Shown one piece after another: positions 1 through 44,993 of a DNA stretch of 44,993 nucleotides. Positions within the stretch are counted from its first letter, which is position 1; every line of letters starts with the position of its first letter. The notes beneath the pieces were generated by a model. It was not told the origin of the DNA, made no database searches, and saw nothing but the letters and a program-made list of their open reading frames with translations. Both the position numbers and the translations under genes were made by a program. The DNA comes from Burkholderiales bacterium. Its GTDB lineage: Bacteria; Pseudomonadota; Gammaproteobacteria; Burkholderiales; SG8-41. Where the stretch lies: assembly GCA_022843705.1 (NCBI GenBank), contig JALHND010000012.1, forward strand, positions 1-44,993, read 5' to 3'.

Positions 1-1302
<1,302 letters not shown>

Positions 1303-1381
1303 CACGGAAGGGCCCGCCGCGGCTCCAAAAGGGCGGTGGCGGCACCGGCACCAAGCCTCACGAGGGCAGGGTGATCGGAAC

Positions 1382-1408
1382 AAAAAGCGGCGCTGCGGCG
1401 CCGTTTTT
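1382..1408. terminator. Probable bidirectional intrinsic terminator between convergent katG and umuC
   Basis: aaaaagCGGCGCtgcgGCGCCGttttt: GC stem flanked by A-tract and T-tract, between two converging genes. Confidence 0.75.
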
Positions 1409-1425
1409 GTTTGCCCGGAATTTTT

Positions 1426-2706
1426 TCAGCGTACGACCGGCAGTTCATCCCAGCGTGTCGTGTAACGCGGTGAGCGGCGTGCCGACTGCATGCGCCAGGG
1501 CTGTTCGATGCCGGCGCCGGCGAAGCTGGCGGTGTTCATGCCCCAGGTGCTGTTGATGCAGTCCAGCGTGGCCATCAACCGCGTGGAGCGCTGCCGCTCG
1601 TAGCCGGCGAAGAGATCGCCCTGCGGTGCTGCCGCCGGCCGCAGTCCGCCGAGGCAGACGCCGGCCTTCTTGTAGCGGAGTCCCGGCCGGTGGATCAGGG
1701 CAAGGCCGTGCATTGCGGCAGCGATCAGCCGGCGCGTATCGTCGCTCGCCACCGTCAGCGGGACTTCGACCGACCGGCGGTAACGGTCGCCATCACCATG
1801 GCCGCCGCGGTACTTGCCGGTATCGACATACACGCTGATCCGGCTGCAGATGCAATGCTGCGCGCGCATTCGCTCGGCTGCACGAATGACGTAGCTCGAA
1901 ACCGCTTCGCGCAGTTCCGCCATTGCGGTGACCGGGCGGCCAAAGCTGCGGGTGGCGATGACCTGGCCTTCGCGCAAGGCACTTTCTTCAAGGCCGATGC
2001 AGGGCACGCCATTGAGCTCGGCGACGGTACGTTCGATGATCACGCTGTGGCGCCTGCGCATCAACTTTGGCGGTGCGCGTTTCAGGTCCAAGGCGCTGTG
2101 CAGACCCATCGCAGCCAGCTCCGGCGCCAGGCGGCGGCCTACACCCCAGACTTCGCCGATGTCGATGCTGTCCATCACCGAATCCGCCTGCGCCGGCGGC
2201 AGTGCGTCCCAGTCGAACACGCCCCTGCATTCGCGCCGGCTCTTGGCGACATGGTTGGCGAGCTTGGCCAGCGTTTTTGACGCGCCGAAGCCGACGCAGG
2301 CGGGCAGACCCAGGAAGCGCAGGATGCGGTCGCGGATGGCGGGGCCCAGCTTGCTGCTGTCGATGACGACACCGCTGAAATCGAGAAAACATTCGTCGAT
2401 GGAATAGACCTCGCGCCGGGGGGCGAACTCGCCGAGCAATTCCATCATGCGCGCGCTGATGTCGCCGTACAGCGCGTAATTGGAGCTGAGCCAGACGAGG
2501 CCGCGGCTGCCGACCAGCGCGCGCACCTCGAAGAAGGGCACGCCCATGCGCACGCCCAGCGCCTTGGCTTCCTCGCTGCGGGATACCACACAGCCGTCGT
2601 TGTTGGAGAGCACGACGACCGGCCTGCCTTCGAGGCGCGGGTCGAACACACGCTCGCAGGAAACGTAGAAATTGTTGGCATCGACCAGTGCGATTCGTGA
2701 TGACAT
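1426..2706 (-). CDS. umuC: DNA polymerase V catalytic subunit UmuC (Y-family polymerase)
   Basis: [51 protein letters not shown]... [12 protein letters not shown]; directly downstream of umuD. Confidence 0.96.
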
Positions 2707-2709
2707 TGG

Positions 2710-3144
2710 TCAGGGCGCGTGCACGACGTAGGCGACGACGCCCCAGATTTCCAGCGTTTGGTCCCCGCGGACGACGATCTCGGGATAGGCCGGATTTTCG
2801 GGGTGCAGTACGATGTGATCACGGCTGCGCCGCAGGCGTTTCACCGTCAGCTCGCCGTCGATGGCGGCCACCACCACCCGGCCTGACACGGCTTCAAGCG
2901 AACGGTCGACGATCAGCAGGTCGCCGTCGTGAATGCCGGCGCCGGTCATCGAATCACCCTTGACGCGCATGAAAAAGCTGGCCTGAGGATGCAGCACGAG
3001 GTGTTCGTTCAGGTCGAGCGGGCGGTCGAGGTGGTCGGCGGCCGGCGAGGGGAAGCCGGCCGTGACGCGCCCCGCACACAGGGGCGGCAGCAGGCGTGGC
3101 GGCGCAGGGACAGGTTCGGCGGTGCGGGGGGTCGCGGGTTTCAT
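2710..3144 (-). CDS. umuD: UmuD-like LexA/S24-family autopeptidase
   Basis: FMRVKGDSMTGAGIHDGDLLIVDRSLEAVSGRVVVAAIDGELTVKRL: Ser/Lys S24 peptidase motifs; paired with umuC. Confidence 0.94.
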   Translation of the reverse strand: MKPATPRTAEPVPAPPRLLPPLCAGRVTAGFPSPAADHLDRPLDLNEHLVLHPQASFFMRVKGDSMTGAGIHDGDLLIVDRSLEAVSGRVVVAAIDGELTVKRLRRSRDHIVLHPENPAYPEIVVRGDQTLEIWGVVAYVVHAP

Positions 3145-3147
3145 GGA

Positions 3148-3163
3148 CTGTAATTATATACAG
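3148..3163. promoter_or_regulatory. LexA-type SOS box upstream of umuDC
   Basis: CTGTAATTATATACAG (CTGT-N8-ACAG); on the minus strand it contains TATAAT and ends 3 nt before the umuD ATG. Confidence 0.87.
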
Positions 3164-3334
3164 TTGTCGGGTGCCATTTGCCATCAGGCAATCAGTAACT
3201 CCAGGCAGGCCGGAAATCAATGATCCGATTTTTCGCATGCCGTTCGCCGGGCAGGAGGAAACCCTGCCGTCCTGAACGCGGCAAGCCCGGCTTGAGGCAC
3301 TGTCTGCCGTCGCGCATGTTAAGATTTTTGCGCC

Positions 3335-4177
3335 ATGGGGAAACACATCGCCTGCCTGACTTTCGATTTTGATGCGATCTCGGGCTGGATCGCCCGCGGC
3401 ATGACGTCACCGACGCCGATCTCGCGCGGCGAATTCGGCCCCAATGTCGCGCTTCCGCGCATTCTTTCGCTGCTGAAGGCTTACGGCGTTCCGGCATCGT
3501 GGTACATACCGGGCCATACGCTGGCGACCTATCCGGAGCAGTGCCGGCGGATTTTCGAGGCCGGACATGAAATCGGCCATCATGGCTGGACTCATCGTCC
3601 GCCGGCCAGCCTGACGCGTGATGAAGAAGCCTCCGAGCTCGTACGTGCGAACGATCTGATCCGCCGGTTGACCGGGCAGGGCGCGCGTGGTTACCGCTCG
3701 CCGTCCTGGGATCTGTCGGCGCACTCGGTCGATCTGCTGCTTGAAAACGGATTCCTGTACGACAGCAGCATGATGGGTGACGACTACACGCCGTACCGTG
3801 TGCGCAGGAGTGATGTCATCACGCTGGAGCAGCCTGCGGTGTTCGGTCCGGAATCCCGATTGATCGAAATGCCGATCAGTTGGTCACTGGACGACTACCC
3901 GCATTTCGAGTTCATACGCACGCCGGACTGGGTGCTTCCGGGCAACATGAATGCCGGCCTCGTGCTGGAAAACTGGGTCAACGATTTTGCCTACCTGCGC
4001 GACCACCTCGACTGGGGCGTCATCACCTACACCTTTCATCCCTTTGTCATTGGCCGCGGCCACCGGATGCTGGTGCTGGAAAAACTGATCCGCAGGCTGA
4101 AAGACGGCGGCGCGGTGTTCATGAAGCTGGAGGATGCTGCGGCTGACTATGCGCAACGGCGGCCTTTTGCCGGCTGA
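3335..4177 (+). CDS. Polysaccharide deacetylase family protein (NodB homology)
   Basis: TFDFDA...SWYIPGHTLATYPEQCRRIFEAGHEIGHHGWTHRPP...GYRSPSWDLS: NodB-type deacetylase motifs. Confidence 0.9.
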   Translation: MGKHIACLTFDFDAISGWIARGMTSPTPISRGEFGPNVALPRILSLLKAYGVPASWYIPGHTLATYPEQCRRIFEAGHEIGHHGWTHRPPASLTRDEEASELVRANDLIRRLTGQGARGYRSPSWDLSAHSVDLLLENGFLYDSSMMGDDYTPYRVRRSDVITLEQPAVFGPESRLIEMPISWSLDDYPHFEFIRTPDWVLPGNMNAGLVLENWVNDFAYLRDHLDWGVITYTFHPFVIGRGHRMLVLEKLIRRLKDGGAVFMKLEDAAADYAQRRPFAG

Positions 4178-4227
4178 AATCCGCTGCCCTGCGGGTTTTA
4201 TGGTAAGTATTTAATTTTAAAGTAATT

Positions 4228-5325
4228 TTATTTTTTCTTGGCCGCCTTCTTCTTGCCCGGCGCAATGCCGCGTTTGGCGGGCCGGGTCGCCGCCTTCCGG
4301 GAAGGTTTGCTGTTCCTGCCGACCTTCACCGGACTGCCGGTGCGCACGGATTCGAGTATCGACTCAAGCACGGTGACACCGTGGATTTCGTCGCCGCCGG
4401 TTATCGCCAGCGGTTGCCGGCGTTCTACCGCTTGCGCGAAATGCTCCAGCTCGGCGCGTTCGGTGCTGGTGTCCGGAAAAGTCACGATCTCCGGGCGCCG
4501 GCGTTCACGCAGGTCGTCGGGATTGAGCAGGCAGACCTTCATCTGCCAGGTGCCGAGATGTTCGACATCGCCGACCTCGACCCAGCCTTTGGAGCCGAAG
4601 ACCTGCATGCGCCAGGTTTCTGCCGTGGCGATGAAAGTGCCCAGGTAACCGCTGGCACCCTCCTTGAAGCGGAACAGCATCGACGTGGTGTCGTCGATGC
4701 CGTAATTCAGTGCGCGGCGAAAACTCTGTGCGTAGACCGTGTCCACCTGTCCGGCCAGGTAAAGCATGGCATCAACGACGTGCACGCCGCGGCCGGTCAT
4801 GCCGCCGCCCGGACCTTCATCGGTTTTCTGCCGCCAGTGGTCTTTCGGGTACCAGTAAACGCTGGGGCCGCAGAAGTTGCCTTCGACATGCAGCAGCTTG
4901 CCGAGCCGGCCGTCATCGAGCATGCGGCGGATTTCCTGCAGGGCGGGCTGGAAGCGCCAGTTGTAACCCACGGCCAGGGTCACGCCCCGTCGGGCACATG
5001 TCCTGACAGCCTCTTTTGCCGACGCAGTCGTCAGCGTGAACGGTTTTTCGGTAAACACGTGTTTGCCGGCCCTGGCCGCCGCCATGATCAGCTCCGCGTG
5101 CAGGCTGTGCGGCGTTGCGAGCACCACGGCATCCACTTGCGGGTCGGCCAGCAGCTTGCGATAGTCGTCATAGAGCCGGATGCCACGGCTGTCCGCATAG
5201 CCCTGCACGCGTGAAGGTGTGCGCACGGCGCCCGCGACAAAGCGGATGCTGCGGCTTTTGCCCTGCACGCTGTTGACGAGATTCTGCCCCCAGCGCCCCA
5301 GGCCGATGATTGCGGCATTGATCAT
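4228..5325 (-). CDS. Gfo/Idh/MocA family oxidoreductase
   Basis: MINAAIIGLGRWGQNLVNSV Rossmann start, VFTEKPFTLT motif; ATG at 5325 preceded by a GGGGGAG-like RBS. Basic C-terminal tail GKKKAAKKK. Confidence 0.9.
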   Translation of the reverse strand: MINAAIIGLGRWGQNLVNSVQGKSRSIRFVAGAVRTPSRVQGYADSRGIRLYDDYRKLLADPQVDAVVLATPHSLHAELIMAAARAGKHVFTEKPFTLTTASAKEAVRTCARRGVTLAVGYNWRFQPALQEIRRMLDDGRLGKLLHVEGNFCGPSVYWYPKDHWRQKTDEGPGGGMTGRGVHVVDAMLYLAGQVDTVYAQSFRRALNYGIDDTTSMLFRFKEGASGYLGTFIATAETWRMQVFGSKGWVEVGDVEHLGTWQMKVCLLNPDDLRERRRPEIVTFPDTSTERAELEHFAQAVERRQPLAITGGDEIHGVTVLESILESVRTGSPVKVGRNSKPSRKAATRPAKRGIAPGKKKAAKKK

Positions 5326-5576
5326 GTTTCTCCCCCTGTGTTTGTCGGTGAATCGGTTGGTCCCATCGCGCACCAAACCGTGGCACGGGATGCCTGTTTG
5401 CGAGGCGGCTGCAGCAGCTCGCGGCCATTCGAGCAAGTTCCATGCGCACCCATCATGTTCCGGCCGCAGACCGCGCGGTCACGATCTGGAATCGGACACA
5501 TCCGGTATTCAATTTGCCAAGGCCGTCAGTATACTTGCAGCGCAACTGCCTTTCTTCACTGACCCTGGATATCCCG

Positions 5577-7649
5577 ATGAACCTTTCAGCAGCCCCGGTG
5601 CCACGTTATGAAGTCGGTGTAGACATCGGCGGCACATTCACCGATGTAGTCTGCCGCAGCGATCGCGGCATGATGCGACTGGTCAAGATTCCGACGACCC
5701 GGGCAAATCCAAGCGCGGGTGTGTTGAATGCGGTGCAGTACATGGCCCGGGAGTGGGGGGTCCTGCCGGAACAGATTGTCCGTTTTGTGCACGGGACCAC
5801 GGTGGCCACCAATGCAGTGCTCGAGCGCAAGGGCGCGAAAATCGGACTGATCACCACGCAGGGGTTCCGCGACACGCTGGAAATCGGCCGCCAGAACCGC
5901 CACGCGGTCTACAGCGTGATGTTGAAGCCGGAAACCCCGGTATTCCTGGTGCCCGGCGCATTGCGGCGGGAGGTGCCGGAACGGGTCACCGCTTCCGGCG
6001 AAGTGCTGGTGGCGCTCGATGAGGCGGCCGTGCGCCGCGAAGTCGATGACCTGGTCGCGCAGGGTGTCAGCGCCATTGCGGTGTCCTTCCTGTTTTCCTA
6101 CCTGAATCAGGCGCACGAGCGGCGGGTTGCCGAGATCATCGGCGAAATGCATCCGCAGCTGATGGTGTCGCTGTCGTGCGAGGTGGATCCGGCGTTCCGC
6201 GAGTACGAACGCACCTGCATCACCGCCTTTGACGCCTATCTCAAGCCGGTGATCGACCGTTATCTGGAAAACATGGAGACGGACCTCGAATCCAACAGGG
6301 TCGGTTCCGCGCTGCAGATCATGCAGTCACGCGGAGGCGTGGCATCTTCGCGCATTGCCAGGCGGCGTCCGGTGCGGCTTTTTCTCTCCGGACCGGCGGC
6401 GGGGGTCATCGGCGGCAGCATGGCCGGTGATGCTGCGGGTTACGAGGACATCATCACCATCGACATCGGCGGTACCAGTGCCGACATTGCGCTGGTCAGC
6501 CGCGGCAAGCCGCTGATCGCCGCGGAAGGCATGCTCGATGGTTACGCCGTCCGTGTGCCCATGGTCGATGTCAATGCCATCGGCGCCGGCGGCGGCAGCA
6601 TCGCCTGGCTCGACGGCGCGAAATCGCTGCGCGTCGGACCTGCTTCCGCGGGATCCGAACCGGGTCCGGCCTGTTACGGCCGCGGTGGCGAACTGCCGAC
6701 GGTGACTGATGCCTCGATCGTCCTTGGTTATGTCGATCCCGGGTATTTCGCTGGCGGTTCCCTGCGACTTCAGCCTGAGCTGTCGAGGCGGGCAATCGAG
6801 GAAAAAATTGCGCGCCCGCTCGGCATGTCGGTGGAGCAGGCGGCGCTCGGCATCCATCGCGTGGTCAATGCCAACATGGCTGAAGGCATCCGCTTCGTAT
6901 CGGTGAAACGCGGTATTGATCCCCGCCGCTTCGGACTCGTGCCGCTGGGCGGCGGAGGTCCGGTCCATGCCGCTGCACTGGCGAGGGAACTCGGCATGCG
7001 GCGGGTCATCGTGCCGCTGCATCCCGGCGTGCTTTCTGCGTCAGGCCTCCTTTCCGCGCCGGTTGAACACGAGGCTGCGGTTGCGTTCCATGATCCCCTT
7101 GACCATGCCTCGGCAACCGACCTGACCCGGGAGCTTGCAGCGCTTGACCGGCAGTGTGCCGAACTGATGCGGGTTGAAGGCATTGCGCCGGAGGCCGTGG
7201 ACATCCAGTATTTTGCCGACGTCTGTTACGTGGGACAGTCCTACCACCTCGAGATTCCGCTGAAACCGGCCGGCGATGTCCTTGCGCGGGTGCGCAAGGA
7301 TTTTTTTGCCGCACACGACCGCATCTACGGACACAGCGCCGAAGGGCCGGTGCAGTTCGTCAATCTGCGCAGCGTGCATCAGGCGCGCGCATCGGCGGTG
7401 GCGGCTGAAGGGAATTACGTGCCGGAGGAAGGTGATCCACGCAAGGGCGCACGCGCCATACTGACCGAAAAATCCGGGGGGTTCGTCGAGGCACAGGTCT
7501 ACGAGCGCCGGCGCATCAGGCCCGGCGTGACATTCTACGGACCAGCCGTTGTCGAGCAGGCCGATACCACCACCGTGATCGAGCCCGGCTGGCGCGCCGA
7601 AGTCGATGGCCGCGGCAACCTGGTGCTGACTCAGGGAGAGTCCAAATGA
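5577..7649 (+). CDS. Hydantoinase/oxoprolinase family protein, subunit A (HyuA-like)
   Basis: YEVGVDIGGTFTDVVCRSD...FVHGTTVATNAVLERKGAKIGLITTQGFRDTLEIGRQNR...VDVNAIGAGGGSIAW; ATG at 5577 chosen over the longer ORF because the domain starts there. Confidence 0.93.
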   Translation: MNLSAAPVPRYEVGVDIGGTFTDVVCRSDRGMMRLVKIPTTRANPSAGVLNAVQYMAREWGVLPEQIVRFVHGTTVATNAVLERKGAKIGLITTQGFRDTLEIGRQNRHAVYSVMLKPETPVFLVPGALRREVPERVTASGEVLVALDEAAVRREVDDLVAQGVSAIAVSFLFSYLNQAHERRVAEIIGEMHPQLMVSLSCEVDPAFREYERTCITAFDAYLKPVIDRYLENMETDLESNRVGSALQIMQSRGGVASSRIARRRPVRLFLSGPAAGVIGGSMAGDAAGYEDIITIDIGGTSADIALVSRGKPLIAAEGMLDGYAVRVPMVDVNAIGAGGGSIAWLDGAKSLRVGPASAGSEPGPACYGRGGELPTVTDASIVLGYVDPGYFAGGSLRLQPELSRRAIEEKIARPLGMSVEQAALGIHRVVNANMAEGIRFVSVKRGIDPRRFGLVPLGGGGPVHAAALARELGMRRVIVPLHPGVLSASGLLSAPVEHEAAVAFHDPLDHASATDLTRELAALDRQCAELMRVEGIAPEAVDIQYFADVCYVGQSYHLEIPLKPAGDVLARVRKDFFAAHDRIYGHSAEGPVQFVNLRSVHQARASAVAAEGNYVPEEGDPRKGARAILTEKSGGFVEAQVYERRRIRPGVTFYGPAVVEQADTTTVIEPGWRAEVDGRGNLVLTQGESK

Positions 7650-9322
7650 ATCGCGTGGACCGGAATGAAGTCGTCGATCCGATCACCACCGAGGTGATCC
7701 GCAACAAACTCGAGGGCATTGCCAACGAGATGGAACTGACGCTGCTGAAAAGTTCCTTTTCCCCGATCGTCAAGGAGGGCCTGGACACCTCGGCGAGCCT
7801 GTTCACGGTCAAGGCGGAAACGCTGGCCCAGGCCTGCGCGATTCCTGTGCACCTGGCGACCCTGATCCCGACCATCCGCAGCATGCTGCAGCGTTACCCT
7901 CTGGAGACGATGAAGGAGGGTGATGCCTACATCCTGAACGATCCTTACTGCGGAGGCACCCATCTGCCGGACATTGCGATCATGACGCCGGTGTTCCACC
8001 ACGGGCGGGTCATCGCAATGTCGGCCACGATGACGCACCATGGCGATGTCGGTGGTTATTCGCCGGGATCGTTGCCGACGAACTCGACGGAAATCTACCA
8101 GGAAGGCCTGCGCATTCCGCCGCTGAAGTTCCGCGAGGCGGGCGCCTACAACGAAACCCTGGTGGCACTGCTGCGCCAGAATTCACGCTTGCCTGACACG
8201 CTGATGGGCGACCTCAATGCCCAGCTTGCGGCCTGCAATGTCGGTGCCCGGCGGCTGCGGGAACTGGCCGACGTGTACGGGGCCGACCTGCTGATGGCGA
8301 TTTTCGACGAATTGCTGGACCGCTCTGAAACGATGACGCGTGAGGCCCTGCGCAAGATCCCCGAAGGCACCTACCGCTATGTCGATGCAATGGACAACGA
8401 CGGCATCGAGCTCGACAAACGCATTCGCGTCGAGGTTGCAGTCACGGTGCGCGATGGCACGATCGAATTCGACCTTGCCGGAACCAGCCCGCAGGTGAAG
8501 GGGCCGATGAACTGCGTGCCTTCGGGATCGCAGGCGGCCGCCTATTACGCGGTGCGGGTGCTGACCGATCCGACGATCCCCACCAATGGCGGCTGCTTCC
8601 GGCCGGTGAGCCTGAAGCTTCCCCCCGGTTCACTGGCCAATCCGGTCGAACCGGCGCCAGTGAATGCAAGGACCTCGACCATCAAGCGCATCGCCACCTC
8701 CATGGTCAGTGCGCTGGCCGCGGCGCTGCCGGACAGGGTGGCCGCGCCCGCCGCAGGTACGCTGCTGGTGGTCGCTTTTGGCGGCACCGGACGCGACGGC
8801 AAGCGCTACATTGTCGGCGAACTGATTGCCGGCGGCAGCGGCGCCGCACAGGGACTCGATGGCGTCGACGTTGTCGACACCGATGCCAGCAACTGCATGA
8901 ACCTGCCGGCTGAAGCACTGGAAATGGAGGCTCCGATCCGTCTACGCCGGGTCGAGCTGCGACGGGACTCCGGAGGCGCTGGTGAATTCCGCGGCGGCCT
9001 GGGCGTGGTCAGGGAATACGAAATCCTGGCCGACGGCGTCACCTTCACCCATCGCGGCGAACGTCACTACAGTGCTGCGCCCGGGCTGGAAGGCGGGCAG
9101 CCCGGCGCCCCGGCGCGTTCCATGATCCTGCGCGCGGGTGGTGCCGAAGAACTGATACCGTCCAAGGCGCTGACCGTGCTGAACAGGGGCGACCGGGTGA
9201 TCGTTGAAACACCGGGCGGTGGCGGTTACGGCGATCCGCGCAGGCGCACGACGATTGCTGATGATATTGCCAATGGCAAGGTCAGCGCCGAAGCGGCACG
9301 GCTGCTCTACGGACGGTCCTGA
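7646..9322 (+). CDS. Hydantoinase B/oxoprolinase family protein (HyuB-like)
   Basis: VDPITTEVIRNKLEGIANEMELTLLKSSFSPIVKEGLD...ILNDPYCGGTHLPDIAIMTPVF...TPGGGGYGDP; ATGA overlap with HyuA. Confidence 0.94.
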   Translation: MNRVDRNEVVDPITTEVIRNKLEGIANEMELTLLKSSFSPIVKEGLDTSASLFTVKAETLAQACAIPVHLATLIPTIRSMLQRYPLETMKEGDAYILNDPYCGGTHLPDIAIMTPVFHHGRVIAMSATMTHHGDVGGYSPGSLPTNSTEIYQEGLRIPPLKFREAGAYNETLVALLRQNSRLPDTLMGDLNAQLAACNVGARRLRELADVYGADLLMAIFDELLDRSETMTREALRKIPEGTYRYVDAMDNDGIELDKRIRVEVAVTVRDGTIEFDLAGTSPQVKGPMNCVPSGSQAAAYYAVRVLTDPTIPTNGGCFRPVSLKLPPGSLANPVEPAPVNARTSTIKRIATSMVSALAAALPDRVAAPAAGTLLVVAFGGTGRDGKRYIVGELIAGGSGAAQGLDGVDVVDTDASNCMNLPAEALEMEAPIRLRRVELRRDSGGAGEFRGGLGVVREYEILADGVTFTHRGERHYSAAPGLEGGQPGAPARSMILRAGGAEELIPSKALTVLNRGDRVIVETPGGGGYGDPRRRTTIADDIANGKVSAEAARLLYGRS

Positions 9323-9344
9323 ACACCATGCCCGCAGACACGGC

Positions 9345-10640
9345 ATGAGCGCGTCGTTTTCGCATCCATCGTCGGTCTGGATCAGCAGCGCAAACCCCGC
9401 GCGGACGTTCCCGCCGCTGACCGCCGGCCTGCGCACCGATGTGGCGATCATCGGGGGCGGCTTCACCGGGCTGACCGCGGCCTGGCACCTGGCGAAAGCG
9501 GGCATCGACTGCGCGGTCATCGAGGCTCATGACATCGGCTGGGGGGCCAGCGGCCGCAACGGTGGCATGGCGGTGCTGCGTTACAAGACGCCTTGGGCCG
9601 GTTTGGCGCGTCGGCATGGCGAAGAAGAGGCCAGGCACTTGCACGGACTGCTGCTGTCGGCCCTGGATGCTCTGGAGGAGATCATCAGCGATCTTGGCAT
9701 CGACTGCGGATTTTCCCGCTGTGGGCACATTACCGCCGCCAACGGCAAATCGGCACTGGCGATGCTGCGGGCCGACGTTGAATGGCTGGCGGCTGCAGGC
9801 GACCGTGCTCCCCGCATGCTGACGGCCGGGGAAACTGCGGAACTGTCAGGCACATCTTGTTATCTGGGCGCTTATCTTGATCCGCGTGCCGCCGGAATCC
9901 ATCCCCTCAATTACGCACGCGGCCTGGCAGCGGGACTGGCGGATCGTGGCGTGACACTGCATTCGGGCACGCCGGCAAGCGCGATACAGGAGAATTCGCA
10001 TGGTGTCAGCGTGGCCACTCCAGGCGGGACAGTGCGTGCCGGACAGCTGCTGATTGCAACCAATGCCTATACCGAGCTGTTCAGCCTGGGCAATGACCTC
10101 GACAAGCGCATCGTGCCTGTCTCGACCTCGGTGATCACCACGGCGCCGTTGCCGCCGGATGAGCTGCACAGGCTGCTGCCGCAAGGCCATCTGGTTTCCG
10201 ACACGCGGCATCTGCTGAATTATTTCCGCATTGCACCGGGCAATCGCATGATGTTCGGCGGAAGGGGGTCGCTGACCGGCAAGGAGTCGCCGGGTGTTTA
10301 TTCGGGACTTGAGCGCAAGCTGGTGGAAACCTATCCCTCGCTTGCGGGTGTGCCGATAGACCACAGATGGTCGGGCAAGGTGGCGGTGACACTGGACGAT
10401 TTTCCGCATGCCGGCAGGCTGGGAAAACGCGTTTCCTTTGCCATGGGGTACGGCGGACGCGGCGTTGTTCTTACCGGACTCCTGGGCGGAATGCTGGCGG
10501 CACTTGCTAAAGGTGAAGCGGTCAGGGCGGGCCCGATGCATGCCGCATCGTTTGCGCCCATACCGCTTCACGGACTGCGGATTCCCGCGATGAAGGCTGT
10601 TGCCGGTTATTACCGGCTGCTCGACGCACTGCGCCTCTGA
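9345..10640 (+). CDS. FAD-dependent oxidoreductase (DAO family, gamma-glutamylputrescine oxidase-like)
   Basis: TDVAIIGGGFTGLTAAWHLAKAGIDCAVIEAHDIGWGASGRNGG; C-terminal GYGGRGVVLTGLLGGMLA. Confidence 0.9.
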   Translation: MSASFSHPSSVWISSANPARTFPPLTAGLRTDVAIIGGGFTGLTAAWHLAKAGIDCAVIEAHDIGWGASGRNGGMAVLRYKTPWAGLARRHGEEEARHLHGLLLSALDALEEIISDLGIDCGFSRCGHITAANGKSALAMLRADVEWLAAAGDRAPRMLTAGETAELSGTSCYLGAYLDPRAAGIHPLNYARGLAAGLADRGVTLHSGTPASAIQENSHGVSVATPGGTVRAGQLLIATNAYTELFSLGNDLDKRIVPVSTSVITTAPLPPDELHRLLPQGHLVSDTRHLLNYFRIAPGNRMMFGGRGSLTGKESPGVYSGLERKLVETYPSLAGVPIDHRWSGKVAVTLDDFPHAGRLGKRVSFAMGYGGRGVVLTGLLGGMLAALAKGEAVRAGPMHAASFAPIPLHGLRIPAMKAVAGYYRLLDALRL

Positions 10641-10644
10641 TCGC

Positions 10645-10661
10645 GCCCGGTGCCACCGGGC
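10645..10661. terminator. Hairpin between convergent genes, possible terminator
   Basis: GCCCGGT-gcc-ACCGGGC, perfect 7-bp stem, no clear U-tract. Confidence 0.4.
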
Positions 10662-10665
10662 AGAT

Positions 10666-11646
10666 TCATTCCAGCACTATGCCCGAAGTTTTCACCAGGT
10701 TCGCCCAGCGAACCGCGTCATCCCTGATCAGTTTCTCGAATTGCGCAACCGTGGTGTATTCGGTTTCGATTCCCTGGTTTTCGAGGCGGTCGACGACTGC
10801 AGGAACGGTCAGTGCCTTCTTGATTTCAAGATTGAGCCTGTTTACGACCGGTTTCGGGGTTGCCGCCGGCGCCATCAGGCCGTACCAGACCGGCACTTCG
10901 TAGCCGGGCAGGGTTTCGGCGATCGTGGGCACCTGCGGTGCCGATTTGGCGCGTTTCGAACCGGTGACCCCGATCGCCTTCAGCTTCCCGACCTTTATCT
11001 GCGGCAATGCGGCGAGCACCGGCAGGAAACTGAGCTGTACTTCACCCTGTATCGTGGCCAGGATGTTTGCCGCGGCGCCCTTGTAGGCAACGGCGGTCAG
11101 TTGCACGCCGCTCATCACCGAGAACAATTCTCCTGCGAGATGGTTGGTTGATCCCTGTCCGGAATGCCCGAACAGGAGTTTGCCGCGTGGCTGGGTCTTG
11201 CCATACGCAATCAGTTCCTGGGTGTTGCTCGCCGGCAGCGAGGGATTGATCATCAGCATCGTTGCGCCAAGTCCGATCACCGACAGCGGCGCAAAGGCCT
11301 TGATCGGGTCATATGACGGCCTGCGCTTGAAGTTCGGGCTGATGGTGATGACCGGCTGCCCCATGAACAGCGTGTACCCGTCCGGTGTGGCATTGGCAGC
11401 GATTTCCATCGCCAGGGTCCCGCCGGCGCCGGGCCTGCCGTCGATGATGACGCGCTGCCCCATCTGTTCCCCGAGCTGGGCTGCCATTGTCCGCGCAATG
11501 GTGTCGCTGACGCCTCCGGGCAGGTAACCCGTGATGATGCGCATGGGCCGGGACGGAAAATCGCTGATCTGCTGGGCGGCGGCGGTACCGGCGGCAACAG
11601 CGCAGAATCCGATGGCCAGTGAGAATCGAATCAATTTGACGGACAT
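10666..11646 (-). CDS. Bug/TctC family tripartite tricarboxylate transporter substrate-binding protein
   Basis: Signal peptide then FPSRPMRIITGYLPGGVSDTIARTMAAQLGEQMGQRVIIDGRPGAGGTLAMEIAANATPDGYTLFMG; start at ATG 11646. Confidence 0.92.
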   Translation of the reverse strand: MSVKLIRFSLAIGFCAVAAGTAAAQQISDFPSRPMRIITGYLPGGVSDTIARTMAAQLGEQMGQRVIIDGRPGAGGTLAMEIAANATPDGYTLFMGQPVITISPNFKRRPSYDPIKAFAPLSVIGLGATMLMINPSLPASNTQELIAYGKTQPRGKLLFGHSGQGSTNHLAGELFSVMSGVQLTAVAYKGAAANILATIQGEVQLSFLPVLAALPQIKVGKLKAIGVTGSKRAKSAPQVPTIAETLPGYEVPVWYGLMAPAATPKPVVNRLNLEIKKALTVPAVVDRLENQGIETEYTTVAQFEKLIRDDAVRWANLVKTSGIVLE

Positions 11647-11795
11647 GAGTTTCTCCTCGATCGAAACAGTGAATGAAGCCGGCTTTCCGCTGAGGCGAAG
11701 GCCGTTACTGCTGCGGCAATGTGCGGGCATCGGAGGAGTGCATGAGCCATCCGGTGCAGCCGACCGGCATCATGCAAGTTCCGTGCCGCATCTTT

Positions 11796-13379
11796 TTATA
11801 CGGCGGCGACAGCCCCGGACCACGGCGACATCACGTCGGAAACACCCTGATGTTCGCCCGTTTTTGGGTCACGGAATACCGCGCTGGGGCATGCGTAGTT
11901 CGTAGGGTATACCAGCAGCTCGTTGAATTGCACCGGAAACCGGCTGGATAAGGCCTCTCGCACGGTTTCGCTGTGGCGGGGATCAACGCCGACGGTATCT
12001 TCACCACTGGCATCGATGCGGGGATGGTGGAAGGCATCCACAAGGGTCATGCCGTGGTCAATCAGGAAGGAGCTGATCTGGTAAACCGCGGGCAATATCT
12101 TCCGGCCACCGGAAGCGCCGATTGCAAACCACGGCTTGTCATCGCGCAACGCGATGACCGGACACATGTTGGACAGGGCGCGTTTGCCCGGTGCGAGGCT
12201 GTTCGGCGAGCCCGGACGGGGATCAAACCACATGATGCCGTTGTTCATCAGTACGCCACTGGAGGGCAGCACCACCTTTGACCCGAATACGGAAAGCAGG
12301 GTTTGTGTCAGTGCCACCATGTTGCCATCGCGGTCGATGACGTTGAGATGGGTCGTGGTCGAAGGATCGCGGCGGTCGCTGTTGTCCCCCATGCTGGCCA
12401 GGCGTTCGGCGTAGGCCTCGCGCAGGGCAGCGGCATAGGCAGTGAAGGCGTCTGCTCCGGGACCGCCAGGCGCAAAGTTGATGTCGCGCAGCGGTTCCAG
12501 TGCGCGCAGCATTGTCGGTCCCGCAGTGAGTTGCGGCGGCAGTGCCAGGCGGGCACCCCTGTAAGCGGTGGTGACGGGGTCGACAATGCGCGAACGGAAA
12601 CCTGCAAGATCTGCCGCCGAAAGGTTGCCGCCCATCGCCCGCAGATCATTCGCAATGCCCGATGCGATATCGCCCTCGTAAAAATCCCGCGGCCCGGCAT
12701 CGGACAGGCGGCGCAGCGTGCGGGCCAGGCCTTTCAGTTTCAGGCGCGCCAGAGGAGCACCTGCGGGGGTCACCGGCGGCATACCGCCGGGCAGCCAGAT
12801 ATCGCGGGTTGACGGATACAGGGACAGCTCCCTGGCCATCGTTGCCACCTTGAGCGTCAGGTACCAGTCGACCGCGATGCCTTCTTCGGCGAGGCCAATC
12901 GCGGGCTCCATCACATCGCGGAACGACATCGTGCCGAAATTTGCAAGCGCAGTGGCCATGCCGTCGACATGTCCGGGTATGGCGATCGACATCGGTCCGT
13001 GGACATTGCGGTCATCCTGAACGGCCGGCCAGGTGAAGAGATCCCTGGTTACGCCGCCGGTCAGCGGGTAGTCTGCAGGATCGAGTCCGCCGGGCGCGAT
13101 GGGGCCGAAATCGATCACGCGCACCCGTTTTTCCCGGGCGAGATAAACCATCATGAAGCCGACACCGCCAAGCCCGCTGTTCCAGGGTTCGACTGCGGCC
13201 AGCGCAAATCCGGTGGCAACTGCGGCATCCACCGCGTTGCCTCCGGCGGACAGAATACGCGCCCCCGCCGCACTGGCGATCCGGCTTTGCGAGGTGACAA
13301 TGCCGCCGCGCGAACAGGCAACGGGTTTGGTGACTGTCCAGTTCTGCGCTGTATGGTTGTTCATGGAGAGAAGCGGCAA
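11796..13379 (-). CDS. Gamma-glutamyltransferase family protein
   Basis: GGIVTSQSRIASAAGARILSAGGNAVDAAVATGFALAAVEPWNSGLGGVGFM; STTTHLNVIDRDGNMVALTQTL autoprocessing region; start may be ATG 13364. Confidence 0.92.
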   Translation of the reverse strand: MPLLSMNNHTAQNWTVTKPVACSRGGIVTSQSRIASAAGARILSAGGNAVDAAVATGFALAAVEPWNSGLGGVGFMMVYLAREKRVRVIDFGPIAPGGLDPADYPLTGGVTRDLFTWPAVQDDRNVHGPMSIAIPGHVDGMATALANFGTMSFRDVMEPAIGLAEEGIAVDWYLTLKVATMARELSLYPSTRDIWLPGGMPPVTPAGAPLARLKLKGLARTLRRLSDAGPRDFYEGDIASGIANDLRAMGGNLSAADLAGFRSRIVDPVTTAYRGARLALPPQLTAGPTMLRALEPLRDINFAPGGPGADAFTAYAAALREAYAERLASMGDNSDRRDPSTTTHLNVIDRDGNMVALTQTLLSVFGSKVVLPSSGVLMNNGIMWFDPRPGSPNSLAPGKRALSNMCPVIALRDDKPWFAIGASGGRKILPAVYQISSFLIDHGMTLVDAFHHPRIDASGEDTVGVDPRHSETVREALSSRFPVQFNELLVYPTNYACPSAVFRDPKTGEHQGVSDVMSPWSGAVAAV

Positions 13380-13519
13380 ATGCGGTCTGGGAGCTTCTCG
13401 GATGCTAATCGAAAATCGGTGCCCGCGCCTAGCCTCGCCAGGGAGCGTCCGGGACCGTCTGTTTCTGCAATGGCGGCATTCCCGATAAAATGACGGTTAC
13501 TTACCCAGGAGGCAGGGCC

Positions 13520-15076
13520 ATGGACGACGGCGTGATACACATCAAGGACAAACCCGCATCGGGCCCGGTGATCCGGCTGCACGAGAATGACAACGTGCTG
13601 ATCGCCCGCGGCGACATCGGCATCGGCACCAAGCTCGACGGCGGACTCACCGCGAAAAGCCAGGTACCGGCGGGACACAAGATCGCCTCGCGCGACATCA
13701 AGAAGGGCGAGCCGATCCTCAAATACGCGGTGACCATCGGTTTTGCCTCGGCCGACATTCCGGCCGGCACCTACGTGCATTCGCATAACCTCGAGTTCCG
13801 CGAATTTGACCGCGACTACGCCTACGCCCGCGACTACAAACCGGAGCAGATGATTCCCGAGGCTGAGCGCGCTTCGTTCATGGGCATCGTCCGCGCCAAC
13901 GGCCAGGTTGCGACACGCAACTATCTGGGCGTGCTGGCCACGGTGAACTGCTCGGCGACGGTGGCGCACAAGATCGCCGAATATTTCACGCCGGAACGCC
14001 TGGCCGACTATCCCAACATCGACGGCGTCTGTGCCTTTGCGCACGGCACCGGCTGCGGCATGGAAATGACCGGTGAGCCGATGGACCTCCTGCGGCGGAC
14101 CATGGCGGGTTATGCGCGCCACGCCAACCTCGCCGGCGCGCTGATCATCGGCCTCGGCTGCGAACGCAACCAGATCAAGGGTCTGATGAAGGAGCAGGGC
14201 ATCGAAGTCAGCGACCGGCTGAAGACTTTCGTGATGCAGGAATCCGGCGGCACGCGCCAGACCATCGAAGCGGGCATTGCCGCACTGAAGGAAATGCTGC
14301 CCGAGGCCAACAAGGTGATGCGCCAGAGGGTGCCCGCGAGCCATCTGATGATCGGCCTGCAGTGCGGCGGCTCGGACGGTTTTTCGTCGATCACCGCCAA
14401 TCCCGCACTGGGTGCGGCGATGGACATTCTGGCGCGCCACGGCGGCACGCACATCCTGTCGGAGACGCCGGAAATCTACGGTGTCGAACATACGCTGACC
14501 CGGCGCGCAAAATCCCGCGAAGTCGGCGAGAAGCTGATCGAGCGCATCCGCTGGTGGAAGGATGTCTACAACGCCGGCAAGGACACCCAGATCAACGGCG
14601 TGGTCAGCCCGGGCAACCAGCACGGCGGCCTGGCCAACATTTTCGAGAAATCCCTGGGTTCATCGATGAAGGGCGGCACCGGCCCGCTCAATGCGGTCTA
14701 CCATTACGCACAGCCGGTCACCGAGCGCGGCTTCGTGTTCATGGACACGCCGGGCTTCGACCCGGTATCGGCGACGGGGCAGATCGCCGGCGGCGCCAAC
14801 ATGATCATGTTCACCACCGGCCGCGGCTCGATGTTCGGCGCCAAACCGGTGCCCTCGATCAAGCTGGCGACCAACACGCCGATGTACAGCAGGCTGGCCG
14901 AGGACATGGACATCAACTGCGGCGAAATTCTCGACGGCACGAAATCGCTGTCGCAGAAGGCGCAGGAAATTTTCGACCTGATGCTGCGCATTGCATCGGG
15001 CGAAAAATCCAAGAGTGAGCTGCTGGGGCTGGGTGACCATGAATACGTGCCCTGGAACATCGGCGTCACCAGCTGA
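13520..15076 (+). CDS. UxaA/altronate dehydratase-family hydro-lyase with N-terminal SAF domain
   Basis: VIRLHENDNVLIARGDIGIGTKL (SAF) and GYVRTNGQ-type central region (GIVRANGQVATRNYLGVLATVNCSATV); RBS AGGAGG before ATG 13520. Confidence 0.88.
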   Translation: MDDGVIHIKDKPASGPVIRLHENDNVLIARGDIGIGTKLDGGLTAKSQVPAGHKIASRDIKKGEPILKYAVTIGFASADIPAGTYVHSHNLEFREFDRDYAYARDYKPEQMIPEAERASFMGIVRANGQVATRNYLGVLATVNCSATVAHKIAEYFTPERLADYPNIDGVCAFAHGTGCGMEMTGEPMDLLRRTMAGYARHANLAGALIIGLGCERNQIKGLMKEQGIEVSDRLKTFVMQESGGTRQTIEAGIAALKEMLPEANKVMRQRVPASHLMIGLQCGGSDGFSSITANPALGAAMDILARHGGTHILSETPEIYGVEHTLTRRAKSREVGEKLIERIRWWKDVYNAGKDTQINGVVSPGNQHGGLANIFEKSLGSSMKGGTGPLNAVYHYAQPVTERGFVFMDTPGFDPVSATGQIAGGANMIMFTTGRGSMFGAKPVPSIKLATNTPMYSRLAEDMDINCGEILDGTKSLSQKAQEIFDLMLRIASGEKSKSELLGLGDHEYVPWNIGVTS

Positions 15077-15086
15077 TGCACACTGC

Positions 15087-15470
15087 ATGAGTTTCAGCGC
15101 TTTTGCCGCTGTCGGCGTCGGCGCGATGTTCGGCGCCTGGTCGCGCTGGGGCCTGGCGCTGGCCTTGAATCAGCTGGTGCCTGCGCTGCCGATGGGCACG
15201 CTGGTCGCCAACCTGGCGGGCGGCTTCATGATTGGTGCGGCATTCGAGTTTTTCATGCAGCACACTGCGCTGGCGCCGGAGTACCGGCTGATGTTCATCA
15301 CCGGCTTCCTCGGCAGCCTGACCACTTTTTCGGCCTTTTCGCTGGAGGCGATCATGCTGCTGCAACAGGGTCGTTACGGCTGGGCACTGCTGCTGATCGG
15401 CAGCCACCTGGTCGGATCGCTGGCGATGACCTTGCTGGGAATCGCGCTGGTCCGCGCGATCAGCGCATAG
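15087..15470 (+). CDS. crcB: Fluoride ion transporter CrcB/FluC
   Basis: GAMFGAWSRWGLALALN...PMGTLVANLAGGFMIG...FITGFLGSLTTFSAFSLE: CrcB motifs, multi-TM small protein. Confidence 0.92.
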   Translation: MSFSAFAAVGVGAMFGAWSRWGLALALNQLVPALPMGTLVANLAGGFMIGAAFEFFMQHTALAPEYRLMFITGFLGSLTTFSAFSLEAIMLLQQGRYGWALLLIGSHLVGSLAMTLLGIALVRAISA

Positions 15471-16971
15471 GCCAGCGGATTGCCCGATTCCGGTTGAGCA
15501 GTCGGCGCGCAGCGTCGATGACTTCGCCCGCAGTCAGTCCGATCGGCCCCGTTCCCTCAATCAGCAGATGATCCGCGGCCGCGCCGTGCAGATGGACCGC
15601 GCCTGTCAGTGCGTGCCGTTCATCCACCCCCTGGGCGAGCAAGGCCACAAGGATGCCGGTCAGTACGTCGCCCATGCCGGCGGACGCCATGCCCGGGTTG
15701 CCGGAGCTGTTGATCGCCCAGTGCCCGTCCGGCCAGGCGCACAGACTGCCGCAGCCCTTGAGCACGACACCGGCCCGGTATTCCCGGGCAAGTTGCAGCA
15801 CGGCAGCAACCCGGTCTGCCTGCACTGCGTCAGTGCTTGAATCGAGCAGCCGCGCGGCCTCTGCCGGATGCGGGGTCAGGATCGAGGGCGCGCTCCGCTG
15901 TTTCAGCCGTTTTGCCAGTTCCGGAAATGTGGCGACAAGATTCAGCGCATCGGCATCCAGTACCAGCGGCAGGGATTTTTCCAGTGCCCAGTCCAGGTAC
16001 TCGGCAGCGTCAGGAGAATCACCGAGTCCCGGCCCGATTGCCAAAGCCGTCAGGTGATCCAGCCGCAGCACGCCATCGGCCGGGCGCAGCATCAATTCCG
16101 GCTGCAGGGGGTCGAGCAGCGGCACGTCGTCAGCCAGCAATCCGGCATAAACGCGGCCGGCGCCGCATTTGAGCGCCGCGCGGGCAGCCAGCAGCGCGGC
16201 ACCGCTCATGCCGTGCGCGCCGCCGACGATGCCGGCGCTGCCGAAACTGCCCTTGTGCGAATTGCGGGGCCGCGGTGGCAGCAGATGGGTCAGCACGCCG
16301 TTGCCCAGGAATACGCCCTGGGGCGCTGGCGCCACGGCATCCTGCAATCCCAGTCCGGCAAGATGCACTGTCCCGCAGTGGTCGGGTCCGTCCAGCGTCA
16401 GCAGGCCCGGCTTCAGGGCGATGAAGGTGATTGTATGGTCAGCCACGATGGCGCTGCCGATCACCCGCCCGCTGTCGGCATCGAGTCCGCTGGGAATGTC
16501 CAGAGCCAGCACCGGTGCGTCCAGCGCATTGGCTTCCTCGATCAGCGCGGCGTAATCATCCGCAGGTTCGCGCCTGAGTCCGATTCCGAACAGGCCGTCG
16601 ACAACCAGCGCCCAGTCCTGGCGGCGCGGAATGGCGTCGATCACCGTGCCGCCGGCCTGCTGCCAGGCACTCATCGCCTCCGCGGCATCTCCCTTATGCT
16701 GCCTGCCGCCGGCAGGGCAGACCACGGTAACCGGAAACCACCAGGCTTTCAGATGGCGGGCGAGCACAAAAGCATCGCCGCCATTGTTTCCGGGACCCGC
16801 CAGGACCAGTACCGGTTTGCCACTGTCGCCTGCGAGCTTGCGCGCGAGTTCCGCAGCAGCCAGTCCGGCACGCGCCATCAGTGGCGCGGGATCACGGCCG
16901 GACAGGGCCGCCTGTTCGATGCGCCGCAGGTCTGCGGTCCTGAGTACGGGGGAGGCATGCATGAGGCTCAT
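15460..16971 (-). CDS. nnr: Bifunctional NAD(P)H-hydrate epimerase / ADP-dependent NAD(P)H-hydrate dehydratase (YjeF-type)
   Basis: [19 protein letters not shown] (epimerase half) and [41 protein letters not shown] (dehydratase half). Confidence 0.93.
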
Positions 16972-17053
16972 GGTGGCGGCAAGTTTAACGCATGGTCACC
17001 GGCGAAACGGAGCCGGTTCGGGTAAAATCGCGCTTTCCGATTGCCTATCGATC

Positions 17054-20000
17054 ATGCCGCAATTCCTAAGCCTGAGAGGACGAGACGCCCTCTCGGCATT
17101 CCGCCGGAAAAAACTGCTGCAGGCCGTCGCTGCCGATATTCCGGGCCTGCAGATCGTCGCCGAATACTGGCATTTCATCCAACTGCGGCAGGAGCTTGAC
17201 AGCGCAGGCCGGCAGCAGCTCGAGCGCCTGCTGACCTACGGTCCTGCGACGGCTCCGGTTGTCCAGCAGGGCACGCTGCTGCTGGTCACGCCGCGGCTGG
17301 GCACCATATCCCCGTGGTCATCCAAGGCGACGGACATTGCCCGGCACTGCGGTTTGCCCGCCGTGGAACGCATCGAGCGCGGCGTGGCCTGGTGGTGTTC
17401 TGTCGCGGGGCAGTCCCTGACGGCGGCGCAGCGCCCGGCATTGCTGCCGCAGATCCATGACCGGATGACCGAGTCGGTCCTCGACAGCCTGGATGCCGCG
17501 GAGGCGCTGTTCCGGCGCATCGACCCGAAACCCCTGGCGACCATCGACATCATCGGCGGCGGGCGTGCCGCCCTGGCGCAGGCCAATGTAACGATGGGAC
17601 TTGCGCTGTCGCCCGATGAAATCGAATACCTGTTCGACAACTTCGCCCGCATCGGCCGCAATCCGACGGATGTCGAGCTGATGATGTTTGCCCAGGCCAA
17701 CTCGGAACATTGCCGGCACAAGATATTCAATGCCGACTGGATCATTGACGGCGACAAACAGGAACACACCCTGTTCGGCATGATCCGCACCACCCACCAG
17801 AAGCACCCACAGGGCACGGTGGTGGCGTATTCGGATAATTCCTCGGTCATCGAGGGCGCCGGTATTGAACGTTTCTACCCCGCGGACGACGGCAGCTACG
17901 GCTACCGCGATGAACTGACGCATATCCTGATGAAGGTGGAGACCCACAACCACCCGACGGCGATTTCGCCGTTTCCCGGCGCTTCCACCAGTGCCGGTGG
18001 CGAAATCCGCGACGAGGGCGCGACCGGGCGCGGTGCGAAACCGAAGGCCGGCCTGACCGGATTTTCGGTGTCGAACCTGCGCATACCCGGTGCAGAGCAA
18101 CCCTGGGAAGCCAATCCCGTCGGAAAACCCGGACGCATTGCCTCCGCGCTGCAGATCATGCTCGACGGCCCGATAGGCGGAGCATCCTTCAACAACGAAT
18201 TCGGCCGCCCGAACCTGGCGGGCTATTTCCGCAGCTACGAGCAGCGCGTCGGCGGAGAAGTCCGCGGTTACCACAAGCCGATCATGATTGCCGGCGGACT
18301 GGGCAACATCGCGGCCACACACACCGCCAAACAGGCATTGCCTGAAGGTGCACTGCTGATCCAGCTGGGCGGTCCCGGCATGCTGATCGGTCTCGGCGGC
18401 GGCGCAGCATCGAGCATGGATACCGGCGCCAACCAGGAAGACCTTGATTTCGATTCGGTGCAGCGCGGCAATCCGGAGATTGAACGCCGCGCCCAGGAAG
18501 TCATCGACCGCTGCTGGGGCCTGGGGGATGCCAATCCGATCCTGTCGATCCATGACGTCGGCGCCGGCGGCCTGTCGAATGCGCTGCCTGAACTCGCGCA
18601 CTCGGCGCAACGCGGCGCCCGTTTCGAACTGCGTGACGTGCCGAGCGAGGAGCCGGGCATGTCGCCGCTGCAGATCTGGTGCAATGAGGCGCAGGAACGT
18701 TATGTGCTGGCGATCGCGCCGCGGGATCTCGACCGTTTCCGCGCGTTGTGCGAGCGCGAGCGCTGCCCGTTCGCGGTGGTGGGCAGCGCCACGGCCGACG
18801 GCCAGCTGCAGGTGCACGACCGCGTGTTCGGCAACAAACCGGTCGACATGGAAATGGTGGTGCTGCTCGGAAAACCGCCGAAGATGCTGCGCGACGTCAA
18901 ACGTGTGGTGCGCGAAGGCCAGGTGTTCGACGCCGCGGGCATCGACATCCGCGAAGCGGCATACCGCGTGCTGCGGCTTCCGGCAGTGGCCGACAAGACT
19001 TTCCTGATCAGCATCGGCGATCGCACGGTCGGCGGCATGACGGCGCGCGACCAGATGGTCGGGCCCTGGCAGGTGCCGGTGGCTGACGCGGCGGTCACGG
19101 CAATGGGCTTCAATACCTGGCGCGGAGAAGCCATGGCGGTGGGCGAACGCACGCCGCTGGCGGTGCTGCATCCGCAGGCCTCCGGCCGCATGGCGGTGGG
19201 CGAGGCCATCACCAACATTGCCGCCGCGGCCATCGGAAAAATCGGCGACATCAAGCTCTCGGCAAACTGGATGGCTGCAGCCGGCCATGGCGGAGAGGAT
19301 GCCGCATTGTTCGACACCGTGCATGCGGTGGCGATCGAACTGTGCCCTCAACTGGGCATCAGCATACCGGTGGGCAAGGACAGCCTGTCGATGAAGACCT
19401 CCTGGAGCGAAAACGGGGCGCGCAGGGAAGTGGTGGCTCCGCTGTCGCTGATCGTCTCCGCGTTCGCGCCGGTGACCGATGTCCGCAGGACGCTGACGCC
19501 GCAGCTGCGCACCGATTGCGGCGATACCGAGCTCCTGCTGATCGATCTCGGCCGCGGCCGCAATCGCCTCGGCGGCTCGGCGCTGGCACAGGTCTACGAT
19601 GCGACCGGTGACACTACCCCGGACGTCGTCGATGCCGGGGATATCAGGTCCTTTTTTGCCGCAATCCAACAACTCAACAGCGACAGGCTGTTACTGGCCT
19701 ACCACGACCGCTCCGACGGCGGCCTGCTGGTCACGCTGTGCGAGATGCTGTTCGCCGCGCGCTGCGGCGCGACTATAAATCTGGCTGCAGGAAATGCCGC
19801 GGCAATGCTGTTCAGCGAAGAACTGGGAGCCGTGCTGCAGGTCCGTCGCAGCGACCGCGAACGCGTCATGGCCGCGCTGGCCGCCGCAGGCCTTGCCGGC
19901 TGCAGCGCCGCCATCGGCAGTGTGCAGGGCAGGGCTGATCGCCTGAAAATAATGGCCGGCGATGCCGTACTGCTGGATGAATCGAGGGTGGACCTGCACC

Positions 20001-20935
20001 GCGCCTGGTCAGAGACCACCTGGCGCATGCAGCAGCTGCGTGACAACCCCGACTGTGCGCAGCAGGAATACGACCGGCTGCTGGATGCCTCTGACCCCGG
20101 AATCTCGCCGCGGCTGACCTTCGATCCGGCCGAGGATATCGCCGCGCCGTACGTCAGCCGCGGCGCGAAGCCGCGGATTGCCATCCTGCGCGAGCAGGGC
20201 GTCAACGGACAGGTCGAGATGGCGGCCGCATTCGACCGCGCCGGTTTTGCCGCGGTTGACGTGCACATGAGCGACATCATTGCCGGTCGCATCAGCCTTG
20301 CCGGGTTCAAGGGTTTTGCCGCCTGTGGCGGATTCTCCTACGGGGATGTGCTCGGTGCAGGCGAGGGCTGGGCGAAATCCATACTGTTCAATGCGCGGGC
20401 AAGAGACGAATTCGAGGCATTCTTCCGGCGCACCGACAGTTTCGCACTGGGCGTCTGCAACGGCTGCCAGATGATGAGCAATCTGCAGGCGCTGATTCCC
20501 GGTGCCGGGCACTGGCCGCATTTCGTGCGCAACCGTTCCGAACAGTTCGAGGCGCGGTTCGCGACGCTGGAAGTGCAGGCATCACCCTCGCTGTTTTTCG
20601 AAGGCATGGCAGGCAGCCGGATACCGGTGGCCGTCGCCCACGGCGAGGGTTACGCGGAATTCCGCGATGCCGCGGCCCTGGCCTCGGCGCAGGAACTGGT
20701 GACCGTGCGTTACGTCGACAACCGCGGGGTGCCGACCGAGCGGTATCCGCTGAACCCCAACGGGTCGCCGCAGGGCATTACCGGACTGACCACGCCGGAC
20801 GGCCGTTTCACGATCCTGATGCCGCATCCGGAGCGGGTATTCCGGACGTTGCAGAATTCATGGCATCCGGCGGAATGGCCGGAAGACGGTCCCTGGCTGC
20901 GCATGTTCCGCAACGCGCGCAAGTGGATTGCCTAG
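17054..20935 (+). CDS. purL: Phosphoribosylformylglycinamidine synthase, large single-chain form
   Basis: [41 protein letters not shown]-terminal glutaminase [12 protein letters not shown]...[10 protein letters not shown]; about 1293 aa from ATG 17054. Confidence 0.98.
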
Positions 20936-20941
20936 GCCAGC

Positions 20942-21328
20942 ATGGCTGGGCCGGCAAAAAACGACGCACCGTTCTACACCGAGGAAGAACTCGACGCACT
21001 GGACGCGGCTGATCCGCTTGCTGCCGCGCGCATCGCGCGCGAACAGCTGCAGCTGCGGAAACGGCTCGCCGCAAGCGCCGCGGAAATGACCGGCGGAACC
21101 ATGCCGGATCTGCGGGAACTGGATCCGGTGATCAGCGAAATCCGGAACATCCTCAGGCGGGATGGCGGCGACATCGAGTGCCTTGCGCTCGAGGAGGGCG
21201 TGCTGACGGTGCGGCTCAGGGGCAGTTGCAGTGGCTGCCCGCGTGCACCGCTGGACCTGAAGCATGTGGTCGAGGCCATGGTGCGCGCGCGGTTTCCGCA
21301 GATCACCGCGGTGCGCAACGTATACTGA
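20942..21328 (+). CDS. NifU C-terminal (Fe-S scaffold) domain protein
   Basis: IRNILRRDGGDIECLALEEGVLTVRLRGSCSGCPRAPLDLKHVVEAMVRARFPQI: CxxC Nfu domain. Confidence 0.88.
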   Translation: MAGPAKNDAPFYTEEELDALDAADPLAAARIAREQLQLRKRLAASAAEMTGGTMPDLRELDPVISEIRNILRRDGGDIECLALEEGVLTVRLRGSCSGCPRAPLDLKHVVEAMVRARFPQITAVRNVY

Positions 21329-21394
21329 GCTCCCGCCAGCCTGTCACCGGCCTCCGTCCGGAATGCCCATCTGCGCGGCCGGAGGGAACATGCC

Positions 21395-21661
21395 ATGAAG
21401 AAATACAGACAGGATCTGCCCAGGGATGCCGTTGCAGCGCTTGAAAAAGGCAACAGGATCGAGGCCATCAGGCATCTCCGCGAGGCACAGGGCATCGGCC
21501 TCAAGGAGGCGAGGGACGCCATCGAGGAATACCTGCAGGACATGCCCAATCTCCGTGCCCGCATGACGGCGGCCAGCCGCGAATCGGCAGGCAGCGGCCT
21601 CGGCTGGGTGGCACTGGGGGCCGTGGTGGCGCTGGCCGCCTATTATGTCCACACCGGATAA
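21395..21661 (+). CDS. Small membrane protein with bL12 (L7/L12) C-terminal-like domain
   Basis: EKGNRIEAIRHLREAQGIGLKEARDAIEEYL resembles the L7/L12 CTD; followed by a hydrophobic segment LGWVALGAVVALAAYYV. Confidence 0.72.
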   Translation: MKKYRQDLPRDAVAALEKGNRIEAIRHLREAQGIGLKEARDAIEEYLQDMPNLRARMTAASRESAGSGLGWVALGAVVALAAYYVHTG

Positions 21662-21691
21662 TTTTCCTGCGTGAGCCCGCATCCCTTGCGA

Positions 21692-22663
21692 TTACTCGGT
21701 GAAACCGATGGCCTTGATCAGCTTTGCATACCGCGCAAGCTCCGCCTTGATGTGTTCGGCCAGCTGACGCGGCGTGCTGCCTTCGGGCTCATATCCGACC
21801 TTCATCATCCTCTCCCGTGACTCCGCCGATTGTGTCACTGCGACCACCGCCGCATTGAGGCGATCGACAATCGCCGCAGGCGTTCCGCGGGGTGCGGTCA
21901 GGCCATACCACGGGGTCATTTCGTACCCCTTGAGTCCGCTCTCGGCGATGGTCGGAATTTTCGGATCCAGGATCGACCGCCTGGCGCTGGTCACGGCAAT
22001 GATTCTCAGTTTTTTCGTCGTGACAAAGGTCGAAAGCGCCGAAAGGCTGCCGAAGGTCATGGTCGTCTCGCCGCTCAGTACCGAGGTGATTGCGGTGTTG
22101 CCGCCCTTGTACGGCACATGAAGGATGTCGAGGCCTGCCAGCACCTTGAACTGCTCGCCGGAGAAATGGGTGCCGGTGCCGGCACCGGCGGAGGCGAAGG
22201 TCATCTGTCCCGGTCGCGCCTTGGCCAGCGCGATGATCTGTTTCACCGTGGTCGCCGGCAGCGAAGGATGCACGGCCAGCGCAAAGGACTGGGTCGCCAG
22301 CAGCGATACCGGTTCGAAGTCGCGCTGCGGGTCATAACCCAGTTTCGGCCGCAGGTTCGGCAGCAGCGCGTAAGTGGTATGACTGGTGATCAGCAGCGTA
22401 TAACCATCGGCAGCCGAGCGGGCGACATGTTCCGCGCCGATTGCGGTGCTGCCGCCGGCACGATTGTCGACGACCACCTGTTGCCCGAGCCGCTTGCCGA
22501 GTTCGTCGGCGACAATGCGGCCGATGATGTCGTTGCCGCCGCCTGGCGGATAGGGAATCACGACACGCACTGCGCGAGTAGGGTAGGCGGCGGCAACCTG
22601 GCCTGCGCACAACAATGCCATTGCCGCCGCCCCGCAGACGGTGATGGTTTTTCGGTGATGCAT
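21692..22663 (-). CDS. Bug/TctC family substrate-binding protein
   Basis: YPTRAVRVVIPYPPGGGNDIIGRIVADELGKRLGQQVVVDNRAGGSTAIGAEHVARSAADGYTLL; ATG 22663 with signal peptide. Confidence 0.92.
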   Translation of the reverse strand: MHHRKTITVCGAAAMALLCAGQVAAAYPTRAVRVVIPYPPGGGNDIIGRIVADELGKRLGQQVVVDNRAGGSTAIGAEHVARSAADGYTLLITSHTTYALLPNLRPKLGYDPQRDFEPVSLLATQSFALAVHPSLPATTVKQIIALAKARPGQMTFASAGAGTGTHFSGEQFKVLAGLDILHVPYKGGNTAITSVLSGETTMTFGSLSALSTFVTTKKLRIIAVTSARRSILDPKIPTIAESGLKGYEMTPWYGLTAPRGTPAAIVDRLNAAVVAVTQSAESRERMMKVGYEPEGSTPRQLAEHIKAELARYAKLIKAIGFTE

Positions 22664-22795
22664 GACGGATCTCCCGGTCAACAAAGCGCCGAAGATACGG
22701 CATTCCGCAAGACAGGATGCAGGCTCGTCCACGTTATGTGACGATTTGGACTGCTGGCATGCTCAAATCACACGTGGTATAGAAACGATCAACAC

Positions 22796-24271
22796 ATGCT
22801 ACCGGTCCTGTCGAAAAACATGCCTGATGCCACCGACGATATCGCCCTGATGAGTGCCGCGGAGCAGTCGCGCCTGATCCGCGAACGCAAGCTGTCCCCG
22901 GTCGAACTGCTGCAGGCCAGCCTGTCACGCATCGAACGCTGGAATCCCGTGCTGCACGCGTACATCACCGTGCTGGCCGACAGCGCACTGGCCAAAGCCA
23001 GGGCGGCGGAAAGCGAGATCGCCGCCGGGCGCTGGCGCGGACCGCTCCACGGTCTGCCTTTCGGCGTCAAGGATCAGCTCAATACCCGCGGCATCAGGAC
23101 AACGCTGGGATCGGGGTTGCTGGCCGACAACATTCCGGATCATGACGCGGCGGTCATCGAGCGTCTGGAACAAGCAGGCGCGATCCTGATCGGCAAGGAA
23201 AACCTGCATGAATTCGGCAAGGGCGGCACCATCGACTTCGCCTACGGCCAGCCGCGCAATCCCTGGAACATCAAATACAATCCGGCCAGCTCCTCGAGCG
23301 GATCAGGCATCGCGCCGGCCGCTGGCTTCACTTCAGCCTCGCTGGGCGAGGACACCGGCGGCTCCATTCGCAGCCCGGCGGCCGCCAACGGCATCGTCGG
23401 CCTGCGGCCGACCTTCGGCCGTGTCAGCCGTCATGGCGGCGTAATGTACGGCTGGACCGCGGACACCATCGGACCACTGACACGAACGGTCGAGGACAAT
23501 GCGCTGTTCCTGCAGGCGATCGCGGGCCACGACCCGCGCGATCCCCTGAGCAGCACGCGGCCGGTGCCGGATTACCTGCAATCCCTCGGCGGCGACCTGC
23601 GCGGGCTGAAGGTGGGCGTGGTGCGCGAACTGTGCTGGCCCGAAGGCGCGCATGCGGAAGTGATGGCAGCGATGCGGGAAGCGGTCAAGGTGCTGTCCGG
23701 GCTTGGTGCGGAAGTGTCGGAGGTGTCGCTGCCCAGGGCCAGATACGCGGTGCCGCTGCAGCTGCTGACTTCGGATTCGGACATTGCCGCGATGATGCTC
23801 AAGCGCTGGCTGCGCGGACACTGGCGCGACCTCGACAACGGCACGCGGACGCGCCTGGCTGCCGGTGCGCTGATTCCGGCAGCGGTGTATCACCGCGCGA
23901 TGCGGGCGAGGGCGCTGGTCCGCAACGAGGTGCTGGCGATGCTGCGCCAGTGCGACGTGCTGGTCTGCCCGACCAGCCTCAATCCGCCGGGACTGATCGA
24001 GGCGACTCGGGAAACCGTCGATTCGGCGGAAGCGATGAAGAACAAGGTGCTGCTGCGGCGGATATCGACCTATCCCTTCAGCATGGCCAATGTGCCGGCG
24101 CTGGCACTGCCGATGGGATTCAGCAGCAAGGGAATGCCGCTGTCGCTGCAGATCGCGGGACCTCCCTTCGGCGAACCCGTCGTGTTCCGTGTCGGCCATG
24201 CCTACGAACAGGCCACGCCCTGGCACAAACGCCACCCCGATCTGCCGGTCACCACCGCTGCGGCGACCTGA
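22796..24271 (+). CDS. Amidase signature family amidase
   Basis: GLPFGVKDQLNTRGIRTTLGS...NPASSSSGSGIAPAAGFTSASLGEDTGGSIRSPAAANGIVGLRPTFGRVS: Ser-Ser-Lys amidase signature; start may be ATG 22820. Confidence 0.93.
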   Translation: MLPVLSKNMPDATDDIALMSAAEQSRLIRERKLSPVELLQASLSRIERWNPVLHAYITVLADSALAKARAAESEIAAGRWRGPLHGLPFGVKDQLNTRGIRTTLGSGLLADNIPDHDAAVIERLEQAGAILIGKENLHEFGKGGTIDFAYGQPRNPWNIKYNPASSSSGSGIAPAAGFTSASLGEDTGGSIRSPAAANGIVGLRPTFGRVSRHGGVMYGWTADTIGPLTRTVEDNALFLQAIAGHDPRDPLSSTRPVPDYLQSLGGDLRGLKVGVVRELCWPEGAHAEVMAAMREAVKVLSGLGAEVSEVSLPRARYAVPLQLLTSDSDIAAMMLKRWLRGHWRDLDNGTRTRLAAGALIPAAVYHRAMRARALVRNEVLAMLRQCDVLVCPTSLNPPGLIEATRETVDSAEAMKNKVLLRRISTYPFSMANVPALALPMGFSSKGMPLSLQIAGPPFGEPVVFRVGHAYEQATPWHKRHPDLPVTTAAAT

Positions 24272-24283
24272 AGGAGAACAAGG

Positions 24284-24478
24284 ATGCTGACCCGTGAACA
24301 GACACTCGCCCTTGCACGCATCGCTGATCTCGACATTCCCGATGAGGACCTCGACAATGTCACGCTGCGACTGTCGGCGCTGCTCGAATCCATGGGCGAA
24401 ATTGAGGCCGAACTGGGCGCCGAGATGGATGCCGTCGAGCCCTTGCCGCCGGTGTTTCCGCGCGAGGACTTTGACTGA
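24284..24478 (+). CDS. GatC/AtzG-like small partner subunit of the upstream amidase
   Basis: 64-aa MLTREQTLALARIADLDIPDEDLDNVTLRLSALLESMGEIEAELGAEMDAVEPLPPVFPREDFD, 12 nt after the amidase, RBS AAGGAG. Confidence 0.72.
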   Translation: MLTREQTLALARIADLDIPDEDLDNVTLRLSALLESMGEIEAELGAEMDAVEPLPPVFPREDFD

Positions 24479-24563
24479 GCACTGCGTCACCGGTGTGGCA
24501 GGAAACTTGCTTTATCCATCAGGCCCGGCACTGCCGGCCCCGAAACATGAACTGGAGAATGTC

Positions 24564-25547
24564 ATGATCCATGCGTTGCAGAAATACCTCATATCCGTCC
24601 CGGCCATTGCGCTCGGCGCAGCCGTGCTGCCGGTTTCGGCCCAGCAGGCGGCGGATTACCCCAACCGCCCGATCCGCCTCGTTGTCTCCGCGGCCCCCGG
24701 CGGCAGCAGCGACGGGGCTGCACGGGTCATCGCGCAGCGCCTGAACGAGCTGTGGAAACAGCAGATTGTCGTCGACAACCGCGGCGGTGCCGGGGGCGTG
24801 ATCGGCGCCGGCCTGGTTGCAAAATCCGAACCCGACGGCTACACCATCGGCATTGTCTCGCTGCGTTTTTCGGTCAATCCGAGCCTGCTGAAAATGCCCT
24901 TCGATCCGCTCAAGGATTTCGAATTCCTGACCATGAACGGGGCCGTCGGCAATGTGCTGGTGGTCAACGTCAAATCGCCGCTGACCTCGGTCAAGGAACT
25001 GATCGCGCTGGCGAAGGAAAAACCGGGCCAGCTCACCTTCGCCTCATCAGGCATCGGCGGCGCCCCGCACCTTGCTGGTGAATTCTTTGCCCAACAAACG
25101 GGCATCAAGCTGACCCATATCGCCTACAAGGGCGGCGGGCCGGCCGTGGCCGACCTGCTGGGCAACAACGTGAGCATGAGTTTTGCGTCGATGACTTCGG
25201 CGCTGCCGCACATCAAGGGCAACCGGCTGCGTGCCCTTGCCGTGGGTGCCAAGGCCAGGTCCGCCCAGTTGCCCGAGGTACCGACCATGAAGGAGGCCGG
25301 CGCGGGCGACCTCTATGTGCTCGACTGGCAGGGCATGCTGGCCCCGTCCGGCATTTCGAAACCGGTTGCAGCCAAACTGTCGACGACCATTCGCGGCGTG
25401 CTCAAGGAACCGGAAACCACCCGGCGCTTCGAAGCCATGGGTCTCGACGTCATGGCGACATCCGGCGAGGAGTTCCGCCAGCTGGTGGCCAGCGACATCA
25501 AGCGCTGGGCCAGGGTGGTGAAGGAAGCCAACATCAAGGCCGACTGA
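24564..25547 (+). CDS. Bug/TctC family substrate-binding protein
   Basis: YPNRPIRLVVSAAPGGSSDGAARVIAQRLNELWKQQIVVDNRGGAGGVIGAGLVAKSEPDGYTIG; ATG 24564 with signal peptide. Confidence 0.92.
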   Translation: MIHALQKYLISVPAIALGAAVLPVSAQQAADYPNRPIRLVVSAAPGGSSDGAARVIAQRLNELWKQQIVVDNRGGAGGVIGAGLVAKSEPDGYTIGIVSLRFSVNPSLLKMPFDPLKDFEFLTMNGAVGNVLVVNVKSPLTSVKELIALAKEKPGQLTFASSGIGGAPHLAGEFFAQQTGIKLTHIAYKGGGPAVADLLGNNVSMSFASMTSALPHIKGNRLRALAVGAKARSAQLPEVPTMKEAGAGDLYVLDWQGMLAPSGISKPVAAKLSTTIRGVLKEPETTRRFEAMGLDVMATSGEEFRQLVASDIKRWARVVKEANIKAD

Positions 25548-25570
25548 ACCCCCTCCCGTTTCACGCAGCA

Positions 25571-25604
25571 CCGGGCCGCATCAGCGGCCCGGTTTCATTT
25601 TTGA
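25571..25604 (+). terminator. Intrinsic terminator after the Bug gene
   Basis: CCGGGCCGC-atca-GCGGCCCGG followed by tttcattttt. Confidence 0.8.
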
Positions 25605-25626
25605 CTTTTTGATTGAGCTCCCGCAC

Positions 25627-26622
25627 ATGAAAAAACCCGTGGTCTGCATTGTCGGCACCGGCGGCACCATCGCCTCCCGCTATGACGCCAAACTCGGCGG
25701 GCATGTCTCGGCTGTCACCGCAGCCGACCTCGCCGCCGCAGTCCCCGAACTGGAGAAAATCGCCGGGATCCGCGTCGTCGAGCATTCCAACATCAACAGC
25801 GCGTTGATGGACACAGCCACGGCCTTCGCACTGCGCGACACGCTGCGCCGCGTACTGGCCGATGATGCAGTCGCCGGTGCCGTGGTGACCCATGGCACGG
25901 CGACACTGGAGGAATCGGCCTACCTGATGGACCTGACCCTGGGCTCGGACAAGCCGGTGGTTTTCACCGGTGCGCAGCGCAACGCGGATGAAAAAGACCC
26001 CGATGGTCCGCGCAACCTGCTGTATGCGGTGATGATTGCCGCCGATCCGGAGGCTCGCGGCCGCGGCGTGATGGCAGCGCTGGCCGGGCAGATTTTTGCC
26101 GCGCGCGACGTGACCAAGGTCAATCCCGAAGTCGTGACCTGTTTCGGCGCCCGCGACGGCGGACCGATCGGTGCCGTCTCGAAATACAGCGGCGTGGATT
26201 TTTTTGCGATGCCCCAGCGCCGCATCCATCTCGAAGTGGATCATGTGAAACCCGAGGTGCCCATCATCAAGATGGTGCAGGGCGGCAGCGACCTGCTGTT
26301 CCGCGCCTGCGTGCAGGCTAAGGTGGACGGCATTGTGCTCGAGGGCAGCGGCGGCGGTAACGTCAATGCACCGTATTACGCCGGCGTCTGCGCCGCCATC
26401 GATGCAGGCATTCCCGTGGTTGCAGGGCTGCGCCTTGTTTCGGGTGCGCCGCATGCCGGCAAGGGTTATCCCGGCTCTTTCCAGAGCCTGGTCGCCAAGG
26501 GGGCGATCCCGGCCGGTTACCTCAGCGGACTCAAGGCACGCCTGCTGCTGATGGTGGCGCTGGCAAAAACGCAGGATCGCGCCGAACTGCGCGGGATTTT
26601 CAGGCGCGCCGGCGGCGGCTGA
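25627..26622 (+). CDS. Asparaginase/glutaminase family protein
   Basis: VVCIVGTGGTIASRYD...VVTHGTATLEESAYLMDLTLGSDKPVVFTGAQRNADEKDPDGPRNLLYA; ATG 25627 (TTG 25609 alternative). Confidence 0.92.
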   Translation: MKKPVVCIVGTGGTIASRYDAKLGGHVSAVTAADLAAAVPELEKIAGIRVVEHSNINSALMDTATAFALRDTLRRVLADDAVAGAVVTHGTATLEESAYLMDLTLGSDKPVVFTGAQRNADEKDPDGPRNLLYAVMIAADPEARGRGVMAALAGQIFAARDVTKVNPEVVTCFGARDGGPIGAVSKYSGVDFFAMPQRRIHLEVDHVKPEVPIIKMVQGGSDLLFRACVQAKVDGIVLEGSGGGNVNAPYYAGVCAAIDAGIPVVAGLRLVSGAPHAGKGYPGSFQSLVAKGAIPAGYLSGLKARLLLMVALAKTQDRAELRGIFRRAGGG

Positions 26623-26631
26623 GGCCGCCGC
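26612..26631. terminator. Hairpin spanning the stop codon between convergent genes
   Basis: GCGGCGGC-tgag-GCCGCCGC, 8-bp stem, no U-tract. Confidence 0.35.
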
Positions 26632-26634
26632 GGG

Positions 26635-27603
26635 TCAGAGGGTCACTGCGTCGCCGGTGCGGATCGAAGTGATGATCGCTTCGAAGGAAGCGATGGTGTC
26701 GATCATTTCGGTGGTGGTGATCGGGTAGCGCGCAACACCACCCGCGGCATCGGCAAAAGCATCAATCTCCGCCAGTACGGAGTCAATCTTCGGGAAATCC
26801 CTGACCTCGGTCTTGCCGCCCCTGAGGCGGATGATGGTGCGCGTCTCGTCCAGCGCTTCCACCGAGCCTTCGTCGCCGAAAACGTGAACGCGGAAGTACA
26901 GCGGCGAGGCGCGGACTGCGCCGAGAAAACCGCTGATACCGTTCCTGAAGCGGAACATTGCGGATACGGTATCCCGCGGATCGGCGCCTTCGCGATGCGA
27001 CATGAACTGCGCGGTGATTTTTTCCGCGGGCCCGGCGACATTCGCGAAAGCGTCGAGGATGTGTATGCCGGTGCCGGTCATGCCTGCCCCCGGGGTTTCG
27101 GCCGGCAGGTCGCGCCAGGGCGCGAAGAACTTGCTCGAGTGTTCGTTCGAGTAATGTCCCTCGACATGCATGATGCGGCCCAGCGCGCCGCTGGCGACGA
27201 CGCGGCGCAGTTCCGTGCACGACGGCCAGAAACGCTTGTTCTGGCCGACACCCAGCGGCACGCCGGCTTTTTTGCAGGCGGCCACCGCGCGTTCGGCGTC
27301 CGCCCGCGTCAGCGACAGCGGTTTTTCGCAGAACACCGCCTTGCCGGCGGCGGCGACCTGCATCACCTGGCTGCAATGCAGGGAATGCGGCGTCGCGAGC
27401 ACGACAGCCTGCACTTCGGCATCGGCCAGCGCTTCGTCGAGCGTGGCGGACAGACGGAAGCCTTTTGATTTGGCGTAGTCGCGCGTCGCATCCAGTTCCT
27501 GGGTGACGCCGTGCACGAAGCGCAGCTTTTGACTCTTGCCCTGCACCGCATCGGTGATGCTCTTGCCCCACCAGCCGAGTCCGACAATTGCAGCATCGAT
27601 CAT
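26635..27603 (-). CDS. Gfo/Idh/MocA family oxidoreductase
   Basis: MIDAAIVGLGWWGKSITDAVQGKSQKLRFVHG...VFCEKPLSLTRADAERAV; similar at the N-terminus to the 4228..5325 product. Confidence 0.91.
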   Translation of the reverse strand: MIDAAIVGLGWWGKSITDAVQGKSQKLRFVHGVTQELDATRDYAKSKGFRLSATLDEALADAEVQAVVLATPHSLHCSQVMQVAAAGKAVFCEKPLSLTRADAERAVAACKKAGVPLGVGQNKRFWPSCTELRRVVASGALGRIMHVEGHYSNEHSSKFFAPWRDLPAETPGAGMTGTGIHILDAFANVAGPAEKITAQFMSHREGADPRDTVSAMFRFRNGISGFLGAVRASPLYFRVHVFGDEGSVEALDETRTIIRLRGGKTEVRDFPKIDSVLAEIDAFADAAGGVARYPITTTEMIDTIASFEAIITSIRTGDAVTL

Positions 27604-27631
27604 AAAATTATCAATAAAATCAAATAGTTAG

Positions 27632-28264
27632 TTATTTCCGCTGACAAATGCGGCAGGCGTAATCCTCAAGCGTGGCGCGGGTCACGCCCACCGCACCGTG
27701 CTGGCGGCGGTTGTATTCCTCGCTTTCCAGTTCGGTGCGGAAAGAATCATTGAGGCGGTTGATCATGTTGAACATGCCGGTGATCAGTGAAATCTCGACG
27801 ATTTCGGCGTCACTGAAATGCCGCTTCAGTTCATCCCACACCGCGTTGTCGCGTTTGGCGGTGTTCAGCGTCATCGCTTCCGCCCAGGCGATCACCGCCT
27901 TTTCGCGCTCCGTGAACAAGGGGCTGCTGCGGTAGCCGTCACCCTGCAGCGCCTCGAACTCCTCGTCTTTCAGTCCCAGTGCTTGACCAAGCACGTAATT
28001 GTGTTCCGTTCAGTACTTGCAGCCGTTCAATGTCGAGGTCTTCAGCACGGCCAGGTTGCGCAGGCGCACTTCCGATACCGCACCGGCGTTGGGCTGGCGC
28101 ACGGCGGCAATGAAGGGCAGTGTCCAGCGCGCCAGGTACGGACTGTGTGCCAGGATGCGCATCAGGTTGGCGGTGCGGCCGAGCATTTTGTTGGAAGCCT
28201 CAAAGAGCTCTTTTGCCGGACCGGTGGCCTCGTCGTCGGTGATGCCGCGGATGCGCTGGGTCAT
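27632..28264 (-). CDS. Carboxymuconolactone decarboxylase (CMD/AhpD-like) family protein, candidate selenoprotein with in-frame TGA (CxxU)
   Basis: ORF-track pieces 28010..28264 and 27632..27994 are in the same frame, separated by TGA (28010-28012) and a few sense codons: ...RNLAVLKTSTLNGCKY-[TGA]-TEHNYVLGQALGLKDEEFEAL...; RBS AAGGAG before ATG 28264; homology pattern continues through the TGA. Confidence 0.8.
27979..27994 (-). promoter_or_regulatory. Candidate bacterial SECIS hairpin
   Basis: On the minus strand TGA-N15-GTGCTT-GGTC-AAGCAC: perfect 6-bp stem, GGUC loop, loop starts 21 nt after the TGA. Confidence 0.68.
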
Positions 28265-28278
28265 GCTGTCTCCTTGGT

Positions 28279-28794
28279 TCAGGGATTGTCGATCGCCGCC
28301 ATCGCCGCGTAGCGGCCGCGGAAATAGCCGAGTGCATCACGTTCCGCGTAGCTGTATTTCAGCACCTGGCCGATGAAAATGACATGGTCGCCGGCATAGT
28401 GCCGCGCCTCGGTGCGGCATTCGAACTGCGCCGCCGAGCCGTCGAGCAGGGGCATGCCGTGCGCGCCGAAGCCGTGGGCGACGCCCTCGAATTTTTTCGG
28501 AACCGGTTTCGAAAAACGCTGCGACAGCGCGATCTGGTCGCGCGCCAGCACATTGATCGCGAAATGCGTGGCCTGCAGGAAATTCGGCAGGTTGGGCGAG
28601 CGCAGGGACAGGCTCCACAGCACCAGCGGCGGCGACAGCGACACCGAGCTGAAGGAGTTGGCGGTCAGCCCGATCGGTTCGCCTTCGGCGGTCCGGGTGG
28701 TGACGATGGTGACGCCGGTGGCAAACGCGCCCAGCGCGTTGCGAAAATCGCGCGGATCGAAATCCGGGCCGGCCGGAGCAGTGGTTTCAGGCAT
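28279..28794 (-). CDS. Flavin reductase family protein (monooxygenase reductase component)
   Basis: FRNALGAFATGVTIVTTRTAEGEPIGLTANSFSSVSLSPPLVLWSLSLRSPNLPNFLQATHFAINVLA: typical flavin reductase-like FMN-binding domain. Confidence 0.93.
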   Translation of the reverse strand: MPETTAPAGPDFDPRDFRNALGAFATGVTIVTTRTAEGEPIGLTANSFSSVSLSPPLVLWSLSLRSPNLPNFLQATHFAINVLARDQIALSQRFSKPVPKKFEGVAHGFGAHGMPLLDGSAAQFECRTEARHYAGDHVIFIGQVLKYSYAERDALGYFRGRYAAMAAIDNP

Positions 28795-28797
28795 GGC

Positions 28798-29982
28798 TTA
28801 CAGCGTCGGCAGGTCGGCGGCGATGCCCAGCAGCGACTTGCCGGCCATCGTGGTCGCGATGTCCCAGGCCAGCGCGTAATGGCTGTTGGCCGCGTGGATG
28901 TCGCGGAACGAGCGCTGGATGGCCTGCTGGTTGTAGAGGAACTCGCCGCCGCCGGCGCCGAACAGCAGGTCGACGGCTTCGGTGCAGAGGTGCGCGGCAT
29001 AGGCGCCGTCGCGGCGCAGGCGGATTTTCTGCTCCCGCGTGGGCACCGCCTTGCCTGCGGCAATTTCCATCGCTTCCCGGCAGTTGCCGGTCAGGATGCG
29101 TTCAGCCCCGGCCACTGCTGCTGCTGCATGTCCCAGGCGCGCCTGGGTGGTCGCATAATCGGCGAGCAGCGTTGTCGAATAGGCGGTGATGCGGTGGCGG
29201 ATGTCCTCGCTGAACACCTCCAGCGCGCCCTGTGCAATGCCCAGGGCTGCGCCGGCCACCACGTACGGAAACATGTCGAATACCGCAAGCTGGTAGAGCG
29301 GGGCTGTTTCGCCACCGGCGCCGACGCCCCCCTTCATGCGGTTGACGGACAGGGCACGATGGGCCGGGATGAAGATGTCGGACACTTCGACATCCTTGCT
29401 GCCGGTACCGCGCAGCCCGGCGACATGCCAGGTATCAATGATGTTGTAGTCGGCCTTCGGCACCAGGAACACGTAGTACTCGGGCAGTTCGCCCTCGGCG
29501 CTGTGGACGATGCCGCCGAGCATGCACCAGTCGCAGGCATCAATGCCGCTGGAAAATTTCCAGCGGCCGGAGAGCCGGAAACCATGGCCGTCGCGTCCGG
29601 CGTGGCCTGCGGGAAACATCAGTGCAGAACCGACGAGGGCGTCAGCCGACGGCCTCCAGATCTCGTCCTGCGCGTCGCGCGGCCACAGCGCCAGCATCCA
29701 GTGGTGGTTGGCCAGATTGGCCAGCACCCAGGCGGTGGAGCCGCAGCCGCGGCCGATGATCGCGGTGAGTTCGACGATTGACTCGTAGGACAATTCGCTG
29801 CCGCCGACACGTTTCGGCTGCAGCATGCGGAACAGGCCGCTGGCATGCAGATCGCCCAGCGTGTCATCCGGTATGCGCCGCAGCTCCTCGGCGCGGGGTG
29901 CGCGTTCGCGCAGTACCGGCACCAGCGCCCGCGCCCGGGCGACAAGGTCGGCGTGTCCGGGCTGCGTGGCGGGCGTGGTCAT
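28798..29982 (-). CDS. Acyl-CoA dehydrogenase-fold flavin-dependent monooxygenase, oxygenase component (HsaA/HpaH-like)
   Basis: RIPDDTLGDLHASGLFRMLQPKRVGGSELSYESIVELTAIIGRGCGSTAWVLANLANHHWMLALWP...LSGRWKFSSGIDACDW; adjacent to a flavin reductase. Confidence 0.85.
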   Translation of the reverse strand: MTTPATQPGHADLVARARALVPVLRERAPRAEELRRIPDDTLGDLHASGLFRMLQPKRVGGSELSYESIVELTAIIGRGCGSTAWVLANLANHHWMLALWPRDAQDEIWRPSADALVGSALMFPAGHAGRDGHGFRLSGRWKFSSGIDACDWCMLGGIVHSAEGELPEYYVFLVPKADYNIIDTWHVAGLRGTGSKDVEVSDIFIPAHRALSVNRMKGGVGAGGETAPLYQLAVFDMFPYVVAGAALGIAQGALEVFSEDIRHRITAYSTTLLADYATTQARLGHAAAAVAGAERILTGNCREAMEIAAGKAVPTREQKIRLRRDGAYAAHLCTEAVDLLFGAGGGEFLYNQQAIQRSFRDIHAANSHYALAWDIATTMAGKSLLGIAADLPTL

Positions 29983-29998
29983 TGCCTTGCGGGCCCGC

Positions 29999-30997
29999 TC
30001 AGGACTCGACGTTGACGATCTGGCCGCTGGAAGCCGATTTGAAGATGGCTTCCAGCGCCGAGATGTTGGCGATCATCTGCGATTGCGGCACCGGGTAGGG
30101 CGCGCGGCCTTCAGCGGCATCGGCAAAGGCTTCGAGGTTGGCCAGCACATTCGGCGCCGGCGGGTATTCGCGGGTTTCCCGTTCGCGGTCACGGACCACC
30201 TTGGTGAAGGTCCAGCCGGTCGGTTTTTCGGGATGGGTCTTGTCTCGCACCTCGACCCAGCCCTTGCTGCCGTAAACGGCGAAGCGGCCTTCGAAGGGCG
30301 TGGCGAGGATGGCGCTGATCAGCGCATGGCCACCGTTTTTGAACGAGGCCAGGATCGCCAGCGTGTCGCCGTTGACCAGCTGGCTGCCCAGCTGCTTGAC
30401 GCTGGCGAACACGCGCTCGGCTTCACCGAAAACGCCCACCGAGAGGTCGAGCAGGTGGATGCCGGTCGCGGTCATCGGGCCGGCCGGCGCCTCCTTGCCG
30501 GAGAGCCGCCAGTTGGCGGGATCGAGCGTCAGGAACTTGTCCTGGCTGAAATTGGCTTCGACCTGCAGCGGCACGCCGATTTCGCCGGATTTGACGACCT
30601 TCATCAGGTCGATGATCGGCGGCTCGAAGCGCCGCTCGTGGCCGACCGCGAGGGCGACCTTGTTGTCATTGACGGCCTTGATCGCGCGCAGCACGTCGGC
30701 ACGGGTCATCGACAGCGGTTTTTCGCAGAACACGTGTTTGCCGGCATTGGACACCGCGATGATCTGCTGGGTGTGCTGGGTATGCGGCGTGCACAGCACG
30801 ACGCCCTGGATGGACGGATCCTTCAGCACTTCGTCGAGGCTGGTGACGACCTTGACGCCATGCTGTTTTGCAAAATCGGCAATGCCCGCGGCATTGATTT
30901 CGACAACGGTGCTGACGCTGATTTTTTTGCTGGTCTTGAGCAGCGGGACGATGATCTTGCCCCACCAGCCCATGCCGACCACGGCGACGTTGAACAA
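29999..30997 (-). CDS. Gfo/Idh/MocA family oxidoreductase (TTG start)
   Basis: LFNVAVVGMGWWGKIIVPLLKTSKKISVSTVVEIN...VFCEKPLSMTRADVLRA; AAGGAG 7 nt before TTG 30997; longer ORF to 31060 would overlap the upstream gene. Confidence 0.9.
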   Translation of the reverse strand: MFNVAVVGMGWWGKIIVPLLKTSKKISVSTVVEINAAGIADFAKQHGVKVVTSLDEVLKDPSIQGVVLCTPHTQHTQQIIAVSNAGKHVFCEKPLSMTRADVLRAIKAVNDNKVALAVGHERRFEPPIIDLMKVVKSGEIGVPLQVEANFSQDKFLTLDPANWRLSGKEAPAGPMTATGIHLLDLSVGVFGEAERVFASVKQLGSQLVNGDTLAILASFKNGGHALISAILATPFEGRFAVYGSKGWVEVRDKTHPEKPTGWTFTKVVRDRERETREYPPAPNVLANLEAFADAAEGRAPYPVPQSQMIANISALEAIFKSASSGQIVNVES

Positions 30998-31025
30998 CGT
31001 GTTTCTCCTTGCTGTTGCGGTGTGT

Positions 31026-32132
31026 TCAGGCGGCCTTGCCGCCCCGGGCGATGGCGGCATTGACTGCCGGCATCACTTTTTCTGCCAGCAGCTCCATCGA
31101 GCGTTTGCCGAGTTTCGGATCCATCCAGTCATGGCAGGCATAGACCAGCGTGCCGAAATCGCCGACTTTCTCGCGGAAGGCGAGGATCTGGTCAACCACG
31201 CTGTTGACCGTGCCGGCAAGCACCAGCTGGTCAGTCACGTATTCCGGGGTGATTGCCGAGTCCGGCATGTTCTGGTCGACCTTGAACAGGTTGCCGCGGT
31301 TGCCGAAGCCGACCAGCTTGCGCACCAGCTGCTTGAAATAGAAATGGTAGGGGCCTTCGGCCGATTTGCCGTAACGCTGCGCGGTGGCCTCGTCGTCGGC
31401 GACAAAAATGCTCTTGGCGATGCGCCAGTCGGCCGGGTCGGCAACCTGTCCGATGTTCTTTTTGCCCTCGGCATAATTGGGCCAGTGGGTCTTAACCCAT
31501 TCCGGCATCAGGAAGTTGGCCGAAATCGGCAGCCAGCCGCGTTCGGCCATTGCAGTGACACCCTTGGAGTAGGGGGCCACCACGGTGCCGACGATCGGCG
31601 GATGCGGCTTCTGGAAGGGCTTGAGGATGATGCCCTGGCCGATCTCCGGAATCATCGTCTTCTCGGTGCTGATTTTCCAGAACTTGCCTTCCAGGTTGTA
31701 CGGCGGCTCGGACTCCCAGATCTTCAGCACCATGTTGATGCCCTCGACGAACATCGCGTTGCGGTCGTTGCCGAGATTGCCGAAGACCTCGGCATCCGAC
31801 ATCAGGCCGCCGGGGCTGATGCCCATCATGAAGCGGCCCTCAAGCATGTTGTCGAGCATCGCCACCTGGGCGGCAATGGCGGCCGGGTGGGAGTTCGGCA
31901 CGTTGATGGTGCCGGTGCCGAGTTTGATGCGTTTGGTCTCGGAAATCAGCGACGCGAGGAAGGTCATGCAGTGCGTCACCGTTTCCGCGGCGTCGGTGAC
32001 ATGTTCGCCGACATAGGCTTCCTCGAAGCCCAGCCGGTCGGCCAGGATGATGGCTTCGCGGTCTTCGCGCAGCGATTGCGGATAGCTCTTCCCCGGGGGG
32101 TGGAGCGGCATCATGAAGGTGGCGAGTTTCAT
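31026..32132 (-). CDS. LLM class (luciferase-like) flavin-dependent oxidoreductase
   Basis: MKLATFMMPLHPPGKSYPQSLREDREAIILADRLGFEEAYVGEHVTD...GTGTINVPNSHPAAIAAQVAMLDNMLEGRFMMGISPGG. Confidence 0.93.
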   Translation of the reverse strand: MKLATFMMPLHPPGKSYPQSLREDREAIILADRLGFEEAYVGEHVTDAAETVTHCMTFLASLISETKRIKLGTGTINVPNSHPAAIAAQVAMLDNMLEGRFMMGISPGGLMSDAEVFGNLGNDRNAMFVEGINMVLKIWESEPPYNLEGKFWKISTEKTMIPEIGQGIILKPFQKPHPPIVGTVVAPYSKGVTAMAERGWLPISANFLMPEWVKTHWPNYAEGKKNIGQVADPADWRIAKSIFVADDEATAQRYGKSAEGPYHFYFKQLVRKLVGFGNRGNLFKVDQNMPDSAITPEYVTDQLVLAGTVNSVVDQILAFREKVGDFGTLVYACHDWMDPKLGKRSMELLAEKVMPAVNAAIARGGKAA

Positions 32133-32182
32133 CCGTGCTTTCCTGGCTGGTTGGTAGGTTCAGTGAGCTGTGAGCTGAAGCA

Positions 32183-33163
32183 TCATTCCGTCTGGATATT
32201 GTTGTCGCGGATTGCCTTGGCGAAGCGGTCGGTTTCGCTTTTCACGAAGGTGCGGAAATCCGCCGGATCCTTGCTGATGATCGCGGCGACGCCACTGTCG
32301 CCGAGCTTCTTCAGGACATCCGGATTTTTCATCGACGCCTGTCCGGCCTTGAACAGCGTGTTCACGACATTGGCCGGCGTGCCCTTCGGCACAAACAATC
32401 CCTGCCAGGAACCCACCACCATGTCAAAGCCCTGTTCGCGCATCGTCGGCGCCTCGGGCATCGCCTGGCTGCGCTCCGGCGCAATGATGCCCAGCATGCG
32501 CAGCCGGCCCTGTTTCGCGAAATTGACGGTTGAACTGAAAGTCGCCATCAACCACTGCACCTCGTTGCCCAGCAAACCGATCGTGGCCGGGCCGGCACCG
32601 CCCTTGTAGGGAATCATCGTTGCCTTGGTGCCCGACATGTTGAGGAACATCAGCGCCTCCAGCGTGTTCGCGCTGCTGGGCGCGGCGGCACCGAAATTGA
32701 GTTTGCCGGGATTGGCCTTCATGTGAGCGACGAGTTCCTTGACGGTTTTCGCCGGTACCGAGGGGTGGGAAACCAGGCTGCCCGGCACGTCGACCACCTG
32801 GGTGATCGGAATCAGATCGACCAGCGGCTTGAACTGGAACTTGGTGTAATAGACCGGATTGATCGCCATCGTGCCGACGTTGCCGAGCAGGATGTTGTAG
32901 CCATCGGGGGTCGCACGAGCAGCGGTTTCAACGCCGATGTTGCCGGAGGCACCCGGGCGGTTGTCGACCACTATGGTCTGCTTCAATTGTTCCGCCAGCG
33001 CCGGCTGGATGATGCGGCCGACGAGGTCGGATGCGCCGCCCGGCGCGAAGGGCACGATCATGCGGATCGGGCGGCTGGGATAGGTTTCCGCGCTGAGTGC
33101 GGGGCCGCAGACCATCGTCGACAGGGCGATGGCGAGGGTGATGCGTTTCAGCCTGAACATCAT
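32183..33163 (-). CDS. Bug/TctC family substrate-binding protein
   Basis: YPSRPIRMIVPFAPGGASDLVGRIIQPALAEQLKQTIVVDNRPGASGNIGVETAARATPDGYNILLGNVG. Confidence 0.93.
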   Translation of the reverse strand: MMFRLKRITLAIALSTMVCGPALSAETYPSRPIRMIVPFAPGGASDLVGRIIQPALAEQLKQTIVVDNRPGASGNIGVETAARATPDGYNILLGNVGTMAINPVYYTKFQFKPLVDLIPITQVVDVPGSLVSHPSVPAKTVKELVAHMKANPGKLNFGAAAPSSANTLEALMFLNMSGTKATMIPYKGGAGPATIGLLGNEVQWLMATFSSTVNFAKQGRLRMLGIIAPERSQAMPEAPTMREQGFDMVVGSWQGLFVPKGTPANVVNTLFKAGQASMKNPDVLKKLGDSGVAAIISKDPADFRTFVKSETDRFAKAIRDNNIQTE

Positions 33164-33201
33164 GATTACTCTCTCCTTTGATATGTAACTATATGATTTT
33201 A

Positions 33202-34311
33202 TTATACTTTTTCATCACCGGGCGCGATGGGCAAGGACACCGGCCGCTTCAGCTTCGCCGACAGGTCGATGGCCTTGGTCAGCATCAGCCGATTATGGCC
33301 TTCCGCTGCAGTGGCATGCTGCGTCGGAACGCCCAGTGATACCCGATTCAACCACGAATTGGTTTCCTCGCGCATCGGTCCGCGCAATTCGCCCAGCGCC
33401 ATGTCGCCGACCGGGTAGCTGGTCAGGAAGTCGACGTGACGGCGCTTGTCCGGCGCATAACCCTCGCTCTGGATCAGGTTGGTGGCGAGCACGATGTCGC
33501 GATGGGTGTCATCGATGGTCAGCACGCCTTCAGTGCCCACTGCGCCGACTTCAAGGCTGTAGACCGCGCCCGGCCAGACCTCGGGCAGCGCCCAGGAAAT
33601 CACCCCGTGATAAATCGCGCCATCATCGAAGCTGATGGTATAACCGGTGCCGTCCACGCCCTGCCAGGTGGGTCCCAGCGCCTTGTTGACCGATCGCGCA
33701 TAGACCTCGACCGGTTTCTTCGACTCCATCAGCCACATCACCACGTCCAGTGCGTGCGTTCCCGAAATCACCATCGGCGTCACTTCGGCGCGGTTGTCGC
33801 TGCGCTTGTAGTTGTCGATCGCGACCAGGCGGTTCATGAAGGCACGCGAGGTGACCATCGTCACTTCGCCCAGCGAACCGGTGCGCACCTTTTCCTTGGC
33901 CACCAGCCAGCGGCGGCGGAAGCGCTGGGTGTAGCCGATCACCGCATCGACGCCGTGTTTCTCGATCGCGGCCAGCGTCTGTGCCGATTCGCCCAGGTCG
34001 GTGGCCAGCGGCTTCTCGATCAGCATCGGCAGCTTGCGTTCGGCCGCCATCAGCACCGGATCGACATGCAGGTGCTCGTCAGTGCATACCGCCACCGCAT
34101 TGACCTCGGGACGGGCCAGCAGCTCGCGGAAATCGGTGGTGACGAAGTCGCCGCCGCATTTCTCGCGCACGATCTCGCCGCGCTCGGGATTGATTTCGGC
34201 AATGCCGATCCAGCCCACCGAGGGATGGCGGGCGGCGAGTTCGGCACGGATCAGGCCGACGCGGCCGGCACCGATGATGGCAAGTCCGATTTTCTTGGGG
34301 TTCTTTTTCAT
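33202..34311 (-). CDS. Gfo/Idh/MocA family oxidoreductase
   Basis: IGLAIIGAGRVGLIRAELAARHPSVGWIGIAEINPERGE...MLIEKPLATDLGE. Confidence 0.92.
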   Translation of the reverse strand: MKKNPKKIGLAIIGAGRVGLIRAELAARHPSVGWIGIAEINPERGEIVREKCGGDFVTTDFRELLARPEVNAVAVCTDEHLHVDPVLMAAERKLPMLIEKPLATDLGESAQTLAAIEKHGVDAVIGYTQRFRRRWLVAKEKVRTGSLGEVTMVTSRAFMNRLVAIDNYKRSDNRAEVTPMVISGTHALDVVMWLMESKKPVEVYARSVNKALGPTWQGVDGTGYTISFDDGAIYHGVISWALPEVWPGAVYSLEVGAVGTEGVLTIDDTHRDIVLATNLIQSEGYAPDKRRHVDFLTSYPVGDMALGELRGPMREETNSWLNRVSLGVPTQHATAAEGHNRLMLTKAIDLSAKLKRPVSLPIAPGDEKV

Positions 34312-34350
34312 TGTTGAATCCAGTTCAAAAAAACAAGTTCAAGAACTTAG

Positions 34351-34508
34351 CCACAGAGAGCACAGAGTTCACAGAGAAAATCCTTTCCTTGATCGTCATT
34401 CCGGCGGAAGCCGGAATCCAGAATAGATACTGAAGCCACTGGATTCCGGATCGCGCGTTGCGCGTCCGGAATGACGTTTTATCTCTGTGTTCTCTGTGCC
34501 CTCTGTGG
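34351..34508. repeat. Nested inverted-repeat intergenic element (possible MITE/REP-like)
   Basis: Outer arms ccacagagagcacagagttcacagaga (34351-34377) / tctctgtgttctctgtgccctctgtgg (34482-34508), 24/27 complementary; inner cgtcattccggcggaagccggaatccag (from 34394) / ctggattccgga...tccggaatgacg (34439-34476). Confidence 0.8.
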
Positions 34509-34519
34509 TTAAAGGGTTT

Positions 34520-35590
34520 TCAGCGGCCAACCGCAGCCACAGCCGGACGCGATTCGGGCAGCGGCAGCATCACCGGTTCGTTGCGCTCGGCCGAAAGGTC
34601 AGCGGCGATGTAGACCTCCATCACCTGTCGCGCTTCCTCGGCGGTGACCAGCACCGGGCGGTCGCAGCAGACGGCCTCGATGAAATGCACGGTCTCGGCG
34701 TGCATCGGGCCGGCGAAGGCATGGTCGACGCGTTCGCCGGGCATCGAGGACATCGGCAGCTGCATGCCGCTTTTCATCGTGTTGAGCATGACATCACGGT
34801 GGGTGTCGTCGCAGATCACCGCGCCGTCGGTGCCGATCATCTCGATCCAGGTCGAGCAGGCGTTGGGGTAGCCGGGCGGCAGGCTCCAGCCGGCACCGAT
34901 GACGAAGGACATGCCGCTGTCCATGGTCACGGTGATCCACTGCGTGTCGGGCACCTCGGCGCCGCTGTTGGCCTTCATCGCGCCGAAATTGAGCTGCGAA
35001 TACACCCGGATCGGTTTCGCCGGCGCCAGGCACCAGAGGATGAAATCGAGATCGTGTGTGGCCTCCATCGCGGCGGGGGAAAGCTTGCTGCGGCCGGTGA
35101 TCTTGGCGCCGAGGCTCCTCTGGATATGGCGCGACACCAGCGCGCTGACCGGCTTGCCGATCAGGCCGGTGTCGATGCATTTCTTGACGTAGGCGTATTT
35201 CGGGTTGTAACGCTGGGAGTAGCCGATCGTGAACTTGACCCCCTTGCGGCGGGCGATCGCGATCAGCTCGTCGGCCTCGTGCAATTCGACCGCGATCGGC
35301 TTTTCCATGAACACGTGCAGGCCGGCTTCAAGGCAGTCCCGCGCCATCGGGTAGTGCAGCTTCTCCGGCGTCGCCGAGATCATCACCGCATCGAGATCCT
35401 TGAGCTCGAGCATTTTCCGGTAGTCGTCGGTGGCGGTCTTGGCGTTGCAGGACTTCGCCACCTCGGCGAGGCGTTCGGGGCGGGTTTCGACGATGTGGAG
35501 ATCCTTCACCGCCGGGTTGATCGCACAGGTGTCGGCGCGGATGCCGCCGCACCAGCCGGTGCCGATGATGCCTACGTTGATCTGCTTCAC
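34520..35590 (-). CDS. Gfo/Idh/MocA family oxidoreductase
   Basis: MKQINVGIIGTGWCGGIRADTCAINPAVKDLHIVETRPERLAEVAK...VFMEKPIAVELHEADELI. Confidence 0.92.
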   Translation of the reverse strand: MKQINVGIIGTGWCGGIRADTCAINPAVKDLHIVETRPERLAEVAKSCNAKTATDDYRKMLELKDLDAVMISATPEKLHYPMARDCLEAGLHVFMEKPIAVELHEADELIAIARRKGVKFTIGYSQRYNPKYAYVKKCIDTGLIGKPVSALVSRHIQRSLGAKITGRSKLSPAAMEATHDLDFILWCLAPAKPIRVYSQLNFGAMKANSGAEVPDTQWITVTMDSGMSFVIGAGWSLPPGYPNACSTWIEMIGTDGAVICDDTHRDVMLNTMKSGMQLPMSSMPGERVDHAFAGPMHAETVHFIEAVCCDRPVLVTAEEARQVMEVYIAADLSAERNEPVMLPLPESRPAVAAVGR

Positions 35591-35889
35591 TGCGGTTTTC
35601 TCCCTCGCGATGGCGCCGGTCCGCGCTCGTGGCGGAATGCCGGCGTGCTGCTGCTGTTTGTTGAGCCGGCCGTCATGTTAGCGACGGATGGCTGCAGGGA
35701 CAAATACCGAATCGGACCCCGTGACATAACAATCCGGCATGGCTACACTGCGGCACCGGCATGACCCGGGGATGGCGCATTGCAACATCGCGCGATGGGA
35801 AAAGGCCCGCCCTGCGGCATCCCGCCCCGGAAACGGCAGCGGCCGCAAAACATGCCGCTTTGTTATCTCACAACGGAAAGACCCGGATC

Positions 35890-36864
35890 ATGGACCTGCG
35901 TGGCATCCGCTATTTTGTCCAGATCGCCGAACTCGGCAGCATCACCCGCGCCGCCCAGCACCTGCGCATTGCACAGCCGGCACTGTCGCGGCACATCCAT
36001 GCGCTGGAGGACGAACTGGGCGTGCCGCTGCTGGTCAGGCTGCCCCGCGGCGTGCGCCTGACCACGGCGGGACGGCAATTCCTGGAACACTGCCAGCGCA
36101 TCCTGCGTGAACTCGGCCGCGCGCAGGACGGCCTGCGCAGCGGTGGTGCGGCGGCGCAGGGGCGGGTGATCCTCGGCGTGTCGCCGACCACCGGACCGCT
36201 GCTGCTGCCCGGTGTCGTCGAGCGCATGCGCCGGCAGTGCCCGCAGATCAGCCTGAAGGTGGTCGACGGCTTCAGCAACCAGCTCTACGACTGGCTGCAG
36301 GCCGGGCGCGCCGACATTGCGGTACTGACCAATCCCGTGAATTCGCGTTCGGTCAAGGTGACGCCGCTGATTTCCGAACCCATCGTGGTATTCGCGAAGG
36401 CGCAGGTGCGCGCCGCGAAGCGCTTTTTCACGGTGACCGAACTGGCGCGCACGCCGCTGGTCAGCACCGAGGCAATCCGCATCATCGCCGACGAGCAGTT
36501 GCAGCGTCATCGGGTGCGGATCAACGTCGAGGCGGAGATCGACGCGGTCGAAGCCATCCGCCGCCTCGTGCTCCGCGGCACCAGCATCGCGCTGATGCCG
36601 GTATCGACATTCCACGAAGATGTGGCGGCGGGAAACATCACCGCTGCGCCGGTTGCCGACGCAAACATCCATCGTATACTCACGCTCGGCCAGCAGGCGG
36701 AGCGCCGGCCTTCGGCTGCCATAGATGAAGTGGTGCAGATCATGGCCGCCGAAGTGCGCTCACTGGCGGATGAAGGCGTATTCAGCCTGCCCGGCAACAC
36801 GGCGGAAAAACCGGCGGCGAAAACGCAGCCGCATAAAAAAACACGCAAACAGGAGCAGGCATGA
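35890..36864 (+). CDS. LysR family transcriptional regulator
   Basis: MDLRGIRYFVQIAELGSITRAAQHLRIAQPALSRHIHALEDELGVPLLVRLPRGVRLTTAGRQFLEH: LysR HTH; ATG 35890. Confidence 0.95.
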   Translation: MDLRGIRYFVQIAELGSITRAAQHLRIAQPALSRHIHALEDELGVPLLVRLPRGVRLTTAGRQFLEHCQRILRELGRAQDGLRSGGAAAQGRVILGVSPTTGPLLLPGVVERMRRQCPQISLKVVDGFSNQLYDWLQAGRADIAVLTNPVNSRSVKVTPLISEPIVVFAKAQVRAAKRFFTVTELARTPLVSTEAIRIIADEQLQRHRVRINVEAEIDAVEAIRRLVLRGTSIALMPVSTFHEDVAAGNITAAPVADANIHRILTLGQQAERRPSAAIDEVVQIMAAEVRSLADEGVFSLPGNTAEKPAAKTQPHKKTRKQEQA

Positions 36865-37850
36865 AGCGCATTGATGTGCACAACCACGTGATTCCGGAAA
36901 CCATCGTCAGGGCGATGCGGGCGAATCCGGTCTACAACACGAAAATCGAGGGGGAGGGCCACAACCGGGTGTTCATCCGCGGCAAGGTGCGTTTTCCGTT
37001 CGAGCCCGAGTTCTACGACGCCGACGCCAAGCTCGAATCCATGGACCGCAAGAAAATCGACATCGCCTTCATCTCGCCGGGCCCGCAGACCTTTTTCTAC
37101 AACCTGAAGGATGAACTGGCGATCGAGACTGCGCGCATCGTCAATGACGGCGTTGCGCAGATGGTCGCGGCGAAACCCGGCCGCCTGCGCGGCATGGCCA
37201 CGCTGCCGATGCAGCATCCGGAAGCGGCCATCGCCGAGCTGGAACGCGTGGTCAAGGAATACGGATTCAGGGGTGTCGAGCTCGGCACGGCCATCGGCGA
37301 GGAGGAGCTGGCTGATCCGAAATTCCGTCCGGTGCTCAAACGCATCGAGGAACTCAAGGTGATGGTTTTCGCGCACCCGAATACCCAGGGCGCTGCAGGA
37401 CGTCTCGACTGCTATTACCTGATGAACCTGATCGGCAATCCGCTGGACACCACGATCATGGTCGGCAAGCTGATGTTCAGCGGCGCGCTGGATGAACTGA
37501 AGGACCTGAAAATCCTGCTCGCCCACGGCGGCGGCTTCCTGCCGTACCAGATCGGGCGTTTCGTGCATGGCCACAAGGTGCGGCCGGATACCGCCGAATT
37601 CACGCAATCCGATCCCATGCAGATGCTGAAACGTTTCTGGTTCGACGCGCTGACCCACAGCCCGCAGTCGATCCGCCACCTGATCGATGTCATCGGCTCC
37701 GAAAAAATCGTGCTCGGCACCGATGCGCCTTTCGACATGGGCGAGATGGCGCCGGTCGACCGCGTCGAAATGACGCCGGGCCTGACCCCGGAAGAGCGCG
37801 AAAACATCTGGTGCAAGGCCGCCACCGCGCTGTTCAACGGCAAGATCTGA
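36861..37850 (+). CDS. Amidohydrolase family protein (ACMSD-like)
   Basis: MKRIDVHNHVIPETIVRAMR...GMATLPMQHPEAAIAELERVVKEYGFRGVELGT...LLAHGGGFLPYQIGRFVHGH...VLGTDAPFDMGE; ATGA overlap with LysR gene. Confidence 0.9.
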   Translation: MKRIDVHNHVIPETIVRAMRANPVYNTKIEGEGHNRVFIRGKVRFPFEPEFYDADAKLESMDRKKIDIAFISPGPQTFFYNLKDELAIETARIVNDGVAQMVAAKPGRLRGMATLPMQHPEAAIAELERVVKEYGFRGVELGTAIGEEELADPKFRPVLKRIEELKVMVFAHPNTQGAAGRLDCYYLMNLIGNPLDTTIMVGKLMFSGALDELKDLKILLAHGGGFLPYQIGRFVHGHKVRPDTAEFTQSDPMQMLKRFWFDALTHSPQSIRHLIDVIGSEKIVLGTDAPFDMGEMAPVDRVEMTPGLTPEERENIWCKAATALFNGKI

Positions 37851-37856
37851 ACGGCC

Positions 37857-38687
37857 ATGGGGCAGGGCATGTTCGTGCCGGGGCATCGCGGCCCGGCGCG
37901 GGTCGAGGGCGAAGCCGCCTGCTGCATATTCCACGGCGGCCGCGTGTTCATCGCGCGCGACGGCAGCGGACGCCCTGCAATTCCGCGCATCGATATAGCC
38001 GCCCACGGAATGTCCCTGGAGGGCGCCCATTACCTCGGCATGCTTGATGACCTGCCCTGTTACGGCCTCAGCCTGCCGCATGACACCAGGCTGCCGCAGC
38101 AGCTTGAGCTGCTCGGCCTGCGCGCACTGATCCTCGAAGGCGATGAGCTGCCTGCGGCGGTCGCCGGCCAGGCGTTCCAGATTCTCGAATGGGCGCGCAC
38201 CCACCGCCACTGCGGCGCCTGCGGCGCGCCGACGCTGCCGCATGCCGCCGACCGCGCGCTGGAATGCCCCGATTGCAGGCTGGTGTTTTATCCGCGCATC
38301 GCGCCGGTGATGATGGCGCTGGTCCACCGCGACGGCGAGTTGCTGCTGACCCGCAAGCCCGGTTACGCGCCGGGGCGTTACACGGTGGTTGCCGGCTTCG
38401 TCGAGGCCGGAGAATCCCTCGAACAATGCCTGGCGCGGGAAGTGAAGGAAGAGGTCGGCGTCGACATCCGCAATCCGCGTTACTTCGGCAGCCAGCCCTG
38501 GCCGTTCCCCAATTCGCTGGTGATGGCCTTCAGTGCCGAATGGGCGGCGGGCGAGGTGGTGCCCGATCCGGGAGAACTCGAGGATGCGCGCTGGTTTCCG
38601 CTTGACGCACTGCCTGACCTCCCCGAAACGGTGCACATTTCCCGCCAGCTGATTGATGACACGCTGGCCCGCCTGAAAGACGCCTAG
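37857..38687 (+). CDS. nudC: NADH pyrophosphatase (Nudix)
   Basis: HCGACGAPTLPHAADRALECPDC zinc ribbon; GFVEAGESLEQCLAREVKEEVGVDI Nudix box; SQPWPFPNSLVMAF. Confidence 0.95.
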   Translation: MGQGMFVPGHRGPARVEGEAACCIFHGGRVFIARDGSGRPAIPRIDIAAHGMSLEGAHYLGMLDDLPCYGLSLPHDTRLPQQLELLGLRALILEGDELPAAVAGQAFQILEWARTHRHCGACGAPTLPHAADRALECPDCRLVFYPRIAPVMMALVHRDGELLLTRKPGYAPGRYTVVAGFVEAGESLEQCLAREVKEEVGVDIRNPRYFGSQPWPFPNSLVMAFSAEWAAGEVVPDPGELEDARWFPLDALPDLPETVHISRQLIDDTLARLKDA

Positions 38688-38806
38688 CACATCGTGGACC
38701 GTGGCCGGCGGGCCGCTTGCCGCGTGCTAGCATAATCCGAGGAGGAGGTGACCGGCGACCACGCCGGCCCGACAGTCGTTCAACACCACCACGCGGAACC
38801 ACCCAC

Positions 38807-39649
38807 ATGCCTTTCCATCGTTTCGAGGATTTTGAAAGCAATTACCTGACGCCGCATCTTTCCACCGGCAAGGCGCCGGTGATCGAGGGGCGCTACATCT
38901 ATTTCTGCCTGCTGCACAAGGTGGCGGGCACCGGCTCCGAATTGCATTACCACCCGAACGAATTGCTGATCTTCCCGGTCCGCGGCAAGATCAATGCCAT
39001 CGTCGGCAAGGACCGGCGCATCGTGAAGCCCGGCACCTTCGTCCACGCGCCGGCCTACGCCCGCCACTCGATGAAGGCCACCGAAGACGGCAACCTGCAG
39101 TACCTCTACATCAAGGACAAGACCTGGACCGTGGTCGGGCTGGCCGAGGACGAGGCGGTACCGGACAAGGCGATGACCGTGGCCGAGGTCAATAAAAAAT
39201 ACAACGTCGGCGACCGCGACAAGCACCAGAAAACCCAGGGCAAGTCGCAAGCGATCATCGAAGGCCTGCCGGTCTGCTTTCATCCGATACTCGACAGTCT
39301 CGATGCGCCGCCGCGTTCCGGCCGCTGCGTGAACTGGATCGAGGGCGGGCGCCTGGCTTTCGGCCTGTTCGAAGTGCCGTCGGGTTACGCCGAACCGGAA
39401 GCGGTATCGGAACGCGAACTCTTCGTCTACGTGCTCAGCGGAAAAATCGACGCCCAGGCCGGCACCGCGCGCAAGACCGTGGGCCCGGGCGACATCATCT
39501 ATGTGCCGCGTGGGGAACGTTACCGCCTGCAGGTGCGCGAACACGCGCGTTATGCGACGGTGTGCTCGACACCCTGGCTCGAAAACCGCATCGACAACAT
39601 GTCACCCGAGGAAGCCGAGCAGGCGCGGGTCAACATGAAACCGAACTGA
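38807..39649 (+). CDS. Two-domain cupin protein
   Basis: SELHYHPNELLIFPVRGKINAIVGKDRRIVKPGTFVHAPAYARHSMKA and a second cupin module ELFVYVLSGKIDAQAGTARKTVGPGDIIYVPRGERYRL. Confidence 0.85.
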   Translation: MPFHRFEDFESNYLTPHLSTGKAPVIEGRYIYFCLLHKVAGTGSELHYHPNELLIFPVRGKINAIVGKDRRIVKPGTFVHAPAYARHSMKATEDGNLQYLYIKDKTWTVVGLAEDEAVPDKAMTVAEVNKKYNVGDRDKHQKTQGKSQAIIEGLPVCFHPILDSLDAPPRSGRCVNWIEGGRLAFGLFEVPSGYAEPEAVSERELFVYVLSGKIDAQAGTARKTVGPGDIIYVPRGERYRLQVREHARYATVCSTPWLENRIDNMSPEEAEQARVNMKPN

Positions 39650-39766
39650 AGGTACAGAGTCCTACAAGAACAGCTTCCACGCCGCGCGACACCGCGCGGC
39701 GCAGGAAGCGTCTGCAGCAGCTGGGAAACATCGGCCGCGTGTTTAAACAACTACCGGAGAGGAACG

Positions 39767-40762
39767 ATGAAAAAATTATTTAAAATCAATAACTTATATA
39801 TTTCACTTGGTATTGCTGGCGCCTTGCTCGGCGGCGCAGTGCAGGCCCAGGGCTGGAAACCCGATCGTCACGTGGAATTGATCGTGCCGGCCGGTGCAGG
39901 AGGTTCGCTGGACCATGTCGGCCGCACTTTCCAGAAACTGTGGGACGAACTGAAGCTGGTTCCGTCATCCAGCGCCGTGGTCAACCGCTCCGGCGGCGGC
40001 CACGCAGTGGCCTACAACTTCCTTAACCAGCAGTCCGGCAATCCGCATTTTTTGAGCATCACTTCATCGACGCTGCACACCAGCCACATCAACGGCCGGC
40101 TCAAGCTGTCCTTCCGGGATTTCACGCCCCAGGCAGTGATGCTGACCGAATACATCGCTTTTGCAGTGCGCCCCGATTCGCCATTGAAGACAGGCAAGGA
40201 CCTGATCGAAGCGCTGCGCAAGGATCCCGCCAGCCTGAGCCTCGCGCTCAGCAGCGCGCTCGGCGGCACGCACCATATTTCCTTCGGCCTGCCGCTGATG
40301 TCGGGAAAGGTCGACATCAAGAAAGCCAAGATGATTGCCTTCAATTCCACCGGTGAAGCGATAACCGCGCTGCTCGGCGGCCATGTCGACGTGCTCTCGG
40401 GCGGGGCCGTGCAGATCGCCCCGCATGTGGCCGGCGGCAAAATGCGCCTGCTGGCGATTTCCGCCCCGCAACGTGTTGCCGGTGCGCTGGCCGACGGTCC
40501 GACCTGGCCCGAACTCGGGTATAAAGGCGTCTTTGAAAACTGGCGCGGTGTCATCAGTCCCGGAAAAATCACCCCGGAACAGACGGCATACTGGGATGGC
40601 GTGTTCGGCAGGATCGCAAACAGCCCCGATTTCAAGGCGATGGCAGAAAAGAACCAGTGGGTCATCAATTACAAAAATTCCGCTGAAACGCGCAGGTTCT
40701 TCGAGTCGGAATACGCGGAACTCAGGGAAGTCATGGATTTCCTGGGACTTTCCAAGCAGTAG
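39767..40762 (+). CDS. Bug/TctC-like substrate-binding protein (divergent)
   Basis: Signal peptide MKKLFKINNLYISLGIAGALLGGAVQAQ; HVELIVPAGAGGSLDHVGRTFQKLWDEL; LLAISAPQRVAGALADGPTWPELGYKGVFENWRGVISP. Confidence 0.85.
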   Translation: MKKLFKINNLYISLGIAGALLGGAVQAQGWKPDRHVELIVPAGAGGSLDHVGRTFQKLWDELKLVPSSSAVVNRSGGGHAVAYNFLNQQSGNPHFLSITSSTLHTSHINGRLKLSFRDFTPQAVMLTEYIAFAVRPDSPLKTGKDLIEALRKDPASLSLALSSALGGTHHISFGLPLMSGKVDIKKAKMIAFNSTGEAITALLGGHVDVLSGGAVQIAPHVAGGKMRLLAISAPQRVAGALADGPTWPELGYKGVFENWRGVISPGKITPEQTAYWDGVFGRIANSPDFKAMAEKNQWVINYKNSAETRRFFESEYAELREVMDFLGLSKQ

Positions 40763-40776
40763 AAGGAGCAGCAGTC

Positions 40777-41709
40777 ATCAAGCAGCAGAACATAGGCAGC
40801 ATCGGTCTCGGCATCATGGGTGGCGCCTTTGCGCGCCACCTGCTTTCCGAAGGATTCGCGGTCACCGGCTTCGATATCGACCCGAAACGACGCGCCGCCC
40901 TGAAAAAACTCGGCGGCACACCGGCAGCAACGGCCGCGGCGGTTTACGCAAAATGTCCGGTGCTGGTCACCTCGCTGCCGAGCATTGCCGCGGTCAATGC
41001 GGCCTTTTTCGGCAGGGACGGCATTGCGGGCAAGGCGAAGCGGGGCACCGTGGTCATCGAGACCAGCACCCTGCCTCTGGCCAAAAAACACGAGATCCGC
41101 GAACGCTGCGCCGGTCGCGGCATCGTTGTCCTGGACTGCCCGGTCAGCGGCACCGGCGCCCAGGCCGCCAACCGCGACATCGCCATCTACGCCAGCGGCG
41201 ACCGCAGCGCCTACGATCGCGCCGAAGCGGCATTGAAGGGATTCTCGCGCAGCGTTTATTACTGCGGGGAATACGGCAACGGCTCGAAACTGAAGTATGT
41301 CGCCAACCTGCTGGTGACGATCCACAACCTGTCAACCGCCGAGGCCATGGTTCTGGGCATGAAATCCGGACTCGACCTTGAACTGCTCTACAAGGTGATC
41401 AGGGACGGCGCCGGCAACTCGCGGATGTTCGAAGTGCGGGGCCCGCTGATGATCCGCGGCGACTACAGCCAGGCGACGATGAAAATCGACGTCTACAAGA
41501 AGGATATTGATATCATTGAAGAGTTCGCGGCCGACCTGCATTGCCCGGTGCCGCTGTTCGAAGCCTCGAAACCGTTTTACGCCGCAGCCCATGCGCAGGG
41601 CCGCGCGCTGGAGGACACCGCCGCCGTCTGTGCCGTGCTGGAGCAGATGGCCGGCGTGAAGCGCAAGAAACGCAACACTTCCAAAACCCGAAAGAGAAAG
41701 ACCCGATGA
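40777..41709 (+). CDS. NAD(P)-dependent oxidoreductase, 3-hydroxyisobutyrate dehydrogenase family (start codon uncertain)
   Basis: IKQQNIGSIGLGIMGGAFARHLLSEGFAVTGFDIDP...CPVSGTGAQAANRDIAIYASGD...GNGSKLKYVANLLV; Rossmann motif begins before the first ATG (40816). Confidence 0.85.
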   Translation: MKQQNIGSIGLGIMGGAFARHLLSEGFAVTGFDIDPKRRAALKKLGGTPAATAAAVYAKCPVLVTSLPSIAAVNAAFFGRDGIAGKAKRGTVVIETSTLPLAKKHEIRERCAGRGIVVLDCPVSGTGAQAANRDIAIYASGDRSAYDRAEAALKGFSRSVYYCGEYGNGSKLKYVANLLVTIHNLSTAEAMVLGMKSGLDLELLYKVIRDGAGNSRMFEVRGPLMIRGDYSQATMKIDVYKKDIDIIEEFAADLHCPVPLFEASKPFYAAAHAQGRALEDTAAVCAVLEQMAGVKRKKRNTSKTRKRKTR

Positions 41710-42950
41710 AACCGACCATGTCGCCGCAGGGCCAGGCAGCCCAGACCATTTCCCGCAACATGAAGCTGATCTCCCACAACGAGCTCGCCGGTTTCGGCGG
41801 CATCGGCGAGGGCATCAACATGCAGGTGACCAAGGACGGTCGCCGCATCCTGTGGCTGGCGCATGAATCGGCGCCGAAAAATTTCACCGCGGTTGACGTT
41901 TCCGACGTCAAGAACCCCAAAGTGATCTGCCAGACCGACCTGCCGCACGAGCGCGTGCGCTCGAACTCGCTGGACGTCGTCGGCGACATCATGGTGGTTG
42001 CCTACCAGACCAAGAAGGTCGGCGACAAACCCGCCGGCATGGACATTTTCGACATCAGCACCCCGGAGAAGCCGAAGCTGATTTCGCATTTCGACGCCTC
42101 CGGCCCGCATTCCCGTGGCGCGCACTGCGTGTGGTTCGTCGACGGCGAATACGTGCACCTGACTTCGGGCTCCGGTGATTTCGAACCGACCCACGAAAAC
42201 GACTTCCAGTTCTATCGCATCATCGACGTGCGCAATCCGTCGAAACCGGTGGAAGTTGGCCGCTGGCATTACCCCGGCACGCACAAGGGCGACAAGGAAG
42301 CGCCGCCGCCGCGCCATCCCAAATTCGACGGCGGTTACCGTCCGCACAACATCCTGGTCTATCCGGAACGTCCGGACCGCGCCTATGTCGCCTACCTTGA
42401 CGGCGGCGCCGTGATTCTCGACATCTCCGACAAGGCCAACCCGAAGGTCATCACCAACTGGCGCTACTCGCCGCCGTACAACGGTTTCTGCCACACCGTG
42501 ATGCCGCTGATGAGCCGCGACATGCTGCTGGTCACCGACGAGTGCACCAAGGATGACGGCATCGACTGGCCGAAACTGGGCTGGGTCGTCAACGCCAGCG
42601 CCGAAACCAACCTGGTGCCGATGTCCACGCTGCCGCTGCCGCCGCTGGAGAGCTTCGTCAAGCGCGGCGGCCGTTACGGCGCGCACAACATCCACGAGAA
42701 CCTGCCGGGCCCGGCGTCCTTCCGCTCCGACAACCTGATCGTCGGCACTTTCTTCAATGGCGGCGTGCGCGCGTTTGACATCTCCAACGCCTACCAGCCC
42801 CAGGAAGTCGCCTATTACGTCCCGGGCGCCCCCAAGCTGTCGCCGAAGGGTTCCATCCAGATCAACGACGTCTGGGTCGACGAGAACCGCCTGATCTACA
42901 CGGTGGACCGTTTCGCCGGAGGCCTCTACATCCTCGAGATGGACATCTGA
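41706..42950 (+). CDS. LVIVD-repeat beta-propeller-like protein
   Basis: Repeated blades of type 'FTAVDVSDVKNPKVICQTD', 'MDIFDISTPEKPKLISHFD', 'VILDISDKANPKVITNWR', 'VRAFDISNAYQPQEVAYYV'. Confidence 0.85.
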   Translation: MKPTMSPQGQAAQTISRNMKLISHNELAGFGGIGEGINMQVTKDGRRILWLAHESAPKNFTAVDVSDVKNPKVICQTDLPHERVRSNSLDVVGDIMVVAYQTKKVGDKPAGMDIFDISTPEKPKLISHFDASGPHSRGAHCVWFVDGEYVHLTSGSGDFEPTHENDFQFYRIIDVRNPSKPVEVGRWHYPGTHKGDKEAPPPRHPKFDGGYRPHNILVYPERPDRAYVAYLDGGAVILDISDKANPKVITNWRYSPPYNGFCHTVMPLMSRDMLLVTDECTKDDGIDWPKLGWVVNASAETNLVPMSTLPLPPLESFVKRGGRYGAHNIHENLPGPASFRSDNLIVGTFFNGGVRAFDISNAYQPQEVAYYVPGAPKLSPKGSIQINDVWVDENRLIYTVDRFAGGLYILEMDI

Positions 42951-42966
42951 ACGGAGCCGCAACGCA

Positions 42967-43983
42967 ATGATGGATGCACTTTCGGGGAAATTCCCGGTCA
43001 GCGTAGTCACCGGGTTCCTCGGCAGCGGCAAGACGACGCTGATCAACAAGCTGCTGAAGCGGCCCGACATGAACCGGGTCGCCGTCATCGTCAACGAGTT
43101 CGGCGAGCAGGCCATCGACAACGACCTGGTCGAAGTCTCGTCCGAACAGATGATGCTGCTGAACAACGGCTGCCTGTGCTGCGTGCTGCGGGGTGACCTG
43201 CAGGAAACGCTGCGCGACCTGTTTGTCAAACGCCGCAACGGCGACATCATCGACTTCACCCGCGTGATCATCGAGACCACAGGCCTCGCTGATCCCGCAC
43301 CGGTGATGCAGACATTGATGACCGATGACATGCTGCTGGCCCATTACCGGCTCGACTGCGTGGTCACGCTGGCCGATGCCGTCAACGGCATCGAGCAGCT
43401 GGACACCATGCAGGAACCGGTCAAGCAGGCGGCACTGGCGGACCGCATCGTCATCACCAAATCGGATCTTGCGGGAGAGGAAGCCACGGGCAGGCTGGAA
43501 GCCCGGCTGCGCGAACTGAATCCGCAGGCGCCGATCAAGCGGGCCGTCAACGGCGAAATCGATCTGGAGTTCCTGATCGACGTCGGCCTGCGCAACACCA
43601 GGGCCAAACTGGCCGACATCGAGCGCTGGATGGGCGAGCCTGATGAACATGGCGACCATCACCGCCATGACGAGAACGTCAAGTCATTCTGCCTGCGTTA
43701 CCAGGATCCGATGACCTGGGCTTCCTTCTCGCAGACCATGGAGGTGCTGGGCGCGCTGCGCGGCTCCGACATGCTGCGGGTCAAGGGACTGGTCAACGTC
43801 GCGGAACACAAGGGGCCGATGGTGGTGCAGGGTGTGCAGCACCTGTTCCACCCGCCGGTGGAACTGGCGGCCTGGCCCACCGACGATCACTCGACCCGCA
43901 TTGTCTTCATCACCCGCAACATTCCGCGGGAAACCGTGGCCAACCTGTTCGCGGCCATCGGCGCGGTGACGGCAAACGCCTGA
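42967..43983 (+). CDS. CobW/G3E family GTPase (metal chaperone-like)
   Basis: VSVVTGFLGSGKTTLINKLL (Walker A), NNGCLCCVLRGDL (CxCC), ITKSDL; His-rich DEHGDHHRHDEN. Confidence 0.95.
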   Translation: MMDALSGKFPVSVVTGFLGSGKTTLINKLLKRPDMNRVAVIVNEFGEQAIDNDLVEVSSEQMMLLNNGCLCCVLRGDLQETLRDLFVKRRNGDIIDFTRVIIETTGLADPAPVMQTLMTDDMLLAHYRLDCVVTLADAVNGIEQLDTMQEPVKQAALADRIVITKSDLAGEEATGRLEARLRELNPQAPIKRAVNGEIDLEFLIDVGLRNTRAKLADIERWMGEPDEHGDHHRHDENVKSFCLRYQDPMTWASFSQTMEVLGALRGSDMLRVKGLVNVAEHKGPMVVQGVQHLFHPPVELAAWPTDDHSTRIVFITRNIPRETVANLFAAIGAVTANA

Positions 43984-43994
43984 TTCCGCCCACC

Positions 43995-44025
43995 CCGCGG
44001 CGCAGGTGCGCCGCGGCTTTCTTTT
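43995..44025 (+). terminator. Intrinsic terminator after the CobW-family gene
   Basis: CCGCGGCGC-aggt-GCGCCGCGG then ctttctttt. Confidence 0.85.
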
Positions 44026-44044
44026 CCGGGAAAACTCCTAAAAC

Positions 44045-44524
44045 ATGGGCATCATCCTCGACCGCATCCACGCACTCGGCCTGCAACTGCCGCCGGTACA
44101 TCCTCACGCCAGCAAAAACCGCACCGCCTGCGTGCAGTCCGGCAAGGTGTTGTACCTGTCCGGCCACAGTTCGGGGCGCCATGAAATGCCGCTGGGCGTG
44201 ATCACCGCTGGCAAGGTCGGCAGCGAGGTCACGGAGGAAGAAGCGTACAAAACCGCGCGTTCGGTGGCGCTGGTGATCATGGCCACGCTGCAGGCGCACA
44301 CCGGCAACCTCGACCGGGTCACGCGCATCATCCGTCTTCTCGGCATGATCAATTCCGCTCCGGGTTTCGAGCGCCAGTTCGCCGTCATGGATGGGGCTTC
44401 GGACCTGTTCTGCGAGATCTGGGGACCGGAAAAGGGATGCCACGCCCGCTCGGCGGTGGGCATCGCCGAATTGCCGCGTCGCGCAATCATCGAGATCAAC
44501 GGGGAATTCGAAATCGACGGCTGA
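44045..44524 (+). CDS. RidA/YjgF family protein
   Basis: VQSGKVLYLSGHSS...EEAYKTARSVALVIMATLQAHTGNLDRVTRIIRLLGMINSAPGFERQFAVMDGASDLFCEIWGPEKGCHARSAVGIAELPRRAIIEINGEFEI. Confidence 0.9.
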   Translation: MGIILDRIHALGLQLPPVHPHASKNRTACVQSGKVLYLSGHSSGRHEMPLGVITAGKVGSEVTEEEAYKTARSVALVIMATLQAHTGNLDRVTRIIRLLGMINSAPGFERQFAVMDGASDLFCEIWGPEKGCHARSAVGIAELPRRAIIEINGEFEIDG

Positions 44525-44638
44525 GGCCTTCGCGCTATTGCGCCGGTTCCGGTTCCCTGCGAAACCGGACGGCGATTGGCAACCGTAATTTGATGCAGAT
44601 CAAGACCTCCGGTTCCGGCGCAGGGCATCATCCAGCGC

Positions 44639-44993
44639 ATGAACACATTGAGCGAAAAACAGATTGCATTGCTGAAAGACGCAATGGCGAGGCGCAAGAG
44701 CCAGCTCCTGGAAGAAATCCGCGAGGTGCTGGCGCGATCCGGAAACGCGCATCATGCAGAACTGATCGGTGGCGTCGGCGACATGGGTGACGAGGCTGCC
44801 GCCAGCCTGCTGCGCGACATATCCGAGGCAGAGGTCCTGCGCGACATCGGTGAAGTGCGCGACATTGCTGCTGCAGAGCAGCGTCTTGCCGACGGGCGGT
44901 ACGGCTTATGCGTCGACTGCGGCGAGCCGGTAGCCTATGAGCGCCTGAAAGCCTATCCCAGCGCCAAACGCTGCATGCCTTGCCAGCAGCACC
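44639..44993 (+). CDS. DksA/TraR C4-type zinc finger family protein (3' end outside window)
   Basis: Read directly (runs off the edge, absent from ORF track): MNTLSEKQIALLKDAMARRKSQLLEEIREVL...RLADGRYGLCVDCGEPVAYERLKAYPSAKRCMPCQQH. Confidence 0.9.
   Translation, partial: MNTLSEKQIALLKDAMARRKSQLLEEIREVLARSGNAHHAELIGGVGDMGDEAAASLLRDISEAEVLRDIGEVRDIAAAEQRLADGRYGLCVDCGEPVAYERLKAYPSAKRCMPCQQH

Follow-up and report, generated by a model that had tools for sequence, protein, structure and literature searches.

AhpD-like and CMD-like selenoproteins, in which selenocysteine (Sec) is the second residue of a CxxU motif, are an established kind of protein (PMC1088965, PMC2398784, PMC9312934, PMC13188914), the CxxU type having been on record since 2005; the initial annotation of the locus described here had also noted that CMD/AhpD-like selenoproteins are described. 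Since the kind is already established, the present gene adds a well-supported Sec subfamily to the AhpD/CMD-like selenoproteins rather than a new kind; a literature search, the four papers just cited included, found no paper that names or describes this subfamily. With the AhpD-like selenoproteins (COG2128/YciW; TIGR01926) the protein of this locus (the query) shares the AhpD fold, Sec as the second residue of CxxU, a SECIS element just downstream and the existence of Cys homologs. It differs from them in its score against the TIGR01926 peroxidase-related enzyme model, 66.3 bits against a cut-off of 81.8 (two other members score 63.0 and 66.7), and in having a second, C-terminal CxxC. The best NCBIfam match, NF053654 (GroundWater_YciW, 'YciW-related (seleno)protein'; residues 3-176), is related, but the query, with 72.9 bits where 310 are required, is not a member. 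The alkylhydroperoxidase-related (seleno)protein CFYUT (NF041238, Sargasso hypothetical protein 1) has a similar CxYU-T context as well as the CxxU, but the score here is 38.3 bits against 175, and of the 357 positions of the model the C-terminal part alone aligns. Similarly, the superfamily and the motif are held in common with the CMD domain-containing selenoproteins (PF02627, CxxU; PMC1088965), where the query reaches 20.4 bits against a gathering score of 23. The subfamily falls short of the cut-off of every NCBIfam model.

The locus lies within a stretch of 44,993 nucleotides from a Burkholderiales bacterium (the window), and its features are collected in Table 1. As the initial annotation had it, two minus-strand open reading frames, 28010..28264 (84 aa) and 27632..27994 (120 aa, from a GTG start), stand in a common frame and are interrupted by a single TGA; the residues quoted there are also correct. 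The 210-residue read-through has exactly one internal stop, in the context CKY[TGA]TEHN, such that the protein would read ...RNLAVLKTSTLNGCKYUTEHNYVLGQALGLKD... around it. A standard gene caller would split such a selenoprotein gene in two. On the sequence evidence set out below, however, what appears to be a broken gene is most likely one intact gene, the 'stop' of which codes for selenocysteine. A scan of the whole window for TGA flanked by coding-biased frames returned 8 places, among which no other CxxU context was seen by eye.

Table 1. Positions of the selenoprotein gene, its elements and its neighbours in the window
Feature	Position	Strand	Remarks
Selenoprotein gene, AhpD/CMD-like, CKYU motif (putative)	27632..28264	-	210 codons plus TAA; read-through translation
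In-frame TGA, residue 85, probably read as selenocysteine	28010..28012	-	TGA in all 72 ortholog sequences; L047 and L048 have TGC
Codons C82-K83-Y84, immediately 5' of the TGA (CxxU redox motif)	28013..28021	-	
His88, invariant, +3 from Sec	28001..28003	-	Alignment; HMMER alignment to PA0269
Putative bacterial SECIS hairpin, 5'-GUGCUU GGUC AAGCAC-3'	27979..27994	-	6-bp stem, GGUC tetraloop; pair conservation, paralog compensatory changes
C-terminal CRIC, second CxxC pair C204 + C207 (residues 204-207)	27644..27655	-	71/71 intact Sec proteins
Flavin reductase, HsaB/p-hydroxyphenylacetate hydroxylase reductase-like	28279..28794	-	Adjacent in close relatives only
HsaA-like flavin-dependent monooxygenase oxygenase, acyl-CoA dehydrogenase fold	28798..29982	-	Adjacent in close relatives only
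Gfo/Idh/MocA oxidoreductase, downstream	26635..27603	-	

In the alignment of homologs that the initial annotation had proposed, every ortholog has TGA at the critical column, and relatives at a greater distance have Cys. The orthologs, 34 in a first set and 38 further sequences, are 71-93% identical to the query; the resulting 72 sequences include the window's own copy, come from a scan of species genomes together with searches of the bacterium's own order and own family, and are not all independent, as some were taken from the same genome by two tools. Cys is found in two homologs of 58-60% identity, from metagenome-assembled genomes labelled Acidiferrobacteraceae (L047) and Rhodospirillales (L048); in a phylum-wide sample of 399 genomes, the search for further Cys homologs matched nothing besides the window's own gene. 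Decay downstream of the TGA, for which the initial annotation had advised looking, is not what the orthologs show, in that purifying selection there equals that upstream (median dN/dS of 0.141 before the TGA and 0.143 after it in 34 orthologs) and 71 of the 72 sequences are open to the normal end. A disabling mutation or a base-call error in an ordinary CxxC protein might be suspected in a draft genome of 247 contigs, the more so as one relative, L140, does have an extra TAG, but the same TGA would then have had to recur through many assemblies in sequences that otherwise stay open and constrained, and the codon selection inside the hairpin (see below) would serve no purpose in a pseudogene; this explanation is scarcely credible. 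Separately, two of the sequences may be decaying or misassembled copies, these being L140, where the TAG is premature, and L050 (4001-4441), from which residues about 93-154 are apparently missing in frame.

The subfamily is found mainly in one Burkholderiales family. In the bacterium's own family, 46 of 74 genomes give a match at E <= 1e-30, a few of them by way of a paralog only, while a sample of 300 genomes of the order holds a full-length ortholog in 8. Seven of these 8 are among the 87 selA genomes listed for that sample; the eighth, G144, stands outside the selA list and is only 84% complete.

Beyond the TGA itself, the sequence that follows it has the character of a bacterial SECIS element, in keeping with the initial annotation, which had placed a putative SECIS here and recommended a search for it. 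The hairpin begins 15 nt past the UGA and its loop begins 21 nt past it. The published bSECIS constraints comprise a loop of 3-9 nt on a stem of 4-16 bp, G at the first two positions of that loop, a spacing of 16-37 nt and a minimum free energy of <= -7.5 kcal/mol (PMC13188914 Fig. 2A). The hairpin lies within all four, with its 4-nt GGUC loop, its 6-bp stem, its 21 nt and the -7.6 kcal/mol of the folded stretch, the last of them barely. Set against dinucleotide shuffles, the folding energy of this single gene's hairpin is ordinary (z -0.18 to -1.25), and a few orthologs have a competing fold of greater stability than the hairpin. As the single-sequence energy is weak, the case for a SECIS element rests on synonymous-site conservation, on the recoding null and on covariation in paralogs.

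In this regard, the base pairs of the stem are retained in 72 of 72 ortholog sequences, with a change from A-U to G-U in two of them as the sole substitution. The codons GTG CTT GGT CAA GCA CTG stand out as frozen in a comparison of 99 columns whose amino acid is invariant and degenerate: the mean codon entropy is 0.26 bits for the six hairpin codons and the next one, and 1.00 for the other columns (p = 0.0004). Several of the frozen codons are minority choices in the window (CTT 5%, GGT 13%, CAA 9% and GCA 14% of their codon families). No such freeze is seen in the Cys homologs, whose codons at these positions are different. When the peptide is recoded at random with synonymous codons at local codon usage, a stem of this length with a GU tetraloop arises in 0.17% of cases. 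GGUC is also the apex loop of the SECIS hairpin of Escherichia coli fdhF, which otherwise has another stem sequence and an apex closer to the UGA by about 3 nt; the stretch concerned was located at fdhF in an E. coli collection.

The GTG from which the second open reading frame starts lies inside this putative SECIS, as had been pointed out, and is the codon with which the stem of the hairpin opens. It is invariant, 15 nt past the TGA, and could be taken as the start of a 120-aa protein following an 84-aa N-terminal piece, with the TGA as a true stop. Such a division would, however, fall within the active-site motif; conservation at the protein level extends over the codons from TGA to GTG (with T86 and H88 invariant), the GTG also belongs to the stem that is frozen, and each of the Cys homologs is a single continuous protein. 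Two separate proteins are thus very improbable, and this reading was rejected, as was that of a pseudogene or base error, on conservation, dN/dS and the codon freeze.

Covariation is seen in the wider set of CMD-like genes. Two groups of TGA-bearing paralogs, 36-43% identical to the query, each have their own hairpin. That of group 2 is UCGCCU GGUC GGGCGA (GGUU in some) and lies 4 nt closer to the UGA, while that of group 3 is GCGCUU GGUC AAGCG, with compensatory changes from U-A to C-G in 5 of 7 sequences and from U-A to A-U in L123. The sequences carrying a UCGCCU-GGUC-GGGCGA hairpin are L116-L122, L124, L126, L131, L132 and L085, at 37-43% identity; this group occurs in 11 genomes of the family and has the context ECQY[TGA]IKHN, as read in L085. 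The bacterium's own genome contains a second CMD-like frame (L081, G000:C1:1800-3900) with a TGA at the same column, HGCHY[TGA]MAHNAGG, and the pattern HGCxY[TGA]MAH recurs in relatives from several genera (L069, L071, L074, L075, L077, L086, L087). Elsewhere, a TGA-bearing CMD gene adjoins a CMD frame free of internal stops (G342:C6 91266-92489, and similarly G307:C136, G306:C123 and G344:C126), and these may be tandem pairs of Sec and non-Sec genes.

The host genome (3.4 Mb in 247 contigs, 91.9% complete) contains all of selA, selB, selC (tRNA-Sec) and selD, the genes for which the initial annotation had suggested a search. SelA (581 bits, cut-off 268) and SelB (436 bits, cut-off 242) adjoin each other on contig C110, SelD (422 bits, cut-off 125) is on C13, and the tRNA-Sec, with anticodon tca, is on C198 (75.9 bits, cut-off 47). 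The selD gene (L019, G000:C13:11859-12788) has an in-frame TGA of its own, HGGG[TGA]GCK, at the usual Sec site of SelD. Read-through with a standard amino acid, whether at a leaky stop or by reassignment of TGA, has in its favour that the inserted residue is not identifiable from sequence alone; it is nevertheless highly unlikely in view of the full Sec machinery, the Cys in the aligned column and the hairpin that fits the published SECIS model, and also because 16 of the 34 orthologs listed end this very gene with TGA as its ordinary stop codon. The overall picture, from the SECIS-type hairpin, the TGA/Cys column, the Sec genes and the selection downstream, supports the original proposal of a CxxU protein of about 210 aa: Sec is almost certainly encoded at codon 85 by the UGA together with the downstream hairpin. 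A survey of 2006 found FdhA to be the only selenoprotein in Sec-decoding Betaproteobacteria (PMC1794560); among the genes of this Burkholderiales family are several of CMD-like type with a TGA, and its SelD is of the Sec type.

As to the protein itself, profile searches match Atu0492 (2GMY), PA0269 of Pseudomonas aeruginosa (2IJC, 2O4D), the AhpD of D. radiodurans (6K40) and the debrominase Bmp8 (6OHI), with E down to 2e-15, and an AlphaFold model (mean pLDDT 65, pTM 0.61; moderate confidence) returns the same structures in Foldseek, with a best E of 2e-6. Profiles and model both place the protein in the AhpD-like superfamily (CMD clan), with its all-helical fold and CxxC/CxxU active-site helix pair. 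The term 'CMD/AhpD-like' in the initial annotation holds for the fold and the superfamily and less well in detail, the Pfam CMD score being below threshold and part of the AhpD active site being replaced. In AhpD a proton relay is made up of five residues, Glu, Cys, His/Tyr, Cys and His, which in PA0269 are Glu36-Cys48-Tyr50-Cys51-His55 (PMC3141380). The two-helix active-site motif is shared with PA0269 and with Mycobacterium tuberculosis AhpD, their CxxC being aligned to CKYU, and PA0269 also has the Tyr between the active-site residues; C82, Y84, residue 85, T86 and H88 are all invariant in the alignment. Compared with these proteins, however, the relay Glu is replaced by Asn70 and the second Cys by Sec, and Asn89 occupies the +4 position of the relay His, the His of this protein being His88, at +3. 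This replacement of relay residues is a feature unforeseen by the initial annotation and, as two of the five residues are affected, AhpD-type peroxidase activity is not assured.

A second unforeseen feature is the C-terminal CxxC. It is present, mostly as YACRIC, in all 71 ortholog Sec proteins with an intact C-terminus and is absent from the Cys homologs L047 and L048 (YARRFA and YAAGFA) and from paralog group 2; the sequences of group 3 run partly out of frame in this region. It might tentatively be suggested that this pair relays electrons. Thioredoxin reductases have a mobile C-terminal redox pair, and the proposed CMD-fold enzyme would likewise serve its Sec from its own tail. By the same analogy, and with similar caution, CxxU and the CxxC tail could perhaps amount to a built-in relay in a distinct selenoenzyme subfamily of aromatic or organic-acid catabolism, one that dispenses with the proton relay canonical in AhpD. 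With Sec and Cys homologs that are matched, and with the C-terminal CxxC on the Sec side, what Sec contributes to an AhpD-fold enzyme can be tested directly.

A mechanism can be proposed in which the gene product would be an AhpD-fold thiol/selenol oxidoreductase. The complex of SelB, GTP and Sec-tRNA(Sec) would bind the GGUC hairpin 21 nt past the UGA and deliver Sec at codon 85, so that the motif of the active site would be C82-K-Y-U85. The Sec selenolate would then attack an oxidised or electrophilic substrate, such as a peroxide or a product of the surrounding catabolic operons; C82 would resolve the intermediate as a selenenylsulfide, after which C204/C207 might accept the oxidising equivalents and pass them to a cellular reductant. 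Reasoning from the AhpD family, redox chemistry at Sec85 and C82 is the probable function.

The genes around the locus bear on a different function, with Sec accepted. In the window, an HsaA-like oxygenase and its flavin reductase are followed by the Sec gene and then by a Gfo/Idh/MocA gene, an order that is the same in the close relatives L022-L030. With a flavin monooxygenase and reductase directly upstream, with the AhpD relay Glu and +4 His missing, and with a solved relative, Bmp8, that is a CMD-homolog debrominase/decarboxylase (PMC7918430), the protein could be imagined to act with the HsaA-like monooxygenase in aromatic dehalogenation or decarboxylation rather than in peroxide or thiol redox chemistry. 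Bmp8 does match in sequence and fold, at about 195 aa; it is, however, a Cys enzyme of tribromopyrrole synthesis, of about 21% identity in the structural alignment. Moreover, the monooxygenase/reductase pair is not adjacent to the Sec gene in L031-L050, where genes for PPDK-like proteins, 2-hydroxyacid dehydrogenase, TctC and CoA-transferase are found nearby instead, and we consider such a role unlikely, if not negligibly so. Gfo genes, too, are among the neighbours outside the close relatives. A fixed partnership with the HsaA-like monooxygenase as a rule for the whole family was rejected, since the neighbours change outside the close relatives.

Gene content suggests a setting of small-molecule catabolism, and as neighbours vary between lineages the substrate is not readable from context. 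Within a single 10-kb stretch of the window (24294-25547 on the plus strand and 26635-34311 on the minus strand), two genes encode TctC solute-binding proteins (24294, 32183) and another three encode Gfo/Idh/MocA oxidoreductases (26635, 29999, 33202). Elsewhere in the window, 1426-3144 (-) encodes a UmuC-like polymerase (IMS, DUF4113) after a Peptidase_S24 gene, the two forming an ordinary SOS pair of the umuDC type.
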